A stretch of 64,000 nucleotides of DNA from NCBI RefSeq assembly GCF_002196705.1, contig NZ_NADJ01000015.1, forward strand, positions 1 through 64,000. Direction: 5' to 3'. This stretch comes from Desulfosporosinus sp. FKB. GTDB taxonomy: Bacteria > Bacillota > Desulfitobacteriia > Desulfitobacteriales > Desulfitobacteriaceae. The position numbers and the translations under genes are program-made. Positions 1 through 64,000 of this stretch are shown here, one piece after another (the stretch's first letter is position 1; every line of letters begins with the position of its first letter). The notes beneath the pieces were generated by a model. That model was not told where the DNA came from. It worked only from the letters and a program-made list of their open reading frames with translations, and made no database searches.

Positions 1-135
1 TTGCCATACTCAATTTCTCTGAATTAAGCATTCAATGCAAGTTCTATCCTTGATAAGTTCTTTTGGTGAATTAGCAATTCTATGAAAACAAGAGGAAAAC
101 CAAGAAAAATCAAATTTATATAGGGAGTGAAGAAT

Positions 136-462
136 ATGTCGCTGGAAAAGTTAAATATCGACCAGTTCGAAAAGATTATTTATAGTGACGGAGAACCTTG
201 CTTAGTAATCTTCTCCAGAAAAACCTGTCATGTCTGTCAAGAAGTTGTTCCCGTTTTAGAAGATCTGCAGCCTAAATATGATGGCAAGCTTGGTTTCTAT
301 TATGTTGACGTCGAGGATGACAAGGCGTTATTTCAAAGTTTTTCGCTTAAAGGTGTTCCTCAAATCCTTTTCTTTAATGAAGGTGAATATCAAGGAAAAC
401 TAGCAGGAGCCGTTGACGAAGAAAAAATCGAGAATAAAATTGCGGATGTCCTTGAGTTGTAA
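136..462 (+). CDS. Thioredoxin-like protein with CHVC active site
   Basis: Small thioredoxin-fold protein of about 108 residues, likely a cytosolic thiol-disulfide carrier paired with the reductase gene 38 bp downstream. A beta strand leads into the redox motif CHVC in place of the usual CGPC, and the cis-proline motif GVPQ is present. I chose the ATG at 136 because AGGGAG (122-127) lies about 8 nt upstream; a GTG at 127 would overlap that site. A His/Val dipeptide inside CxxC usually changes redox potential, so it may be a dedicated partner of the adjacent reductase rather than general thioredoxin. The family is confident; the physiological substrate cannot be seen. Confidence 0.88.
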   Translation: MSLEKLNIDQFEKIIYSDGEPCLVIFSRKTCHVCQEVVPVLEDLQPKYDGKLGFYYVDVEDDKALFQSFSLKGVPQILFFNEGEYQGKLAGAVDEEKIENKIADVLEL

Positions 463-500
463 ACATTAGTAGATGTAAAGAAAGGAAGTAATTTAGGAGA

Positions 501-1721
501 ATGGGAGATATAACAAATACCTATGATTTAATCATTGTGGGTGGTGGCCCGGCAGGACTGACTTCGTCGATCTATGGGGGAAGAGCAAAGCTAAAAACCT
601 TGGTCATCAACAAAGGAACTATTGGCGGTTTGGTAAATACCACACGTGAAATTGTCAATTATCCCGGATATGGGCAAATCAGCGGGGAAGATCTTATGAA
701 GGATTTCAAAAAGCACGCGGAAACCTTTGGTGCGGAATTTTCTCGTGATGAAGTTATAAGAACGGATTTTTCTCAGGAAGATAAAGAAATTGTTACGAAA
801 AAAGGAAAGGTCTATTCTGCTAAAGCGGTGATTATTGCCTGCGGCAGTGAACCGAGGCTTTTGAATATCCCTGGTGAAAAACGACTCCAAGGCAGTGGGG
901 TTGCTTACTGTGCCACTTGTGATGCGGAGTTTTTCGAAGGTGAAGACGTTGTGGTTGTTGGCAGCGGAGATCAGGCTATTGAAGAAGGCATGTATATTAC
1001 TAAATTCGCTCGAAAAGTCACAGTGATTGTGCTTCATGACGAAGGAGTTCTCGATTGCAATAAACTCAGTGCTGAAAGGGCCTTTCTGAATAAAAAAATG
1101 GAATTTATCTGGAACTCGACGCTGGAGGAAGTCTTAGGTACTGACAATGTTAAAGGTGTGAAGATTAAGAACTTAAAAACCGGTGTTTTAACCGAACTTG
1201 CTTGTCAGGGGGTATTCTTTTTTGTAGGGATGGTTCCCTCGACCCTTTTTCTTAAGGAAAGCGGTATTGAAATGAACGAAAGAGGCTATATTCAAGTTAA
1301 CGAACTGATGGAAACAAACCTCGAGGGGGTTTATGCCGTCGGAGATAACCGTATCAAATATTTAAGACAAGTGGTTTCAGCCGCTGGAGATGGAGCAACA
1401 GCTGCGGTAGCTGCTGAGAGGTATATTGAAGAGCTGAGTGCATTTAATAACAATGTCCTGCAAAGTAAGAAAAAGGTCTTACTCATATTCTTCAATGCCC
1501 TAAATAAAGAGAGCATAGAATTTAGCTCCTTATTAGAAGAAGTAAACCTAGAGCTTCCTCAAAGCTACACGGTTGTAAAAGTCGATATGGCTACTAAAAA
1601 AAATCTAGCTAAAAAGTTTGGAATTCAAACGGTACCATCGGTTGTGGTAATGGAAAAGGGACAAAAGATCAAGCAATTAGATTATTCGTTAGATAAAGAA
1701 AACTTGAAAACTCAATTATAA
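501..1721 (+). CDS. Thioredoxin reductase-like flavoprotein with degenerate C-terminal thioredoxin domain
   Basis: FAD/disulfide oxidoreductase of the thioredoxin reductase family. The N-terminal FAD motif is GGGPAG, the redox-active disulfide is CATC (about residue 140), and the second dinucleotide motif is VVGSGDQAIEEG. The arginine-rich segment that binds NADPH in classical TrxB (HRR...R) is not present; the aligned stretch reads VIVLHDEGVLDCNK. NADPH specificity is therefore doubtful, and NADH or a ferredoxin-type donor is possible. An extra 90 or so residues at the C-terminus have a thioredoxin fold pattern (VVKVDMA, cis-Pro in TVPS) but no CxxC. It probably forms an operon with the thioredoxin gene upstream. 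Family confident, electron donor unknown. Confidence 0.88.
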   Translation: MGDITNTYDLIIVGGGPAGLTSSIYGGRAKLKTLVINKGTIGGLVNTTREIVNYPGYGQISGEDLMKDFKKHAETFGAEFSRDEVIRTDFSQEDKEIVTKKGKVYSAKAVIIACGSEPRLLNIPGEKRLQGSGVAYCATCDAEFFEGEDVVVVGSGDQAIEEGMYITKFARKVTVIVLHDEGVLDCNKLSAERAFLNKKMEFIWNSTLEEVLGTDNVKGVKIKNLKTGVLTELACQGVFFFVGMVPSTLFLKESGIEMNERGYIQVNELMETNLEGVYAVGDNRIKYLRQVVSAAGDGATAAVAAERYIEELSAFNNNVLQSKKKVLLIFFNALNKESIEFSSLLEEVNLELPQSYTVVKVDMATKKNLAKKFGIQTVPSVVVMEKGQKIKQLDYSLDKENLKTQL

Positions 1722-1834
1722 AAAATAGAAACTTTGGATCAAATAATCCCATTACACTCAATCTTGTTAAAATACTTTAAGGATTGGGAAAGAAGAATAT
1801 AGCCGAATAAAAAATGATCAAATATTTAAAAAAA

Positions 1835-1864
1835 GGCCACTAATTATCGAGTGGTCCCTTTTTG
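1835..1864 (+). terminator. Rho-independent terminator after thioredoxin/reductase pair
   Basis: Stem GGCCACT/AGTGGTC (one G-U pair) followed by CCTTTTTG. It lies about 110 bp after the reductase stop codon and would end the two-gene transcript. Confidence 0.7.
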
Positions 1865-2051
1865 ATTGATAATAAACTAGTATTTATAATATTCGTGAAG
1901 CTACTTAATTTACAAGGAAGAATGAAAATACCTAATGCGAGCTTATTTCCATAAAAAACTCAAATAGAATTGCTTAAGTAATATATTCCTAAAAGGATAT
2001 TTCTATCACAAGACGAATCTTGCACAGAATATTGAGAGGGGTAAAGAATCA

Positions 2052-2894
2052 TTGGAAAATAAATACTTTAAACAGTTTCTTGAAATTTTACCGGCCTTGA
2101 ATGAAATTATGCAGGAGGATATCAACATAGTTGTAATTGATGCTAAAGAAATGACAGTCAAAGCTTACGCTCCCGGGAAGCTTCATAGAGATTTAAACGT
2201 CGGAGACCCGATTAAAAAGGCAAAAGTTCATGATTATGTAATCCAAAACAAAAAACAAATATTGACGACAATAGCAGCATATGTCTTTGGAGTTCCAAGC
2301 AAAGGACTTATGACTCCCGTCTTAGATGAAAATGGAGAGGTCTGTGCTTTAATAAATGTAGTCCAAAGCATCGAAAAAGAGGCTGAAATTGAAAAGAGTG
2401 CCACTACACTCTTCTCTTCAATGGAGCAACTAAATGCTGGTTTGGAGGAAATTGCTTCGAGTTCACAGCAGGTATCTACTTTTATCAAGGAAATTGACGA
2501 GTTTTGCTCGCAAACAGAAGAAAATCTTAAGGGGATTGACCATATCATTGAGAATATAAAAAGCATCTCAAAAAATTCCAACCTCCTTGCTTTAAATGCT
2601 TCTATAGAAGCGGCAAGAGCTGGAGATGCAGGAAGAGGATTCAGTGTTGTAGCTAAAGAAATGGGCAATCTTTCAAGCTTAAGTAAGGAATCGGCAGAAA
2701 AGGTAGCTAAATCTCTTTTAGATATAAAAAGTGCAATTGATTTCATTAGTGAGAAAATCAAAATTACAAACCTATCTTCCGATAATCAAGCTGCAGCAAC
2801 TGAAGAGATGGCGGCTTCAACTGATGAAATTGTTTCAGTCTCAAAGCATTTAATGGAATTAGCAAAGATTATGGATTTTAATTCAGTGCATTAA
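2052..2894 (+). CDS. Soluble methyl-accepting chemotaxis-type transducer
   Basis: Cytosolic signalling protein of 280 residues with no membrane segment. Residues about 1-115 form a small sensor-like domain (VVIDAKEMTVKAYAPG, GLMTPVLDENGEVCALINVV) of a type seen in clostridial proteins. The rest is a short MCP signalling hairpin containing the highly conserved tip NLLALNASIEAARAGDAG and GRGFSVVAKEM, which contacts CheA/CheW in this family. The TTG start has GAGAGGGG about 8 nt upstream. The coiled-coil is much shorter than in membrane receptors. The ligand is unknown; the gene stands alone and ends without a clear terminator. Confidence 0.85.
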   Translation: MENKYFKQFLEILPALNEIMQEDINIVVIDAKEMTVKAYAPGKLHRDLNVGDPIKKAKVHDYVIQNKKQILTTIAAYVFGVPSKGLMTPVLDENGEVCALINVVQSIEKEAEIEKSATTLFSSMEQLNAGLEEIASSSQQVSTFIKEIDEFCSQTEENLKGIDHIIENIKSISKNSNLLALNASIEAARAGDAGRGFSVVAKEMGNLSSLSKESAEKVAKSLLDIKSAIDFISEKIKITNLSSDNQAAATEEMAASTDEIVSVSKHLMELAKIMDFNSVH

Positions 2895-3220
2895 CTCCGC
2901 AGCACTTTAGCCTCTATTACTGTCTATACATTGATATTACTGGCATCATTTTTGATTAGACGACTGAAAAAGCACATTAAAACCCAAAGGGAAATGGCGA
3001 GACTTTTATTAAAAGGGCTATATCTAATGAAGTTTAAAGATGAACTGGTTTTTTGCAGCTCATAGAGATATAACATTAAATTAAGAAGGAAGATATTGGG
3101 GCAAAGGGAATTGTATCTCTTTACAGTTAAATTTAGTAAATAATGTTTATATAATACAGGCTGAGATAATTCTTCAATAGCAATCGCATGGAATTCATAC
3201 AGAAGCTAAATTGCTGTCGG
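2895..3220. other. Intergenic, no supported gene
   Basis: An open stretch directly after the transducer stop codon (2895-3062, same frame) encodes a hydrophobic segment and a basic helix but has no start codon or ribosome-binding site. It may be gene debris. Nothing else was recognised. Confidence 0.4.
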
Positions 3221-3625
3221 TCAAGAGGTTGTTTGATGGAAGTTGGGAAGTGATCCAGCAGTATTAATACTATTAGCCAGTGTTAAGAAATCAAGAACCT
3301 GAGGCTTGACTGTAAATCCAAGAAAGATGGGAAGGCAGAAAATCATCGTGGTTATCACGCTAAGTTTTGAATGAGAATGTTGATGATCAAAATGACAATG
3401 ATGACGACCACAGCTACAGGATTGGTGCTTTGTTTCATGGGTCGAAGATATGAGCATTGAAATCGTCAAGAGGATTAAAATAAGTTCAGAAAATTCAGAA
3501 AGCTAGACTAAACTTGGACTAAGATACAATTCAATTTTCCCTGATTGCAAGAGGTACCCGATCCAAAGGGTGTAGCCTATTTGAATCATACCTTTAATCA
3601 AGATATCATTTTTTGGAAATTTCAC
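3221..3625 (-). pseudogene. ycgQ-like (TIGR03943) remnant with in-frame stop and lost C-terminus
   Basis: Read on the minus strand from a GTG at 3625 (AAGGGGG 7 nt upstream), the product begins like YcgQ/TIGR03943 proteins, with a first membrane segment ending in LLQSGKIELYLSP. A TAG codon at 3503-3505 interrupts it. The same frame then continues with a second hydrophobic segment, a His-rich linker (HHCHFDHQHSHSK) and FCLPIFLGFTVKPQVLD, which matches the family's typical order. The protein stops after about 135 codons, roughly half the expected length, so the C-terminal domain is missing. YcgQ proteins usually pair with a YcgR permease, and a YcgR remnant is indeed adjacent. TAG rather than TGA argues against selenocysteine. 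Confidence 0.65.
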
Positions 3626-3669
3626 GAATAAGCCCCCTTGTATGTATCCTGATCCCGGGTCATCATGAA

Positions 3670-4035
3670 TTAAAGACTATGGAGCCTCATCCCAACATCA
3701 GCTCCTAGTCCCCATAAAAACGTTAGAATTATGGAAAGAACAGCTATGAAGAAAAATAGCGACAGGCTGAAATTTTTCTTAAACAGCATGACATTCCGTA
3801 AGTCAAGAATTTGCCCAATGATGAGAAATGAGAGCACAGATCCTAGAGGAAACTGATTTGCCAATACTCTTGCCACAAAGGCATCTGCGAGACTGACAAA
3901 TATTTTGGCCTTGCTAGATTGGAATTGAAGATCGATATTGCAAATTTTAGCCATATTACCCGTCATTTGTGCCTCGCTAGGCTCAAGAAGAAATAGACAC
4001 CTCACATAAAAGGCTAGCCTGTAATTGAGTACCAT
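3670..4035 (-). pseudogene. C-terminal remnant of YcgR-like permease (DUF318/PF03773)
   Basis: The second half of this frame (AFVARVLANQFPLGSVLSFL, then a Lys-rich loop and a final membrane helix) looks like the C-terminus of YcgR-type permeases. The first 45 or so residues do not fit the family and are probably out-of-context sequence. Most of a normal 300-residue permease is absent. With the ycgQ-like remnant just downstream on the same strand this is a decayed ycgR-ycgQ operon. These permeases are associated with metal homeostasis in Bacillus; no active product is expected here. Confidence 0.55.
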
Positions 4036-4141
4036 TCTAGAAAGGAAGGCCCTTTGTGAAGCTTAGTTGGCCGAGTTGAGGGGCGAGAAGGATTTAATTA
4101 ACAAACGGGAAATTCAAAATTATCGTAGCAATATAAGCAAA

Positions 4142-4179
4142 GGCGCCGTGACAGCTATGATAACTTACGGCGTCTTTTT
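4142..4179 (+). terminator. Hairpin with T-run, orphan terminator
   Basis: Stem GGCGCCGT/ACGGCGTC (one G-U) followed by TTTTT on the plus strand. No intact gene precedes it on that strand, so it may have belonged to a deleted gene. Confidence 0.5.
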
Positions 4180-4427
4180 CATACGTTAAAAGAGGTGTAC
4201 CCTTATGATTGGAGGAATATTATGGAAAACCTAGAGTAGAAAAGGAGAAAGGTATCAAGCAAACTTTTGTCTTTCCTGGTAATTTGCATTTGTCTTACAA
4301 TTGAGTGGGGCGTAGCGGAGGCTATAGGGGGAGTGCGGTGGATGCTTTTCTAGGAACTTCATGGAGATGTATGAGATACACAGTGGGATAAGTTTTTTGC
4401 TTTATGCGGCCCGGTTTTCTCCCTGGT
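4180..4427 (+). other. Probable gene debris with a good ribosome-binding site
   Basis: GGAGG (4211-4215) precedes an ATG at 4222 whose frame hits TAG after five codons. Beyond the stop the same frame encodes a basic-plus-hydrophobic stretch (KLLSFLVICICL) ending near AEA, like a signal peptide. No family recognised. Confidence 0.3.
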
Positions 4428-5384
4428 CTAAGTCTCAGCAATGACTTTTCCTAGTTCAGTGAGGTCATAGCCGCCTAATCCTTGCAATTCAGCTTTAAAC
4501 TCGTCGGATTGGATTATTTCAAAAATCGCGTCAAAGGCAGGATTGTTAAGATCTTCTTTTTTCAGGACCATATCATAGTGCTCTTTTTGGAGAGGTATGA
4601 AGTCAATTTCCTGTACTTGTAAACTGGCTTTTTCATTGCCAATACCAAGATCCGCATCGCCACGAGCAACAGTACTGGCAATGGCGAGATGAGAATGAAA
4701 TTCTCTCATATAGCCATTGATAGAACGACCTGAAATGCCCATTTTGCGCAAGTGTTCATCGAGTAATATTCTTGTACCACTGCCTTTTTCACGGTTGATA
4801 ATTGCAATATCTGAACGGCATAAATCGTTCCAATCTCTAATGTTTTTCGGATTTCCTTTCGCTATATAAAAACCCTGCATACGGCTGGCAAGGCGGATAA
4901 TAAGACAGGGAGTTCCCGGCAGCATTCTTTCAATGTATGGCACATTGTATTCTCCCGTTTTGCCATCCCACATATGCGCGGTTGCCACTTGAACCTCTCC
5001 TTGATAAAGTGCGTATATGCCGTTATAACTTCCTTCATAGGAGCGCAGGGCACGAATTCCCTTGGGATGGCAATCTAAGTAACGGCATAAAACATCTAAA
5101 ATAAGGTCCTGACCAGAAATCACAAAAGATCTGTTTCTATGCGGTATTTTTTCATAAGTGAGTGAGGGAACATAGCTGTTTGGATCTGGAGAAAATGTGC
5201 TGATAGGTTTGGAGTCTTTACTTTTGTTTTTATAGTTTTCAACATCTTCTAAATCAACACGCAATTTTTTCCCTGCTCTGTAAGCATTTAATTCTCTGCG
5301 TTTGATTAAATCATAAACGGTACTTTTGGAAATTTTCAATACGTCAGCAACTTCTTGCGGTGTTAAGGCCTTGTTTTCAACCAT
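4428..5384 (-). CDS. Molybdate-binding-domain transcription regulator (HTH + periplasmic-binding-like domain)
   Basis: A DNA-binding regulator of 318 residues. Residues 1-55 are an excisionase/MerR-type helix-turn-helix (LTPQEVADVLKISKSTVYDL, then AYRAGKKLRVDLEDVENY). Residues from about 85 on are a type-2 periplasmic-binding-protein fold of the COG1910 / PF12727 kind, with SFVISGQDLILDVL, REKGSGTRILLDEHL and DADLGIGNEKA. In this family the domain is linked to molybdate or tungstate and the proteins replace ModE in many Firmicutes. It is transcribed divergently from the hutP-anf block, which fits control of an Mo-independent nitrogenase by molybdenum supply. A weak promoter (ATTATA complement at 5423-5428) lies upstream. 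Family confident; ligand and target are inferred. Confidence 0.85.
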   Translation of the reverse strand: MVENKALTPQEVADVLKISKSTVYDLIKRRELNAYRAGKKLRVDLEDVENYKNKSKDSKPISTFSPDPNSYVPSLTYEKIPHRNRSFVISGQDLILDVLCRYLDCHPKGIRALRSYEGSYNGIYALYQGEVQVATAHMWDGKTGEYNVPYIERMLPGTPCLIIRLASRMQGFYIAKGNPKNIRDWNDLCRSDIAIINREKGSGTRILLDEHLRKMGISGRSINGYMREFHSHLAIASTVARGDADLGIGNEKASLQVQEIDFIPLQKEHYDMVLKKEDLNNPAFDAIFEIIQSDEFKAELQGLGGYDLTELGKVIAET

Positions 5385-5525
5385 AGTGTTACAACGAACC
5401 TTTCATCAGCAATATATTTACAATTATATCACATGTTAATACTTTGAAAACCAAAAAGAAAACCTATGACTAGTGATGTTTGCATTGAGCAAAGCGAAGG
5501 ATTATGTATTAAGTTTATATAAGTA

Positions 5526-5561
5526 TTGACACGAACCAAATGCTATGTGTATAATGATACA
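5526..5561 (+). promoter_or_regulatory. SigA-type promoter of hutP-anf with palindrome over the -10 box
   Basis: TTGACA (5526-5531), an 18-bp spacer and TATAAT (5550-5555). A 14-bp inverted repeat TGTATAATGATACA (5548-5561) covers the -10 box and could be an operator, possibly for the divergent molybdate-domain regulator. The promoter motif is clear; the operator role is a guess. Confidence 0.7.
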
Positions 5562-5671
5562 AAATAACACCAAATGGAAATAAATCAATAGTTATAAGTT
5601 GCAAAACGGAAAAATCAATTGACAAAACAATACACTCTGGAAAATAGGTTGAGTAAAAAGGAGGGCTAAGC

Positions 5672-6112
5672 TTGCAGCTGACTGTAGATCAAGAAAGAAA
5701 GCCTTCCGTAGAAAAAGCAGCGTTACTGCTGGCTCTGACTCAAACAAGAGAAGAAGAAGAAAAACTCAAGGTATCTTTCAGTGAAGTGTTTGACATACGT
5801 TGCGGTGTGACTGAACTTGGGGGAAAGGTTGCCAATCTTCAACATACAGGAAAACTGACAAATTCGGTTATTTCAACAGCATTAAATATAGGTATCATTC
5901 CAGAAGAAGCCCGAAAGATTCACGCGCTTATTCATGCGACTTTGGAAGCCAGCAACAGCGTTTTTACTCATACTAACAGCAACGCTGATATGGCTCTGAA
6001 AATTGGATTAACAACAAATGTTGAATGGCTTGCTGTAGCAATTTATGGTCGTTCTTCTCTTCATCCGCTATTGGAACACGCTCGGGTGGGGTTGGGGGTT
6101 ATGCATCTCTAG
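5672..6112 (+). CDS. HutP-family RNA-binding antiterminator
   Basis: A 146-residue protein close in length to Bacillus subtilis HutP (about 148). The diagnostic segment HALIHATLEA and the C-terminus GVGLGVMHL match HutP's SHALYHATMEAL and GVGINHI. In HutP three histidines bind Mg2+ together with L-histidine; the equivalents here are H84, H88 and H145. The Arg-bearing segment that touches L-histidine in HutP (after the second His) is different here, so the ligand may not be histidine. HutP hexamers bind mRNA at spaced NAG triplets and block terminator formation. The TTG start has AAGGAGGG 6 nt upstream. It lies at the head of the anf block, with a NAG-rich, terminator-bearing leader directly downstream. 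No hut genes are nearby. Confidence 0.85.
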   Translation: MQLTVDQERKPSVEKAALLLALTQTREEEEKLKVSFSEVFDIRCGVTELGGKVANLQHTGKLTNSVISTALNIGIIPEEARKIHALIHATLEASNSVFTHTNSNADMALKIGLTTNVEWLAVAIYGRSSLHPLLEHARVGLGVMHL

Positions 6113-6177
6113 TTAGAGTGAAAGTAGTGAAAGAGTGGAAAAGTGACAAGAGAACGTTCAATAAACTAACCTTATAA

Positions 6178-6280
6178 ACAATTTCATAATGGGCAGCAAA
6201 TCAGATGATGATTTGAAGTGGAAAAGTGTTTTAGTGGGCCTTTAATTTAGATGGGAATTAAGGGCTCACTTTGTTTTTTT
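6178..6280 (+). promoter_or_regulatory. Leader module 1: hairpin, three NAGs, intrinsic terminator
   Basis: Order of elements: small hairpin AAATCA-GATGA-TGATTT, then AAG..AAG..TAG with 8-nt spacing in AAGTGGAAAAGTGTTTTAG, then a 14-bp terminator stem (6233-6246 with 6257-6270, two G-U pairs) and a T-run at 6271-6280. The last AG forms the first pair of the terminator stem, so a protein bound there would hinder terminator folding. Nearly the same sequence recurs at 6613-6714. Confidence 0.85.
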
Positions 6281-6304
6281 CTAAGTTTTAAAGGAGGTGA
6301 TGCG

Positions 6305-6363
6305 ATGGTGCCTAATAATGGGAGAGTGCGATGATAAGAGGAAGTTTCGGTGGTAGCAATTGA
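6305..6363 (+). other. Two overlapping micro-ORFs in the anf leader
   Basis: A near-perfect Shine-Dalgarno (AAGGAGGTGAT, 6291-6301) precedes ATG 6305, encoding MVPNNGRVR. Its stop overlaps a second ATG at 6331 (ATGA), encoding MIRGSFGGSN up to 6363. They sit just after terminator 1. They could be leader peptides that put ribosomes on the NAG array, or chance. Confidence 0.4.
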
Positions 6364-6612
6364 GGTAAATGAGTTGGCAAGCAGTAAATTAATCAGGAAT
6401 TTGTAAGTAACGAAGGGAGGCCTGGAAAATAGGAGATTGGTCTTTAGTTGGGTAGTAGTGTCAAGTAATTGAAGTAAGCAAGTGGTAAAGTGACCAAAGG
6501 AACCAAGTTACCAAAGTGGCGGAGTGACAAAGTGACTAAATTGGTAATGTGATCAAGAGTGGTAGAGTGATCAAGTGATATGAGTTTTATTGCTAAGCTC
6601 AGAAGAATTAGT
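6337..6612 (+). promoter_or_regulatory. NAG-triplet array with about 8.4-nt period, probable HutP-type binding region
   Basis: AG dinucleotides recur every 8-9 nt on the transcribed strand. The cleanest run starts at 6473, 6481, 6489, 6498, 6506, 6515, 6523, 6531, then 6558, 6566, 6574, 6583, 6596 and 6610. Weaker members continue upstream (6355, 6363, 6372, 6380, 6406, 6414, 6431, 6446, 6454, 6464). Locally it reads as degenerate AAGTGACA octamers. A shorter run (6117, 6126, 6134, 6142, 6149) begins right after the hutP stop. HutP contacts NAG triplets at regular spacing, so this looks like an extended landing platform. Confidence 0.7.
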
Positions 6613-6714
6613 ACAATTTCATAATTCGGCAGAAAATCAGACGATGATTTGGAGTGGAAAAGTGTTTTAGTGGGCCTTTAATAGACAGAATTAGGGGCTC
6701 ACTTTGTTTTTTTT
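6613..6714 (+). promoter_or_regulatory. Leader module 2: hairpin, three NAGs, intrinsic terminator before anfH
   Basis: Direct repeat of module 1. Hairpin AAATCA-GACGA-TGATTT, the same three NAGs with 8-nt spacing, then a terminator stem (6669-6682 with 6690-6703, three G-U pairs) and a T-run at 6704-6714. The loop region differs from module 1 while the stems are kept, as expected for a selected RNA structure. It ends 40 bp before the anfH start. Confidence 0.85.
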
Positions 6715-6754
6715 CAGAGTCTAAATGGATGGTAATTAGAGAGGAGTTTTTTAA

Positions 6755-7582
<828 letters not shown>

Positions 7583-7619
7583 ATGCTGGTTCAAAGACAG
7601 AAAGAAGGGGGGCGCCTTT

Positions 7620-7946
7620 ATGATCATGATTAAAGCGATTGTTAGGCCGGATAAAAAGGAAGTGGTGCTCAATGAACTTTCCCAAGCAGGGTTTCATGCC
7701 GCCACTGTTATTGATGTAGTAGGCCGCGGGAAACAAAAGGGTATTACTTTGGGAGATGTTCTTTATGATGAAATTCCTAAAAGCCTGATCATGTTAGCTG
7801 TTAATGATGGAGACAAAGAGAATGTGCTGGAGGTCATTCTCCAGCATGCCAAAACCAGTGAAAGTGGAGCTTTCGGAGATGGGAAAATAATTGTCAGTCC
7901 TATTGATGAAGTATATACCGTCTCAAGCGGCGTTGCAGAGCTGTAA
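7620..7946 (+). CDS. nifI1: NifI1, PII-like nitrogenase regulator
   Basis: GlnB-family protein of 108 residues (MIKAIVRPDKKEVVLNELS at the start; GRGKQKGITLGDVLYDEIPK in place of the usual T-loop; GDGKIIVSPIDEVYTV near the end). In methanogens NifI1 and NifI2 form a complex that inhibits dinitrogenase when ammonium is added and is relieved by 2-oxoglutarate. The uridylylation tyrosine of classic PII is not evident. Start ATG 7620 has AAGGGGGG 8 nt upstream. It lies between anfH and anfD, the standard position in clostridia and archaea. Confidence 0.93.
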   Translation: MIMIKAIVRPDKKEVVLNELSQAGFHAATVIDVVGRGKQKGITLGDVLYDEIPKSLIMLAVNDGDKENVLEVILQHAKTSESGAFGDGKIIVSPIDEVYTVSSGVAEL

Positions 7947-7958
7947 AGGAGTGGCGTA

Positions 7959-8366
7959 ATGAAAGAGATTTTAGCTGTTGTACGAATGAATAAGGTCAGC
8001 GCAACGAAAAAGGCTCTCATTGAAGCTGGAGCTGCCGGTTTTACAGCCACTAAGGTTATGGGGCGCGGCAAACTGGTAGAAGACAAATCCATCATTGCTG
8101 AACGGAGAAAAACTTTGTTAGCTCTGGCTCAGAAAGATGATCAGACTACAGATAAGATGATCACCGAATTTTTAGATGGCACCCGTTTATTTCCGCGCAG
8201 GATGTTTAATATTCTGGCCCATGACGAAGCTGTACCCAAGATTGTTTCAGCGATTATTAAGGCCAATAAGACAGAGTACAAAGTGGGTGACGGCAAAATC
8301 TTTGTGCTGCCGGCGCTTGATGCGGTCCGAGTTAGAACAAGGGAGTCCGGAGATTCAGCGATCTAA
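7959..8366 (+). CDS. nifI2: NifI2, PII-like nitrogenase regulator
   Basis: Partner of NifI1. Longer than ordinary PII (135 residues) because of the extended T-loop region (GRGKLVEDKSIIAERRKTLLA, then LFPRRMFNILAHDEAV) seen in NifI2 proteins. Ends with the beta strand KVGDGKIFVLPALDAVRVRT. AAAGGAG lies upstream and the gene begins 12 bp after nifI1. Together they would give rapid, reversible switch-off of the Fe-only enzyme by direct binding, independent of ADP-ribosylation. Confidence 0.93.
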   Translation: MKEILAVVRMNKVSATKKALIEAGAAGFTATKVMGRGKLVEDKSIIAERRKTLLALAQKDDQTTDKMITEFLDGTRLFPRRMFNILAHDEAVPKIVSAIIKANKTEYKVGDGKIFVLPALDAVRVRTRESGDSAI

Positions 8367-8394
8367 AGCAACAGGGAAGCTATCTCTGGATTAA

Positions 8395-9975
<1,581 letters not shown>

Positions 9976-9990
9976 GGGGGCATGACAGTT

Positions 9991-10353
9991 ATGGCGGAAA
10001 TTATGGAAGATACTCTAAGTGACAAGGTTGAGCAATTGGTGGATTATATTATGAAGTGGTGCCTTTGGCAGTTTCACTCCCGCGCTTGGGACCGGGAGAG
10101 ACAAAACGAGGGGATTCTCAGTAAAACTCAGCAATTATTGTGCGGGGAGCCTGTCACGCTTGAAACCCCGGCAGACAAATGCTATTGGGTAGATGCTGTA
10201 ATCTTGGTTGAGGATTTTAAAGCTGCGTACCCGTGGTTAGCTTCGATGGACAAACGAGATATTAAATCACTCATGCAGGGGCTTAAAGAGCGCATCAATT
10301 TCTTGACGATTACTGGGTCACTTAATGAAGAGCTTACTGACCCTAAATATTAA
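9991..10353 (+). CDS. anfG: Fe-only nitrogenase delta subunit
   Basis: Third subunit unique to alternative nitrogenases; binds the alpha subunit and is needed for activity. 120 residues with the family hallmarks [34 protein letters not shown] and [16 protein letters not shown] at the end. I chose ATG 9991 since AAGGGGG (9974-9980) is 10 nt upstream; the ATG at 9982 is too close. It starts 15 bp after anfD, so translation is likely coupled. Confidence 0.96.
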
Positions 10354-10412
10354 GGTCAGGAGCTGTGCCGTCACGGTGGGCGTATATATTCAAAAGGAAA
10401 GGGAGTCATGCT

Positions 10413-11807
10413 ATGTCTTGTGAGATCAAAGATAAAGAACGTGCCGGCATTATCAACCCAATATTTACCTGTCAGCCTGCGGGAGCACAATATGCCAGCA
10501 TAGGAATCAAGGATTGTCTGGCGATAGTTCATGGAGGACAGGGTTGTGTCATGTTCGTCCGCTTATTGTTTGCCCAGCATTTCAAGGATAATTTTGATAT
10601 TGCGTCATCTTCAGTGCATGAGGATGGTGCAGTGTTTGGTGCCGTTCATCGCGTCGAGGAAGCGGTTGATGTTGTTCTCATGCGCTATCCCCATGTGAAA
10701 GTCATACCCATTATCACAACTTGCTCGACGGAGGTTATCGGTGATGATATCGATGGTGTGATTCGCAAACTTAACCAAGGGCTTTTAAAAGAAAAGTATG
10801 CTGAGCGGGAGGTCCACCTCATTCCGGTTCATACTCCCAGTTTTAAAGGAAGCCAAGTGACGGGCTACGATGTTGCTCTGGAGGCTTTTGTCCAGACGCT
10901 GGCTCAAAAGGACAAACCCAACGGAAAGCTCAACCTAATAACCGGCTGGGTCAATCCGGGAGATGTAACAGCCCTTAAACATCTTCTGTCGGAAATGCAG
11001 GTGGAGGCAACCGTTCTTTTCGAAATTGAAAGTTTCGATTCTCCTCTGATGCCGGATCCGGATCATAGCGCGGTTTCCCATGGCAGCACTACGGTTGAGG
11101 ATCTGACCGACACAGCGAATGCCTTGGGAACAATTGCGCTAAACAAATACGAAGGCGGAAAAGCCGCTCACTATCTTGAAAAGGAATTTGACGTTCCAGC
11201 CGTCATAGGACCGACTCCTATCGGCATCCGCAATACGGATACCTTTTTGCAGAATCTGAAAAAAATAACCGGAAAACCGATTCCTGAGTCACTCGTTCGC
11301 GAACGAGGGATTGCCATTGATGCGCTGACCGATCTAGTGCACATGTTTTTTGCCGATAAGCGAGTCGCCATTTACGGACATCCTGACTTGGTCATAGGTC
11401 TGGCGGAATTCTGTCTTGATTTGGAGATGAAGCCTGTGCTGCTTCTGCTCGGCGATGACAACGTGACCTATCAGGACGATCCTCGTCTTAAAGCGTTTCA
11501 GGAAAACGTTGATTTCGAAATGCAGGTCATCTGTAATTCAGATCTGTGGGAACTGGAAGATCGGATTAAAAACCAGGGACTGGAGCTTGATCTTATATTG
11601 GGCCATTCCAAAGGGCGCTTCATATCGATTAATAATGATATTCCTATGGTCCGCGTAGGGTTCCCCACTTATGATCGAGCGGGACTGTACCGCCATCCGG
11701 TTGTCGGTTATGCGGGAGCGATATGGCTGGCCGAAGAGATGGCAAATACTCTCTTCAGTGATATGGAACACAAAAAGAATAAAGAATGGATACTGAATGT
11801 ATGGTAG
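10413..11807 (+). CDS. anfK: Fe-only nitrogenase beta subunit
   Basis: Beta subunit, 464 residues, sharing the P-cluster with AnfD. P-cluster ligands are in [18 protein letters not shown] and [12 protein letters not shown]. Other AnfK signatures are [42 protein letters not shown] and the end [15 protein letters not shown] 10413 follows AAAGGGAG by 7 nt; an upstream start at 10365 would add a tail absent from the family. Last gene of the operon; no strong terminator follows, only a long hairpin at 11858-11919. Confidence 0.97.
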
Positions 11808-11857
11808 GAAAATTAATGATTAGGGTTCTGAGTAAGTAATGCTGATAAAACTCAAAT

Positions 11858-11919
11858 GGCTTTCATCGGACTACTTAGAGTCTAATGATCATTAGTCTCT
11901 GACAAGTCTGGTGAAAGCC
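11858..11919 (+). other. Long imperfect hairpin downstream of anfK
   Basis: Outer stem GGCTTTCATC/GGTGAAAGCC encloses an inner stem AGAG.CTAATGATCATTAG.CTCT whose 14-bp core is a perfect palindrome. There is no T-run, so it is not a classic terminator; it could protect the 3' end of the anf mRNA. Function inferred only from structure. Confidence 0.5.
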
Positions 11920-12009
11920 CAGCAAAATAAAGAGTAAACCATGGTATTCTGTTCTATGCGAAATTAATCAAAGGAATATAGAAAATTATTTGCGCAAATG
12001 CATTTGTCT

Positions 12010-12215
12010 GTTGCACCACATTGACCAACATATTCCGGACGCAATAAAAAGATGAAGGAACTCGGAGTTTATATTGCGAATATTATGCCGCTAATTCCGG
12101 CTTCAGACAGATGCGTCACTGCAAGCAATGTCCTGCGGATGCTATCGGTTTGCTTGGCAAAGATCGGTCTCAGGAATTTCTTTGGCGCTGCCCGGACATC
12201 AGGAATGGTGGCTGA
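12010..12215 (+). pseudogene. nifB 3' relic with frameshifts and internal deletion
   Basis: Fragments of NifB appear in shifting frames: DQHIPDAI (ending near 12045), [20 protein letters not shown] (12046 on) and, in another frame from 12105, [20 protein letters not shown] up to a TGA at 12213. In intact NifB some tens of residues separate the PLIP motif from the C-terminal MRHC..C segment; here they are deleted. NifB builds the precursor of all nitrogenase cofactors. The relic shows a nifB once followed anfK; a working copy must exist elsewhere if the operon functions. The motif match is from memory and strong. Confidence 0.75.
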
Positions 12216-12246
12216 TTTTGGAAATTGTGTAAGAAGGAGAAAAATA

Positions 12247-12792
12247 ATGAAGACAGTAACTTACTATTATTTCGCTTATGGTTCAAATCTGAACTGGGCG
12301 CAAATGATGCAAAGGTGTTCGAGTCCCCAAAAGCTTGGAGTTGCTTGTCTGCAAGGTTACAAAGTTGAATTTTACGGATATTCGGCTGCATGGGATGGGG
12401 CACAGGAGACGGTAGTTCCTGAGCTCCAATCAGAGGTTTGGGGAGTGCTCTACCAATTGCAGGTTTTTGATTGGGAGTCACTGGATGTGTATGAGGATGC
12501 CCGTCTCAATGGGACAGGCGCGTATTTTCATTACCCTGTGCAAGTGGTCAATCTGAAGCAAGAGAGGATTAATGCTATAATTTACAAAAAGAATATCTTA
12601 AACGAGGCAACACTTCCCAGTACTGAATATCTGAATTTTATTGTGCAAAGTGGCCGGGAACAGGGTTTGCCTATAGAGTATCTGACTCTTTTGCAAAATA
12701 GGGAAACAAGGCCTGCTTCCTATGCTGTGCCTCTTTTGCAAAATTCAAGATCCAACTGGGTTAGTAAAACCTGTATTGATTGTGGGCAGTGA
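12247..12792 (+). CDS. Gamma-glutamylcyclotransferase-like (GGCT/AIG2 fold) protein
   Basis: About 181 residues from ATG 12247 (GAAGGAG upstream). Begins with the family's glycine-rich entry YYFAYGSNLNWAQMMQRC, then GVLYQLQVFDWESLDVYED with the acidic residues that mark the catalytic pocket, and NAIIYKK. Such enzymes release pyroglutamate from gamma-glutamyl compounds. The frame is open upstream through the nifB relic, but that part is not GGCT sequence. The C-terminus ends in CIDCGQ. Substrate unknown. Confidence 0.8.
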   Translation: MKTVTYYYFAYGSNLNWAQMMQRCSSPQKLGVACLQGYKVEFYGYSAAWDGAQETVVPELQSEVWGVLYQLQVFDWESLDVYEDARLNGTGAYFHYPVQVVNLKQERINAIIYKKNILNEATLPSTEYLNFIVQSGREQGLPIEYLTLLQNRETRPASYAVPLLQNSRSNWVSKTCIDCGQ

Positions 12793-12824
12793 GTATCGAA
12801 GAATCAAAAATTAAGGAGGAAAGG

Positions 12825-13120
12825 ATGAATAAGGAGATGAGGTTTCACTATTTGCAGCATGTTCCCTTTGAAAACCCTGGAAGCATTCTTGGCTGGGCTA
12901 AGAAAAAAGGTTTTTTGAGTTTCAGTTTCACATGGAAAATACTTCATCAATCATCAAGAGCCTAGTGGAAAACTGCGCGGGGGAAATGGTTCCCAGGACT
13001 TATGTTCAGATACCGGAAGAACTACTTGCTCATTCTGAACATATCGTTTTAAATAATCAGTGGATGGCGATGTTTCTAACGCAACTAGAAAAAATGGATA
13101 GGCAGGGTGATTTGCGATGA
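12825..13120 (+). pseudogene. Class I glutamine amidotransferase remnant
   Basis: Starts well (AAGGAGGAAAGG before ATG 12825) with MRFHYLQHVPFENPGSILGW, typical of GMP-synthase-like amidotransferases. After about 35 codons the frame goes astray. From 12937 another frame encodes SLVENCAGEMVPRTYVQIP and a helical tail resembling the C-terminus of the same family. The middle, with the catalytic Cys, is deleted. The gene is therefore dead; its end overlaps the next gene by 4 bp. Confidence 0.65.
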
Positions 13121-13650
13121 ACCAGGTAAGTTATACGATGAGAAACTGTACGGATCAGGAGAAAATTGAAACTTTCCTCGGGAGAGAAAGAACAGGTGTG
13201 CTTGGTCTGGTAAGTGATAGTCTCCCGTATACCGTTCCGCTGAACTATGTTTGGCGCAACGGTTCTATCTACTTTCACGGCATGGGCTCCGGTAAAAAAG
13301 AAAAGATCCTTTCTCAAAATCCTTTCGTTTCTTTCACGGTCTATAAAGAACTGGGTACCGTGACTGACCCGGTGCCTTGCCATGCTGATACGGCCTATAT
13401 GAGCGTGATGATGTTCGGAAGGGCGGTAAAGGTGACTGATCCTGATGAGGCCGCCGCAGCTCTCCAGAAAGTGCTGGATAAATTTATGCCCAACTATTAC
13501 AGCCAATCATTAAGCAGTACTTTGATAGAAAAGTATCGCTCTTCCATGGATGGGAATGCGGTTGCGGTTTATAGGCTAACGCCGCAAGAAATTACGGCCA
13601 AAGAAAACTCGGCAGATTTGGCTATACTGTTCCCCATGGAAATCCAATAA
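13117..13650 (+). CDS. PNPOx-like split-barrel flavoprotein (NimA-type)
   Basis: 177 residues of the pyridoxamine-5'-phosphate-oxidase-like FMN-binding fold: RTGVLGLVSDSLPYTVPLNY, GSIYFHGMGSGKKEKIL, NPFVSFTVYKEL and a central YMSVMMFGRAVKVTD. This matches the NimA/nitroimidazole-resistance branch, which binds FMN or related cofactors. Function in the cell is unknown; flavin-dependent reduction is the usual guess. ATGA overlap with the preceding remnant suggests former operon membership. Confidence 0.8.
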   Translation: MNQVSYTMRNCTDQEKIETFLGRERTGVLGLVSDSLPYTVPLNYVWRNGSIYFHGMGSGKKEKILSQNPFVSFTVYKELGTVTDPVPCHADTAYMSVMMFGRAVKVTDPDEAAAALQKVLDKFMPNYYSQSLSSTLIEKYRSSMDGNAVAVYRLTPQEITAKENSADLAILFPMEIQ

Positions 13651-13787
13651 GGACTGTTGAAATGCCCACTTGCGTGCCATTTACTATAACAAAGAGTATT
13701 CCAATATTTTTGTTCCCAAAGCTCTCGGAATCGGTCGGACATTAAACTGAGCAAACCCAATTTCGTGGGTTTTTATTTTGGTGCCTT

Positions 13788-15319
13788 TTGGTCTTGCTTT
13801 TTTTAACTTTAAATATCACCCTGGACAATGTCAACATCAGTACCGGCAGTACATGTCCGTTTTCTATAGGGTCCGGTTCGACGGTGAACTTGACCCTCAG
13901 TGGTACGAATAGCTTAGATGCCTCCGGTGGTTCAAATCCCGGACTAGGCGTACCGGAGGGGGCTGCTCTCAATATTTGTGCTTACAACATTTCTGATTCT
14001 CTTACAGCTAATGGGGGTAGTGGTGGAAATGGAGGCGGTGCTGGTATCGGCGGTGGCCCTGGCTCAACTGGCGTTAGCTGCGGAACAGTGAATATTAGTG
14101 GGGGTACAGTCATCGCTCAGGCAGGTTACCATGCCGCTGGCATTGGTGGTGGTCAAGGCACCGGGGACTACCGTACCGGTGGCAACGGTGGAATAGTGAA
14201 GATCAGTGGCGGGATAGTCAAGGCCTCAGGCAAGAATGGAGGTGCAGGCATCGGTGGTGGCAATTGCAGCGGCAACAATGGCAAGGAGGAAGTGGCGGCA
14301 CAGTAAAGATTAGCGGAGGAACGGTCACTGCAGCAGGTGACATGGCTGCAGGCATTGGCGGCGGCGACATAAATTGCAGCAGCGGCAGCAGCGGCACAAC
14401 GACCATTACCGGTGGGTCGGTAAATGCAAGCTCCATTCAGCCAAACGTTTATGACAAAAGCAATCCCCCAAATCAAGAATATCTTGTTACAATATCTGGT
14501 CTACCATGTACTGTTGGCGTATCATATACGGTTAACGCCGGAAGTTCTGTTTCATGCTCAACAGATACAAACGGATAACTTTATCTGTGGCTGCCCGCTA
14601 CGGCGGACTTTGCGACGGATGGTATTCAAATAACTTATACATCCACGGGCACTCAATATCTGGCATCTGCCGCAGTCACAACTACTACCAACAATTTCAC
14701 AGCCTCTTCGGACTCAGCAAGCAGCCTATCGGTTAGCACCAGCAGTACCAATCTAACAGCAGAGACACCTTTCGATGTGATGGTGACGGCAAAAGATGCC
14801 TATGGAAACACAGTGAGTGGTTATACAGGAACCATACACTTCAGCAGCACAGATCATGGCGCAGTATTACCGACAGATTACCCTTTCGTGCCCGGGGATA
14901 ACGGCACACACACCTTCGATGGAGGGGTAACGCTTAACACTGGGGGAGTGCAGACGGTGACGGCTACTGACACGGGAACGCCTGGTATCACCGGCATCAT
15001 CGTGAACGTATTACCTATTACAGACTTTGCCAATACAGCGAAGACCTCCAGCACTGCGACTTTCAGTTGGACGGCAGCAAGCGGAGCGACGGGGATTATC
15101 ATCCAGCAGTCTCTGGATGGGGGAACCACTTGGACAACAGCAACAACAACTTCAGTTATAGCAGAAAGTGACACAACAGCTACAGTTACAGGCCTCAGCC
15201 CGGCAACGAGTTATAAGTTCCGGCTGGTAGTGACCGGAGGAGCCAATGTAGGGAATTCTAACGAAGTGACAGTAACTACTGATGCTATCTACATCCAGGT
15301 AAAAGCAAAACTTGGATAA
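13788..15319 (+). pseudogene. Glycine-rich surface protein with Ig-like and fibronectin III domains, broken
   Basis: Three open segments make one former gene. 13788-14306 encodes repeats of the type GTVNISGGTVIA...AAGIGGG, expected to form a beta-helix. The frame shifts between 14264 and 14306 and repeats continue to a TAA at 14576-14578. The same frame then runs on through LYLWLPATADF, an invasin-like domain (FDVMVTAKDAYGNTVSGYTG) and a fibronectin III domain (TATFSWTAASGATG, TVTGLSPATSYKFRLVV) to 15319. No signal peptide, start codon or anchor is present, so the 5' end is lost as well. One frameshift, one stop and a truncation mean no functional product. Confidence 0.75.
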
Positions 15320-15426
15320 TAGATAGATACTACAAGCCGGATATAACGGGACAGAGCAAATACAAAACCATAAGACAACTGAGATTGGCGGAGATATCAT
15401 AAAGACAGACGGATAACTGAGAGCTT

Positions 15427-15505
15427 GAGCTGTATGTCTTGAAAGGGACACGTACAGTTCTTAGGCGAGAAAAAGGGCGCAATCCCTCTGACTTAGCCGA
15501 CAGTT
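15427..15505 (+). mobile_element. Group II intron 3' remnant (domains V and VI)
   Basis: Positions 15427-15460 fold as a 34-nt domain V: lower stem GAGCTGTAT/CGTACAGTTC, a two-base bulge, and upper stem GTCTT/GGGAC capped by a GAAA tetraloop, with the catalytic AGC triad. A domain VI-like hairpin follows to about 15505. No reverse transcriptase or 5' intron end was found, so only the 3' tail remains, next to the broken surface-protein gene. Confidence 0.8.
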
Positions 15506-16460
15506 CTAGTACACCAAGGTTTTAAAGTTTTGTTGAGTAGGGTAGTACTATAATGTTGGCGCTGTTAAGTTAATGTATTACTTATACATTTGGTTTTCTG
15601 TAGTGAAGAGGGGATGTCACTACATGATTAGTATTATTAATTTTATAGTGATAATGGAGTGAACAAATTGTTTTTGAAAATCTAATGTAAAAATGGGGGA
15701 AAGGGATAGACATAAACTGAGCACTGAATAAAAGAGTATAGTATCATTTCGTTAATAAAAATTGAGAAGGAGTAATTATGGAAAATTTAACACGACAGAA
15801 ATAATTCGATATTGATAACGAAAGAAAGTTAGAAAGAACAGTCCTATAATTACTCTTCACTAAATAGGAATTTAACGCATAGTTGATAGAGCCTTGTGGT
15901 CAATATTTATTATGAGTTAATTCATTGCAATAATAATAACTATTCATAATGCAACTGGATCATCAATCGAATCTTAATGAATCTAAATTTAGTGCTGAAA
16001 ACTGTCTCGTATTATCGATACAAACCAAGCTTTATATTTAGCTTCTGTGGGTATAGTTTACTAGATTAGGCTAATCTACTGCGTACCAGTTTTTAAAGGC
16101 TTAAAGAGCTTCCTAGAGGCTAGTTTTTTCTGTGACTATTATAATAAACCTTTGAAAATAGTTTAATTGCTTGGAAATGTGCAAACTCGATAATTAACCC
16201 AGGAATATCAAATTATTAATTAATTATAGTAGCCGCTATCAAATGAATTTTATCATACGACATGTAAATACCGAAAGTTGATTAAACACCGATAGCCTAA
16301 AAAATAGCAGATACGGATAAGTAAGTGAGTTTTATTATGTACCATGATTTTCAGGCTGTTTTAGTCTACCCCCGTAATAAATTACGCGCTACTTTACATA
16401 ATATCTATTATAGGACCCAAATATTATTTTGCATAGCTTCCCCTCTGACTTCGAATATAC
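15506..16460. other. AT-rich non-coding stretch
   Basis: No supported gene. A good ribosome-binding site (GAGAAGGAG, 15763-15771) precedes ATG 15778, but the frame stops after eight codons (MENLTRQK) and again soon after, so it is probably gene debris. No RNA gene recognised. Confidence 0.5.
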
Positions 16461-16465
16461 TATCT

Positions 16466-16503
16466 GGGGTAATACCAGCGTAGCTGCCACCACCCGCAAA
16501 GTA
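16466..16503 (+). repeat. Tn3 terminal inverted repeat, left outer
   Basis: 38 bp from GGGG to GTA. Matches the copy at 23868-23905 (inverted) with two mismatches. Preceded by TATCT. The tnpI stop codon is 8 bp inside. Confidence 0.88.
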
Positions 16504-16510
16504 GATGGAA

Positions 16511-17218
16511 CTATATGGGAAACTTATTTATAACATCGTTATATTCTTGTTGGGCATCGGTGATAGCTAATTTCGAATATACCTCAAGAGATTTTCGGCT
16601 TTCATGACCGGAATATGGTTGAATAAGCGCATCATCTATGCCTTGCTTTTTCAGCCAGGTTAACAAAAAGTGCCGTAATTTATGTGGAGATAAATTCTGT
16701 ACTAGGCCGGCTTCTTCTGAGTACTTAGCTAAGATTTTTCGAATACCTCGATCCGTATATTTCTTTTTCCATGAAGATTCAAATAGATAAACGGCTTGTT
16801 TATTGGACATTGAATCAGCATGCATGGCCAGCAATTCCTTAAATGTTTGGGGGAACGGGACAATGCGATCTTTGTTCCCCTTGCCTTTATTTATCCTTAT
16901 TTGGCAGTAATGAAAATCAACATCTGTTAGCTTGATGTTTATTAACTCACTTACTCTTGCGCCGGTATAGAGTAGCGTTTTAACTATCATCATGTCTTGA
17001 AAGTTCTTAGTCTTCCAGACCACATCATAGTATCGCTTTATTTCTTCTTCCGTAGGAACATAAGGTAACTTCTTGGACGTTTTAGGTATTTCTATTTCTA
17101 ACTCAGCCCTCAAGTGTTGAAATAAGCTTTTTAGATAAGCATAGTCAGGCCGTTCTCCCCGGAGATACTTGGCCAGCTCCTTAGCTTTCTTTTTAGCCGA
17201 AGTTCTTTTCTCTGTCAT
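16511..17218 (-). CDS. tnpI: Tyrosine recombinase, TnpI-type resolvase of the Tn3 element
   Basis: 235-residue tyrosine recombinase with catalytic Arg in [14 protein letters not shown], the H-x-x-R box in [12 protein letters not shown], His in [10 protein letters not shown] and the nucleophile in VYSKL. In Tn4430-like transposons TnpI resolves cointegrates in place of a serine resolvase. It overlaps the tnpA stop by 4 bp, so the pair is co-translated; in Tn4430 tnpI precedes tnpA, whereas here it follows. The N-terminal SAM-like domain is short. Its core recombination site was not located. Confidence 0.87.
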
Positions 17219-20187
17219 GCAATCACACCTTCTTCCAAAGGAAGGCGTTCTCTCATGTTCAATTTGAACGTTCCATAAGGGTTAATATGGGTGTATACGA
17301 GAGGTGTGAGAGCACGAAAGTCTTCCGAAGTCATTAGGTTAAACCATTTTTGATTTGATAAGATGTTTTGAAGCATAATCGTGTTGATATACACCAAACA
17401 ATTCTGTAATAGGTGTAATGAAAGGACAGCGATCTCCTGATCATCTAGTCGGTTTGTCGATATTTCCCCACCCTTACCGTAAAAGATAAAGCTGTTTGCG
17501 CTATTCCAATTCTCCACGACGTTTAATCCTTTATGAATCTCCTGGCGCAGTTCTTCGGAATGCAGATAGTCACAGAGGAAAATGGTTTTTACGGCCTTCC
17601 CAAGCTCTCCTAAAGCCTGATAGGTCGGATGTTTAAGGTTATTGCGGGTAAATCGCTTTAAGATAGCTTCTGTTTCAGCAGTCCCAAGACGCAAGGCAGT
17701 AGCATACTTCACCATTTGGTCATACTGCTGGCGGATTAAATCCCAGTTGATTGGGCGTGTAAGTACCGGTTGAAGATTGGGGTAGGATTCAGCCATTCCG
17801 GATTCCGGTCGGTATAGCTTTTGAGAGTGAATGGCCTTTAGGCGCGGCATTAACTGATACCCAAGCAAATGACAGAAAGCAAAGGCTACTTCGCTTTGTC
17901 CATGGGAGTCAACGTAATTCTTCTCGACTTCCATTTCAGTACAATGCCTTAGCAAGCCCTCGATCATGGCGGCAACTTCGGATGAGGAACACGATTTTAG
18001 CTGCGAGTAAATACAGGTTGAATTCTTTTCTACGTGCCAATAGATCATAACGCCCCGGCCACGGTACCGGATATGCCATTCAGTCATGAGGTTTTGGTCC
18101 CAAGCGCCAAATTTCTTCGAATCAGAAGCACAAGAAGTGGTACCATCACCCCATATTTCCTGCATTCTAACTCTAAAGATTGCATTCACAACTTCAGCAA
18201 TAGCATTCCTTAGGTTATCCCGGTGTATAAACTTACGCCGTACGTAAAGCAAATCTTTATAGGATTCTTCATGTTCACCGGAGCTAATTCGTTTTAATCC
18301 TGTATTAGTATCTAATCCATATAGAGACAAAATCAATCTTCTTTGCAAAGTCTCTCGATCCAATATTTCCCGATTGGCCACGGTCTTGAACTTTTCGGTA
18401 AACGATACGCGCAAATCAGTTTCCTTTAAAACATCTAATAAGCTTGTCATTGGCCAGCGACGCAGTAATTCGGCTTTAATACGATTTAAGTTAGCCGGTT
18501 CTGCTTGCGGTTCCAAAGGCGATAAGGTTATCCACCCGTTTCCTTTCTCAATAATCCGGACTTTAGGATTTTTGGGAATTCCAACATCTAGACGTTCCAA
18601 ACCCTCAATCATTGCTTGTTTTAATGCGTTTATAAAGGATTCGGCATCCATGGGTTGATTAAGAGCTTTGTAGTTTTCTTCTCTCCGTATCTCGAAATCT
18701 GCAGGTAGGTCTTCATCAGGGTTACGATACCGGTCGGCACCTTTTACCCAAACTTCTTTACAACGAAGGCGATCCCTTAAGGCTTGAAGTGCGCTGATCT
18801 CATAATTGATACGGTTAATCCGTTCCTGGCCATTATCATCTTTTTCAATAATAATTTCTTTGTTTACGGAACGAATAACCCCATCCACCGGAATATCTTC
18901 TGACGCAGGAAAATAATGCAATCCGGTTTGAGCATACTTTTTGATAAGTTCAAGAGCTTTAATGACAGGCCGGTGAACCTCGTTGTTAGACTGGAATTGA
19001 AGGATGCTTAAGATTTCTGGAATCATCCGGCGATAGTGGCTGCTATAAGAGGCGCGAATTACAGTATGAATTTTTTCCCGGTAAGCTGGACCCGTACTTT
19101 TAAACTCTTTAACCAGGTCTTTTAACGTCTGTTCGCTGACTATCGGATAGAGAACGTCCTTAATTATCCCGTTCGGGAATTCCAGAGCTGTTTGCGCCAA
19201 GTTGAACAGGATGCCTTGTTTGTTGCTCACCCGCCGCAGATCGTTAAGTATTTCCTTTTCTACTCTGCGCTCAGCTCGTACTCCAATGCGGTGAATGATC
19301 TGGATAAGCAGTTCTATAAGATTATCGGTGATTTCCATTCTACGGAGGTAAAAGAAAGCGGATAACAGCGTGTAGCGTATCGGCTCAGGATGCCGGCGCA
19401 GTTCACGGATATCCTCGGTAGCCACACGTTGCTTATATTTTTTCAAGACTTTATACGGAACATCCCAGTAAAGATCATCCGGAAGATCCAAATTCAGAAT
19501 CGTTTTAAGCTTGTTAATTTCTTTAAAGACACTTTCTAGCCCTGGCCGGCCTGGATCTGACCTTAACTCATGAAAAGAAAGCTGATCGCCATTTTCACCG
19601 GTTGGTTCGTCTTTTTCCTCGTCCAGGGATGAGATACTATCTATCAGGACATCTAATTTGGACAAAGATGCTTTAGGTATCTTTTCATAGGTGGCTTTAA
19701 AGAATTGATCTTCAAAAGTGGAGATAGCAGACCTAATAAGTCGATCAATACGTTCCGGGGTAGGAGGAACAATTTTCTGCTCTCGGAACCGACGATACAC
19801 CATTTCCTTAATATGTTCAAATTCCTGGTCGTGATACAAGACGTTCTTGCACAACCAGTCGGTTATTTCATGAGCATCATGGACAGTGTCTTCTCTGAAG
19901 CCAAAGAATTCCCGTATTTGTGTTCGATGATATGTAATGGATCGTCCGGCCCAGTCGTACTTTGCGTACAGTTCTTGTGAACTATCAATTTGTTTGGCTA
20001 TATAACTAATAACCGCTTTAGGAACTTCGTATTTGTTTGTCGGAAACCTGGCTTCGTATTGGAAAAACTTAAACAGTACGGCAAAACCTATCCTGGTTTC
20101 ACCAGCCTTGTTCCCTATCTGTTGTAATTCATGGGGTAAGAAGGTGAAATGTTCTATTAGCTCATCCAATTCCCAATTCCTCTTCAT
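17215..20187 (-). CDS. tnpA: Tn3-family transposase
   Basis: 990 residues, the full length of Tn3-type transposases. The N-terminus ([19 protein letters not shown], about 1-170) is the DUF4158 domain; the C-terminal third is the DDE catalytic core with Asp in CASDSKKF (near 680), Asp in YVDSHGQSE (near 750) and Glu in [19 protein letters not shown] (near 880). No stop or frameshift was seen, so it may be active. It catalyses replicative transposition between 38-bp terminal repeats, which are present at both ends of the unit. Confidence 0.94.
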
Positions 20188-20394
20188 GATATCGCCTCCA
20201 GAGCAAAGTTCCTAAAAGAGTCAGTATCGGTACTTTCATTATTTATTTTAGCATATTAATTGAGCTTCATAAGGAATATTATAGTAAAAAAGTATAAAGT
20301 TCTATTGCCAAAACTATATTAGGAACTTAACGTATATTTATCATTAGTGAATAATGTTGGAGTGACTTTTAAAGATCCATATAAAAATGGGTAA

Positions 20395-20434
20395 AGAAAA
20401 ACCGCAGGAGGTATTTCTCATCCTTGCGGTTTTA
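20395..20434 (-). terminator. Terminator of mgtA
   Basis: On the minus strand the stem AACCGCAAGGA/CCTGCGGTT (imperfect) is followed by TTTTTCTTT. It is 22 bp after the mgtA stop and could also act from the other side. Confidence 0.75.
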
Positions 20435-20456
20435 GTAAAGGTTGTTAAGTGTATCT

Positions 20457-23147
20457 TTACAATAACTCTCCGTATTTCTTGACAAAAAGGGTTTTAATAG
20501 TTTGGGCAAGGGCCATATAGGCAACAATTGTAGCGATAAGCCACGGGAAATATATTAATGGTAACGGCGACATTTTAAGATATCCTCCGATAGGTGTAAA
20601 CGGGATAATTGTACCTACAGCAATAGCCAATGAGGTTAGAAGCAAAACGGGCTTAGACGCACGGCTTTGAATAAAAGGCACCTTCTTCGTACGAATCATG
20701 TGAATTACAAGTGTCTGCGACCACAGGCTTTCCACAAACCAACCAGTGTTAAACAGCGTCATAAATCCAGTTTGAGCTTCAGGGGTAAGGGTGTGATAAG
20801 CACCGCCGAATATACTGGGGCCAATAATAAAGAACATAAGCAGATACGTTGTTATATCAAAAACTGAGCTTGTGGGGCCAATCCACAGCATAAACTTACT
20901 GATTGAGGAAGCATCCCATTTTCGTGGTATTTTCAGGTAGTCGGCATCCATATTATCCCACGGGATTGAAAGGCAAGAAATGTCATAGATTAGATTGAGG
21001 ACAAGAATTTGTATCGGCAGCATCGGCAAAAAGGGCAAAAACGCACTCGCAACCAAAACCGAAAACATGTTGCCAAAATTGGAGCTTGCCGTCATCTTAA
21101 TATATTTAATGATATTTCCAAAGATCTTTCGTCCTTCGACAACCCCTTCTTCAAGTACCATGAGGTCTTTTTCCAGAAGAATAATATCCGCTGATTCCTT
21201 AGCGATATCAACTGCGGTATCAACTGAAATGCCGACATCAGCTGCACGCATTGCAGAAGCATCATTAATACCGTCACCGAGAAATCCTACTGTATGCCCG
21301 TTCTCACGGAGCAGTGTAACAATTCTTGCTTTTTGCTGCGGAGACAGTTTGGCAAATACACTCGTTGATTCTACTTCTAATTTCAGTAGTTCATCAGTCA
21401 TTCCTTCAATATCCGAACCAAGTAAAAGCTTGTCAACCGATAATCCAACTTGTTTGCAAATACAACGTGTTACAGCGTCATTATCCCCTGTCAAAATCTT
21501 AACCGCTACACCGTATTCGTTAAGTGCTTTGATAGCCGCCATCGTTGTTTCTTTGGGTGGGTCAAGGAAAGCAAGATAACCCATTAAAACCATCTCAGCT
21601 TCATCTTTAACGGAGAATACACCTTCTACGGACGGATTTGTTTTTTGTGCTACTGCAATCACACGCATGCCGTCATCATTAAGTTTAGCAACGGTTGCTA
21701 AGATTTCCTGTTGGATTTCGGAAGTTAGAGCCACAACCTGACCATTATATTCGGCGTATTTTGATACGGACAACATTTCCTCTACGGCACCTTTTGTAAT
21801 AAGTTGTGTTTTTCCTTCCCGATCTTTTAAAACAACGCTCATTCTGCGGCGTGTGAAGTCAAAGGGTATTTCATCAACTTTTTCGTATTTGCTTTCTAGA
21901 TTGTAAAAGGGTTGTTCTTTTGAATGTGTGAGAATAGCAATATCCATAAGATTTTTCAGCCCTGTTTGGAAATAGCTATTCAAAAAGGCGTGACGTAAAA
22001 CTCTTACGTCTTCGTTGCCATGAATATCAAGATGAAGTTCTAAGATAACTTTGTCTTGCGTTAGAGTACCAGTTTTATCAGTACATAAGACATCCATCGC
22101 TCCAAAGTTCTGCATAGAGTGCAGATGTTTAACAATTGTTTTTTTCTTGGACATCGAAACGGCACCCTTAGCGAGATTCGTTGTCACAATCATGGGCAGC
22201 ATTTCAGGGGTAAGTCCTACTGCTACGGATAAGGCAAAGAGAAAAGCTTCGAGCCAATCACCCTTTGTAAAGCCATTAATGAACAGCACGATTGGAACCA
22301 TAAACATCATGAAACGAATTAAAAGCCAGCTTACAGAGTTTACACCCTTGTCAAAGCTCGTCTCCACGCGTTTTCCAGTGACTGATTTGGCGATGGAGCC
22401 AAAGATGGTATTATCACCTGTAGCAATCACAACACAGACCGCAGAACCACTGACAACATTACTGCCCATAAATGCAAGATTTTCAAGCTCCAGGGGATTA
22501 CTTGACAATGCTTTTGGGGTTTGATGAACTAAGCTGCTGTATTTTTCGATGGGCTCGGATTCGCCCGTAAGAGCTGATTGACTAATAAATAAGTCTTTAG
22601 CTTGTAGTATGCGCACGTCAGCAGGAATCATATCTCCTGCAGCTAAATAAACGATATCCCCCGGTACAATATCTTCTAGGGGTATTTCCATTCTACCAAC
22701 ACCGTCACGCTCAATTGCAACGGTTGTATGCACCATAGCATTCAGCTTTTCGGCGGCATTATTGGATCGTGTTTCTTGTATAAAGCGCAACAAGCCACTA
22801 ATTGTTACCATCACGCAGATAATTATAACAGAAGATGGGTCACGATCCTCTGGTGCGGCCAATACAACATCAGTAAAAAGAGATATGACAGCAAGGACAA
22901 AAAGTACAACAGTAAAAGGATTTATAAAAGCATCGAATATCCTTTTAAGCACAGATTCTTGCTTATCATGGGATATTTCGTTACTACCGTACTCATCTCG
23001 TAGAGTGTTAACCATTTCTTCATTGAGACCGCGATACGAGGTTCCCATTTCCTTGAAAAGTGTTTCCGTTTCCATTTTACTGGAAGCAAGCAATTTTTCA
23101 GACATAGGGGATACATTGCTTTGTATAGTTTGAATTACTTTTTTCAT
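20457..23147 (-). CDS. mgtA: Magnesium-importing P-type ATPase
   Basis: 896 residues, type IIIB P-ATPase that brings Mg2+ into the cytosol. Cation-transporter N-terminal domain ([20 protein letters not shown]), actuator loop SALTGESEP, phosphorylation motif CTDKTGTLT, hinge [20 protein letters not shown], and C-terminal membrane helices rich in Pro/Phe. AAGGAGG precedes the ATG. Upstream on the same strand are an M-box riboswitch and a terminator, so it should be induced when Mg2+ is low. It sits inside the Tn3 unit between tnpA and the right TIR and is therefore a transposon passenger. Confidence 0.93.
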
Positions 23148-23289
23148 GGTCTTAACCTCCTTGAATTTTAGTTTAGCTGTTAGACAGCCGACTACAATTT
23201 CATGTAGTCAAATAACTAAGGAAGTAAAGACATAAAACACGTAGCAAAGTGAGCTCAAATCATTATATTGAATTTTGGCAACTGTGTGC

Positions 23290-23415
23290 TTAAATCATTA
23301 TTTTAGATTTTCGGCAGAGGAACAGAACGAAGACTACATAATCATTACTTAGGGGCCTGTTCCTCATTTTACTTCGCCCGTCAGGTTTCATGTCCCCACT
23401 ACTTCCTTCGTCCAT
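23290..23415 (-). CDS. 41-residue leader ORF between riboswitch and mgtA
   Basis: ATG at 23415 with GGAGG 8 nt upstream. The product starts MDEGSSGDMKPDGRSK and has a hydrophobic stretch VVFVLFLC before a basic end. It lies in the transcript between the M-box terminator and mgtA. It may be a regulatory leader or a small membrane peptide; no family recognised and it may be fortuitous. Confidence 0.4.
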   Translation of the reverse strand: MDEGSSGDMKPDGRSKMRNRPLSNDYVVFVLFLCRKSKIMI

Positions 23416-23467
23416 TCCTCTCACCTCCAAATAATTTCAGATAGTTTAAATATTGATAAACCAATGC

Positions 23468-23504
23468 AAAAATCCCTTGCCAAAGCATGAACAATGGCAA
23501 GGGA
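23468..23504 (-). terminator. Regulated terminator of the M-box
   Basis: On the minus strand TCCCTTGCCA...TTGGCAAGGGA followed by TTTTTG. It lies between the M-box aptamer and mgtA, the expected place for the expression platform. Confidence 0.8.
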
Positions 23505-23552
23505 ATATTACCCAAGTTACATACACACATAAAAGTAGTGCATGATATCGTT

Positions 23553-23702
23553 CAAGCTTTAGCTTCGCAAGGCGATGAAATTGCATTAGAATATGCCTTG
23601 GTTTCGACATATCCTGCTAACCTTCTCATAGTGTCTCCACTACTCCGCGGCAGCAATCCGTATCCCTGCGGTAGCCTCACCTACCGAGTGTTATTTAGTT
23701 CA
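23553..23702 (-). promoter_or_regulatory. M-box (ykoK) Mg2+ riboswitch
   Basis: The minus strand carries the characteristic order GGTAGGTGAGGCTACC, GATACGGATTGCTGCCGC, AGTGGAGACACT, then AGGATATGTCGAAACCAAGG and CATCGCC, closely matching the ykoK leader consensus known from memory. M-box RNAs fold on Mg2+ and expose a terminator, turning off Mg2+ transporters. Position upstream of mgtA and of the terminator at 23468-23504 supports the call. Exact aptamer edges are approximate. Confidence 0.87.
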
Positions 23703-23867
23703 TTAGTATTATATTACTGTATTCTATCGATTTCAAGTAAAATTGTTCATATTTGCTTTATATGATCAACTTATCAACGTATGATTTGTTTTTATAATCA
23801 GATCTTAATGTATCTTCATGATACGAAGATTTTCTTATGTGTCTATAGAATACCCTAAAAATACATT

Positions 23868-23905
23868 TACTTTGCGGGAGGTGACAGCTACGCTGGTATT
23901 ACCCC
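23868..23905 (-). repeat. Tn3 terminal inverted repeat, right end of the left unit
   Basis: Inverted copy of 16466-16503 with two mismatches. Followed by TAAAA, which does not match the flank of the left end. Confidence 0.85.
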
Positions 23906-23947
23906 TAAAAGGAGTATTACTCTTTGCTTTGAAGGAGGGAATAATAA

Positions 23948-24196
23948 ATGAAATATCAGAAAAACAAACGGTATACACGGAAACTAACAATTGTTGAAGA
24001 ATATGGGGATGCCCGTCAGAGAGTTGTGATCTTGAAAGATGATGAAGAACGTAAGTTCATTTGGACAACTAGAGATTCAAGTAATACGTACCAACATTTC
24101 AGATCGAGATGTTTATATAGTTTCAAAGTTGTTTGGATGTTCTGCGATAAGATTTATATTTCAAATATGATCAGACAGCCAGAAGTTTCAGATTGA
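23948..24196 (+). CDS. Hypothetical protein, probably truncated
   Basis: 82 residues with a strong ribosome-binding site (GAAGGAGGG, 8 nt before ATG). The first 60 residues (KRYTRKLTIVEEYGDARQRVVIL, DDEERKFIWTTRDS) resemble small C-terminal domains found in phage- or plasmid-related proteins, after which the expected ending seems replaced, perhaps by a frameshift. It lies in the 626-bp spacer between the two transposon units, thus DNA carried along from a former host. Function unknown. Confidence 0.5.
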   Translation: MKYQKNKRYTRKLTIVEEYGDARQRVVILKDDEERKFIWTTRDSSNTYQHFRSRCLYSFKVVWMFCDKIYISNMIRQPEVSD

Positions 24197-24378
24197 TTTG
24201 TTGGGGTGTCGCCAACATTTTAACGTTAAGTTAATCCGACAAAGCCTACGCTAAGAAAGGATTATCCATTTTCGGAATACAGTAGCCACAAAACCACTTT
24301 GATTATCCAAAATGTACGTTTAAGTATCCATACTTTGCCTCCGTGTTGCCTGTCCCCCGGTTATTATCATCGAACACT

Positions 24379-24408
24379 AGCCCCAATAACGACCGTTATT
24401 GGGGCTTT
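24379..24408 (+). terminator. Strong hairpin in the spacer between transposon units
   Basis: GCCCCAATAACG-ACC-GTTATTGGGGC followed by TTTAATAT. Likely ends transcription of the small gene upstream. Confidence 0.65.
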
Positions 24409-24531
24409 AATATAACCCGTTAAAAAATCAATTGTGGTATAGATTGGTCGCTCGTTTCATATTTCAAGAGTAAAAAGCTGGTGATCCATAGAGTCATAGA
24501 GTAAGGAAAACCAGCTTGATTCTTTTTAAGA

Positions 24532-24569
24532 GGGGTAGTACCAGCGAAGCTGTCACCAGGGGCAAAGTA
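24532..24569 (+). repeat. Tn3 terminal inverted repeat, left end of the right unit
   Basis: 38 bp, identical at all positions to the inverted copy at 26456-26493; about eight differences from the outer-left copy. Preceded by TAAGA. Confidence 0.88.
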
Positions 24570-25051
24570 AGATTGGTTTCCTACATTAATCATAGTCCTA
24601 GTTCTTTTGTGTCTTTCTACCGTGAACGTAAAAAGAAAAAGCCTAAACATCAACAATAGTATATTAACGTGAGTGAGAGAAAAACGGACTTTGGCCTTTT
24701 GTAGAAAAACATGCTTAAAGGGCTTAAATGTTGGGGGGTTAAAAACAGGTAAATCACCTGTCAGAAGGAAATTTGGGCAAATACAGAGAATTAGGTTTTG
24801 CTGAACTTGTCATAGTGTTTGTTATAGGACCTAAAATTTAAAAATAGCGTACGCTTACCATAAAAATATTTAGGAAATATAGAAATATGTGTAACCTTTT
24901 AATACCTCAAACCCTCTATATATTGAAGGGAGGAGAGTGGGTTAAAAACCATTAACAAAAATGGTTAAAGTTTTGCCTTATATAATTTTAGGGAGGGATT
25001 TTAATGAAAATGATAACAAAAAAAATTACTGTTTTGGCTGGGTGATGTAAA
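24570..25051. other. Left part of the non-autonomous transposon unit, mostly non-coding
   Basis: AT-rich. Contains a micro-ORF at 25004-25045 (MKMITKKITVLAG) with AGGGAGGG upstream, ending just before the small membrane protein gene and possibly coupled to it. A recombination site for TnpI may lie here but was not identified. Confidence 0.4.
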
Positions 25052-25261
25052 TTGAAGTATTTATATGCTTTGATAGCAGGAATATTGGTTGCATTTATGG
25101 GATATCTTGTTTCTGCGTTTGTCCTCGTAGGGATTTTCTCTAATGGATCAGTTGAAAGCTCATTTCATGCAATGACACAAGGTTTATTAATATTTTTGAT
25201 TATCGTGATAGTAGTATGTACTTTTTTAATATTGGAAGAAATCAAAAAAAATAGTAAATGA
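25052..25261 (+). CDS. Small two-helix membrane protein
   Basis: 69 residues with two clear membrane segments (LYALIAGILVAFMGYLVSAF and LLIFLIIVIVVCTFLIL) and a charged tail EEIKKNSK. The TTG start has only a weak ribosome site (GGGTGATG) and may be coupled to the micro-ORF upstream. Precedes the secreted-protein gene by about 100 bp. Cargo of the right transposon unit; no family recognised. Confidence 0.6.
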   Translation: MKYLYALIAGILVAFMGYLVSAFVLVGIFSNGSVESSFHAMTQGLLIFLIIVIVVCTFLILEEIKKNSK

Positions 25262-25358
25262 CTTGGCTTTTAAGTAAAAACAAAAAACAATTCAAGTGCT
25301 TTCACGATGCGAAAATAAGATGTAAAGAAGTGAAAAATTTATAGGGGGATTGATAATT

Positions 25359-26261
25359 GTGAAGAAAACTAGATTAAAAAAAGTGATGAAGTTGGTCAGT
25401 TCGGTTATTGTATCAGCATTATTATTAAACGTTGCTCTTGTTATTCCAGCAAGTGCACAGTCAATTCCGGTAAATACTAATAATAAAGAGGTCTTAGTAG
25501 GTCAAACAGTTATAAACGAATATGATAAATATAAAGAGTTAATAAATACGAATGATGATACCTTACTTTCAGAAGGTTATTCAAAAGAAGAAGTAAACAA
25601 GCTCAGGAGTGTAGATTATAAAGGGTTATTAAAAGCGAGAGTCGAAAAAAATGCTAAGTTAAGTGATAATGATCTTATTAAAAAAGGGTATACATCGAAT
25701 CAGATCAGCCAAATAAGAAATTATAAAGGTACAGAAGACCAAATGCAAGCATTATCCGCTAGTTTATATTTAAGTACCTATAATACTTATCATATTAATT
25801 CGCCGAGTAAGTCTGAAGCTGATTTTAGAACAGATTGGACTTGGACAAGTCCTCCCATATTTGAAAGGGACGATCTTTGGGCAGCAACTTGGTCGGAAGG
25901 TATGTATCTTATGGACTCAGTTTCTTTTGCAACGGCTCAATATTACCTTCAAACTGATGATACTTATCATCATAGCGAATATCTCGGTAGCCTTACACCT
26001 AACTTAAATAATGGTGCATCTAAAAAAATTTACTTGATATCTTCGTCATATCCTGGGACATACGCTAAAACGGGAAGCGTTTATTATGATATATCCAAAC
26101 AGGCTCAAGTTCCAGAACTTGCGGTTCTAGCTAAATATGGGCATACTCAGATAGCAATAAATCCTACAGTTGCATTTTCTACTTCTGGAGCGCTTGGGAT
26201 AACATTTTCATATGGAGTTGCTGAAATGGGAACGAATAATGTTCACATTACAACAATGTAA
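25359..26261 (+). CDS. Secreted protein of unknown function
   Basis: 300 residues from GTG 25359 (AGGGGG 10 nt upstream; the TTG at 25350 is too close). A Sec signal peptide, KKTRLKKVMKL plus a hydrophobic run, ends near PASAQS. Two similar helical motifs follow (LLSEGYSKEEVNKLRSVDYKG and LIKKGYTSNQISQIRNYKGT, about 36 residues apart). The rest is rich in Ser, Thr, Tyr and Trp (TDWTWTSPPIF, TYHHSEYLGSLTP). There are no cysteines and no known catalytic motif. Cargo of the transposase-less unit, next to a small membrane protein; an exported effector or immunity-type role is only speculation. Confidence 0.75.
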   Translation: MKKTRLKKVMKLVSSVIVSALLLNVALVIPASAQSIPVNTNNKEVLVGQTVINEYDKYKELINTNDDTLLSEGYSKEEVNKLRSVDYKGLLKARVEKNAKLSDNDLIKKGYTSNQISQIRNYKGTEDQMQALSASLYLSTYNTYHINSPSKSEADFRTDWTWTSPPIFERDDLWAATWSEGMYLMDSVSFATAQYYLQTDDTYHHSEYLGSLTPNLNNGASKKIYLISSSYPGTYAKTGSVYYDISKQAQVPELAVLAKYGHTQIAINPTVAFSTSGALGITFSYGVAEMGTNNVHITTM

Positions 26262-26379
26262 TTAATTTTGCATAATTACTACTTACTAAATTTAAGCTGC
26301 TACAACATTGAAATCGCTTGTCAGCGGGCACAGTGATAATATGCTAACTATAGAGAGACGTGCTATCATACTAAATATG

Positions 26380-26410
26380 AGAGCTGCCAAAGGTATGGCA
26401 GCTCTTTTTT
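26380..26410 (+). terminator. Terminator of the secreted-protein gene
   Basis: AGAGCTGCC-AAAGGTAT-GGCAGCTCT followed by TTTTT, 120 bp after the stop codon. Confidence 0.85.
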
Positions 26411-26455
26411 ACATAACCTCATTTATCGGACTCAATGCTTGTAAAATTAACCATC

Positions 26456-26493
26456 TACTTTGCCCCTGGTGACAGCTTCGCTGGTACTACCCC
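26456..26493 (-). repeat. Tn3 terminal inverted repeat, right outer
   Basis: Identical, inverted, to 24532-24569. Followed by TATCT (26494-26498), which matches the 5 bp before the left outer repeat. Confidence 0.88.
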
Positions 26494-26507
26494 TATCTTG
26501 TGTTTAT

Positions 26508-27311
26508 TCAATCAACACAAGATTTGAAATAGGAACATTTAGACTCCCTACATCCATGGGGATGGCGTGAACTATGCGTACAATTAATTGGTTCATGTGG
26601 TGTTGATAAGGATACATTTAAATATTCCTTAACTAATAAAACGGCCTCACTTAGTGCAATCCTTACAAAGTTTTTGCAACAGCACGGACCAGTTTGGGCA
26701 GCGATAGCATTAACTATTTTGCCTACTGCCTTCATTGTTGATGATGTTTCTTGGTCTTTACGACATGATGCACCCAAAACGACACTAAAACATGAACCAA
26801 TCGCGGGAGAAATTCCACATACCCCTGTTAGTCCGCAATATCCTCCGATAGCTTGTCTTTTGGTACGATTCATTGCTTCAACAATCTGTTCATCCGTAAC
26901 CTTAACTGTTCCTTCATTCCTGAGTGCTGTCATCAAAGCTCCTGATGCTATCCAGGCATTTTCACAACCGAGCATCGGAATGTTATCTTGGTTTATTAGA
27001 TACTCGGCAATTTCGAAAAGATTATTTGATTTATTGGCTAAAACATACTCCTTGACAGTTTCAAAGAGACCTTTTCCATGACATTCATCGCATACATAGT
27101 GTCCATTCGGGCAAGTGATATTGCCAATCTCTTTTTTGCCACATTGAATGCAAGTTAGTTCCCGTCCTGAGTTGAAGTATTCTAATTCGCCTCCGCAGAT
27201 TTGGCAGTTCTCAGTCTTAGTTTCAACGTGCTGACCAGCACTCAAATTAGATTCTCAACAACCTGATACTGACGTTATGGTGTTACTATTCTGATTCCGA
27301 ATTAAATCCAT
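26508..27311 (-). CDS. DUF5714 cysteine-rich protein, probable selenoprotein
   Basis: Starting at ATG 27311 (GGGGGG 7 nt upstream) the frame reads 18 codons ending SVSGC, then TGA (27255-27257), then continues in the same frame for 248 codons. A hairpin with loop GGTC starts 13 nt after the TGA, as in bacterial SECIS elements, so residue 19 is probably selenocysteine next to Cys18. The rest has two zinc-ribbon-like CxxC pairs (CQICGGEL, CIQCGKKE), CPNGHYVCDECHGK, and a Cys/Gly-rich core GYCGLTGVCGISPAIGSC typical of DUF5714. Cellular role unknown; a redox or metal-handling function fits. If TGA is a stop, the product would start from a TTG at 27245 with no ribosome site. Confidence 0.75.
27228..27257 (-). 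promoter_or_regulatory. Candidate bacterial SECIS with in-frame TGA
   Basis: TGA at 27255-27257; 13 nt later the stem GTGCT/AGCAC with loop GGTC (27233-27236). There are 18 nt between the TGA and the loop, within the usual range, and G leads the loop. The apex TGC-TGGTCA-GCA is nearly the E. coli fdhF apex (TGC-AGGTCT-GCA, from memory), with a compensated base pair. Confidence 0.75.
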
Positions 27312-27693
27312 CCCCTTTCCCCCCATTCTTTCTTTAACCACGTATTACACGATCTTAATTGTATGGAAGATCTTATTTCGTTTACATGTACTTTCGTTAC
27401 AGTCAAATTATCATAAATAACCACTTATATCAAGAATCCTTTATATTTGGTTTCCGGACTTTGTTGGCGGATCTCAAATAGCTGTATGAACTTATGTCAA
27501 GTATAGCAAAAAGAGTTGTTAGGTGGGTGCGAATCTGTGAATAGATCGCAATATTACCAATTGTCTAAATATAATTATTTTCATATCTGAGCAGGAATTT
27601 AATAAATTAAAAAGAATACTTTGGCGATTGAAAATAATAGGGATACCAAACGTTTTATAATTAAATTTCAAATTTGCTTTTGGAGGTGAATAT
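27312..27693. other. Divergent intergenic region
   Basis: AT-rich. TATAAT at 27656-27661 may be the -10 box of the plus-strand gene but no well-spaced -35 was found. Nothing else recognised. Confidence 0.4.
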
Positions 27694-27930
27694 ATGGGAT
27701 TGTATCGGGAGCGTTTATCCAATTCCCATGAAGAAATAGTTACTAATTGGTCTACACATTCGATGTGTCTATTTGCTGAAAAAGAATGGGTCAGCCCAAA
27801 AGACATACAACATGCAAAACGATATGAATTGGGTGATTGTTTAAGAGTCTGGTGCTTGCATAATAGCGATTGGTGTGAATCTAGCGATGCTAGGAATTGT
27901 CCAATTCGCTGCGATCACGACAAATTCTAA
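27694..27930 (+). CDS. Small cysteine-rich protein of unknown function
   Basis: 78 residues, GGAGGTGA 6 nt upstream of ATG. Six cysteines (in SMCLFA, GDCLRVWC, DWCESS, NCPIRC) and several His suggest metal binding or disulfides. No signal peptide. Divergent from the probable selenoprotein gene. Family not recognised. Confidence 0.6.
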   Translation: MGLYRERLSNSHEEIVTNWSTHSMCLFAEKEWVSPKDIQHAKRYELGDCLRVWCLHNSDWCESSDARNCPIRCDHDKF

Positions 27931-28158
27931 TTAACGAACAGGTTAAATATTCACTCGATACGGACGAGTTCTTTCTAACATTCAAATTAATTTTACGTTC
28001 CAACAACTGCTTTCTGTAAGTGATTTTTCACCAAGGCCTGTAAAATAACTTACGCCTTGATTTGATCGCTATGTTTAATATTTTCGTTCTCCCCCTTCCC
28101 TTCTTTTCCCTCATACCAAGAGTTATAGTTAAGCTTGCTCTTTCAACCTTGACGCCAG

Positions 28159-29085
28159 TTAATTGGATAAATTCACACCTGTCTTGGAAATATTCACAAT
28201 CGAACTAGGATTAACTGAGGGCAACTGTCCCTCCTCTCGAACTTCCAAGTTAATTTGATCTTTAACCTGAGTAATATCCGGGTATAGTGTAAATCTAGTT
28301 ACCCCATAACGTTCAAGTTCGGCGAGAATTTCAGAAACTCTGTCAGCAGCCACACAGATCTCAACTAAATAATTTGATGCATCCGCAAAGAGATTCAATG
28401 GGATAATCTCCTTGTCATGAGGAAATACAGTAAAAACTCCCTTTTGAGCCACAATGTGAGGGTTATTTAAGGGGCCGATAACTGCGGCTGGTTTTTTGTT
28501 TTCGAGAATTTTAGCATTAGGACCAAAGTAAAGATCAACAATTTCTTCGTCAACATTAGGTATATAGCCCGGCTTAACAAAACTATGGAAGGAAAATGCT
28601 TCATTGAGGCGAACCGGGTTTAGAATCCAAACTGCTGCATCCGGTCGGCCATCATTTGTTCTTCGCCCATCTAAAGCAAAGAAAAGACCAGTAAGGGCAT
28701 CGCGACTCCAATCCATAATTCGAGTCGGAACTCCATAATGTTGCATCATAAATAGCCAGTGCCAGTAAGCGGCCTGGCCATTAGGAATTGGGAAAGATGG
28801 TAATTCTTGTACAAAAGGAATAGCATAGGATTTAAACTTTGATAGATAGATAATCTCCATAAGAGGATTGAGCGGACTTCGAGCGATGCTGGGGATTAGG
28901 TCCCACCGAACGGGTTTTGCCGGTTGGTTTAGTTCATTTTGACCACGGTACCATAGTTCACATCTCCCAGTCATAGGACAGATTTTATCAAATGCTTTGT
29001 CTACGGCATTTAGATACTCTTCAACATTTGAAATCCGCGTAAAGCAACTGGTAACGGGACCTGTTGGTTGTAGTTCAACGGCCAT
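28159..29085 (-). CDS. FRG-domain protein
   Basis: 308 residues with the hallmarks of the FRG domain (PF08867): WYRGQNELNQ, an Arg/Ser segment LIPSIARSPL, and QHYGVPTRIMDWSRDAL leading into GLFFALDG. GGAGGTGG precedes the ATG. The domain's biochemistry is unsettled; related proteins occur in mobile and phage-defence contexts, so a defence role is possible. It is isolated, with a strong bidirectional terminator just upstream at 29154-29192. The family call is good, the function unknown. Confidence 0.8.
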   Translation of the reverse strand: MAVELQPTGPVTSCFTRISNVEEYLNAVDKAFDKICPMTGRCELWYRGQNELNQPAKPVRWDLIPSIARSPLNPLMEIIYLSKFKSYAIPFVQELPSFPIPNGQAAYWHWLFMMQHYGVPTRIMDWSRDALTGLFFALDGRRTNDGRPDAAVWILNPVRLNEAFSFHSFVKPGYIPNVDEEIVDLYFGPNAKILENKKPAAVIGPLNNPHIVAQKGVFTVFPHDKEIIPLNLFADASNYLVEICVAADRVSEILAELERYGVTRFTLYPDITQVKDQINLEVREEGQLPSVNPSSIVNISKTGVNLSN

Positions 29086-29153
29086 TTATCCCACCTCCCG
29101 TATAGAATATGAAGGGAAGTGTATGTTTGCGTCATCCAAAATAGGCTGACATA

Positions 29154-29192
29154 AAAACTGCCGAAGTGTTTGCAAACGCTTCGGCAGTTTTT
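29154..29192. terminator. Bidirectional terminator
   Basis: Nearly perfect inverted repeat ACTGCCGAAGTGTTTG/CAAACGCTTCGGCAGT flanked by A-runs and T-runs. It ends the antiporter transcript 36 bp after its stop. Confidence 0.85.
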
Positions 29193-29227
29193 TATTTTAT
29201 CGTTGACGTTAGCTTAGCAGAATGGAA

Positions 29228-30754
29228 TTACTTTGCGGCATATTTTGGAAGTGGTTGGTGAGCCTCTTTCTTCTTTTCATATCTGTGATACATCCAAAAC
29301 GCGACAACTGTGAAGAATACAGGCCCCGAAATCATCCAAAGCGTTGATGGCAGATCTCCTTGAGTAGCTGGCTGAATAATCGTAAAGAAATTGGCAAAAC
29401 CAACTGTAAAAGTCACAATAATTGTTACGAACAATGCAGATTTGTAGCTCTTAAATACTACAAAGGGTTTAGTAATATCAGTCTTTTTCTTAAAGGCTGC
29501 ATAGGCTCCTGAAATGAACATACAGGGGATAGTCATGGCTACATTTGTCATCAACACTAATTTATTAAAGAAGGCTGATGCTGCCTGTCCACCGAACGAT
29601 ACAATAAAGATCATGGCAATGACAACGAAGCATTGAATCCACATAGCATTTATTGGCATACCTTTTTTTACTTCACCCATCTTCCCTGGCCATAATTCAG
29701 GAGGTGTCCCTTCTATCATTTGCTTTAAGGGAGCATAAATCAAGGTGAAAAACGCCCCGGTCAAGGCCAGAAACATGGATAACCCTACAAGACGTGCGAC
29801 CCAGGCACCGAGTGTTAAGGCAGAAGCCTCATTTAGACCCAACCCATGACCGACCTGATAGCCTAGATTTTGCATTACAATATAGGCAACATTGGCCATA
29901 TTAACATTATTCGAAGCTAATACATGATTCCAGTTAATAAAAATACCTACTAAGAAGATGCCTAATGAATAAGCAACAGCAATAATTATGGCAGAAATGG
30001 TAACTGCTTTGGGAAATACTACTTCGGCTTTTTCCGTCCGGTCAACCAATCCGCCTACAGCTTCAATACCTCCATAGGCGAATAATGCAAATACTATAAA
30101 GGAGAGCATTGCTAATGGAGTTCCATAAGAGTGGTTGGGTGATTTTATAAAGGATTGAGCTGAAAGAATAGGTTGAGCAAGATGACCATGATTAGCTGCA
30201 AGAACAAACAATGCACCTACTAAAAGAACAATATTTAGCAAGGCCACGGCTGTACCGCCGATTGATGTTACCTTAGTAATTTTGTCTAAGCCTTTGGAAG
30301 CAATAAAAGTAACAAGGATAATCCAGACCATCCCTAATAAACCTAAAGTTTGAGTAGAGCTTAAACCGAATAAAGTCCACGTTGAAGTTGTATCTTTACC
30401 GAAGATAGAGTTAGACAAGGGAATCCAGATCGCAGATGCTACATTAACCATCCAAACTACATAAGATGCGTACCACATAAAAGTACCTATAAAGGCGTAC
30501 TTAGGTCCAATTGATTCCTCCATCCACGAATAGATTCCGCCCTTTTTGTTTTTAAATGCAGCGCCATATTCCGCTAACATAAAGGCATATGGAAGAAAGA
30601 AAGTAATTCCGGACAGTAAATACCAGGGAATAGCACCGTATCCCATTAAGTAAAAGGATCTCGGCATATTCGTGAAGCCAAAGACGGACGTAAAAATCAT
30701 TAAAACTAATGGTAACAAAGTTAACTTACCTGTACTTTTTTCATTTGCTGCCAT
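29228..30754 (-). CDS. Amino acid permease, glutamate/GABA-antiporter (YjeM/GadC) type
   Basis: APC-superfamily transporter of 508 residues with about 12 membrane helices. The first helix contains the unwound region FGFTNMPRSFYLMGYGAIPW, and FKNKKGGIYSWMEESIGPKYAF is typical of the 2.A.3.7 glutamate:GABA antiporter/YjeM branch. Later helices include FALFAYGGIEAVGGLV, the substrate-gating region. I chose ATG 30754, 8 nt after AAGGGGGG, over the ATG at 30760. It works in the cytoplasmic membrane; the substrate pair is unknown. Single-gene unit with its own terminator. Confidence 0.85.
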   Translation of the reverse strand: MAANEKSTGKLTLLPLVLMIFTSVFGFTNMPRSFYLMGYGAIPWYLLSGITFFLPYAFMLAEYGAAFKNKKGGIYSWMEESIGPKYAFIGTFMWYASYVVWMVNVASAIWIPLSNSIFGKDTTSTWTLFGLSSTQTLGLLGMVWIILVTFIASKGLDKITKVTSIGGTAVALLNIVLLVGALFVLAANHGHLAQPILSAQSFIKSPNHSYGTPLAMLSFIVFALFAYGGIEAVGGLVDRTEKAEVVFPKAVTISAIIIAVAYSLGIFLVGIFINWNHVLASNNVNMANVAYIVMQNLGYQVGHGLGLNEASALTLGAWVARLVGLSMFLALTGAFFTLIYAPLKQMIEGTPPELWPGKMGEVKKGMPINAMWIQCFVVIAMIFIVSFGGQAASAFFNKLVLMTNVAMTIPCMFISGAYAAFKKKTDITKPFVVFKSYKSALFVTIIVTFTVGFANFFTIIQPATQGDLPSTLWMISGPVFFTVVAFWMYHRYEKKKEAHQPLPKYAAK

Positions 30755-31180
30755 TCTCATACCCCCCTTTGGAATAATTTAATGTAAACTTAATTATAAT
30801 TATTTCGATAAATAATACAATACTTTTAAGTTAAATTTAAATAATAATATTATTCTATGTTTACTGAAAGGACGTATGTTTGCAATTCAGAGATATGTAA
30901 TATGATCATTTTACAAATTAACTATCTGTGTTATAAAACTGTGTTATAAGTCGTTTTTGTTTGGCAATAAGCAAAAATGACTTTATTGTTTATTACCAAA
31001 CAAAAATTAAAGTTAAATAAAAAATATCAAACAGCCAGAAAATGTTGTGTCTGTTTTGATTAAGTTCAATATTCTAAAATACACCCTCGTGAACGAATGA
31101 TTGAGTGAGTTCAAACTAGTCCTGGTCTATAGTTCCTTTGTTGATGATGATAGTAATATTTTTTTCTATCTAAAAACTAA
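30755..31180. other. AT-rich intergenic region
   Basis: No gene found. Several TTTTTG/AACAAA stretches but no clear riboswitch or structured RNA. Confidence 0.4.
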
Positions 31181-31207
31181 AAAGCGACCCAAATATGGGC
31201 CGCTTTC
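31181..31207 (-). terminator. Terminator of the methyltransferase gene
   Basis: On the minus strand AGCGGCCCA-TAT-TTGGGTCGCT followed by TTTTAG, just after the stop codon. Confidence 0.8.
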
Positions 31208-31213
31208 TGGCTT

Positions 31214-31819
31214 TCATCTCTTTTGAGAATCAAGTATAAACAAAGATGCGTCCTGGTTCATGAATAGTTTACTTCCCGTATAGAAGGTTTTGGATTGAAA
31301 GGCTCGATACCCAAGTTTAGTCATAAGGTCTATAAGCTTTTCTTGATCAAATCCGTTATGGACTAAATCTGATGATACTTCTTCATTTTTATTAAAATCT
31401 ACGATTAGTAAATGCCCTCCTGGATTTAGTATATCGTATAATCTTGCTAAAACTAACTCGATATCATTTATATGGAGAAGAACCTGAGCCATAAAAATAT
31501 AGTCAGCCTGTATATCCTTTCGGTCTTCCTTTTCGAAATCAAAGCATAAGGTATCTGCATTCTGAATATTTAAGTCGGCAATTTTTTGTTTTATTTGATT
31601 AATCATATTTGGTGATGGATCAACAAAAAGCATAGAACTGAAATCATTTAACAAGTTGATACCAACTAAACCAGTTCCACAGCCAAAATCAATAGCTTTT
31701 TTATCATGAGTGTCTGCCAAATGCTCACGAATAGCATCAGATGCAACCTTCGCAATTTGGATTCTTTCAGTTGTGTCATATCTATTCGCCATCATTTCAA
31801 AGATATTGATATTTCCCAT
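31214..31819 (-). CDS. Class I SAM-dependent methyltransferase
   Basis: 201 residues. Motif I is AIDFGCGTGLVGINLL, motif II acidic end at LFVDPSPNMI, then FIFMAQ-type strand (YIFMAQVLLHI) and NPGGHLLIVDFNKN, a complete Rossmann methyltransferase. GGAGAGG precedes the ATG. The substrate is not predictable. Stands alone with a terminator. Confidence 0.85.
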   Translation of the reverse strand: MGNINIFEMMANRYDTTERIQIAKVASDAIREHLADTHDKKAIDFGCGTGLVGINLLNDFSSMLFVDPSPNMINQIKQKIADLNIQNADTLCFDFEKEDRKDIQADYIFMAQVLLHINDIELVLARLYDILNPGGHLLIVDFNKNEEVSSDLVHNGFDQEKLIDLMTKLGYRAFQSKTFYTGSKLFMNQDASLFILDSQKR

Positions 31820-32013
31820 TATTACCTCTCCAATCTGTCCTAATTAAAAATGCGAATATACAAATGCATCAAAATAATAAGGTTATCCTATCAAAGCATT
31901 ACCATTTAGTCTATCATTCTTATCATTTTTTATCGAAAGAAAGAAAAATTCTGTCTCGTGGAGATCTCAAGAATTTATCGTCAAAATCAAATTGCTTGGC
32001 CGGGTATTGTTAA

Positions 32014-32050
32014 TAAAAAAACGCTGCCTTTCGTAAAGACAACGCCTTTT
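32014..32050 (-). terminator. Terminator of gap
   Basis: On the minus strand GCGTTGTCTTT-ACG-AAAGGCAGCG followed by seven T, about 65 bp after the gap stop codon. Confidence 0.75.
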
Positions 32051-32113
32051 ATAAATTTATTAGCTAAGCATAGTATCGTTTCAGCTTCTGCTTCTGATGA
32101 ACGAGTTCAGTCG

Positions 32114-33124
32114 TTAAATCCCTTTCTCGACAATATGTTTTACTAAGTCAACGACTCGGCACGAATATCCCCATTCATTATCATACCAAGCCAACACTTT
32201 AACCATATGATCACCAAGCATCGTTGTTGACAGTCCGTCAACAATGGCACTGGCAGAATTACCATTAAAATCATGAGAAACAAGGGGTAATTCTGTATAG
32301 TCCAAATATCCTTTCATGTAACCCTCTGCAGCTTCCCGCAAGCAAGCATTTACTTCGTTTTTAGTTGTAGTTTTAGTTAGTAGAGCAACAAAATCGACCA
32401 AGGATACATTCGGTGTAGGTACCCGAACAGCTATTCCATTCATCTTACCGGCCAATTCAGGTATAACAAGAGTTACGGCTTTAGCTGCGCCTGTTGTTGT
32501 GGGAATCATAGATTGATAAGCGGCGCGAGATCTCCGCCAATCTTTATGTTTAACATCAACTGTTCGTTGATCGTTAGTAACTGAGTGGGTTGTAGTCATC
32601 ATTCCTTGTTCAATCCCGAAATTGTCGAGCAAAACTTTCGCAACAGGTGCAAGGCAATTTGTTGTACAAGAAGCATTAGAAATAATATGATGATTTAATG
32701 GATCATAGTTACTTTCGTTAACTCCCATAACAATAGTAATATCTTCGTTTTTTGCGGGAGAAGTAATAACAACCTTTTTAGCCCCAGCAGTCAGGTGTTG
32801 GGCAGCTTTGTCACGCTGTTTGAATTTGCCTGTACACTCTATAACAATATCTACGCCAAGATCTCTCCATGGTAAATTTAGAGGGTTTCTATCGGCTACT
32901 ATTTGAATACGTTTTCCATCAATAATTAAAGAGTTGCCATCTGCTTCAATTGTTTGAGAAAGAGTGCCATGAAATGTGTCATACTTAAGTAAATGGGCTA
33001 ACATATCAGGACTGCCCATATCATTAATGGCTACAATCTCAAAAGGAAGGACTTGACCAAGGGCAGCACGCAGTGTTAGGCGACCAATTCTACCAAAACC
33101 AGTAATTGCTACGCGGAAACTCAC
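32114..33124 (-). CDS. gap: Glyceraldehyde-3-phosphate dehydrogenase, type I
   Basis: 336 residues, glycolytic NAD(P)-dependent oxidation of glyceraldehyde-3-phosphate. N-terminal FGRIGR, active-site SNASCTTNCLAP, substrate-binding RRSRAAYQSMIPTTTGAAKA and C-terminal WYDNEWGYSCRVVDL are all present. The GTG start has GAGGAGG 7 nt upstream. The residue after IND in the cofactor loop is Met rather than Leu, a minor difference. Not clustered with pgk or tpi, so possibly a second copy; fba lies about 1.6 kb away on the same strand. Confidence 0.95.
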   Translation of the reverse strand: MSFRVAITGFGRIGRLTLRAALGQVLPFEIVAINDMGSPDMLAHLLKYDTFHGTLSQTIEADGNSLIIDGKRIQIVADRNPLNLPWRDLGVDIVIECTGKFKQRDKAAQHLTAGAKKVVITSPAKNEDITIVMGVNESNYDPLNHHIISNASCTTNCLAPVAKVLLDNFGIEQGMMTTTHSVTNDQRTVDVKHKDWRRSRAAYQSMIPTTTGAAKAVTLVIPELAGKMNGIAVRVPTPNVSLVDFVALLTKTTTKNEVNACLREAAEGYMKGYLDYTELPLVSHDFNGNSASAIVDGLSTTMLGDHMVKVLAWYDNEWGYSCRVVDLVKHIVEKGI

Positions 33125-33338
33125 TTTTTAACCTCCTCAAATCAGATCGATCTATGTTGATTTCACAGAACATAATTCTGCGTATGTGATCAAAATTCCT
33201 TCTTTGAGGATGATTATTTTCTTATTTTTTTGCATTAAAGCCCTAATAATAGTATTTGAAGTTTATATTCGCCAGCATAAATATACTAATGTGATGAATA
33301 TTTTCCTAAAAATGTTTTTAAAGATATGTTGTAATAAC

Positions 33339-34388
33339 TTAAATTTTCATATTCTTGTTTAAATTCTTATTTAAACTATTGGAATAAGCTTTTTGTAAGA
33401 CTGGTTTTAACAAAGTGTTAACGTGAGCTGCGATTTCATAAAGAATCTCCGATGTGAATACTAATGTTATAAGCACCGCAAATCCTGAGAGAATAAAAAT
33501 CTCTCCTATCCCCTTTTCTTGATACAATAACGTTGATCTAAAAGCAACATATTTAATAATAAAACCATGTAACAAATAAACTGACATTGTACGTGATCCC
33601 TTTTTTGTAAAAGGCATTTTAAATTGTGGAATTAAGGCCAATATTCCTAGAGAATTTAGAAATGAAATCAAATAAACGGCTAAACGATATGCCCATGTCC
33701 ATTGATTAACAATTGCTAAACTTAAATAGGCGTAACTACCGTAAAACCAACCTGGATTATCCAGGTTGAATTTATGAATTAACAAGGGAGTTAAGCATAG
33801 AAATAATATACTGACTAATTGAACCGCTGGATGTTTGAGTTTGTTAAACCATTCACGTTTTGCATAAAAACCAATTAAAAAGAATGGAAAAAAGATAATT
33901 GTTCTGGATAAACTCATGAAATATCCAACATGATAGGTATATCCACTGATCAATGCCAGAACAGTCGTCAAGAGAATGGGATACCTAAGCTTTATCACGT
34001 AGGGAGTTACCATTTGCCATAAAGTTGAACTCATGAGAAACCACATAAGCCAAATAGGAATTAACACGTTGATATTTAAATCTTGACCTAAAGTTACAAC
34101 ATAAAAAACCCAATACAATATGTCAAATATGAGATAAGGAATAATAAATTGTTTTAAAACCTTTAGTAAACGCTGATAAGATGAGAGTTTAGCTGTTCTT
34201 TTATAGAAATAGCCCGAAATGATTATAAACGCCGGCATATGAAAGCTATAGACCGTTAAATAAATACCCTTTAGCAATGAGTCTTGGTTTATAAGGGGCT
34301 CTATTAAATGCCCAAAAACCACAAAAAGAATTAAGATAAATTTAGCATTATCAAAGTAAAAATCTCTTTTTAGAATTTGTTTAGACAA
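33339..34388 (-). CDS. Membrane acyltransferase family 3 protein
   Basis: 349 residues, about ten membrane helices. Family 3 (PF01757) features: KRDFYFDNAKFILILFVVFGH at the N-terminus with the conserved His, and YSFHMPAFIIISGYFYKR. These proteins O-acylate cell-surface glycans or lipids from inside the membrane. TTG start with AAGGGATG about 10 nt upstream. Substrate unknown. Lies between gap and fba but not obviously co-transcribed, since a terminator separates it from fba. Confidence 0.82.
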   Translation of the reverse strand: MSKQILKRDFYFDNAKFILILFVVFGHLIEPLINQDSLLKGIYLTVYSFHMPAFIIISGYFYKRTAKLSSYQRLLKVLKQFIIPYLIFDILYWVFYVVTLGQDLNINVLIPIWLMWFLMSSTLWQMVTPYVIKLRYPILLTTVLALISGYTYHVGYFMSLSRTIIFFPFFLIGFYAKREWFNKLKHPAVQLVSILFLCLTPLLIHKFNLDNPGWFYGSYAYLSLAIVNQWTWAYRLAVYLISFLNSLGILALIPQFKMPFTKKGSRTMSVYLLHGFIIKYVAFRSTLLYQEKGIGEIFILSGFAVLITLVFTSEILYEIAAHVNTLLKPVLQKAYSNSLNKNLNKNMKI

Positions 34389-34545
34389 TGGCTTTTCATC
34401 CCTTAATAAGTTATGTCCACTACTATAATCGTCATTTCTGAACTAAATCTTAATCCCTCCTGAATTTGAGCTGAAAGTTTGCTGTTAATAGTCAACAGCA
34501 GTGCTGTATTCACCATATTGTCAGAATAAGAACAACAGACAAAAG

Positions 34546-34573
34546 AAAAAAGTCCAGTTTTACCGGACTTTTT
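34546..34573. terminator. Bidirectional terminator between fba and acyltransferase
   Basis: AAAAAAGTCC...GGACTTTTT, an imperfect stem with A- and T-runs on either side. Confidence 0.7.
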
Positions 34574-34714
34574 GCAATCAATGGATTATAAATAATGAAA
34601 TAAGTCTTTCTTCTACGGCAAGTGGTCTAATTATATGTCATTTAAAATTCATTCATTCTGAGGGAAAAGAGTAAACGATGTTTAATAATGTCTTTGCGAG
34701 TAATGATACGCTGC

Positions 34715-35641
34715 TTAGAGCTGATTGCTGCAATTTAAGACATCTTTAATTTTATGCTTAACCATATTTCTAATGGCTTCTCTAGCGGGTTTAAGATATT
34801 GACGCGGGTCAAAGTCAGCCGGGTTGACCGCTAGATGTTCACGGACAGAAGCAGTCATGGCAAGGCGAAGATCAGTATCAATGTTTATTTTACATACCCC
34901 CATTGTTCCTGCCTTGTGGAGTAACTCTTCAGGTACGCCTTGAGCTCCTTTGAGTTCTCCCCCGTACTCGTTGCATTTGGCTACGAACTCTGGCAATACG
35001 GTCGATGCTCCATGCAATACCAATGGAAAACCGGGAAGCAGAGTAGTAATCTCTTGGAGGCGTGGAAAATCGAGTTTCGGTTCTCCCTTGAATTTATAGG
35101 CTCCGTGACTGGTTCCAATGGCGACAGCCAAAGAATCACAGCCTGTTTGATGGACAAATTCCGCGGCTTGTTGGGGATCAGTGTAACTACTATCCTTGGC
35201 ACTAACATTTATTGCATCTTCAACTCCGGCAAGTCTTCCTAATTCGGCCTCTACAACAACACCTTTAGCATGGGCATATTCAACAACTTTTTTTGTCAGA
35301 GCGATGTTTTCGGCAAAAGGCAGCTTGGAGCCATCGATCATGACGGATGTAAAGCCACCGTCAACACAAGCCTTGCAAATCTCAAAATCTTCCCCGTGGT
35401 CTAGATGCAAGGCGATGGGTAAACCAGTGTCCGCCACAGCGGCTTCTACTAATTTCATTAAGTAAATGTGCTTAGCATATTTACGGGCTCCCGCAGAAAC
35501 TTGGAGAATAAGCGGGGCATTTTCTTCCTTGGCTGCATCCACGATGCCTTGTATAATTTCCATATTGTTAACATTAAAAGCACCGACAGCACATTTTCCA
35601 TAAACTTTTTTAAACATTTCTGTTGTCGTTACAAGTGGCAT
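34715..35641 (-). CDS. fba: Class II fructose-1,6-bisphosphate aldolase
   Basis: 308 residues, zinc-dependent cleavage of fructose-1,6-bisphosphate. Zinc and active-site residues are seen in ALHLDHGED, EAELGRLAG, AIGTSHGAYKF and LVLHGAS; NIDTDLRLAMT closes the phosphate site. TAGGAGGG precedes the ATG. Acts in glycolysis/gluconeogenesis with gap nearby. The upstream 300 bp show no recognisable control element. Confidence 0.95.
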   Translation of the reverse strand: MPLVTTTEMFKKVYGKCAVGAFNVNNMEIIQGIVDAAKEENAPLILQVSAGARKYAKHIYLMKLVEAAVADTGLPIALHLDHGEDFEICKACVDGGFTSVMIDGSKLPFAENIALTKKVVEYAHAKGVVVEAELGRLAGVEDAINVSAKDSSYTDPQQAAEFVHQTGCDSLAVAIGTSHGAYKFKGEPKLDFPRLQEITTLLPGFPLVLHGASTVLPEFVAKCNEYGGELKGAQGVPEELLHKAGTMGVCKINIDTDLRLAMTASVREHLAVNPADFDPRQYLKPAREAIRNMVKHKIKDVLNCSNQL

Positions 35642-35951
35642 TTAATTCCCTCCTAAGAAGTTAATTTTTTGGTTGAGGTATAATTTCAACGTTAGTTTTT
35701 TCGAGTTCGTGCTTGTACTCTTTTTTCCTTAACATCTTCGGCACAAACTAACGATTTCCTCCTTATGCTCGAAACGAAAACCATGTCCTTTTAGCAGTTA
35801 CTTAAAAGGATTTAACATTAAGTTCACTTTCCCCATTTAACAGATCTTCTATTCCCATGATTATTAATATCAGGTTATAGTAGGCATTATGAACAATTCA
35901 AAAATAAGTACTGAGATTCTCAATTACGGCTTAAGACGATAAGCAGAGAAA
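35642..35951. other. Intergenic, nothing recognised
   Basis: AT-rich, no open frame with a ribosome-binding site and no clear structured RNA. Confidence 0.4.
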
Positions 35952-36148
35952 CTACGCTTGCTGTAATTCTTCAGCTAATTTTGGAGAAGATCCTTTGGCT
36001 CGCACATCGGGTAGGATGAAGGCAAGAATAATCCCTAGAGCTGGAAGCAGGCAAATAATGTTCATGGTAAAGGGCAAGCCCATATAATCGGCAATTGCGC
36101 CAAGTAATGTTACACCGATTGAACCCATGCCAACCCCAAATTCTATCG
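35952..36148 (-). pseudogene. C-terminal relic of an MFS transporter
   Basis: The minus strand encodes FGVGMGSIGVTLLGAIADY, then MGLPFTMNIICLLPALGI and a short polar tail to a TAG at 35952. This is the last two helices of a major-facilitator exporter (fosmidomycin-resistance-like). There is no start; similarity stops near 36148. Confidence 0.65.
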
Positions 36149-36295
36149 CCTCATTTTCCGGGCCGTTTTCCTAAATTACGAAGTGTTAGAATTACTACGT
36201 GCAATTAGTATTTATGATTTCAACGCTATCTCTTCAATTCCCTTCAATTCCCTTCAATTACCTAAAAATATTTAAGGAAAATAATTATCATGATT

Positions 36296-36338
36296 TATCC
36301 AGTTTTTAAGCCCCGATGTTCAGCTTTAGCTGTTCACT
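36296..36338. repeat. IS200/IS605-type end fragment, copy 1
   Basis: Shares TCCAGTTTTTAAG and CCCCGATGTTCAGCTTTAGC with the longer copy at 45838-45957, lacking the middle 68 bp, apparently by deletion between two AAG repeats. It abuts and includes the stop codon of the next gene. Confidence 0.55.
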
Positions 36339-36993
36339 TCTGATACTGTTTTAGAGTTTCTAAGCCTTCAAACACTTCATCCATCGGCAAATTTCCCTCA
36401 AGAAGCTCAGCTGGGTCTATTTGGGTTAATCGTTCATAAAAGGCTATTCCTTGCCTTAATACAGCATCATTTTGCTCATCCGTTTTTAGCAAATTAAAAA
36501 GAACATCCTCTGCCTTTCCGTAGTTTTGTATGAGTTCGTAATATTGAAACAGCAATACTTTGCTTTCCTTAGGTAAATTAAACCATCCAATTTTCTCGAG
36601 GAGTTCATCAACCTTGTTATTATGCTGTTCTGCGATAGGATTGTTTTGCTCCACTAAAACATTAAACATCATATTTAAACTCTTTATGTATAAGTTTTTT
36701 GCTCTCAAAGTCTCTCCTTTAAGGTCATAAATATCTGCTTGATGTGTTAATAATTCACTGAGCATGAGATGTTTCTCTGAATTAATAGTATTTCCACTTA
36801 TCTTATGGATCAAGATATCATAAGGAAGCGCCTCGATAACTTTTATATCCAAGTCAGTGAATGACTTTAATGTCTCATTAAGAACTTCTTGACTTTCTTC
36901 AACATTCTTCTCAGCCTTTAATCCTACAATCCTACTGATGGCTGCGGTGAACTCTTTAACCATTTTCATTAAATAATCTTTTTCTTCAAACAT
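36334..36993 (-). CDS. DUF6483-like protein
   Basis: 219 residues, all helical, starting FEEKDYLMKMVKEFTAAIS with a conserved Gly/Leu segment VGLKAEKN, then TPR-like helices. This arrangement is typical of a Firmicutes family labelled DUF6483. GGAG precedes the ATG. The stop codon lies in a mobile-element end fragment, so the last residues may not be original. Function unknown. Confidence 0.65.
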   Translation of the reverse strand: MFEEKDYLMKMVKEFTAAISRIVGLKAEKNVEESQEVLNETLKSFTDLDIKVIEALPYDILIHKISGNTINSEKHLMLSELLTHQADIYDLKGETLRAKNLYIKSLNMMFNVLVEQNNPIAEQHNNKVDELLEKIGWFNLPKESKVLLFQYYELIQNYGKAEDVLFNLLKTDEQNDAVLRQGIAFYERLTQIDPAELLEGNLPMDEVFEGLETLKQYQK

Positions 36994-37261
36994 TTTTTCT
37001 ACTCCAATTCCCAGAACATATTTATAGTTACAGTTTAGTATATCCTTATTTTTAAAGATTTCTATAGTTTACTAAAGAATTACACGACGATTACCTGGCT
37101 GCCTGTCGCTGTTAATTAAGTTAGGAAATATTTGATGTCACATTACTTATACTAAATAAATGAACGAATGATGAATAAGAAATCGTTAAAAATAAGACTA
37201 TGATTGATCTGAATTCTTTTAGTTTAATGTAGAACTACTTAAATCAAGGGGGAAATAATTG

Positions 37262-37462
37262 ATGAACCTCAAGACGGTCGAGCTTACTAGGGGCATACTT
37301 GAAGTTGATCCAGCGAATATCTCTGGTGAAGAAATCGCAACAATTAACGCCAACTTGCACCGGGGTGCCAGTTTGGTTAATCTGGAATCTAAGGGGGGAA
37401 AATTAATATTTACCATCGAAAAAGAACATAAGACTTCATCAGCCAAAAAAGCTCCCGAATAA
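37262..37462 (+). CDS. Small conserved-looking hypothetical protein
   Basis: 66 residues from ATG 37262, AAGGGGG 9 nt upstream. Pattern MNLKTVELTRGILEVDP and a C-terminal beta strand GGKLIFTIEKEHK with a Lys/Ser tail. No membrane segment or cysteine. A terminator directly follows, supporting a real gene. Function unknown. Confidence 0.6.
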   Translation: MNLKTVELTRGILEVDPANISGEEIATINANLHRGASLVNLESKGGKLIFTIEKEHKTSSAKKAPE

Positions 37463-37472
37463 AGTTAAATAA

Positions 37473-37508
37473 AAATAAACCAGGTTTTCAGACCCGGTTT
37501 ATTTTTCA
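37473..37508 (+). terminator. Terminator of the small hypothetical gene
   Basis: AATAAACC...GGTTTATT followed by TTTTC, 10 bp after the stop codon. Confidence 0.75.
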
Positions 37509-37547
37509 GATGGTATAAGAATTTCTAAAACAAAGTATAATCAAGGA

Positions 37548-37631
37548 TTACCACCAAAAACCGCCCCAGAAAGGTCGCCAAAATGGTCTAAAACCAAATC
37601 CAAAACCCCATCCCCATGGTCCAAAAAACAT
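37548..37631 (-). CDS. 27-residue Trp/Phe/Gly-rich peptide
   Basis: ATG at 37631 is preceded by GGAGGTGA with ideal spacing. The product starts MFFGPWGWGFGFGF, continues RPFWRPFWGG and ends FWW: more than half aromatic residues and about a third Gly. No family known to me, but similar tiny peptides occur in spore-forming Firmicutes as presumed coat components. The low-complexity composition with a perfect ribosome site makes chance unlikely. The function is a guess. Confidence 0.65.
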   Translation of the reverse strand: MFFGPWGWGFGFGFRPFWRPFWGGFWW

Positions 37632-37740
37632 TTGTATCACCTCCAATGTTATTTCACCACTAATATATGGAAACAGAGTATATGTGTTCCATATATAGTA
37701 GCAATAAAATTGGAATTATAAGCTCGACAAAGTTAAATGG

Positions 37741-38730
37741 TCACCTTTTTGCCGTTGGTACTATCGGGATTACCGCTGAGCAAAGTTTTTTAGTAGATTG
37801 CTCCGGTTTTGCAAGAGACAATATGATCCCGAAAATTACGAGAATAAAACCTACCCAGTGATAGCTGGATAACGATTCGCCAAGAATAAAGACACTTAAA
37901 ATAATGGTCAGTACTGGCTGCAGGTTGCTTAAAATTGTAGCCTGGCCGCTGCCAATAAGGTTAATTCCCACGAGATTAAGGAAAAAAGCAAAGCCTGTTA
38001 CAAAACATCCCATATAAATGATCAATAAAATGTCGAATAATGTAAGATGCCAAGGCGTGTTGGTTAACTGCCAAACTCCCGGAGGAACAAGCAAGATGGT
38101 GCCAAAGGCAAGAGCGTAGATGGATGTTACCAGTGAGGAGAGTTTTTCCATGATTTTTTGGCCAAGAACATAGAATATTGCCATTGACGAGACGTTGATA
38201 AAAAGAATAATATCTCCGATACCTAATTTTAAGGTGAGCAGATGATGTAAGGAACCTTCAGTAAATACAATTAAGAGTCCTAAAAATGAAGTTACTATAC
38301 CTAAAAATTGTAGTTTATTCAATTTTGCTTTAAATCCAATGACTAAAAGAGTATTGGTTAAGGCTGGGGATGTTGCAGATATGATTGAAGCATTAGTACC
38401 TGAGGAGTATTTCATACCGATAATAAACGTTAGATATGCAAGGGTGATGCCGAAAAAGCCCAGGACAAAAAGCTGGAATAAATCTTTTCTGCCAGGTTTT
38501 GCTGATGTTTTGACCCGTGACCACGTTAGAGGCACGATGATCAGAAGTCCAAGTACTCCCCGTAACGCGGATAAACCGGCGGAAGGAACATGACCGGCAA
38601 TTAACTTACCAGCAATGACATTCCCGGCATATAAGATTGAAGAAATAATCAGAACGGAATAAGCCTTTATTCGTATTTTAGGAGAACTTTGCTTTGTGCC
38701 CTCCTTAGTTGGTGTTGTGGATACTTCCAT
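37741..38730 (-). CDS. EamA/DMT-family transporter
   Basis: 329 residues, ten membrane helices in two EamA repeats (first ILYAGNVIAGKLIAGHVP and ALRGVLGLLIIVPL; second MAIFYVLGQKIMEKL, VLTIILSVFILGESLSSYHW). Members export metabolites such as amino acids or nucleosides. GAGGCGA precedes the ATG. The long polar N-terminus before helix 1 is slightly unusual. Substrate unknown. Confidence 0.85.
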   Translation of the reverse strand: MEVSTTPTKEGTKQSSPKIRIKAYSVLIISSILYAGNVIAGKLIAGHVPSAGLSALRGVLGLLIIVPLTWSRVKTSAKPGRKDLFQLFVLGFFGITLAYLTFIIGMKYSSGTNASIISATSPALTNTLLVIGFKAKLNKLQFLGIVTSFLGLLIVFTEGSLHHLLTLKLGIGDIILFINVSSMAIFYVLGQKIMEKLSSLVTSIYALAFGTILLVPPGVWQLTNTPWHLTLFDILLIIYMGCFVTGFAFFLNLVGINLIGSGQATILSNLQPVLTIILSVFILGESLSSYHWVGFILVIFGIILSLAKPEQSTKKLCSAVIPIVPTAKR

Positions 38731-39022
38731 TGTTGTTCGCCTCGTAATTCTCGATAAATGGCTGATTGATTTAAGTTAAATTAAATCAAATCAAATCAAT
38801 TTATATTACCATATTTCTTCTAGCTTTCGGAACTTAAATCATAAAGATTTAAGTTAGTCTTATTAAAACGATCACACCGATAATCATCATTTTGTTGAGG
38901 GGAACTAAATAAGCCGCCTGATAACAGACGGATATAAAACCATAAATTCCCTCTGGTCGTCCAAGCTTCTGACACATACATTAGATCAACTATTATTGTA
39001 TTTTGTGCAGAGGAGAATCAAG

Positions 39023-40171
39023 ATGGGAATTCACGTAATTAAGTCCGGTGAAACCTTAAGTAAAATTGCCAAACACTATGGGGTTCCATTGGATACGATC
39101 GTTTCTGCCAATCAAGTTCCTGATAAAGATCGTTTGGTTGTCGGGCAAACTTTGGTTATTCCTACTACTAATCATCAAATTTCCAGTGCCAAACCTACCA
39201 TTGATGTCAGCTCGTATTTGGATCCCAGAATTACGGGGAATCTCTCGGGTCAGACGATAGACCAGGTAGGACGTGATCTGACGTATTTAGCCATCTTTAG
39301 CCATGCGGTAAATCAGAACGGAAATCTTAGTCCTCTCGATGACCAAGTCCCTATTGCAGCAGCTAAAAGAAACCGGGTTGCACCTTTATTAGTGCTTACT
39401 AATTATGTTGGCGGGCAATTCAGCAGGGATTTGGCAACAGCTATTTTTAATGATGTGAATTTACAAGATTATATCTTAGATCAGGCTCTCTATTTAATGG
39501 AAGAAAAAGGCTATCAAGGTTTGGATTTTGACTTTGAGTATTTGGGTGGAGACAACAGGCTAGGATATCTTCATTTTTTGCAGAGAGCAGCTGTCAAAGT
39601 AAAACCCCACGGCTATTTTTTGTCGGCTGCTGTGGCGCCTAAGGTAAGCGGTGAACAGCGAGGAATTTTGTATGAAGGGCATGATTATGCGGGAATTGGC
39701 CAGATTGTAGATTTTATGTTTATCATGACCTACGAATGGGGTTGGTCAGGTGGTGAGCCTATGGCTGTTTCTCCAGTCAATCTTGTGCGAAACGTCATGA
39801 ACTACGCCGTGAACGTTATACCACGACATAAAATTATGATGGGAATTCCCCTTTACGGGTACGACTGGACTCTGCCTCATGTACCTGGAAAATGGGCCCG
39901 CTCAATTAATTCCCAACAGGCCTTGAAATTGGCAATTCAATATGGAGTTCAGATTCACTATAGTAAAACCGCCCAAGCCCCATGGTTTGAATATCGTGAT
40001 CTCCAAGGCAGGCAGCATGAAGTTTGGTTTGAAGATGCTCGCAGCATCCAAAGTAAGTTTGATTTAGTCAAACAGTTGGGCATCCGAGGCTTTTATTACT
40101 GGGTATTGGGTCACGAGTTTCCACAGAACTGGCTATTACTCGAAGAAAATTTTATGGTTCGAAAATGGTAA
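39023..40171 (+). CDS. LysM-GH18 spore cortex-lytic N-acetylglucosaminidase (SleL/YaaH-like)
   Basis: 382 residues from ATG 39023 (AGAGGAGA upstream). One LysM domain at the N-terminus (IHVIKSGETLSKIAKHYGVP, LVVGQTLVIP) is followed by a glycoside hydrolase 18 barrel with the catalytic DxDxE in YQGLDFDFEYLG, plus MTYEWGWSGG and GIPLYGYDWTLP. B. subtilis YaaH has two LysM domains; here there is one. Such enzymes trim spore peptidoglycan in germination and have no signal peptide, as here. Supports a spore-forming host. Confidence 0.88.
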   Translation: MGIHVIKSGETLSKIAKHYGVPLDTIVSANQVPDKDRLVVGQTLVIPTTNHQISSAKPTIDVSSYLDPRITGNLSGQTIDQVGRDLTYLAIFSHAVNQNGNLSPLDDQVPIAAAKRNRVAPLLVLTNYVGGQFSRDLATAIFNDVNLQDYILDQALYLMEEKGYQGLDFDFEYLGGDNRLGYLHFLQRAAVKVKPHGYFLSAAVAPKVSGEQRGILYEGHDYAGIGQIVDFMFIMTYEWGWSGGEPMAVSPVNLVRNVMNYAVNVIPRHKIMMGIPLYGYDWTLPHVPGKWARSINSQQALKLAIQYGVQIHYSKTAQAPWFEYRDLQGRQHEVWFEDARSIQSKFDLVKQLGIRGFYYWVLGHEFPQNWLLLEENFMVRKW

Positions 40172-40186
40172 ATTTGATTAAACTTT

Positions 40187-40233
40187 AAAAGCATGGTTAA
40201 CCAGACACATAAGAAGGTTAGCCATGCTTTTTG
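40187..40233. terminator. Bidirectional terminator
   Basis: AAAAGCATGGTTAACC...GGTTAGCCATGC followed by TTTTT, 15 bp after the lysin stop. Confidence 0.8.
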
Positions 40234-40333
40234 AAAATTCTTATTTTTTACTTGCTGCCATATCCTTGGGGTTTTCTGTTGCTTTTAGTCATCTTATGGG
40301 AAAAATAGTATAATGAAGGCTTGAACTTAAACG

Positions 40334-41146
40334 TTAAAAGAAGATTTCAGGTTCTTTTCGTGAAGAAAACTCTATTTCTAATTCTACTTTATGCCTTAAA
40401 TAATTCTCATCGTCATAATATTTAGCACTAGAAGGGCACTTTTTTATACATGCTCCGCATTTAATACAAATGCCAGTTAATTTCGAAACATCTTCAGGAT
40501 CAATCGAACCCATAGGGCAAACAGAGACACAAAGTTTACATTTATTACAATCGTCATTTGTTTTAGGGGTAACCTTGCGTATATCAACGGGATTACCTTC
40601 TTTACTTTTTGGCATATAGTATTTTCTGTAAGGCTGATTTCCTTTGACACTGACAATAGTAAGCTCCTCAGGAGATGTTATTTTTTTGGCAATTTGATTA
40701 GCGAATCCATCAACAATCTTCATATCCTGTTCATCAGGTCGATTTTGGGCAAGAATTTTTGAAAATGAATGTTCACCAATAAAAGCTCCTCCGGCTATCA
40801 CTTTAAAACCATTATTGGTAAGGATATCTCTTAATTCGATTAAGGCATCATCATAGTTTCTATTTCCATAGACAACAACTGCAATAGCTAAGGCACCATT
40901 GCCGATTATACTATTCAAATAGTTTAAGAGGACATTCGGGACTCTTCCTGCATAGACAGGAACCCCAAGAATCACCATATCGTCTGCAGAAAATGAGATA
41001 GGCTTTAATCTTACTTCGGGCAAGGTAAAATCAATGGAATATGTTTGGCGATCAATTTTCTTGGAAATACTCCCTGCTATTCCCGTAACGATCTTTTCGG
41101 TAGTGCCAGTAGGACTAAAATAAATGGCGTTGATGGTTCGACTCAT
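40334..41146 (-). CDS. EFR1-type flavodoxin-ferredoxin protein
   Basis: 270 residues. N-terminal flavodoxin-like domain with phosphate-binding YFSPTGTTEKIV and GVPVYAGRVP; C-terminal double [4Fe-4S] ferredoxin, CNKCKLCVSVCP and CIKCGACIKKCP. Such EFR1-family fusions shuttle electrons between FMN and clusters in clostridia. GGGGAGGGG precedes the ATG. Partners unknown. Confidence 0.87.
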   Translation of the reverse strand: MSRTINAIYFSPTGTTEKIVTGIAGSISKKIDRQTYSIDFTLPEVRLKPISFSADDMVILGVPVYAGRVPNVLLNYLNSIIGNGALAIAVVVYGNRNYDDALIELRDILTNNGFKVIAGGAFIGEHSFSKILAQNRPDEQDMKIVDGFANQIAKKITSPEELTIVSVKGNQPYRKYYMPKSKEGNPVDIRKVTPKTNDDCNKCKLCVSVCPMGSIDPEDVSKLTGICIKCGACIKKCPSSAKYYDDENYLRHKVELEIEFSSRKEPEIFF

Positions 41147-41264
41147 TGGAAACCCCTCCCCGTAAATTAAGAAATTCTCTAGTATACATTATCCTTAGAG
41201 ACAACTATAGTCTATTTATACGGCGAAAGATGACGAAATAACAAATTAAAAATAAAAAAGCTTT

Positions 41265-43697
41265 CTATCCGGCAATTTGGGTCCAACCAACTCCCTTAAG
41301 CTTTTCCGTAACTTGAGAATTGGTCGTGGTTAGTATTATTTGCCTCGAACGGGATAGATCTGTTAAATATTCAATAATGTCATTCCAGAGGTTCTGGTCA
41401 TCAGACATTTTTCCCATGGAGAAGATCAAAGGAACTTTAGTGTTGTAGTTTAGAGCTAACTGAGCAATCGTCATCCGATAAGCAAAATAGTCACGCTTTG
41501 CCATGTCCAGAGCACTTTGTGGTTCCCCTATTTCTCGTTGGCTGAAGAATTCTCTTAAAATCTTCGCTGCGTCATACTTTAAGGCATTACCGTTATTTAC
41601 TTCCCAGGTGTTGATTGAGCTTTCAAATAACTTTTGGGCGTCATGAAAGGCTTGCAGCAAACTTTCATAACTCATCCATTCTTTCTTAACAGTCTCAATT
41701 TCTTCTTCTAAGACGACTAAGGAAGGACGCTTTTGCAATAATTGTAAACGCTGCTCCGCCTGTAACCGCTTACTGTGCATCTCAGCCTGTTCCTTTTGCC
41801 AAGAGGTAAGTGTTGCAAGACGATTTTCGTCCGAAATCAGTGCTTCTTTTTCCAGCTCTGCTAAGGGTTCCAGTTTTTTAGAAAGGCCTTCTAAGTTTCG
41901 ATTACCAAGCATAGTCTGTAATTTGGCTGAACACTCGCTTAATCTTCTTTCTGCTCGGTCTTTTGCTCTTAGTTCATGAGCTGCTTTAAGGATTGCAGAT
42001 AAGACGTCTTCCCGATCGCTTACAGGTATATTCCAGCCGACGAGTTTTTCTTGAAAGCCTTCAGTGAAGGAGTGTAATTTATTGGTTTCTTTCTCTGAAC
42101 TTTCAATTAACGATTGGCGTTTTTTATGCAGATGGGATAACTGAAGCCTTTTTTGATTGCAGCTTTTCCATCCATCAAGCCATGCCGGAAAATCAGCGAC
42201 ATTAGTCATGAAAAATGTTTGATTTAATAATTCATTACGTGTATGGACGATCTTAAGCAGAACTTCTTCATTGTCAATTTCAGTTTGCAATTGAACCAGT
42301 TGCTCTTGTATTTTTTCGACGTTTTCTTTTTGTTCACGAAACTTCATGAGCCGGTTCTGGAACTCCTCGAAATTTTGAACATGAAACTTCTCATATAATC
42401 GATTAATTCGCGATCTAAGCTTTTCCTCGATACTATTTCTGCCTAAATGGTTTTTTAAAGTATGATCAATTGAGCGGCTGATTTTCGATGTTTGCCATTT
42501 TTTCAATTGCTTTTCCCAGCGTTCAACTCGATATTTATCGTCTTCTGTTATAGCTGTCATTTCTGCAAATTCCTGAAGGTGAGTTTTTTCTTCGGAATAT
42601 TGTAATCGGGTACGTTGCAAAGCTTCTTGATAGTTAATTGAGTTGTTGAGTTGTTCCTGAGCAGAATTCCTTTCTTCATAAAAGCTGCTCATTCGTTCCC
42701 TTTCCTCATTTGATCCTTCATAGCCACAGGTTTCAAAAAAGATTTTAAGTTGTGTTATCATGTCTGTTAATTTTTGAATGATATGGTCGTAACGTTTTAC
42801 CTGTGCTTGAAGATCTGCCCACTCAATACATTCATTACGTAAACTCTCTAGGAACTCCCACTCAATAATTGAATTGCTTGTCAAGGCTGCTAGATTGATT
42901 TCAGCACAGCGGATTTCCTCTTCTGAATTTATAATTTCCGTTTGGAGTCGGCGTAATTCCCGATAGTCTTGGTTTTGGTTTAACAATGACAATCGCTCTT
43001 GTATTTTATTAATAGAGTCAATTTTATTTACCAGGATTGCTTCACCTTCCTGGAACTGATTGATCTCAATGATCAGTAACCGTTCTTCCTCTTGCTGACG
43101 GTGAGTGTCTTCCCAGTCTTGTCTGAGAGTATCGTATTTAGCTTTAACCAGAGCCATTTTCCCCTTTTGTTCATTTAATTTCTGCATCGCACCGGCAAAA
43201 CAAGCTTTTACTTTAAGGGGTGATAGTTCTTCATCGCCGCTCTGACAAAGGTTATCAATTCGCTGGCGGAGTTGATCGAGATCATCGATGTCTGACCAAT
43301 TGACGATTACCCCCAGTTGAAAGAGTTGTAGTTTTATGCCAAATATGTATTCGCCTAATACTGATGAGTCAGAAAACGACACATTCTGCCCCGTTATTTC
43401 ATCCTTAATTAAGGCTGAGGTAGGAATAAAATCATTGTTCTCTTTCAGATAATGCTGACGTATACAGCAACGATTATTTTCATCACCGCTGAAGACTAGC
43501 TCTAAGAAACTCGTGTTATTAAAGAGTTTCATACTTCCCAGTGGCGTTTGAGGACTAAACAATTTTAATAATAACTCAATCAGTGATTTTTGTTGGGTTT
43601 CGTCTTTAAAAAGCAGAAAAGCAGGGCTTGCCGGAAATGCCCAAGTGACATTCCCAAGCCCCTTTAACCGGCTGCCTTTGATATGTTCAATTTTCAT
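41265..43697 (-). CDS. YhaN/SbcC-like coiled-coil ATPase, degenerate Walker motifs
   Basis: 810 residues: N-terminal half-ATPase head, long coiled coil (about 190-690) and C-terminal head, the architecture of YhaN/SbcC/Rad50. The expected P-loop is replaced by FLLFKDETQQKSLIELL, without GxxGxGKS, and the expected Walker B strand reads PLIFSMGKMSDDQNLW, without the paired acidic residues after the hydrophobic strand. ATP hydrolysis is therefore doubtful. A distal TTTNSQVTEKL occupies the switch-region place. It overlaps the upstream partner gene by 11 bp. B. subtilis YhaN is longer (about 960). Possibly a structural partner only. Confidence 0.75.
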   Translation of the reverse strand: MKIEHIKGSRLKGLGNVTWAFPASPAFLLFKDETQQKSLIELLLKLFSPQTPLGSMKLFNNTSFLELVFSGDENNRCCIRQHYLKENNDFIPTSALIKDEITGQNVSFSDSSVLGEYIFGIKLQLFQLGVIVNWSDIDDLDQLRQRIDNLCQSGDEELSPLKVKACFAGAMQKLNEQKGKMALVKAKYDTLRQDWEDTHRQQEEERLLIIEINQFQEGEAILVNKIDSINKIQERLSLLNQNQDYRELRRLQTEIINSEEEIRCAEINLAALTSNSIIEWEFLESLRNECIEWADLQAQVKRYDHIIQKLTDMITQLKIFFETCGYEGSNEERERMSSFYEERNSAQEQLNNSINYQEALQRTRLQYSEEKTHLQEFAEMTAITEDDKYRVERWEKQLKKWQTSKISRSIDHTLKNHLGRNSIEEKLRSRINRLYEKFHVQNFEEFQNRLMKFREQKENVEKIQEQLVQLQTEIDNEEVLLKIVHTRNELLNQTFFMTNVADFPAWLDGWKSCNQKRLQLSHLHKKRQSLIESSEKETNKLHSFTEGFQEKLVGWNIPVSDREDVLSAILKAAHELRAKDRAERRLSECSAKLQTMLGNRNLEGLSKKLEPLAELEKEALISDENRLATLTSWQKEQAEMHSKRLQAEQRLQLLQKRPSLVVLEEEIETVKKEWMSYESLLQAFHDAQKLFESSINTWEVNNGNALKYDAAKILREFFSQREIGEPQSALDMAKRDYFAYRMTIAQLALNYNTKVPLIFSMGKMSDDQNLWNDIIEYLTDLSRSRQIILTTTNSQVTEKLKGVGWTQIAG

Positions 43698-44862
43698 AAC
43701 TTATCCTTCCCTGTTCGAGAGCTGCCAGTCCGATTTTTTTAATCAACTCCCATTGCTCTTGTTCTGCCGGGGTTCCCGCTGTAGATTGATACTCTTTGAT
43801 TTTTTGAAAATAAACTTGAGCTAAGGAAAGATAATTGCTCTCTTCCAGTGAGGTTTTATTCGATGTCGAGAAATCAGGCGTCATAAAGTCCAACCCGAAC
43901 TGAGAATCAGCTTCAGTTTGAGGGGTAACAACTTCGATAAACCGAAATTTTTCTGTAAGCAACTTTTGTAAGGTATTTATGTCCGCTTCCTTCGGTACTT
44001 GATTTACAAAGGCTATTCTATATAAATGTTGCTCACGATCTTCAGAACTTGTTTCTGACAATAATTTTGCAATAATGGCTTTATAGTCCTGATGAAAGTC
44101 AAGATATTTCGTAATGTATTGCCGCTGTCCTAATTCCCGAAATTCTATCTGAACATGATCTTGGTCAAGTTTGCCGACGATCACACCATGGGGCCCTTGC
44201 TCGTTAAAACTTCTGGCTTCAAGAACGCCGCTATCTGCCCAGATGGTTTTTCCTGCTTTCTGAATTCCGCTAAAGATCGCTTGATGCCCCAAAGCTAGAT
44301 ATGCCAACCCGCTGGCTGCAATATGCTCGGACCTAAGGAAGAAACTTTTGGGACTATTTGATTCGGCTGCCTCAGAATGGAGCAGCATAATCGGTAGAGT
44401 TCCATCGTCTTTTGCTCGAAACTCCTGATTGAGTACAGTCCTGTCTTGTTGATAAGCAGTCCAGCCAGCTCCATATATGCTGATATTATGACTTTTAAGG
44501 TTAAAGCAACTGATTTCACCGGAAAATACCTGGACATTACCAGGCCATACAGCAAGTCGATACGCAGATGTCGTAACATAAGGGTCCTTTTCGCCTGGAA
44601 CAATGAAAACACTTGTTGTTTTTAAAGCGCCTAAGGATTTTGCTACCCGTTCAACCGTTGACTTGCGGGTATATTCTTGTTCGAATAAATTCCCGGTTAT
44701 AAAAAGCAAATCAATCTTTTCAGATTGACAGATTAAAAGCATCGTCTCAAATGTTTTCCACAAGTCCTGATTACGTTGTGAAAGCCATTCTTCAGGACCT
44801 TCCCAATTGGGACTGTCAAAGCGACAACCCGAGCATTGTAAAAAACGAATTTGCGGAGACAT
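43687..44862 (-). CDS. YhaO/SbcD-like metallophosphoesterase, degenerate active site
   Basis: 391 residues with the SbcD/YhaO fold order but altered metal ligands. The opening DxH motif is replaced by FLQCSGCRFDSP; GDxxD reads ITGNLFE; GNHD reads PGEKDP; the final GHxH reads LGHQAIF. Only MLLHSE keeps its His. Nuclease activity is therefore unlikely. GAGGTGA precedes the ATG. Together with the degenerate ATPase gene that it overlaps, this is a paired loss, suggesting an altered function rather than random decay, since both frames remain open and intact. Confidence 0.75.
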   Translation of the reverse strand: MSPQIRFLQCSGCRFDSPNWEGPEEWLSQRNQDLWKTFETMLLICQSEKIDLLFITGNLFEQEYTRKSTVERVAKSLGALKTTSVFIVPGEKDPYVTTSAYRLAVWPGNVQVFSGEISCFNLKSHNISIYGAGWTAYQQDRTVLNQEFRAKDDGTLPIMLLHSEAAESNSPKSFFLRSEHIAASGLAYLALGHQAIFSGIQKAGKTIWADSGVLEARSFNEQGPHGVIVGKLDQDHVQIEFRELGQRQYITKYLDFHQDYKAIIAKLLSETSSEDREQHLYRIAFVNQVPKEADINTLQKLLTEKFRFIEVVTPQTEADSQFGLDFMTPDFSTSNKTSLEESNYLSLAQVYFQKIKEYQSTAGTPAEQEQWELIKKIGLAALEQGRISYEN

Positions 44863-45210
44863 ACCTTCACCTCAATCCCGATATTCAATGTATGTTGGTA
44901 TGTTTACTTCGGTTAAAATACGGTAGAGGAATAATTTAATTTTACTATAGAACGAATGCAATAAACCATAGGCCATTAAGCTCAGAAAAATATATACTAT
45001 ACTAGTTTTTCTTTTTCAATACTATTATCGAAAAAAATCGTTAAAATATTAAGATAACATGACCGAAGATTTGGAAGCGATGCTCTATCCTTTTCTCTAA
45101 ATAGAAAAGGGTCCCATCAAAACTCGACAGGACCCCAAAATCAGGAGGATAATATTAAAGTAACCAATTATGGAATATTAATTCATTCTCTCGCTATCTA
45201 AAAAAGGCTC
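44863..45210. other. Intergenic with a weak hairpin
   Basis: GGGTCC...GGACCC (45108-45135) could be a weak hairpin; no gene seen. Confidence 0.4.
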
Positions 45211-45239
45211 AAAAGAAAAGAATTCCCATGAGGGAATTC
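45211..45239 (-). terminator. Terminator of the small gene at 45254
   Basis: On the minus strand GAATTCCC-TCAT-GGGAATTC followed by TTTTCTTTTG. Confidence 0.8.
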
Positions 45240-45253
45240 ATAATCATTACGGT

Positions 45254-45457
45254 TTATTTCATATAGTGAAACCCAGTTTCACAATCGTAACAAAGGTCGT
45301 ATGCTTCCATTGCACGTGCTTCTCTGGGATGTAATTCATTGCTGCTATTTGAATAGATTCCTCGTGCTCCCTCTTCCCAACTGTTAAACTCTGCGGCTAT
45401 TCCTTGAGATTGTGTCCATTCAGAACCCCTTTTTCCTTCCTCTCTCCCATGAGTCAT
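45254..45457 (-). CDS. Small hydrophilic hypothetical protein
   Basis: 67 residues from ATG 45457, with AAGGAGG 8 nt upstream. The N-terminus MTHGREEGKRGSEWTQSQG is basic and Gly-rich, and the C-terminal DLCYDCETG has a CxxC. Its own terminator follows closely. It may be a small stress or spore-related protein; family not recognised. Confidence 0.6.
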   Translation of the reverse strand: MTHGREEGKRGSEWTQSQGIAAEFNSWEEGARGIYSNSSNELHPREARAMEAYDLCYDCETGFHYMK

Positions 45458-45733
45458 CCTAATCACCTCCTTAAGATCTATCTTATCTGTTTGAGTTCAG
45501 ACGAATGTTTCATATAATAAAACTACGTTTTATTATATTTGATATTAATTGTATAATACCATAGAGAGCTTTTCGCTTCAAGTAGTATAAATCTAAAATA
45601 CATTTATTTCTATATCTCATATTTTAAGGGAACTAATCAAAAGAGTCAATATATTTTGTAAAATCAGAAGATAAATATTTTTATAATAATATATTTTATT
45701 TCTTTATCGCAAACCCTTCCCTCCTATCGAATA

Positions 45734-45824
45734 GGGGCTGTTTCAAAATGCATAAACGCCCCTCATTAAACAAAACCCTGCATAAATAGTGCTTCGAATC
45801 CACTTATATGCAGGGTTTTGTTTA
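45734..45824. repeat. Two strong hairpins, possible IS-end debris
   Basis: First GGGGCTGTTT...AAACGCCCC, similar to IS1182-like ends (GGGGCTGTTTCAAAA). Second an 18-bp stem from TAAACAAAACCCTGCATA paired with its complement at 45807-45824. No transposase nearby. Either insertion-element debris or bidirectional terminators. Confidence 0.5.
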
Positions 45825-45837
45825 TAAAAACGTATAG

Positions 45838-45957
45838 ATATTCATCCAGTTTTTAAGACCCCCACTTCTATAAGTGGGGGTGGAATCCTTCGTTAACTTC
45901 AGGTGGGGTAGAGTCCCCATCTGAAGCCCCGATGTTCAGCTTTAGCTGAACGAGTTC
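45838..45957. repeat. IS200/IS605-type end fragment, copy 2
   Basis: Contains ACCCCCACTT-CTAT-AAGTGGGGGT and, at the end, GTTCAGC-TTTA-GCTGAAC, subterminal hairpins typical of IS200/IS605 right ends, where omega-RNA 3' parts lie. No tnpA or tnpB is present. A deleted version occurs at 36296-36338. Confidence 0.55.
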
Positions 45958-45981
45958 ACTATGCAACGGCCCCTTGTATTG

Positions 45982-46827
45982 TTAGTGCTCTTTGTGAAAA
46001 AAACTTCTGAACCATTTTCGAATGCCTTTTTTGAGTGCAGGTTTCGGTTTTGGTTCTGGTTTGCAACCGGTGATTAGTCCAAAACCAAAGTAGTAAAGGT
46101 TTTTTTTCATAAAATTTGCATTGCGTTGAAGTCTTTTGTACAAACCGGGTTGATTTTTAATTTTGAGTGGAAGGTCTTTGAGTAAAAGCCAATCATTTTT
46201 AAGTTCACTTAGAATTGTGTTGCTGTTGTTTCTCATTGACTGAGGATTTTTGATGGATACCTCTTCAAATCCTGCGTCTGCTAAAGTATTAATCCATTCT
46301 TCATATAACAATGGATTTGTGCCGGAACCGAAACATTCCTCCATCTGTTTTTGAATTGGTAAAGGTAATTCCTTTAATAAAACCATTTCCAGATCTGCAA
46401 CTTTGCCGTGAGGTTTTAGAACTCGGTAGAATTCTTGATAAACGTTCAATTTATCTAAAAAGACTGTTATTGACTCAGCCACAATTACGTTAAATGAGTT
46501 ATCTTGATAAGGAAGGTGGTAAACATCTGCAATCTCGAAGCTAACTAAATGGGAAACTCCTTCCTTTTCAGCTCGTTTTTTAGCTTTTTCTATCATTATA
46601 GGATTAATATCAATCCCCATTATTTTGCAACCCACAATTTTAGCAATATAACACGCTGTGAGACCGCTGCCACATCCGGCATCCAGCACATAGTCTTCAG
46701 CCTTCAATTGCAGAGCAATTAAATTCTGTCTCGTAGCGGGAAAGCCTCCTGGATGGGAACTGCCAATACCCAACCAGGCAATAAGTTCAAAGTAATTCAT
46801 ATCTTCCACACGTTTACTGCTTGCCAA
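45982..46827 (-). CDS. Class I SAM-dependent methyltransferase
   Basis: 281 residues from TTG 46827, 8 nt after GGGGGTGAG; an in-frame start further upstream at 46926 lacks a site. Motif I VLDAGCGSGLTACYIAK, acidic motif II MGIDINP, DVYHLPYQDNSFNVIVAESI and VLKPHGKVADLEMV are all clear, resembling UbiE/sterol-type methyltransferases. The N-terminal YFELIAWLGIGSSHPGG and the basic C-terminal tail (KPKPALKKGIRKWFRSFF) are distinctive. Substrate unknown. Confidence 0.82.
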   Translation of the reverse strand: MASSKRVEDMNYFELIAWLGIGSSHPGGFPATRQNLIALQLKAEDYVLDAGCGSGLTACYIAKIVGCKIMGIDINPIMIEKAKKRAEKEGVSHLVSFEIADVYHLPYQDNSFNVIVAESITVFLDKLNVYQEFYRVLKPHGKVADLEMVLLKELPLPIQKQMEECFGSGTNPLLYEEWINTLADAGFEEVSIKNPQSMRNNSNTILSELKNDWLLLKDLPLKIKNQPGLYKRLQRNANFMKKNLYYFGFGLITGCKPEPKPKPALKKGIRKWFRSFFHKEH

Positions 46828-47034
46828 TGGCTCACCCCCTTTATTCACGGTTATATGGTATATTATTCCATGAATACTTCTCCCGAAAGTTGTTTCAAAA
46901 GATAGAATAAGAATAAGAAAAAGCAACTCAAGCTAAAAAACCTGAGCTGCTTCTAATTGAATAATAATACTAATCTTTTATGTCTGCTGGGAAATCATAA
47001 TATAACCAGATATTTTCGTCTAAAATCTTAAATC

Positions 47035-48234
47035 CTAACCATTGACTATTTTCTCTCTTAATTTTTGAACCATTGAAGGAACATTAATTTGCATCGGACA
47101 ACGTTCGACACAGCGTCCGCAGCGCAAACAGGTAAATACGAGAGGAGCGGCCTTCTCCATACCGCCGGCCACAAAAGCTGTCCAGACAGCTCCAATTCCA
47201 CTCATATAGATATGTCCGAAATGGCCGGCAGTAATTTGGAAAACGGGACATTCATACATGCATCCCCCGCAGCGAAGACAATGAAGAGCTGCTTTATAGT
47301 CATCTTGTTTGGCCATAGTGCTCCGTCCGTTATCGACAAAGATAACATAGAATTCTTTTGGCCCATGAGCCCCATAAGTGGTAACCTTTTCAATGTCGCC
47401 TGTTTTACTTGGCCCGCTGATGATATTCACATAACCGGGGACGCCATATTGCGCATATCTCCAGGTAACTTCCGTTACTTTCATAGCCTCTTGAAAGGTC
47501 GGAACAATTTTTTCAATGCCCACCATTACGATATGAACGGGAGGAGCACCGGTTGCCAGACGAACGTTGCCTTCATTTTCAATGATCACCATTGCTCCAG
47601 TATCTGCTGCTACAACATTGGCGCCGCTTATTCCTACATCAGCATTAAAATACTTTTCTCTCATGAAATCGCGTACTGCAGCAACTTCTTGAGCAATATC
47701 AGGAGGAACCTCTTTGGCGAAAAACTTGGTGAAGATCTCGGCTACTCGTTCCCTAGGCACATGAATTGAAGGTGACAGAATGTGCATAGGCCGTTCTTTA
47801 TTAAGTTGTAAGATAAATTCCCCTAAATCTGTTTCCCATACATCATTTCCCTGTTCCTGAAGATATTCGCGCAGAGAAAGTTCTTCACCCAACATACTTT
47901 TCCCTTTAACGATGGTTTTTCCCGTGCCAATAATTTTAGCTGCTAATATGAGAGCTTCTTGTTTGTCTTTGGCATAGAAAGCTTTTCCTTTGTTGCGTTC
48001 TACGGATTCCATAGCCTGTTTAAGCAACGCTTGTTGATTGGCAATTGAAGTTTTTTTGATCTCACGAACTTCAGCAGCTAATTCCGGTGTATGTGGAAAG
48101 CGCTCTAAGGATTCGGCGGTCGTTTGCCGATAAGACTTAACTGCTCGTGAGATGGCCTTTTCTATATTTTCATCCTTACTTGCCATGGTGATATCTTTGC
48201 TGTAACTGTTAAATTCTTTTTGTAAATCAGTCAT
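47035..48234 (-). CDS. LutB-like LUD-domain iron-sulfur protein
   Basis: 399 residues. LUD domain (about 70-310) with GTGKTIVKGKSMLGEEL, SGANVVAADTGAMVIIENEGN and GIEKIVP, then two [4Fe-4S] motifs LHCLRCGGCMYECP and FTCLRCGRCVERCP. In LutABC such proteins take part in L-lactate oxidation to pyruvate via FeS carriers. Overlaps the LutA-like stop by a base (TAATG). LutC is not present. The substrate here may be another 2-hydroxy acid; its neighbours are an aminotransferase and the Flx-Hdr cluster. Confidence 0.85.
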   Translation of the reverse strand: MTDLQKEFNSYSKDITMASKDENIEKAISRAVKSYRQTTAESLERFPHTPELAAEVREIKKTSIANQQALLKQAMESVERNKGKAFYAKDKQEALILAAKIIGTGKTIVKGKSMLGEELSLREYLQEQGNDVWETDLGEFILQLNKERPMHILSPSIHVPRERVAEIFTKFFAKEVPPDIAQEVAAVRDFMREKYFNADVGISGANVVAADTGAMVIIENEGNVRLATGAPPVHIVMVGIEKIVPTFQEAMKVTEVTWRYAQYGVPGYVNIISGPSKTGDIEKVTTYGAHGPKEFYVIFVDNGRSTMAKQDDYKAALHCLRCGGCMYECPVFQITAGHFGHIYMSGIGAVWTAFVAGGMEKAAPLVFTCLRCGRCVERCPMQINVPSMVQKLREKIVNG

Positions 48235-49220
48235 TAAGCTTCAAACCCCCTATAGAGATATTCAATCAGATCTTCAATAATTGTATTATCGTCTTTCGTT
48301 TGTCCACCGAGTAAAGCAGCAAGGCAATAGGGGCAGGATGTTAAGATAATATCAGCATCGGTTTCTTTAAGCTCATTAATTCTCCGTGCTGCGATAGTAT
48401 GGGAAAGTTCAGGATAAAGAAGTTTGTTGGGGCCGCCGCAGCATGTAGTCCATTGTCGATTGCTGGAGGCTTCTTGGAAGGACACTCCCATACTGTTTAA
48501 AATATCCCGAAGTTCTTCAGTAATTTCCATTTCACGAGCTAAACGACAAGAATCGTGGATGACAACCGTTTTGTTAAGCGATATCTGAGGTAGATTGCTC
48601 CTTTTTTCCCAAATTAGTTCGACAAACGTTTTGATGGTATAGTTAAAATCTTGAACGAGTTTAGGATAGACAAATTTAAGCACTTCGGCAGCATGAGGTG
48701 ATAAACAGACAATTGTTTTAGCCTTACTCTCTCTGAAGACTTTAGAAACTTTATGAGCATAAGTTTGCATATCAATATTAAAGCCTAATTCAGTCAGTAA
48801 AGCGCCGCTGTATAATTCCTTGTCACCTGAATAACACAAGTCGTAACCCAACTTTTGCAGAATAACTGCAGCTTTATACGAGATTGAGTTGAAACGTTCC
48901 CGGTCCTTGGCCAGCACAGAGGCATAAATTTTTTCAGCGTTGATTCCTGTTTTATTAATAAGATTACGAGCTCCCATCATGAACGAAAAAACTTTGCTTC
49001 CTTGGTCCATCACCGTCATTGTACTCACCAAAGAATCAATATAAGGCAGCAGCTGATATTCTCCGCCTGTATAAAACAGTAGATCTCCTTGGCTGGACAG
49101 CTTAAGGTCTTTAGCCCAGGCAGCAACTTCAGAACCCTTTAGTGCTAAGGGATTACCGTTTTTAACGATATTGCCACGTATAATTTCCAATACAGGAGGA
49201 AGTTTTATTTCAACAGCCAT
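48234..49220 (-). CDS. CCG-domain iron-sulfur oxidoreductase (LutA/HdrD-like)
   Basis: About 329 residues from ATG 49220. The C-terminal CCG domain is canonical: VIHDSCRLAREM, CCGGPNKLLYPEL and SCPYCLAALL. The first CCG domain is degenerate (LLFYTGGEYQLLPYID, CYSGDKELYSGALLTELG). Such domains hold noncubane clusters or pass electrons to thiol/disulfide sites. Coupled to the LutB-like gene. The open frame extends upstream to 49475, but that part is AT-rich and crosses the terminator at 49330-49367, so I exclude it. Confidence 0.8.
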   Translation of the reverse strand: MAVEIKLPPVLEIIRGNIVKNGNPLALKGSEVAAWAKDLKLSSQGDLLFYTGGEYQLLPYIDSLVSTMTVMDQGSKVFSFMMGARNLINKTGINAEKIYASVLAKDRERFNSISYKAAVILQKLGYDLCYSGDKELYSGALLTELGFNIDMQTYAHKVSKVFRESKAKTIVCLSPHAAEVLKFVYPKLVQDFNYTIKTFVELIWEKRSNLPQISLNKTVVIHDSCRLAREMEITEELRDILNSMGVSFQEASSNRQWTTCCGGPNKLLYPELSHTIAARRINELKETDADIILTSCPYCLAALLGGQTKDDNTIIEDLIEYLYRGFEA

Positions 49221-49329
49221 ATTATCCCATCCAATCTTAAGTAGAATTAAACGTATTATTATAATTAAATTAAAAAATTGGCCAAATGTAAATAATTTTA
49301 AACGATGTATTATGTATTCAATAAAATAA

Positions 49330-49367
49330 GGGGTTGTACCATACTGATTTTTCAGTCGTACAACCCC
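49330..49367 (-). terminator. Terminator between aminotransferase and lut-like genes
   Basis: GGGGTTGTAC...GTACAACCCC, a perfect 10-bp stem followed on the minus strand by TTATTTTATT. Confidence 0.75.
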
Positions 49368-49495
49368 AATCATCAAAATTATGAAAATATTGTTAGCAAA
49401 AACAAAAAAGAAATACCAATAAAGTAAATAATAATTGCAAAATTTAAAGTAACATTTAATCTTTTTAAGATGCAATTAAAAATCCCTATTGTTCC

Positions 49496-50659
49496 TTAGC
49501 GTGCATGATAAATTTTAGTGAATTCAGTAACTGCCTTTTCAATATTCGCTTCATGTCCCATTTCTTTGAGAGTTTCCCCTACGATTTGTAAGGCTTTCAC
49601 AAACATGTCTTCCGTGGCATTTCCCATATGACCGATGCGAAAGGCCTTCCCTGCTAATGAAGCCAACGCCCCCGCAATTACCATACCTCTCTCAGCCAGC
49701 CGTTTACGAAATTCCACATCGTTAACGCCTTCAGGATAAAGGACACAGCTTAACGTTGGAGCCGCAATAGCCTCAGGAGCCAAAGGTTTCATTCCATAAG
49801 TCATTAAACCGGCTCTTACAGCTTTCCCTAAGGCAGCATGACGCTGGTAGCGTTCGCTTAATCCTTCAGCCATAACAAGTTCCATCCCTTTGTTAAAGGC
49901 ATAAATCATGTTGACAGGTGGGGTAGCATAATATTTGCCGGGGTCTTTCATAATAGGAAGCCAATTTTTGATGTCAGTATAGTATCCATGAACTTCAGTT
50001 ATTGCTTCACGTGCTGCTAGAGCTCTTGGCCCAAAAGCAACGATGGCAAGACCGGGCGGAACACCGATTGCTTTTTGTGATCCGGTTAAGACAACATCAA
50101 TAGTATATGAGGGATCACCGTAGGTTTTTTGCATATCTTCTTCAATTGCAGCAGCAGCACAGACTCCATCGAGGATAAAAAGTGCACCGGACTTCTTAAC
50201 AACTGGAACCAACTCATCCAGAATGGCCATTATACCAGTCGAGGTATCAACGTGAGTCACGGTTACAGCTTTAAAGTCTCCAGAGGCTAATTTATCTTCA
50301 ACAACCTCTTTATGGACATGTTGCCCCCATTCAGCTTGAATCGTCTCTACTTGGATACCAAAAGCCTTAGCTAAAGGAATGAAACGGTCGCCAAAATAGC
50401 CGTGACTGATTACCAGCAATTTTTCGCCGGGAGCAACGGTATTAATAATGGCCATCTCCATAGCAAGGGTTCCCGAACCGGCAACAACAAATACTTCTCC
50501 ATCCGTGTTAAAGAGCTTTTTCGTTTGTTCTAAGCTATTCTTGAATACTTTGACAAAGCGTGGATCCGTGTGAGCGTAGGTTTCACTGGAAAGTGCATCA
50601 TAAATTTCATCCACTACGGGTGTCGGCCCGGGAATGAGCAACATTTCCTTATTTCGCAT
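49496..50659 (-). CDS. PLP aminotransferase, serine/alanine-glyoxylate type
   Basis: 387 residues of class V aminotransferases (PucG/serine-glyoxylate branch). N-terminal LIPGPTPVVDEI and HTDPRF; VVAGSGTLAMEMAI cofactor loop; VTHVDTSTGIMA; FILDGVCAAAA; the PLP lysine in LTGSQKAIGVPPGLA. Converts glyoxylate and an amino donor such as serine or alanine to glycine and a 2-oxo acid. AAGAAGGGG precedes the ATG. It sits between the HdrD-like gene and the lut pair, hinting at glyoxylate or hydroxy-acid metabolism feeding the Hdr complex. Confidence 0.88.
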   Translation of the reverse strand: MRNKEMLLIPGPTPVVDEIYDALSSETYAHTDPRFVKVFKNSLEQTKKLFNTDGEVFVVAGSGTLAMEMAIINTVAPGEKLLVISHGYFGDRFIPLAKAFGIQVETIQAEWGQHVHKEVVEDKLASGDFKAVTVTHVDTSTGIMAILDELVPVVKKSGALFILDGVCAAAAIEEDMQKTYGDPSYTIDVVLTGSQKAIGVPPGLAIVAFGPRALAAREAITEVHGYYTDIKNWLPIMKDPGKYYATPPVNMIYAFNKGMELVMAEGLSERYQRHAALGKAVRAGLMTYGMKPLAPEAIAAPTLSCVLYPEGVNDVEFRKRLAERGMVIAGALASLAGKAFRIGHMGNATEDMFVKALQIVGETLKEMGHEANIEKAVTEFTKIYHAR

Positions 50660-50834
50660 GATCTGACCCCTTCTTTCTTTTTATCCCATCATTTTAGTAT
50701 TTCCTGCTGTCTATAATATATAAATACTAATTGCTATAATTTCTCCTTAAATCGCATATTTCCTGCTAGCTGTTTCATTTTTGTTCAAAGACAGACAATT
50801 AAGTAAATATTGTATTATGTAATAGAATTAAAGT

Positions 50835-50862
50835 CCCGTCGGACTTTGTGTTGTCCGACGGG
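50835..50862. terminator. Terminator of the flx-hdr operon
   Basis: CCCGTCGGAC-TTTGTGTT-GTCCGACGGG, a perfect 10-bp stem, 45 bp beyond the HdrD-like stop. Confidence 0.8.
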
Positions 50863-50906
50863 CTCTTTCAGGCACGATTTAAAGAAGCAGTTGAGTTAAT
50901 GTCCCA

Positions 50907-52145
50907 TTAGTTTGAAGTTTCTTCAGGTGCGTCTTCTGGAATGTCTTCAACTAAAGCGTTTTCGACCAAAGCACTAAGGTGTTCCATTTTCATTCCAAGT
51001 TTATAAAATTTATTCATATCATTAAATTGGTCAATACAGTTGTGACAAGGGATACACCCGATCTTTGCCCCGGTAGCCACTAATTGATCAACTTTCGGCT
51101 TGGCCTTAATCATCCGCATTTGCTTCGTTGCTGCTACAGCTAAGGCTCCTCCGCCGGCTCCGCAACAGATGTTGTATTTGCCTTCGGGATTCATTTCGCG
51201 ATAATCCATAACAGCATTCTTTATAACATAACGTTGGGGTTCATAGACGCCTTCTTTACGAACCGTATTACATGGATCATGCATGGTTACGGGAACCGTG
51301 TTTTTCGTTTTATCGAGTTTTAGTTTGCCTTCTTTAATCCAATCGGCATATATTTCAACAATATGCCGTACCGGAATTGGTTTCCCATCCCAGTAGTTGC
51401 GCGCAAACTGTCTTGTTGACCGGAAAGCATGGCCGCATTCCGTTACGATAATTTCTTTAGGGTTTAACCTTTGTGCTTCTTCAAAAAGCGGGCGTGATAT
51501 TTCACAGAATTCATCATCTTTACCGGTAAACAAACAAATGTTGGTAGCATCCCAGCGTTTGGTGCTAATGGTATAGTTCGCCTTAGCTGCATGGAAAACG
51601 TGCAAAATGGTTTGTAAATCGGCAGGGTAGTGTTTAATTTCACGGGCATTAAAACAGAACATAAAGTCTGCATTGGGTTTATCAAGAGGAATTTTGTAAC
51701 TCGGATCCTTAAGCTGTGCTTGAAGTAATTCTTCAATCCACTCTAAGGTCTCAATGTAATCGATTTGTTCGACACCCATTTGATTTCCTGTACGAATATG
51801 GTCGTCAGCGATAACTTGTAAATGTCCAGGCGGAACCGGTGTCTTGCCGCGAAACGCTCTCGTAATCGCTGCGATGTTGACTCCCATGGGACATTCAACG
51901 GTGCACCGTTCACACATAGTGCAATTCCAAACAAATGGATCATTCTCAGCTTCTTCACGCATACCGAGTGCTACTTTACGGATAAATTTGCGTGGATCTT
52001 GATCCTCATGCAAATCACTGTAAATACAGCCTGCTGTACACATACCACAGGTAAGGCAGTTTGAGAAATCGTATTTTTTCAAGATCCCGGCGATCTCATC
52101 ACGTAACGTAGGATCTAAGCTTTTAACTCTAATAGGTTCTCCCAC
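50907..52145 (-). CDS. HdrD/DsrK-like iron-sulfur subunit of the Flx-Hdr complex
   Basis: 412 residues fusing an HdrC-like ferredoxin part (CLTCGMCTAGCIYSD, CTMCERCTVECP) to a CCG-domain part. The second CCG motif is canonical (MHDPCNTVRKEG, NICCGAGGGALA, CIPCHNCID); the first is degenerate, as in HdrD/DsrK/TmcB rather than HdrB. Expected to hold the active site for disulfide or an alternative acceptor. GTG start with GGAGGTGA. Last gene of hdrA-flxDCBA; intergenic spaces are below 30 bp. Confidence 0.85.
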   Translation of the reverse strand: MGEPIRVKSLDPTLRDEIAGILKKYDFSNCLTCGMCTAGCIYSDLHEDQDPRKFIRKVALGMREEAENDPFVWNCTMCERCTVECPMGVNIAAITRAFRGKTPVPPGHLQVIADDHIRTGNQMGVEQIDYIETLEWIEELLQAQLKDPSYKIPLDKPNADFMFCFNAREIKHYPADLQTILHVFHAAKANYTISTKRWDATNICLFTGKDDEFCEISRPLFEEAQRLNPKEIIVTECGHAFRSTRQFARNYWDGKPIPVRHIVEIYADWIKEGKLKLDKTKNTVPVTMHDPCNTVRKEGVYEPQRYVIKNAVMDYREMNPEGKYNICCGAGGGALAVAATKQMRMIKAKPKVDQLVATGAKIGCIPCHNCIDQFNDMNKFYKLGMKMEHLSALVENALVEDIPEDAPEETSN

Positions 52146-52169
52146 GATTAATTCACCTCCGGCCTATTA

Positions 52170-53012
52170 TTAATATTCACTAGGAAGATCTTTTAACTGA
52201 GCCATTGAAAAGACGGGTCCGTCTTTACAGACGTATTCAGTGCCGATATTGCAGCGGCCGCAAATTCCCAGCCCGCATTTCATGCGCATTTCTAATGAGG
52301 TATAAATACGTTCAGGCGGGAAATTCAATTTTTCCAGGACAGGCAAGGTGAATTTAATCATTGCCGGCGGTCCGCATACTACGGCATAGGTATTAACTGA
52401 CGATGGAGCTACCTGCTCAGTGATAGATGGGATAAAGCCAACATGCTTTGTCCATCCTTCAGCCGGCCGGTCAATGGTGGTGACAAGATTGATGTTAGGA
52501 TTATTTTCCCAGGCAGCTAATTCTTCTTTATAGAGCAATAAGCCGGGGTTTCTTGCTCCGTAAATAACCGTTATATCCCCGTAGTCGCCGCGGTGGGCCG
52601 GATCTAACATATATACAGCCAGGGCACGAAGGGTTGTAAAGGCAAAACCGCCGCCGATAATCACAAGATTTTTCCCTTTGAACTCTTCCACAGGATAATA
52701 GTTGCCCATCGGTCCTCTGACGCCTACCATGGTCCCTTCTTCCATCAAGTGAAGGGCATTGGAGACACAACCAACTTTAGCAACGGAAAATTTCAGAATG
52801 CCAGGTTCGGTGGGAGAAGTTGCTATGCCAAAGGGAGCTTCTCCATAGCCAAAAGCACTGAGCTCGGCAAACTGGCCGGGCATATATTTGAAGTTTTCCT
52901 CATCTTGTTTATTAAGAAATTCCAGGGTAAAGGTATTAATATTTCTATCTTCGGTCTCAACTAAATTTTTAGCGAGCCTCATAGTTATCGGAAGATAAGG
53001 ATTCTGTTCCAT
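52170..53012 (-). CDS. flxA: FlxA, FAD/NAD(H)-binding and [2Fe-2S] subunit
   Basis: 280 residues of the PyrK/ferredoxin-reductase type. FAD domain (MPGQFAELSAFGYGEAPFGI), NAD domain (NLVIIGGGFAFTTLRALA, VVCGPPAMIKF) and C-terminal cluster ligands in MKCGLGICGRCNIG. It would oxidise NADH and hand electrons to FlxB/C. Start overlaps the FlxB stop (TAATG), showing coupled translation. Confidence 0.88.
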   Translation of the reverse strand: MEQNPYLPITMRLAKNLVETEDRNINTFTLEFLNKQDEENFKYMPGQFAELSAFGYGEAPFGIATSPTEPGILKFSVAKVGCVSNALHLMEEGTMVGVRGPMGNYYPVEEFKGKNLVIIGGGFAFTTLRALAVYMLDPAHRGDYGDITVIYGARNPGLLLYKEELAAWENNPNINLVTTIDRPAEGWTKHVGFIPSITEQVAPSSVNTYAVVCGPPAMIKFTLPVLEKLNFPPERIYTSLEMRMKCGLGICGRCNIGTEYVCKDGPVFSMAQLKDLPSEY

Positions 53013-54025
53013 TATTCCACCACCAATTCTGCTTTGTTTACGCCATCAATGACCTGACGCATATCCATGTTGACAGGACAGCTGCGAATACAGCGGCCGC
53101 AGCCAACACAGGCGATGTCCCCGTTGTTATGCACAAAATAGTTGAATTTGTGCATCATCCGTTGGCGCCAGCGGGCTTTTTGAGTACTTCGAGGATTATG
53201 ACCAGATCCGTGCAGAGTAAAGAGCGGCGCCATGCAAGCATCCCATGTTCTTACGCGGCTTCCGGAATTTTGGCGCACTTCTTCAGAAATATCGAAGCAG
53301 TGGCAGGTCGGGCAGGAGAAGGAACAGGTATTGCAGCCTAAGCACTTCTCTTGCAAGTTTTCCCAATAAGGGTTGTCAAACATTTTGTCCAGTTTTTCCG
53401 TAATTGTGGAAACATCGACTTGACTCGTAGTTTGAGCGCTTTTAACAGCGTCCACCAATGCTTGTTCCTGAGCCGATAATTCGGAAAGGCCTAAATCTCC
53501 CAATAAAGCCTTACCTTTTTCCGTAATGATTTCGAGCTCATAGGAGTCTCCCAAATCTATGAGAAAAATGTCTGCACCTTCGCTGCTGGCAGGCGATAGG
53601 CCCATTGAAGAACAGAAACAGGTTGGAGCAATCGTTTTGCATGCCATACCTATTACCACGGTGTTCTTGCGTCGCTCATAGTAGTAGGGATCTTGATATT
53701 GATCATTTTTGAAAACCTTGTCCAGCAGGAGCAGCCCTTTTGAGTCACAGGGCCTTACTCCAAAGAGGATCGTTTTCTCGGCTTGCAGTTCGTTTTTAAC
53801 AGTGACATCCTTACCGTTTTTGACATAGGATAAGAGTTTTTCATGCTGAGGAAAGAAGAACGATTTAGGAGGAAGTTTGGAATTGAGATAATCTTGTTTA
53901 ACATCTGAAAAGTTCTTGACTGCTTTGTAGTTCACTCCGCCCGCTTCACTGACCGGAGCAATGAGTCTGTAGTCTGAGGACAAAGCATCGATGGATTGGC
54001 CAAATTTTTCTTTACTTATCTTCAT
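53012..54025 (-). CDS. flxB: FlxB, [4Fe-4S] electron-transfer subunit
   Basis: 337 residues of the AsrA/hydrogenase-beta iron-sulfur type: GVRPCDSKGLLLLDKVF, ACKTIAPTCFCSSMGLSP, then two cluster motifs CLGCNTCSFSCPTCHC and CVGCGRCIRSCP. GAGGTGA precedes the ATG. In Desulfovibrio FlxABCD works with HdrABC. Starts 9 bp after FlxC. Confidence 0.85.
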   Translation of the reverse strand: MKISKEKFGQSIDALSSDYRLIAPVSEAGGVNYKAVKNFSDVKQDYLNSKLPPKSFFFPQHEKLLSYVKNGKDVTVKNELQAEKTILFGVRPCDSKGLLLLDKVFKNDQYQDPYYYERRKNTVVIGMACKTIAPTCFCSSMGLSPASSEGADIFLIDLGDSYELEIITEKGKALLGDLGLSELSAQEQALVDAVKSAQTTSQVDVSTITEKLDKMFDNPYWENLQEKCLGCNTCSFSCPTCHCFDISEEVRQNSGSRVRTWDACMAPLFTLHGSGHNPRSTQKARWRQRMMHKFNYFVHNNGDIACVGCGRCIRSCPVNMDMRQVIDGVNKAELVVE

Positions 54026-54034
54026 GTCTTCACC

Positions 54035-54985
54035 TCACTCCTTTACCAAAAACGCTTCGGGGTCATCCCCGCTGTATACATTAAGAGCTGGTTTAACATC
54101 TTCGCTGATCCCGGATTCATGCTGGTACATTTCCAGCACATCGCGGCTCATCTTGCGATTCAGAGCACGAATGTCGACTCCTTGGGGACAAGCTCTGCTG
54201 CATGTGCCGCAATCAACACAGCGGCCGGCAAGATGGAGAACACGTCCTGCTTGGAAAAACAGATTCTCGGCACGGTTGACTCCGCCTGTTAACCAACGAG
54301 GAGTATTGCAATCGACGAAACATTCCTGACAATAACAGAGCGGGCAGGCATTGCGGCAGGAATAGCAGCGAATGCATTTATCCATTTGTTCGCCAAAGTA
54401 AGCCTCACGTTCACTATCGGATTTCGCTTCCATCTCCAAAACATCGGCAAACAAGACTGCTTCCTCAGGAACTTCCACAGTTCCCCCGAGGTGAATGTCT
54501 TCAATGACCGGATTAGGATAACGGCAAGTTTGGCATGTAGCATCCTTTACTTCAGCAAAGGTAAACTCGCCGCTTCCCGACATACCTTTGACTGAAATTT
54601 TTCCGTCGGTAATGGTAGCTTCAATAATTTCTCCAAGTTCATTTTCAATCTTTCTCTTATCGACAACCCCTTGACAGGAAACTCCGATGATGTATAAATC
54701 ATCTTTGACTAATTGGTTTTCCTGCAGGAGTACAACTAAAGCTCTGCTGTCACAGCCTTTAGTGATAATGGCCTTCTTGCCGGGAATCTTATAAGAAAAG
54801 GCTGCTAAATTGTTTTCACAGGTTTCATCCCAAATGAGTTTGTCGACATTCTGCGCTGTCCGCACAAAGCAAGGTGTTGCTTTCAGCGGCAAAGTACCTT
54901 TTTCATATCCAATGACAACGTCTACTTTTCCGTCGGCCAGTAATTGGCGGGCCGTTTCTCGGATTTCTTCAACTACACTACTCAT
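54035..54985 (-). CDS. flxC: FlxC, iron-sulfur subunit
   Basis: 316 residues from ATG 54985 (GGGGGTGG about 8 nt upstream; the GTG at 54994 overlaps that site). F420-hydrogenase-beta-like middle region ITKGCDSRALVVLLQENQL and GVSCQGVVDKRK, CQTCRYP, then CIRCYSCRNACPLCYC and CVDCGTCSRACPQGVD clusters. Overlaps FlxD by 8 nt. Forms the electron path between FlxB and HdrA. Confidence 0.84.
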   Translation of the reverse strand: MSSVVEEIRETARQLLADGKVDVVIGYEKGTLPLKATPCFVRTAQNVDKLIWDETCENNLAAFSYKIPGKKAIITKGCDSRALVVLLQENQLVKDDLYIIGVSCQGVVDKRKIENELGEIIEATITDGKISVKGMSGSGEFTFAEVKDATCQTCRYPNPVIEDIHLGGTVEVPEEAVLFADVLEMEAKSDSEREAYFGEQMDKCIRCYSCRNACPLCYCQECFVDCNTPRWLTGGVNRAENLFFQAGRVLHLAGRCVDCGTCSRACPQGVDIRALNRKMSRDVLEMYQHESGISEDVKPALNVYSGDDPEAFLVKE

Positions 54986-55454
54986 CCGTTCCACCCCCGT
55001 CCTTTACTTTAAATACACTGTTATTGGGTCCCAGTGCAGCAACACGCTCCGTAACTCCTTTAACTACTTCAGAAAAACGAACTCCTTCTGCAGCTGATAC
55101 CCAGGAGAAACTAACCCGGTCTTCTTCTAAGCCAACATGTTTTAAAAGCGACTTAATTAAGGCAAATTTTCGGCGGGCAACGTAATTCCCACTGATATAG
55201 TGACAGTCACCAGGGTGACATCCGGAAACAAGGACACCATCGGCTCCGTTAGCCATGGCTTTTAAGAGATATAAGGGGTTAATTCTCCCAGAACATGGGA
55301 CGCGGATGGTCCTGATTGTCGCAGGATATTGAAAGCGGCTGACACCGGCAAGATCGGCGCCGGCGTAACTGCACCAGTTGCATAAAAAGGCGGCAATCTT
55401 AGGCTGGTATGCTTTATTATCCGTATCAGATACGTTCACTTGACGGTCTTCCAT
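54978..55454 (-). CDS. flxD: FlxD / MvhD-like [2Fe-2S] subunit
   Basis: 158 residues from the second ATG (55454), 9 nt after AAAGG; ATG 55460 is possible. MvhD family: AFLCNWCSYAGADLAG, TIRVPCSGRI, GVLVSGCHPGDCHYISGN, with four to five conserved Cys. It links an upstream donor complex to HdrA. Located between hdrA and flxC, as in known flx-hdr clusters. Confidence 0.9.
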   Translation of the reverse strand: MEDRQVNVSDTDNKAYQPKIAAFLCNWCSYAGADLAGVSRFQYPATIRTIRVPCSGRINPLYLLKAMANGADGVLVSGCHPGDCHYISGNYVARRKFALIKSLLKHVGLEEDRVSFSWVSAAEGVRFSEVVKGVTERVAALGPNNSVFKVKDGGGTDE

Positions 55455-55495
55455 AAACATCTACCTTTCCTTAGCCTTATTAACGCAGTTCAATT

Positions 55496-58400
55496 TTAGA
55501 AGAAGTTTAACATTTCTACGATTTGCTCATTAGTACATCCTCTAAGATTGATGGCACCGCAGCGACAGCTGGAGGCACATGCTCCACAGCCTTTACACAG
55601 TGCATCGTTTACTACGGCAACACGGTTTTCTAAATCAACGGATACAGCCTTAGCTGAACATACGGCTTCACATGTTCCACAAGCAGTGCACTTGCGTTTA
55701 TTAACGAAGGCTGTCAAACCTGCGGACTCAACCTGTTCCTTGGATAATGCCACACCGGCACGTCCCGCAGCCGCTTTAGCCTGGGAGATGACCTCTTCCA
55801 TATTTTTTGGGCTATGAGCAATACCGGCCATAAAGACACCGTCAGTACTAAAGTCAACAGGTCTTAATTTCATATGTGCTTCTAAGAAGAAGCCTTCGTT
55901 ATTAAGAGGCACTTTGAACCACTTGGAAAGTTTTTTGCCATCTTCGGGCGCTTTAATGGCAGCCGCCAGGCAAATGACATCTGCTTCGATTTCGATGGGG
56001 CGATCGAGAACATGATCCTTAACCGTCACGACAAGGGTTGCCCCTTCTTTGTTAACAACGGGTTTGTCGTTTTCACTATAACGGACGAAGAGTATCCCGC
56101 TTCTGCGAGCCAGTTCGTAGTCTTCTTCAAAATAGCTGTAAGTCCTCATATCCCGATAAAGAACGAAGACATTAGCTGTTGGGTTTTTGGCTTTGACTTT
56201 TAAAGCCAGTTTAACGGATTTGGTGCAGCAAGTTCGGCTGCAATAAGGGCTTTCCTCACAGCGAGAGCCGACGCACTGGATGAATACAAAATTTTGGGCC
56301 TTAGTTACGAGATCATCATGCCGAACCAGCGCTTCATCCATTTGAATTTGGGTCATGACACGAGGATCTTGACCGTAGAGATATTCCTTCGGCTGGTATT
56401 CTTGGCCGCCGATCGCTATGACAGCAACGCCATGACGAATTTGTTCCCCGTCGTTCAGAGTTGTGGTAAAGTTCCCGAGGAAACCTCCAACGTCTTGGAT
56501 TTCTTTGCCGACATGCAGCGTGATTTTCGGGTGACTGCTGACACGTTCGATCAGCCCCGCCAGGAATGCTTTGATATCTTCCCCACGGAATCCGGTGGAG
56601 AAGCGTTTAGCAATACCGCCGAGTTCGGGAGCTTTTTCAACCAAATGTACAACAAACCCTTGATCAGCTAAAGATAAAGCGCTGGTCATTCCGGCAACTC
56701 CGCCTCCGACGACTAAAGCATCGTGATTCATTTCCATAAACACCGGTTGAACAGGCTGCTGCATTGAAGCACGGACGATAGCCAGACGGGTCAGGTCTTT
56801 CGCCTTTTCGGTAGCCTTTTCAGGTTCATTCATGTGGACCCAGGAACATTGGTCACGGATATTGGCCATATCAAATAAATGGGCGTTTAAGCCGGCTTCT
56901 TTGAGCGTTTCTTGGAATAATGGTTCGTGAGTCCGTGGACTGCAGGAAGAAACGACAATTCTATTGAGTTTGTATTCCTCAATTAATTCCTTCATAGAAG
57001 CTTGAGCATCTTGTGAACATGCGTAAATTTTCTCAGTTGCCATGACAACTGTTGGCAGAGTTTTGGCATACTCTACAACTTCCGGCACATTAACAACACT
57101 GCCAATGTTTACTCCGCAATGGCAGATAAAAACTCCTGTCCGGATAACGTCTCCGGCGACTTCTTTCTCAGCAGGATATTCTTTTTCACTGACGAGAGTT
57201 CCGCGCTCTTGGGACAATAAGGCAGAAGCTGCCCCAGCAGCAGCACTAGCCTGCATTACTGTTTCTGGAATATCACGCGGACCGCTGAAAGCCCCCGCAG
57301 CAAAGATACCTTCTCGGGAAGTATTAACACCTGTGAGAGGTTCCAGTTCGGCAAAGCCAAACTTGTTGACTTTTAAATCTAAGGTTTGGGCCAAAGCTTT
57401 GGAACTTTCTCCTGGTTCCAGGCCAACAGAAAGAACGACGAGATCGAATTGTTCTGTGGAAATTTGACCGTCTTCATTGGAGTAGCGAATGATGGAATCA
57501 CCTGAACCGTCTTCAGCCTCAGTGACTTCATAAATCCGGGAACGGATAAAACGTACGCCTTGTTTATCCTTAGCATTGTTATAGTACTTTTCAAAATCTT
57601 TGCCCGGCGTTCTCATATCCATAAAGAAAATTGTGGTGTCAACAGGAATATGACTGTGTTCCTTGGCGATAACCGCTTCTTTGATAGCATACATACAGCA
57701 GACGCCGGAGCAATAATTTTTATTGACCTTGGCGTTTCTGGAACCTACACACTGAATCCAAGCAATCCTTTGCGGTTCTTTTTGATCAAAAGGTCGAACT
57801 AAATGACCGTCAAAGGGTCCGGAGGCACTTAAGAGGCGCTCGAATTCCAAGCTGGTAACGACACTTTTAATTTTGCCATACCCATAATATTCTAGAGAAG
57901 AAGCATCGAATACTTTAAAGCCGGGATTCAGAATCACTGAACCAACTTCAAGTTCGATTTCTTTGGCTTCCATATCGTGATTAATGGCACCCGCCTGACA
58001 GGCTTTGAGACACTTTTTACAAATGTCTTTGCCCTTGGCTTTTCCCATAGTTTGAAAGAGACATTTCTGAGGATCAATGGCATAGGCATTTGGAAAGGCT
58101 TGTGAATACTGTTTAAAGATCGCCTTGCGTTTTCCGATGCCTTGATTAAATTCATCATCAACTTTTACGGGGCATACTTCTGCGCAGGATCCGCAGCCTG
58201 TGCATTTATCAACATCGACAAAACGTGGTTGTTGTTTAATGGTAACTTTAAAGTTCCCTGCTTCTCCCTCGGTTTTAATCACCTGGGAATTGGTATAAAT
58301 GCGAATGTTAAGATGGCGACCGCATTCAACTAATTTAGGAGACAAAATACACATGGAACAATCATTTGTAGGGAATGTCTTATCTAACATTGGCATAGTT

Positions 58401-58528
58401 CCGCCAATGGCTGACGATTCTTCTACCAAATGAACCAGATATCCAGACTCTGCCAAATCAAGTGCAGATTGAATACCTGCGATCCCAGCGCCTACGATCA
58501 TCACGGCACCGACTTTATTTTGACTCAT
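55496..58528 (-). CDS. hdrA: HdrA, double-length flavin bifurcation subunit
   Basis: 1010 residues holding two HdrA-like FAD units. Unit 1: IVGAGIAGIQSALDLAESG, TNDCSMCILSPKLVECG, CTGCGSCAEVCPVKVDDE, CVGSRNAKVNKNYCSGVCC. A linker has CHCGVNIG and SSCSPRTHEP. Unit 2: VVGGGVAGMTSALSLADQG, CVGSRCEESPYCSRTCC, then C-terminal ferredoxin CTACGTCEAVCS and CKGCGACASSCRCG. HdrA is the bifurcating flavoprotein in heterodisulfide reductases. GAGGTG precedes the ATG. First gene of the operon. Confidence 0.92.
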   Translation of the reverse strand: MSQNKVGAVMIVGAGIAGIQSALDLAESGYLVHLVEESSAIGGTMPMLDKTFPTNDCSMCILSPKLVECGRHLNIRIYTNSQVIKTEGEAGNFKVTIKQQPRFVDVDKCTGCGSCAEVCPVKVDDEFNQGIGKRKAIFKQYSQAFPNAYAIDPQKCLFQTMGKAKGKDICKKCLKACQAGAINHDMEAKEIELEVGSVILNPGFKVFDASSLEYYGYGKIKSVVTSLEFERLLSASGPFDGHLVRPFDQKEPQRIAWIQCVGSRNAKVNKNYCSGVCCMYAIKEAVIAKEHSHIPVDTTIFFMDMRTPGKDFEKYYNNAKDKQGVRFIRSRIYEVTEAEDGSGDSIIRYSNEDGQISTEQFDLVVLSVGLEPGESSKALAQTLDLKVNKFGFAELEPLTGVNTSREGIFAAGAFSGPRDIPETVMQASAAAGAASALLSQERGTLVSEKEYPAEKEVAGDVIRTGVFICHCGVNIGSVVNVPEVVEYAKTLPTVVMATEKIYACSQDAQASMKELIEEYKLNRIVVSSCSPRTHEPLFQETLKEAGLNAHLFDMANIRDQCSWVHMNEPEKATEKAKDLTRLAIVRASMQQPVQPVFMEMNHDALVVGGGVAGMTSALSLADQGFVVHLVEKAPELGGIAKRFSTGFRGEDIKAFLAGLIERVSSHPKITLHVGKEIQDVGGFLGNFTTTLNDGEQIRHGVAVIAIGGQEYQPKEYLYGQDPRVMTQIQMDEALVRHDDLVTKAQNFVFIQCVGSRCEESPYCSRTCCTKSVKLALKVKAKNPTANVFVLYRDMRTYSYFEEDYELARRSGILFVRYSENDKPVVNKEGATLVVTVKDHVLDRPIEIEADVICLAAAIKAPEDGKKLSKWFKVPLNNEGFFLEAHMKLRPVDFSTDGVFMAGIAHSPKNMEEVISQAKAAAGRAGVALSKEQVESAGLTAFVNKRKCTACGTCEAVCSAKAVSVDLENRVAVVNDALCKGCGACASSCRCGAINLRGCTNEQIVEMLNFF

Positions 58529-58681
58529 TATAACACCTCTTTCTCATACTTACTTGCAATAGTTACGACAATCACAAGGAACAATGTTATTTAAATTCGC
58601 CAAAAAATTTAAAATTCCTTTCTTAAAATGCCAAAATATTATAGAAGAATTTAATTATTCAATAAGAATATTTGGCTAGTG

Positions 58682-61600
58682 TCATAAGAATAGTTGATTT
58701 TCCAGTGATTGCTGTATTTCTAAGCGGCGTGAATTGGGGATAATGATTTCTCTTCCTAAGGAAAAGGAATAAAGGGAACACTGAATAACCTCTATGCCCA
58801 TAAGCCTTTCGATGGCCAAAGCATAAAGTGTCAGCTGAAGGGCATAGCGATCCCTGAGAAGTTGTTCCGGGTCCTTCCCTTCCTCTCTTAGAGAATCTGT
58901 TTTGTAGTCTAGAATTTCCGCCCTGATCCCCTGTTCCTTCTTAGTGATCATGACTACATCTATGACTCCTTGAACCAGGATATTCGTTTGAGCTTGTTTC
59001 TGAGGTGGAAAAGTCAGGGTAAAAGGAAGTTCCTTAAGGACTTGATCAGAACTGAAAAGACGTAACCCGAGGGAAGTATGGAGCAGCTGAAGGATTTTCA
59101 GAGGCTCAATCGTATTCTTTTGTTCTGTAGTGATAATCTCCTGCTCTTCCAGTCGATTAAGCAATTCCTTGATCTGGATTGTTTGTTCCTCTGCTTCCAG
59201 CTTCAGCCAGGCTGAACTCCAATCCTTAAAGGGCAAATGCTGCATTACGGTATGCAGAGCAGTTCCTCGTTCTGCAGCTGTAAAGGAGTGAGACGACTGC
59301 AGAAATTTGGGCCTGAGAATCTGACTTTCCCTTGTCTGAAGGCTTTGATGTTGAGAGGTCTCGTCATCTGCATACCAATTATGCTGACGTTTCAACTCCG
59401 AAACGCTGGTTTTAGCAACCTGGCTTACGGGATGGGGATATTTCCAGCTTAAGCGGCGACTGACCTCTGTATACCATTGTTCAACGGACATAATCTCATC
59501 AGATATCTCGCTAGCTTCTTCAATGGTTTGTCCAAGGCAATCTTGATCCTGTCTTTCTGCTTCTTGGGAAAGCATAAGTACTTCTTGGCGGCTAATTTCT
59601 TGTTCCGCTTCCAGGCTGTGATGATAGACGATGTCCCAAGATGAGTTTGCTTCAGGAATAGTTAAAACCGATTGTTCCTGGTTTTTTCCAAGACTAAGTG
59701 AAGGATGACGGACTAAAGCCGGAACAATCCAATCGAGAAAGGATTTAGCATTTCTAAGTTGATCATCGGGCAGAGGGATCTCTTGCCAGTCAGAAATTCG
59801 CTGCCACTTTAGTAGACTATTATCTAAGTTTTCTACATTCCCGTATAGAAATAAACGTTCTTTGGCCCGAGTAAGAGCAACATAGAGAATACGCAGTTCT
59901 TCGGCTAAGGACTCTTGAGTTAGCCGCTGCTGAACAGCATATTGGATCAACGAGGGGTAACGAACGTTATTTTCAACGTCAATGATTGGCATGCCCAGGC
60001 CTAATTGGGCGTGCAGAAGCAGCTTTCCTTTCAGACTTCGTGAATTAAAGCTTCTTCCTAAGCCGACGACAAAGACTACTGAAAATTCCAGTCCTTTACT
60101 GGCATGGACCGTGATTAAGCGAACAACATTTTCATTCTCACCTAAGGCACGGGCATTCCCCATGTCATGGCCCTGATCCTGAAATCTTTCTAAAAATCTA
60201 AGAAAGCGGAATAAGCCCCGGTAGCGTGTAGCCTCAAAGCGTTTAGCCCGGTCATAGAGTACCCGAAGGTTGGCTTGACGCTGAACTCCTCCGGACAATG
60301 TTCCCACATAAGCCAAATACCCGGTTTCTTCATAAAGTGACCACAGAAATTCGGCCAGCGACAAACGGCGGGACTGAGTACGCCAGTCTTGGAGGTTTGT
60401 CCAGAAATCAGATGCTTTCTCCTTTAACCCCGGAGCTGAGGCAAGTATGTCTCGGGCTTTTTCTTTGCGCAGCACTATAGTATCGTTATACAGATTCAGA
60501 ATCCGGGTAAACATGGTCAAGTTATCTTCAGAAAGAGTTTCCTCGCTAAAACTCGACCAGGCAGCCAGTGCCAAAGCTTCATAAAAGTCCCCTTCCGGAA
60601 GGATCATCCGCAATTTGCCAAGTTCAAGCCCGTTAAGGCCGACAAGAGGCGAACGCAGAACTGCTGCCAAAGGGATATCCAGGTGAGGGTTATCGATAAC
60701 TTTAAGCAGAGACAAGATAATTTCCACTTCATGTGCTGCAAAGTAACCGGTCGACGTCTCAGCATAAACCGGAATATCCGCCTTTTGAAATTCCTCCACG
60801 ACTATGGGAGCGACCGCTGAGTAGGAACGCATTAAGACTACAATGTCGGAATATTGAACGGGCCGGAAATTGCCCAGATGTTTATCAAAAATTTGAAACT
60901 CAGAACTTTGCACCATACTTTGAATTCGCTCGCCGACAAAGTGCGCTTCAATTCTAGCCTTATCAAATTCTTCCGTAGAAGATTCTTGATTTGTCAATTC
61001 CTCGGGGCTTGAACTTGGTTCCGAAGAGGAAGTTTCTGTCGACCAAGAGTCTTTAATGCTCTTTAAATCGATAAGATGAACTTCAATTGGCCCTTCTGCA
61101 GTGGGGATTGTATCTTGTCCTTTGACAAAAGAGGCACCAAACCGTAAAGCTGCTTGATCGTCATAAGTGATTTCACCGGAACTTTTTGTCATAATTTGAC
61201 GAAATAGAAAGTTCACGCCATCGACAATTTCTTGACGGCTTCTAAAATTGCGGTTTAAATCAATCACCATTTTGACAGGAGATGCTGTATCAACGTTTAA
61301 TTCCGGATTCCAATGGGGTAAGTTCGCATACTTAGTTAGAAATAAACTGGGGTCGGCCATGCGAAAACGATAAATACTCTGTTTTACATCCCCAACCATA
61401 AAAAGGTTGGGAGAACAATCCTGGCGGGAGACACTTTTTAAAATTTGTTCCTGAACAGGGTTAATGTCTTGGTATTCATCCACTAAAACTTCATGGAAAT
61501 AATCCTGAAGTCCCAAGGCAATAACAGTTTCTTTTTCTTCTTCTTCAAGCAAGCCAAGTGCAAAATGCTCAAGGTCGGAGAAATCCAAAATGTTGCGCTG

Positions 61601-62680
61601 CCTTTTGGCATCCGCAAAGCTGCGGGAAAATTCCAAGACTAAACAGCTTATAGTCTGAGCCATTTTTGCCATAGGTTTTAAAGCTTCTAATTGGCGTTCA
61701 TGGGGATATGAAAAAAGTTCGCTCCGAAGTGTTGTTAACTTTTTCTTGGCCTCATCCCGAAGCTTTTTGCATTCTTCCTGCAATTGCTTATCCCCTTTTG
61801 AACGAGCAGCCGTTAGTTTAGGAAATTTAAGGGATTCTTGAACTTGGATTTCGATCTGTGTCCATGAATTGGCACTTACAAGCTTTTGCAAAATATCCAA
61901 GCGATTGATGTCATCTTGTAATGTTTCCGCATATTGGACCGGACCTTCAGGTTTTTGAGCAATTTGCTCAGCGCTTTTTAGATTGCTTAAGGCTTCCTGA
62001 AGGGAGTTAAGAAGTCCTTGGCGAATAATTTGTCCCCACTCGCTCTCCATCATTATTTCGAGATTATTCCAGAGATAGGCTTGATCAAGAGAATTAAGCC
62101 AATGCAAGGGGCTCGGCTGACTTTGGGCAAAATCGAAAATACGCAGTATTTGTTCCATAACTGCCAGATCATCTCGATCAGAACCTAAGGCATCAATAAG
62201 TGCGCTAAAGTCAGAGTCTTCTTTGTTATACCAAGCTTCAAAGAGATCTTCAATGACATCTTGGCGGAGGAGGGTTATTTCTGCTTCGTCAGCAACTCGA
62301 AAAGCTGGATCAAGATCTAATTGGTAAAAATATTTTCTAATTAACTCTAAGCAAAAGGAATGCAGTGTTGTAATATTTGCTTTCTGAAGCAGCGCACGCT
62401 GCTGGAGCAGGTGTTCAACTTGCCGGAGGTCATCCTCCTGAAACAAGGCCTCGTCGATAGCTTTGCCGATTCTCTCCCGCATTTCATTAGCTGCCGCTTT
62501 GGTAAAGGTAACGACTAGAAAACGATCTACATCGACCGGGTTGTCTAAATCTGTAATTTGTTTAATGATTCGTTCTACTAACACAGCTGTTTTACCGGAA
62601 CCGGCAGCGGCAGCCACCAAGAGTTGACCGCGTAAATTAATCGCCGTATGTTGTTCTGCAGTCCATGAAGGCTTACTCAT
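58682..62680 (-). CDS. addA: AddA helicase-nuclease
   Basis: About 1332 residues from ATG 62680, 6 nt after GGAGGAG (ATG 62683 also possible). UvrD-like ATPase: Walker A AAAGSGKTAVLVERI, DEYQDINPVQE, GDVKQSIYRFRMADP, and helicase motifs VHASKGLEFSVVFVVGLGR and RILYVALTRAKERLFL. C-terminal RecB-type nuclease has GVIDVVMITKKEQG and EILDYKTDSLREEG. With AddB it processes double-strand ends for RecA. Start overlaps the addB stop. Confidence 0.95.
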   Translation of the reverse strand: MSKPSWTAEQHTAINLRGQLLVAAAAGSGKTAVLVERIIKQITDLDNPVDVDRFLVVTFTKAAANEMRERIGKAIDEALFQEDDLRQVEHLLQQRALLQKANITTLHSFCLELIRKYFYQLDLDPAFRVADEAEITLLRQDVIEDLFEAWYNKEDSDFSALIDALGSDRDDLAVMEQILRIFDFAQSQPSPLHWLNSLDQAYLWNNLEIMMESEWGQIIRQGLLNSLQEALSNLKSAEQIAQKPEGPVQYAETLQDDINRLDILQKLVSANSWTQIEIQVQESLKFPKLTAARSKGDKQLQEECKKLRDEAKKKLTTLRSELFSYPHERQLEALKPMAKMAQTISCLVLEFSRSFADAKRQRNILDFSDLEHFALGLLEEEEKETVIALGLQDYFHEVLVDEYQDINPVQEQILKSVSRQDCSPNLFMVGDVKQSIYRFRMADPSLFLTKYANLPHWNPELNVDTASPVKMVIDLNRNFRSRQEIVDGVNFLFRQIMTKSSGEITYDDQAALRFGASFVKGQDTIPTAEGPIEVHLIDLKSIKDSWSTETSSSEPSSSPEELTNQESSTEEFDKARIEAHFVGERIQSMVQSSEFQIFDKHLGNFRPVQYSDIVVLMRSYSAVAPIVVEEFQKADIPVYAETSTGYFAAHEVEIILSLLKVIDNPHLDIPLAAVLRSPLVGLNGLELGKLRMILPEGDFYEALALAAWSSFSEETLSEDNLTMFTRILNLYNDTIVLRKEKARDILASAPGLKEKASDFWTNLQDWRTQSRRLSLAEFLWSLYEETGYLAYVGTLSGGVQRQANLRVLYDRAKRFEATRYRGLFRFLRFLERFQDQGHDMGNARALGENENVVRLITVHASKGLEFSVVFVVGLGRSFNSRSLKGKLLLHAQLGLGMPIIDVENNVRYPSLIQYAVQQRLTQESLAEELRILYVALTRAKERLFLYGNVENLDNSLLKWQRISDWQEIPLPDDQLRNAKSFLDWIVPALVRHPSLSLGKNQEQSVLTIPEANSSWDIVYHHSLEAEQEISRQEVLMLSQEAERQDQDCLGQTIEEASEISDEIMSVEQWYTEVSRRLSWKYPHPVSQVAKTSVSELKRQHNWYADDETSQHQSLQTRESQILRPKFLQSSHSFTAAERGTALHTVMQHLPFKDWSSAWLKLEAEEQTIQIKELLNRLEEQEIITTEQKNTIEPLKILQLLHTSLGLRLFSSDQVLKELPFTLTFPPQKQAQTNILVQGVIDVVMITKKEQGIRAEILDYKTDSLREEGKDPEQLLRDRYALQLTLYALAIERLMGIEVIQCSLYSFSLGREIIIPNSRRLEIQQSLENQLFL

Positions 62681-64000
62681 CATGATCTCCTCCTTCCAAC
62701 CAATGTAATTCTCCTTTTGTTGACATGTGATTATTTTCCTCGGGAGAGCCAATACTTTTCAGACGATTCCATAGATCTTCTTGGTCTAGTGGGCTCAGCT
62801 CCCGATATTGATTTTCCGGAAGGAAAGGATCGAAGTGACATACGGGGCGATAGGAGCAATATTGACAAGCGGTGCTTTTGCCTCGTCGATAAGGGTTTAA
62901 GGAAATTTCGCCGGCAAGAATGTCCTCTCCCCTTTGACGAAGGGCTTGATAAAGATAATGTTGAAGTATGGCAAATTGGTTTTCGGTGAGAACATTGGCT
63001 CCTTTCCTAAAGGAACCGTCTTTATTTAATTTAAGGCCCAGTAATTCGGATTGTCCGGAGGCAAAGGAGGAGTCCATCGCTTCCAGAACCTGAGGATCCG
63101 CTAATAAATAACCGCTGACTTTGACGGCTTTTAGTCTTCTCTCTTCAGCTTCCTCCGCACTGAGGGGAGCTTTCTCGTCTAGTTGCGGTTCAAGCACAGG
63201 AAAATAGAGAATACCGGCAGGCAATGGTGACGCGTTAACGGTATTTAATAAAACCTCTGCTCCCTGAAGAGCGACGCTTAGATACGTGAGCAATTGAAGA
63301 TTAAGGCCGTAGTAAATGGTATCCAGAGCCAAGGTCTGTTCGCGGGATTTATAATCAAGGATTCTCAAATAAACTTGACCTTGCAAAAAGGCAGCGTCAA
63401 CCCGATCAATTTGTCCCGTTAAAACTAAGGAATCTCCTTCGGATAAAGGAACCTCAATTCCGGGAAGTGTTTCATTGGGACCGAATTTGACTTCCAATTG
63501 GATGGGAAGGAATACGCCTTGCCGCGCATGCTCTCCCAGTACTCGAACGGCATGATGAACTGTGCGTTTGAGCTTGTGAGTAATGTAGCGATAGCGAGCA
63601 CTACTTAGGAGAATTTCGTGCTGTAATTGAGGTGCCAGTTGATCAGCACATTCCGTGACAAGCGCCCAGGACTCTTCCTTTGTCAATTTTCCCCAATCCA
63701 AATCTCTTTCCTGGAGTTTTTGGGCAAAATCCCGTAAAAGAGTGTGAAAAAATTCTCCCATATCCGGCCGGGAAAGTTGATACGTCGCTCGTTCACGCAG
63801 CTTTAGTCCATAATGGGCAAAATGTCCAAAGGGACATTTGGAGAATTGTTCCAACCGGGAAACACTTGCCTTTAACTGCTTGCCATAGAGGCGGCGAGCA
63901 AGTAAACGAGGAATTCGTTGTTCTTGGTTTTTGGCGGTAAGGCTGGACTGAATATAATTTAGCTTCCGCTGGTGTTTAGGATCTTGGCCCAGCCATCTCT
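62673..64000 (-). CDS. addB: AddB, C-terminal part (gene runs off the window)
   Basis: Open to the window edge on the minus strand; only the C-terminal 442 residues are seen. VSRLEQFSKCPFGHF provides the first iron-sulfur Cys and CQYCSYRPVCHF the others, the [4Fe-4S] nuclease signature of AddB. The nuclease core has GQIDRVDAAFL and LRILDYKSRE. The helicase-like part lies beyond base 64,000. Ends 7 bp into addA. Confidence 0.93.
   Translation of the reverse strand, partial: RWLGQDPKHQRKLNYIQSSLTAKNQEQRIPRLLARRLYGKQLKASVSRLEQFSKCPFGHFAHYGLKLRERATYQLSRPDMGEFFHTLLRDFAQKLQERDLDWGKLTKEESWALVTECADQLAPQLQHEILLSSARYRYITHKLKRTVHHAVRVLGEHARQGVFLPIQLEVKFGPNETLPGIEVPLSEGDSLVLTGQIDRVDAAFLQGQVYLRILDYKSREQTLALDTIYYGLNLQLLTYLSVALQGAEVLLNTVNASPLPAGILYFPVLEPQLDEKAPLSAEEAEERRLKAVKVSGYLLADPQVLEAMDSSFASGQSELLGLKLNKDGSFRKGANVLTENQFAILQHYLYQALRQRGEDILAGEISLNPYRRGKSTACQYCSYRPVCHFDPFLPENQYRELSPLDQEDLWNRLKSIGSPEENNHMSTKGELHWLEGGDHDE

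Follow-up and report, generated by a model that had tools for sequence, protein, structure and literature searches.

A candidate HutP antitermination element with an 8-nt AG register in the Fe-only nitrogenase leader of a Desulfosporosinus genome and in related nitrogen loci

HutP binds its antiterminator site as a hexamer, in a manner that depends on L-histidine and Mg2+, and we take His73, His77, and His138 to form its metal (Mg2+)/histidine site. In the Bacillus subtilis hut system, HutP is encoded just 5′ of the operon, and an AG triad runs into the 5′ arm of a terminator. Parts of this layout recur elsewhere: TRAP, a ring-shaped protein, reads regular arrays of NAG triplets in leaders (GAG/UAG repeats at ~5 nt spacing) and promotes termination in trp, while ANTAR/EutV-type antiterminators use a conserved hairpin before the terminator and have several targets in trans. 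For nitrogen fixation, how nif is switched on in anaerobic Bacillota without NifA is, to our knowledge, poorly known. A nif-adjacent gene of Heliobacterium, ‘orf1’, was reportedly called a possible regulator by Enkh-Amgalan in 2006. A heliobacterium genome report located neither orf1 nor nifA (PMC7143216), and another source gives AG triads at terminators as a HutP signature (PMC7430163). HutP antitermination as such is established for hut. In the open literature we found no paper joining HutP with nitrogen fixation or nitrogenase, although subscription journals may differ, and the RNA element, 8-nt register, arrays, and wider set of nitrogen targets described below appear to be new.

Layout of the HutP-anf locus

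The window, i.e., the whole 64,000-nt stretch analyzed here (Desulfosporosinus sp. FKB, contig NZ_NADJ01000015.1, positions 1 to 64,000), carries a HutP gene followed, after a leader of ~640 nt, by an Fe-only nitrogenase operon in the order anfH-nifI1-nifI2-anfDGK. The leader holds two near-copies of one block, each with an intrinsic terminator at its end, and the main AG array lies between them:

5526..5555, + strand: sigma-70-type promoter, TTGACA-18-TATAAT, 5′ of hutP; 12/12 consensus matches (putative start, by consensus match only)
5672..6112, + strand: nitrogen-type HutP gene, TTG start, 146 aa (PF09021, E 7.5e-34)
6113..6175, + strand: short AG array 1, with a five-AG chain at 6117-6151
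6177..6282, + strand: core RNA element copy 1, with hairpin, AG triad at 6217/6225/6233, and terminator stem 6233-6270
6290..6302, + strand: extended Shine-Dalgarno AAAGGAGGTGATG past terminator 1, then the ATG of a 9-codon ORF, 6305-6334
6464..6611, + strand: main AG array, period ~8.5 nt (shuffle test and chain count)
6612..6715, + strand: core RNA element copy 2, with hairpin, AG triad at 6653/6661/6669, and terminator stem 6669-6703
6755..7582, + strand: anfH, nitrogenase iron protein (TIGR01287, E 2.6e-138)
7620..8366, + strand: two PII-type genes, nifI1 and nifI2 by position (first, PF00543; second, PRK10858 below cut-off)
8413..11807, + strand: anfD, anfG, and anfK, Fe-only nitrogenase (TIGR01861, TIGR02929, and TIGR02931, all above cut-offs)

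The promoter is the single strong + strand promoter-like site within 5380-6760. Both element copies were positive in the terminator scan and gave a fold z of −4.4, with model R1 scores of 99.8 bits for copy 1 in its own genome and 94.4 bits for copy 2, and in both of them three NAG triplets run into the terminator 5′ arm, as the triad does in B. subtilis hut. No Rfam family was found at the leader, either at gathering level over the whole window or at E ≤ 1 within 5900-6800; elsewhere in the window, the Rfam scan returned a group II intron domain (15425-15501, + strand) and an M-box riboswitch (23536-23695, − strand).

Two further features accompany these leaders. An extended Shine-Dalgarno TAAGGAGGTGATG stands 3′ of the terminator at varying distance, with a similar sequence within 160 nt in 39/60 elements, often with an ATG plus a tiny ORF that is not conserved, in other cases without any; ribosomes may land there and so protect the long leader. 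Beside hutP-anf, a divergent gene (4428-5384, − strand) encodes HTH_17 and PBP_like domains, and has relatives near hutP or anf in four other loci (L018, L062, L012, and L060); its product may regulate the alternative nitrogenase in response to metal.

An initial annotation of the leader had likened its AG array to HutP sites, and the gene directly 5′ of the array does belong to the HutP family (PF09021, 117.2 bits versus a cut-off of 25, covering profile positions 1-128 of 128), so that, as in B. subtilis, a HutP-family protein is encoded just 5′ of the operon. This protein is not the hut-operon HutP, since it scores 37.3 bits with NF002838, the B. subtilis HutP equivalog, against a cut-off of 155. 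Its HAxxHA and LEH motifs align with 1vea and with hut-type sequences, the HAxxHA and EH positions being kept as in B. subtilis, whereas an extra loop before the final W-A-V strand, present in the hut type, is missing. Eleven of 14 named HutP loci continue with nifI1-nifI2-nifH-nifD, one with nifB/nifV-like genes, one with anf, and one (L012) with other genes. Other genera, and a second family (f4) within the class, likewise have nitrogen-type HutP before nif or amt loci. We take the f4 genomes to be heliobacteria; in them, a HutP-family gene stands before nifI1, much as orf1 lies beside nif in Heliobacterium.

HutP-family matches occur in 264/398 sampled genomes of the phylum. A distinct clade, scoring ~165 bits, lies directly before aroH in the host family (L001, L019-L047), and its members lack the metal-site residues. 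In the HutP tree, the hut group and the aroH group each sit on one branch; because both branches are extremely long, we do not trust the root or the apparent nesting of hut within the nitrogen type.

The core RNA element: structure, register, and distribution

Alignment of 26 leaders defined a core element made of a GGCACC-stem-GGAG hairpin, three AGs, and an intrinsic terminator with a T-run. With the first AG, in the 3′ side of the hairpin, set as position 0, the second falls at 8 and the third at 16, where it opens the terminator 5′ arm. From 108 model matches, 65 on the sense strand were kept, representing 61 different sequences; the other 43 were weaker and mostly the same hairpins on the opposite strand. 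Among these 61 non-redundant elements, the triad was exactly 8-8 in 48, near (steps of 7-10) in 11, and absent in 2, a count that is partly built into the model used to find them. Across 59 different sequences, hairpin 1 was 98.3% paired with changes on both sides at 5/7 pairs, and the terminator hairpin showed such changes at 8/15 pairs. These covariation counts lean towards the proposed structure because the alignment was fitted to it; none of 500 shuffles reached any of the five measures. The HutP link of the initial annotation stood. What had gone unremarked there is the main invariant feature, which the window carries twice: an 8-8 triad where the conserved terminator begins.

The register of this triad sets it apart from that of hut. 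Exact 7-7 triads were found in 15/20 hut leaders of the host family and relatives and in 3/5 Bacillus-type hut leaders, with 8-8 triads in 1/20 and 0/5, respectively, for sets that leave out L153 and L159 (followed by a different gene, with hutH not detected) and L058 (683-nt gap). This agrees with the 7-nt period previously assumed for known HutP sites, and the wider spacing noted for the present leader corresponds to a real 8-nt register that is kept in relatives. Since hut leaders carry 7-7 and nitrogen elements 8-8 triads, the spacing used seems to depend on the type of HutP even within one genome. The nitrogen system further differs from B. subtilis hut in its hairpin before the triad, its long arrays, its HutP without the extra loop, and its targets, namely genes for fixing and taking up nitrogen, several of them unlinked. 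Each element has one invariant triad, where hut sites are reported to have two NAG clusters separated by ~20 nt, the second of which might here come from the upstream arrays.

A covariance model search located four copies of the element in the genome itself, two in the anf leader, another ahead of nifI1, and an unlinked one ahead of a 506-aa gene. Within the host family, 37/45 genomes matched at E ≤ 0.01, 33 of these above 40 bits, and at order level 34/73 genomes matched at E ≤ 1e-4, every one of them in the host family. In f4, the element occupies nif leaders of 5/9 genomes (66-73 bits); no element was found in the leader of the hutP-nif locus L129. Unlinked elements precede amtB-glnK, nifI1, an NMT1-type ABC transporter, a sigma-54 activator gene, and the 506-aa gene located 3′ of PII and CitMHS-type transporter genes. 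A conserved ~500-aa gene with a core element was seen at eight loci (L103-L106, L108, and L110-L112), mostly after PII and transporter genes; it has no clear Pfam domain and, in the one member scanned, a weak Sigma70_r4 match.

Outside the class, the phylum sample gave weak matches of 30-41 bits. Nine of the 11 loci read (L189-L198 and L136, with L199, G443, and the second matches of G414 and G292 left aside) were plain terminators without the hairpin, and eight weaker matches from the class searches were likewise terminator-like. The other two of the 11 were CoA-transferase leads. At L136 and L203 (families f37 and f105), nitrogen-like HutPs are accompanied by a terminator with an 8-8 triad, followed by CoA-transferase genes; the triad is partly built in because both were found with the model.

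The periodic AG array

The initial annotation had described a long AG array from 6337 to 6612, and we evaluated its periodicity by spectral analysis and against shuffled sequence. For the 37 AGs of this segment, the best period is 8.4 nt; the power at 8-9 nt was matched by none of 2000 dinucleotide-preserving shuffles, and AG pairs 8 or 9 apart numbered 19 versus 9.5 expected (p 0.0005). The shuffle check thus upheld the periodicity, the sole source of which is 6464-6612 (period 8.5 nt, 0/2000 shuffles). A looser continuation back to 6339 had also been proposed and found no support, since 6287-6463 showed no AG periodicity (p 0.48, 5 pairs versus 4.7 expected). Likewise, the 14 steps counted from 6473 to 6610 are too many: the longest chain with 8- or 9-nt steps comprises nine AGs (6464, 6473, 6481, 6489, 6498, 6506, 6515, 6523, and 6531), after which the chain breaks with a 25-nt gap, equal to three periods lacking two AGs, and a 13-nt step. 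The array is biased to one strand (41 AG versus 6 CT in 6290-6611), and part of the main array has a weak predicted fold (z −1.1) rather than staying open.

Conservation of the period in related leaders, named at the outset as a point on which the array might fail, was confirmed. In the 150 nt upstream of all 60 elements, which constitute the unselected spacing test, we counted 245 AG pairs 8 apart versus 103.6 expected; taken singly, 24/60 elements were significant (p ≤ 0.05) and 36/60 were not. In groups of our own choosing, z for the 8-nt spacing was +7.8 for anf second copies, +4.3 for anf first copies, +7.3 for nif leaders of the genus, +4.9 for other genera, and +5.5 for unlinked elements, with these groups leaving out L007, L008, L002/L067, L012, and L060 from the same genus, L124, L126, L127, and L129 from f4, and the arrayless unlinked elements L103-L106, L108, L110-L112, L115, and L117-L119.

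Array length itself is highly variable, from none to a twelve-AG chain in L064. Because arrayless elements exist, the array looks accessory rather than essential, i.e., an adjustable addition to a triad that forms the constant part. It might even be a by-product, a slippage-prone purine repeat beside the triad with no binding role of its own. The nearly perfect 9-mer and 8-mer tandem in the L064 leader fits such an origin, as do the many elements without an array and the differences between close relatives, L109 having far fewer units than the window. However, the 8-nt AG spacing is enriched across genera in which the other bases differ and over the 60 elements together, and the units in the window are alike mainly in AG; we consider a by-product unlikely, though deserving of some weight.

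A proposed nitrogen-type HutP switch

We consider it likely that the nitrogen-type HutP operates this leader as a transcription-antitermination switch. The single promoter 5′ of hutP would yield a constitutive transcript that always includes hutP, and polymerase would meet two intrinsic terminators in series before anfH, so that the default would be termination twice. Once activated by a signal of nitrogen need, HutP would bind the 8-8 AG triad running into the terminator 5′ arm, the bound terminator hairpin could not close, and read-through into the nitrogenase genes would follow. The in-register array would offer extra HutP sites, most likely raising occupancy of the nascent RNA before the terminator forms, and two gates in series would keep leakage of a costly enzyme small. 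The sequence itself shows the gene content, the conserved element with its covarying hairpins and constant triad, the enrichment of the register, and the joint occurrence with HutP; from these we infer binding, antitermination, the direction of the response, the ligand, the number of hexamers, and the role of the array. Points that weigh against the switch are the low NF002838 score, the many elements lacking an array, the L129 leader in which no element was found, the share of the triad count owed to the model, and the predicted weak folding of part of the main array. The array possibly wraps around several hexamers in a TRAP-like manner, as the initial annotation suggested. Its period of 8.4-8.5 nt differs from the ~5 nt of TRAP, to which HutP is unrelated.

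The link to HutP is reflected in the distribution of the two partners. Elements above 40 bits were present in 33/35 family genomes with nitrogen-type HutP and in 0/10 without (Fisher 2e-8, uncorrected for kinship), where some of the 35 HutPs were classed by score and adjoining element rather than by alignment and G026, with an aroH-type HutP interrupted by N, was placed outside the set. In the two exceptions without an element, HutP has lost three His positions of HAxxHA and EH (G005) or hutP lies at a contig edge (G021). Conversely, in G017 (L109) the anf hutP is cut down to a C-terminal remnant while both anf elements are kept and another HutP is present, which makes action in trans likely.

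Could another RNA-binding protein, or a small-molecule aptamer, read the hairpin instead, with HutP merely sharing the nitrogen context? The strong conservation and covariation of the GGCACC..GGAG hairpin would suit such a reader, and HutP binding here is predicted from sequence. Against it stand the co-occurrence just described, the AG triads at terminators recognized as a HutP signature (PMC7430163), and the lack of any Rfam family matching the element; ANTAR/EutV-type antiterminators have a comparable hairpin, but none of the leaders examined showed an ANTAR protein next to it. We therefore regard a different reader as improbable. Repeats 5′ of a gene can be operators, but transcription factor sites acting on DNA are very hard to reconcile with a non-helical period, one-stranded AGs (525 AG versus 106 CT over the leader segments tested for periodicity), and an array lying 3′ of the hutP promoter and 5′ of the terminator. 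Chance periodicity in an A/G-rich leader, to which the signal-free 6287-6463 might point, can scarcely be credited given the 0/2000 shuffles and the pooled 8-nt excess in relatives.

Returning to the HutP switch, a broader reading, to which we give slightly less than even confidence, joins parallel HutP circuits split by register, multi-hexamer arrays, and 8-nt CoA-transferase circuits. Under it, a single cell would employ the 7-nt register for histidine use and the 8-nt register for fixing and taking up nitrogen, HutP would load onto arrays in a filament- or antenna-like fashion with array length tuning the nitrogenase threshold, and CoA-transferase operons of other families may be under related 8-nt HutP circuits.

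Overall, a HutP terminator switch that the leaders of nif, anf, and amt have in common across two families provides a concrete and testable answer to how nitrogen fixation could be switched on where NifA is lacking. If true, a textbook regulator of one operon would have come to govern several nitrogen targets, and two regulons might be kept apart within one cell by as little as a single base of repeat spacing.

What the first reader, a model, noticed from the sequence alone, without database searches (positions are those of the whole stretch)
26508..27311. Probable new selenoprotein: DUF5714 with in-frame TGA and E. coli-like SECIS
An ATG with a good ribosome site opens a frame that meets TGA after SVSGC and continues without interruption through the whole DUF5714 protein. 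The hairpin after the TGA has loop GGTC and an apex nearly equal to the fdhF SECIS with a compensating base pair. The alternative TTG start has no ribosome site. Selenocysteine next to cysteine suggests a redox function.
Basis: partly seen in the sequence, partly recalled or inferred. Interest (0 to 1): 0.92.

Follow-up and report, generated by a model that had tools for sequence, protein, structure and literature searches.

The report
Single-domain selenoprotein related to MbdU
A bacterial gene (Desulfosporosinus-type) reads one UGA "stop" as selenocysteine to make a cysteine-rich, probably metal-handling protein; the protein family was already known to contain selenocysteine, but only in a larger two-selenium form, so this is a solid new variant and not a new discovery in kind.

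Summary
Confirmed: a minus-strand gene (27311 to 26508) carries an in-frame UGA at codon 19 (SVSGC-U), then runs open through a complete DUF5714 protein. A GGTC-loop hairpin begins 13 nt after the UGA, with exactly 18 nt between UGA and loop, as in E. coli fdhF. About 60 homologous loci keep Cys-Sec. The hairpin covaries at all six pairs (41 double-change cells against 10.8 in shuffles). The window's genome has selA, selB, selD (itself UGA-containing) and tRNA-Sec. The clade without Sec machinery has Cys-Cys or Cys-Ser there and no hairpin. So this is a selenoprotein. It is not a new kind: NCBIfam NF045648 "metal-binding double selenoprotein MbdU" (Haft and Tolstoy 2025, as listed in PMC13188914) is CU-DUF5714 fused to a second Sec domain, DUF2284. 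The window gene lacks that half and fails the MbdU cut-off (392 against 600 bits). The single-domain, single-Sec form is the commonest architecture on the tree; DUF2284 fusions and an apparently uncatalogued AhpD fusion with three in-frame UGAs are scattered within it. Function is inferred: a flexible Cys-Sec tail that binds or transfers a soft metal(loid) or organometal(loid). A purely redox role is not excluded.

The parts
26508..27311 (-). Coding sequence of the DUF5714 selenoprotein: 267 residues with Sec at residue 19, stop TGA at 26508-26510
   Evidence: homologs
27312..27324 (-). Purine-rich ribosome-binding sequence GGGGGGAAAGGGG before the ATG
   Evidence: homologous start sites
27255..27257 (-). 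In-frame UGA read as selenocysteine, directly after a Cys codon (CU dyad)
27228..27241 (-). Apical stem-loop of the bacterial SECIS: GTGCT-GGTC-AGCAC, 18 nt between UGA and loop
27078..27206 (-). Invariant CxxC...CxxC and C-x3-H-x2-C-x2-CH motifs (residues 36-78), predicted zinc-type sites
   Evidence: invariant columns
26526..27056 (-). DUF5714 domain (PF18978) with invariant Cys159, Cys165, Cys211, Cys212 and Cys244
   Evidence: confident fold
26468..26493 (+). Copy of an interspersed repeat right behind the gene; not part of the selenoprotein, but it marks its 3' border

Best explanation
The gene encodes a single-domain, single-Sec relative of MbdU. Shown by sequence: SelB with Sec-tRNA can read UGA codon 19 as Sec because a GGTC-loop hairpin sits at the E. 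coli fdhF distance, and the genome holds the whole Sec machinery. The product has a short flexible tail with a Cys-Sec dyad, then two invariant Cys/His metal-site motifs, then the helical DUF5714 core with further invariant cysteines. Inferred (about 0.45): the Cys-Sec tail is a soft-metal ligand that binds a metal(loid) or organometal(loid), for example an arsenic, mercury or corrinoid-linked species, and passes it to the Cys-rich core or to partner proteins. The confidence given refers to 'functional Sec-containing CU-DUF5714 protein, single-domain variant of the MbdU family'.
For: UGA is conserved as Cys-UGA in 42 loci from genome contigs plus the window, and all 28 close full-length matches in the own and related genomes, mostly of the same genus, carry an in-frame TGA. 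Hairpin: 89% of cells paired, 6 of 6 pairs with double changes, covariation score 0.51 against 0.23 shuffled and at most 0.15 when slid. Loop distance equals fdhF. The pre-UGA peptide is conserved in frame (mean score 20.8 against 11.7 and 13.1 out of frame). Own genome: selA, selB, tRNA-SeC with anticodon tca, selD with an in-frame TGA. 18 of 19 CU genomes tested have selA; 0 of 6 genomes with Cys-Cys or Cys-Ser and no hairpin have it (Fisher on a 17/18 count p = 5e-5). Family: NF045648 at 392 bits over positions 25-268. For function: CU also occurs in HgcA, SaoL, SaoC and the Csac_0668 CopZ family (PMC13188914); fusions to DUF2284 and AhpD-like domains; DUF5714 fused to radical SAM TrsS; neighbours include URO-D, RACo, DUF1638, CopZ-like metallochaperone, ArsP_2 and CbiM-type transport genes.
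Against: No protein or selenium data. The window's own neighbours (amino-acid permease, FRG protein, methyltransferase, Tn3 transposase) give no functional hint, so the metal(loid) role rests on relatives, and neighbour enrichment was not tested statistically. The hairpin alone is not more stable than shuffles. No fdhF-like bulged U was identified in the window's stem. One homolog (L032) has Cys-Ser with the hairpin kept, so Sec may be dispensable there. No significant solved-structure match.
Confidence: 0.88

Rival explanations
1. The UGA is a real stop and the protein starts at the in-frame TTG at 27245 (245 aa), as a standard ORF finder calls it.
For: Table 11 gives this ORF; DUF5714 itself lies wholly inside it.
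Against: Cys-UGA, the covarying hairpin and the pre-UGA peptide are conserved in dozens of homologs; a clade without selA has Cys or Ser codons there; the TTG has no convincing ribosome site and lies just before the hairpin stem.
Confidence: 0.03
2. It is a selenoprotein, but the Cys-Sec dyad is a redox (thiol/selenol) centre, reducing a disulfide or peroxide or acting as an electron carrier, and not a metal(loid) ligand.
For: Most selenoproteins are thought to be redox proteins (PMC13188914); AhpD-type fusions carry a UxxC motif; weak similarity to the putative redox family C_GCAxxG_C_C.
Against: Adjacent Cys-Sec is not the usual CxxU/UxxC redox motif and recurs in organometal or metal proteins; neighbours are corrinoid and metal genes.
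Confidence: 0.3
3. The window gene is a decaying MbdU that recently lost its DUF2284 half.
For: The closest relative L101 (78% identical) ends in a remnant of the MbdU linker; a repeat element sits right behind the window gene.
Against: No DUF2284 remnant in the window; all invariant Cys/His are present; single-domain forms dominate the tree and occur in Clostridium, Moorella and others, with fusions scattered among them.
Confidence: 0.08

Closest known systems
MbdU, metal-binding double selenoprotein (NCBIfam NF045648)
   Same: Cys-Sec tail in front of the same DUF5714 domain; the window protein aligns to model positions 25-268 of 468.
   Different: No DUF2284 half and no second Sec; 392 bits against the 600-bit cut-off. 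L004 (Desulfosporosinus acididurans) is a true MbdU at 789 bits.
CU-DUF5714-AhpD fusions (L014, L019, L027, L039)
   Same: Same Cys-Sec DUF5714 module and SECIS.
   Different: Carry an AhpD-like domain with EPUTQYC and a C-terminal CKTU tail, three UGAs in all; no NCBIfam model reaches its cut-off for L019.
ArsM/DUF2284, ArsM/AhpD and MduS selenoproteins (NF041536, NF041537, NF045649)
   Same: Share the DUF2284 or AhpD C-terminal Sec modules that other CU-DUF5714 proteins are fused to.
   Different: Their N-terminal half is a methyltransferase, not DUF5714; the window protein has neither module.
TrsS radical SAM (seleno)protein (NF045646) with C-terminal DUF5714
   Same: Same DUF5714 domain; at least one fusion (L169) has Cys-Cys shortly before the first CxxC, where the window has Cys-Sec.
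   Different: Fused to a radical SAM enzyme, about 30% identical, Cys instead of Sec at the dyad.
C_GCAxxG_C_C family (PF09719)
   Same: Weak sequence similarity over the Cys-rich core (E 3.5e-4 for MbdU L004; hhalign E 2.8e-4, probability 41%).
   Different: Much smaller proteins; homology not established.

Membership tests
Bacterial selenoproteins | In-frame UGA conserved in homologs and matched by Cys in non-Sec relatives | tested here: met
Bacterial selenoproteins | SECIS hairpin just 3' of the UGA, conserved by covariation | tested here: met
Bacterial selenoproteins | Genome encodes SelA, SelB, SelD and tRNA-Sec | tested here: met
Bacterial selenoproteins | Selenium shown in the protein | not testable with these tools
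   needs 75Se labelling or mass spectrometry
MbdU (NF045648) | DUF5714 domain with N-terminal Cys-Sec | tested here: met
MbdU (NF045648) | Score above the curated cut-off of 600 bits over 468 positions | tested here: not met
   392 bits, positions 25-268 only
MbdU (NF045648) | C-terminal DUF2284 domain with a second Sec | tested here: not met
   absent in the gene and no remnant downstream
DUF5714 (PF18978) | Score above Pfam gathering cut-off | tested here: met
   176 bits against 26.2 over 1-173/173
C_GCAxxG_C_C (PF09719) | Score above Pfam gathering cut-off of 27 bits | tested here: not met
   no PF09719 hit for the window protein; MbdU L004 reaches 21.1 bits
SDH_alpha / CyuA fold | Shared fold and sequence profile | tested here: inconclusive
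   VIA-align Z 6.0 to CyuA within the background range; hhalign E 0.09

The most novel reading that the evidence does not exclude
Stand-alone, single-Sec CU-DUF5714 is the basic form of a wider selenoprotein family in Bacillota that the current catalogue sees only as the double-Sec MbdU; it gave rise repeatedly to two-Sec (DUF2284) and three-UGA (AhpD) fusions and serves as a selenothiol carrier of organometal(loid)s beside corrinoid methyltransferases. Because NF045648 scores it below cut-off, standard annotation would probably truncate most of these proteins (not checked).
Probability: 0.45. Interest if true: 0.55.

Novelty: new variant of a known kind. Interest (0 to 1): 0.42.

Why it matters
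It widens a recently described selenoprotein family from one fused form to a module that is mostly stand-alone and has been combined with several Sec-bearing domains. It gives an annotation rule (Cys-UGA, GGTC loop 18-21 nt on, DUF5714) that would recover N-termini missed by standard gene calling, and it offers a small single-Sec protein in which the function of the Cys-Sec dyad can be tested without a second Sec domain.

Tried and rejected
Terminal TGA (26508) as a second Sec: rejected; read-through adds only INTR, homologs end at TAA or TGA at this point, no conserved sequence. Rfam: no selenocysteine element reported at gathering threshold in the window, which says little about a short bacterial SECIS. 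MFE stability of the SECIS: not significant on its own. Solved-structure search with the predicted model: no Foldseek match with E under 0.001; VIA-align put CyuA and serine dehydratase near the top at Z about 4.5-6, not supported by profile comparison. PDB sequence search: weak hits only, mostly zinc-binding proteins. The other TGA with a GGTC hairpin in the window (52198 +) lies in no open frame. The primary MbdU paper (mSystems 2025) and the 2023 Sao paper are not in the library, so MbdU is cited from the 2026 review and NCBIfam. deep-Sep paper: no hit for the terms searched that concerns this family. Plasmid-collection search: of seven matches only the Acetoanaerobium one is close, and its record has no gene table at the match, so public annotation of the Sec form could not be checked.

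Full report
OBSERVATION. The gene lies on the minus strand. Its ATG is at 27311, preceded by GGGGGGAAAGGGG, and codon 19 is TGA at 27257-27255, directly after a Cys codon (SVSGC-TGA). With TGA read as Sec the frame runs without interruption to the stop TGA at 26510-26508, giving 267 residues. The table-11 ORF list starts only at a TTG at 27245. Pfam finds one domain, DUF5714 (176 bits, whole profile).

SECIS. After the UGA come 18 nt and then the loop GGTC, closed by GTGCT/AGCAC. In E. coli fdhF, read here from NC_000913, UGA is likewise followed by 18 nt and GGTC. The pattern occurs once in the window and in none of 100 shuffles. The stem is not unusually stable by itself (z 0.11). The strong evidence is comparative: in an alignment of 42 Cys-UGA sequences, window included, all six stem pairs show changes on both sides, 41 cells covary (10.8 in shuffles), the covariation score is 0.51 (0.23 shuffled; 0.05-0.15 with the partner slid by 1-3 columns), and 89% of cells are paired. 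Stems such as GGCGTT/AACGCC, GGTATT/AATACC and GATACC/GGTATC replace each other with full compensation. In a group of homologs with a 3-nt insertion the loop is at 21 nt.

HOMOLOGS. A scan of genome contigs gave 80 loci. In 42 of them the frame continues upstream into Cys-UGA (L034 was seen only). In a search of 60 related genomes and the own one, all 28 full-length matches above 350 bits carry the in-frame TGA. Start codons, most with Shine-Dalgarno sites, usually lie 8-18 codons before the UGA. The peptide before the UGA is more similar in frame than out of frame. A clade from Desantisbacteria, Omnitrophota and Bacteroidota MAGs has Cys-Cys (once Cys-Ser) at this place and no hairpin. selA reaches the family cut-off in 18 of the 19 CU genomes tested (the 19th, L043, a MAG, shows only fragments) and in none of the 6 genomes of that clade. 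L032 (Pelotomaculum MAG) has Cys-Ser with the hairpin still present, in a genome with selA.

MACHINERY. The window's own genome has selA, selB, a tRNA-SeC with anticodon tca next to selB and selD, whose best copy itself contains an in-frame TGA. DUF5714 occurs once in this genome. The genus is most likely Desulfosporosinus: L103 and L111, from genomes of the same genus as the window, match D. acididurans L004 and lie close to D. hippei L017.

WHAT IS KNOWN. NCBIfam NF045648, "metal-binding double selenoprotein MbdU", is the only model in that library that matches (392 bits, cut-off 600, positions 25-268 of 468). A 2026 review lists MbdU with motif CU and two Sec, citing Haft and Tolstoy 2025 (PMC13188914); I could not read the primary paper. 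L004 from D. acididurans is a full MbdU (789 bits): CU-DUF5714 followed by DUF2284 with a second UGA. The window gene lacks this half, and no remnant was found downstream. So it shares the MbdU N-terminal half but is not MbdU as defined. The review's table of 119 families lists no single-Sec DUF5714 entry.

ARCHITECTURES. Reading UGA as Sec, most CU loci are single-domain. L004, L103, L118 and L119 have DUF2284. L014, L019, L027, L039 and L115 have an AhpD-like domain with EPUTQYC and a tail ...ECKTU, three UGAs in all; L021 keeps only the tail. No NCBIfam model reaches its cut-off for the AhpD form (L019). On a maximum-likelihood tree (54 rows) single-domain forms dominate and the fusions do not form single clades; several deep forks are weakly supported, so the number of fusion events is uncertain.

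STRUCTURE. AlphaFold2 on the 45-row alignment gave pLDDT 85 and pTM 0.82; residues 1-31 with the Cys-Sec dyad are disordered. Invariant residues include C36, C39, C54, C57, C67, H71, C74, C77 and H78 (two zinc-type motifs by inspection) and C159, C165, C211, C212 and C244 in the core. No solved structure matched significantly. CyuA at Z 6 in a second look is within the background for helical folds and is not supported by profile comparison. Weak similarity to C_GCAxxG_C_C appears in three comparisons and is a lead only.

FUNCTION (inferred). The Cys-Sec dyad also occurs in HgcA, SaoL, SaoC and a CopZ-family selenoprotein. DUF2284 and AhpD modules are shared with arsenite-methyltransferase selenoproteins. 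DUF5714 is also fused to the radical SAM protein TrsS; L169 has Cys-Cys shortly before the first CxxC, where the window has Cys-Sec. Recurrent neighbours of CU-DUF5714 in other genomes are URO-D and MetE-like proteins, RACo, DUF1638, DUF6951, a CopZ-like metallochaperone, ArsP_2, and by inspection CbiM-type cobalt transport and ArsR genes. I did not test this enrichment against controls. The window's own neighbours are uninformative. My preferred reading is a soft-metal(loid) or organometal(loid) ligand or carrier (about 0.45); a redox role is the main rival (about 0.3).

VERDICT. The selenoprotein call is right; the family was already known; this member is the single-domain, single-Sec variant. 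Interest is moderate.

Noticed in passing
16466-16491, 23880-23905, 24532-24557, 26468-26493: Four copies (0-3 mismatches, both strands) of an interspersed repeat, GGTGACAGCTTCGCTGGTACTACCCC, none expected by chance; one sits right behind the selenoprotein gene.
   Followed up: partly
23536-23695 (-): M-box magnesium riboswitch (103.8 bits) upstream of a P-type ATPase gene at 20457-23147 (-).
   Followed up: no
15425-15501 (+): Group II intron match (53.1 bits), near a Tn3 transposase gene at 17215-20187.
   Followed up: no
L019:5001-6119, L039, L014, L027: CU-DUF5714 fused to an AhpD-like domain with three in-frame UGAs (CU, EPUTQYC, CKTU); no NCBIfam model above cut-off for L019.
   Followed up: partly
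L021:5001-5771 and beyond: CU-DUF5714 that lacks AhpD but keeps the ECKTU tail, so probably two Sec in a further architecture.
   Followed up: no
L032:4977: Pelotomaculum MAG with TCA (Ser) in place of the UGA but with the GGTC hairpin kept, in a genome with selA: a recent Sec loss or a sequencing error.
   Followed up: partly
L165-L169: DUF5714 at the C-terminus of radical SAM proteins; L168 and L169 score as TrsS, L167 resembles peptide maturases.
   Followed up: partly
L170 (G000:C35:161115-162041): The window genome's best selD copy contains an in-frame TGA, so SelD is probably a selenoprotein here; a second copy without TGA exists.
   Followed up: no
L101: Closest relative of the window gene; it ends in a remnant of the MbdU linker and then a stop, with no intact DUF2284 domain.
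   Followed up: yes

Follow-up and report, generated by a model that had tools for sequence, protein, structure and literature searches.

Within a 64,000-nucleotide stretch of Desulfosporosinus sp. FKB (contig NZ_NADJ01000015.1, positions 1 to 64,000; hereafter, the window), two genes on the minus strand had been described, from the sequence alone, as an SbcD/SbcC-like pair in which both partners lack their catalytic motifs. Both ORFs are complete (391 and 810 codons), which bears out the description of the two frames as long, overlapping and intact. As in YhaO-YhaN pairs, which are overlapping or abutting, the genes are adjacent and on the same strand; here they share 11 nt, and this overlap suggests translational coupling. 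A ribosome-binding site of the GAGGTGA type is retained in most relatives of the YhaO-like gene. The closest named relative is D. acididurans M1 (86% identity). The features of the locus are listed here with the basis for each.

44865..44873, minus strand: ribosome-binding site GAGGTGAAG, upstream of the YhaO-like gene
43687..44862, minus strand: YhaO-like pseudo-phosphoesterase (Mre11/SbcD fold), 391 aa (ORF, profile alignment, predicted model)
44119..44862, minus strand: phosphoesterase-like core, residues 1-248, with degenerate former metal motifs (alignment and model)
44821..44829, minus strand: former motif I DxH, now G-C-R, residues 12-14 (aligned columns)
43927..44118, minus strand: capping domain, residues 249-312 (predicted model)
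43708..43827, minus strand: C-terminal helix pair, residues 346-385 (predicted model)
43687..43697, minus strand: 11-nt overlap of the YhaO-like and YhaN-like genes (ORF coordinates)
41265..43697, minus strand: YhaN-like pseudo-ATPase (Rad50/SMC fold), 810 aa (ORF, profile alignment, predicted model)
43323..43697, minus strand: degenerate ABC-head N-lobe, residues 1-125 (alignment and model)
43584..43610, minus strand: former Walker A, now FKDETQQKS (canonical GxNEAGKST), residues 30-38 (aligned columns)
42798..43322, minus strand: coiled-coil base, residues 126-300 (conservation comparison)
41718..42797, minus strand: central coiled coil, residues 301-660 (predicted model)
41268..41513, minus strand: degenerate ABC-head C-lobe, residues 729-810 (alignment and model)
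41412..41435, minus strand: former Walker B, now VPLIFSMG, residues 755-762 (aligned columns)

Homology of the pair and loss of both active sites

Searches against Pfam and NCBIfam gave weak Mre11 matches for the YhaO-like protein and no match at all for the YhaN-like protein. Comparison of profiles with hhalign, by contrast, revealed full-length homology of the former to canonical YhaO (probability 100%, E 1e-74, residues 4-388) and of the latter to canonical YhaN (99.9%, E 4.3e-33, residues 1-803). The predicted model of the YhaO-like protein (pLDDT 81) has Mre11 and SbcD as its top PDB matches (against 4tug, Z 24.5, rmsd 3.1, 286 aligned). That of the YhaN-like protein (pLDDT 84) matches Rad50 heads (3auy, Z 18.8, rmsd 4.9, 322 aligned; 4nch, Z 18.1, rmsd 3.5, 245 aligned) and places a coiled coil between two head lobes, as expected of YhaN/SbcE. 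In the YhaO-like model, helices 347-361 and 365-384 come after a disordered linker; this C-terminal pair sits where Mre11 has its Rad50-binding helix-loop-helix, and by analogy would have the same role. We conclude that the genes are a true YhaO/YhaN (SbcE) pair.

With homology to the canonical proteins established by these profiles, the motif losses can be read from the alignment. We counted motif residues in aligned columns of 34 YhaO-like and 27 YhaN-like relatives, compared with 19 and 22 reference proteins. In the window, the YhaO-like protein has G.R in place of DxH, GN in place of GD, GEKD in place of GNHD and GHQA in place of GHxH; the two-metal site of YhaO (DxH, GD, GNHD, H, GHxH) is missing, and nothing remains of the metal motifs but the His of motif IV and the first His of GHxH. 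The claim that DxH, GDxxD, GNHD and GHxH are absent in canonical form was therefore correct. Among the relatives, the motif I Asp is replaced by Gly in 34/34 and the motif I His is gone in 33/34; the Asn and His of GNHD are gone from all 34, as is the last His of GHxH, for which 20 of the 34 have Glu. Other ligands are retained to varying degrees: the motif II Asp in 21/34 (it is absent from the window protein), the motif IV His in 31/34 and the first GHxH His in 28/34.

In the window YhaN-like protein, LIFSMG replaces LLLDDA; the C-lobe lacks the signature motif as well as Walker B, and Asn takes the place of the switch His. The Walker A, signature and Walker B motifs of YhaN/SbcE are thus lacking, in agreement with the reported absence of standard Walker A and Walker B. 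All 27 relatives have lost the first Gly, the Lys and the Ser of Walker A, together with the signature Ser and the acidic pair of Walker B. Chance does not account for this, because the same columns are gone in every one of the 34 and 27 family members. The profile alignment revealed no catalytic motif conserved at a shifted place. The sequence-only reading of a pair in which neither partner has its catalytic motifs is confirmed.

Distribution and reduction of the pair

Of 60 relatives searched, 40 gave matches. The pair is present, as a single copy, in 26 of 29 Desulfosporosinus genomes, the other three being drafts, and also in relatives belonging to genus g10, which we take to be Dehalobacter-like. 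In G037, a complete genome of that group, the YhaN-like gene is split into two frames (L058:6153-8424) that are intact as one gene in close relatives. Because of this broken frame and the three Desulfosporosinus drafts without the pair, we consider the pair not essential in every strain. Wherever the locus is complete, the two genes are paired, overlapping or fused. On the YhaO tree, the dead YhaO proteins form one clade (support 100/100, on a long stem of 1.2 changes per site) in which identity falls to about 40%; the remaining members of the set are mostly canonical. We found no canonical YhaO in any genome with the dead pair, including that of the window. For a canonical YhaN, the window's genome gave no strong AAA_27 match. 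It has a separate SbcD, which is intact and carries all motifs. The two-metal nuclease and the ATPase were probably both lost in an early ancestor of the clade. We found no earlier description of this clade in the open-access papers searched.

A different YhaO clade (L143, L144, L145, L147 and L148) has also lost metal ligands, but there the loss is partial and independent of the dead clade, and the YhaN partner is canonical, with Walker A and B kept, whereas in the window's clade YhaN is dead too.

Several relatives carry altered forms of the pair. In G055, G056, G057, G059 and G458 the two genes are fused into one frame; four of these were read, and in them full YhaO is followed by YhaN from residue 132-141, so that the N-lobe is gone. 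A separate fusion at the D. metallidurans locus (G019) is missing only about 38 YhaN residues. Because the fused forms are not monophyletic on the YhaO tree, fusion probably arose more than once. In unfused Dehalobacter-like YhaN-like genes the N-lobe is partly deleted, and G048 and G052 retain nothing beyond the phosphoesterase core and segments of the coil. The reduced proteins encoded at L065:8816-10510 and L066:8110-9828 are single chains of ~570 aa that join a dead phosphoesterase core to coil segments; the capping domain, the helix pair and the ATPase head are all missing.

We examined the surroundings of 40 loci, over as much as 18 kb each, and identified no conserved operon partner; the YhaO-YhaN linkage alone is constant. 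The neighbourhood being unconserved beyond the pair, it gives no operon clue to function. MutM-like genes lie near 12 Desulfosporosinus loci, and MutY-like genes lie near Dehalobacter-like loci and that of G029 (all identified by eye from sequence); their positions differ, so we rejected them as evidence. SOS control was likewise rejected, since there is no general LexA box (GAAC-N4-GTTC) upstream, the exception being three close relatives (about -217), as was membership of an anti-phage or phage family, since neither PADLOC nor PHROGs matched the pair convincingly.

Elsewhere in the window, at 58682-63854 (minus strand, like the pair, and ~14 kb upstream of it), we observed a gene for an AddA-like protein with a UvrD-like helicase and a PD-(D/E)XK nuclease domain, whose start is overlapped by another ORF. 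At 16511-20187 (minus strand), a Tn3-family transposase of 990 aa marks a mobile element and is adjoined by a 235-aa ORF, possibly a resolvase. An M-box magnesium riboswitch (23536-23695, minus strand) lies immediately 5' of a gene for a P-type cation ATPase (20457-23147), and there is a Group II intron domain match at 15425-15501 (plus strand), with no recognisable intron-encoded protein among nearby ORFs.

Selection and the shift of constraint

Across 22 gene-pair comparisons by the Nei-Gojobori method, dN/dS of the YhaO-like and YhaN-like genes was 0.13-0.28, indicating purifying selection. Pooled values were 0.21 and 0.23, as compared with a median of 0.12 in 67 comparisons of neighbouring genes. 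In close pairs, dN/dS of the YhaN-like N-lobe was 0.18; the head is therefore still under some constraint in Desulfosporosinus. There are no stop codons inside the YhaO matches from the 40 of 60 relatives, and decay among relatives is absent almost everywhere, the YhaN frame of G037 being the only one broken. We conclude that the pair is not decaying, but is maintained intact by selection across much of an order.

To compare regions of YhaN, we used pairs matched for total identity, of which the canonical set has only eight. Relative to the whole protein, identity in the dead clade is lowest in the N-lobe (0.84) and highest in the coil base (1.25), whereas in canonical YhaN the head is the most conserved part (N-lobe 1.35, C-lobe 1.39, coil base 0.94). 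The dead clade has also acquired invariant positions that are variable or different in the references: 22 in YhaO, of which 6 are tryptophans, and 57 in YhaN, of which 9 are tryptophans, numbers that are due in part to the lesser age of the dead clade relative to the canonical proteins. In the YhaO-like core, the new invariant residues are W20, G22, W26, D33, W35, W134, W208 and D210; in the coil base of the YhaN-like relatives they include W134, W195, W293 and the block NPDYREL. Thus, constraint in the dead clade has been relocated from the ATPase head to the coil base.

Discussion

The pair resembles canonical YhaO-YhaN (SbcE) of Bacillota in the order of its genes, which overlap or abut, in the layout of its domains and in matching the profiles over the full length, but differs in the loss of both active sites and in the fusions and head deletions of its clade. 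With Mre11-Rad50 and SbcCD it shares both subunit folds, including, in the predicted models, the capping domain and the C-terminal helix pair, but not the two-metal site, Walker A/B or signature; judged by the alignment, the residues required for the Mn-dependent nuclease and ATPase activities of those complexes are absent from the window pair. Rad50/SMC complexes are regarded as ATP-driven machines. We think it probable that the pair forms a YhaO-YhaN-derived complex acting as an ATP- and nuclease-independent docking scaffold, possibly associated with DNA. For the wider proposition, that a double-dead Mre11-Rad50/SMC-type pair has been rebuilt throughout the clade as a tryptophan-rich static scaffold, with deletion of the ATPase head in some lineages, we see the balance as even.

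A physical complex is suggested by the constant linkage of the genes and the occurrence of natural fusions. The two proteins would still bind each other through the C-terminal helices of YhaO and the coil base of YhaN, and the complex would serve as a scaffold or tether without ATP. The dead phosphoesterase core and the coil base would form the docking surface for a partner, either protein or nucleic acid, since even the most reduced relatives retain both. From ancestry alone, one might guess at a role near DNA repair or chromosome maintenance. There is precedent for such a fate: a dead Mre11-like phosphoesterase is retained as a structural subunit of a polymerase (PMC2669801; PMC4996933), and its fold is related to that of Mre11 (PMC4996933). 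That protein belongs to another family, however, and its partner is a polymerase rather than a coiled-coil ATPase.

Selection on a non-catalytic function, as first proposed, is supported; the analysis gave no direct support for the particular functions suggested for it (DNA-end binding, a decoy or a sensor). In canonical Mre11-Rad50, the DNA clamp is formed by ATP-driven head dimerisation. The pair might retain the DNA-end-binding or DNA-bridging role of YhaON while dispensing with nuclease and ATP cycling, an explanation to which we give a modest chance. The Mre11 and Rad50 folds and the domain layout are retained in the predicted models, and canonical YhaN (SbcE) is reported, in a paper cited in PMC3896406, to be involved in double-strand-break repair in Bacillus subtilis; yet the window pair has a degenerate head, parts of which some relatives have deleted, and the LexA box is missing from all but the three close relatives.

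Less probable still is that the pair modulates the canonical SbcCD of the same cell, or acts as its decoy, by binding its subunits or DNA substrates without cutting. An intact SbcD is present in the window's genome and SbcD occurs in most pair-bearing genomes, but it is found in most of the order irrespective of the pair. Two draft genomes with the pair (G029 and G450) have no detectable SbcD, and many genera have SbcD but not the pair; because each is found without the other, there is no co-occurrence signal, and this weakens the decoy proposal. The sequence distance between the YhaO-like protein and SbcD is also very large.

That the genes are functionless remnants in slow decay is highly improbable: their dN/dS of about 0.2 does exceed the neighbours' median, and there are the split frame in G037 and the domain deletions, but dN/dS is far below 1 in every comparison, no YhaO match contains a stop, new invariant positions have arisen, ribosome-binding sites are conserved and the clade survives to about 40% identity. 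It is equally improbable that the pair is still an enzyme whose active site has been rebuilt, for instance as a single-metal site made from Asp58, His162 and His193. These are kept in 16/34 relatives, which may bind one metal, and 20/34 have Glu for the last His; but the Asp is absent in the window, the set of ligands that is kept differs between members of the clade, and both motif I residues and the proton-donor His are gone in 33-34 of 34.

Conversion of an enzyme into a scaffold is thus the most likely account of the pair in Desulfosporosinus and its relatives, and annotation of these genes as a DNA repair exonuclease and ATPase would be wrong in this clade. If this account is true, a lineage that shed both motor and nuclease yet kept and re-sculpted the complex would reveal which component of the assembly is useful in its own right. 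The clade amounts to a natural deletion series that begins with an intact head, passes through trimmed heads and fused genes, and ends with the core and coil, so that this question can be tested directly.
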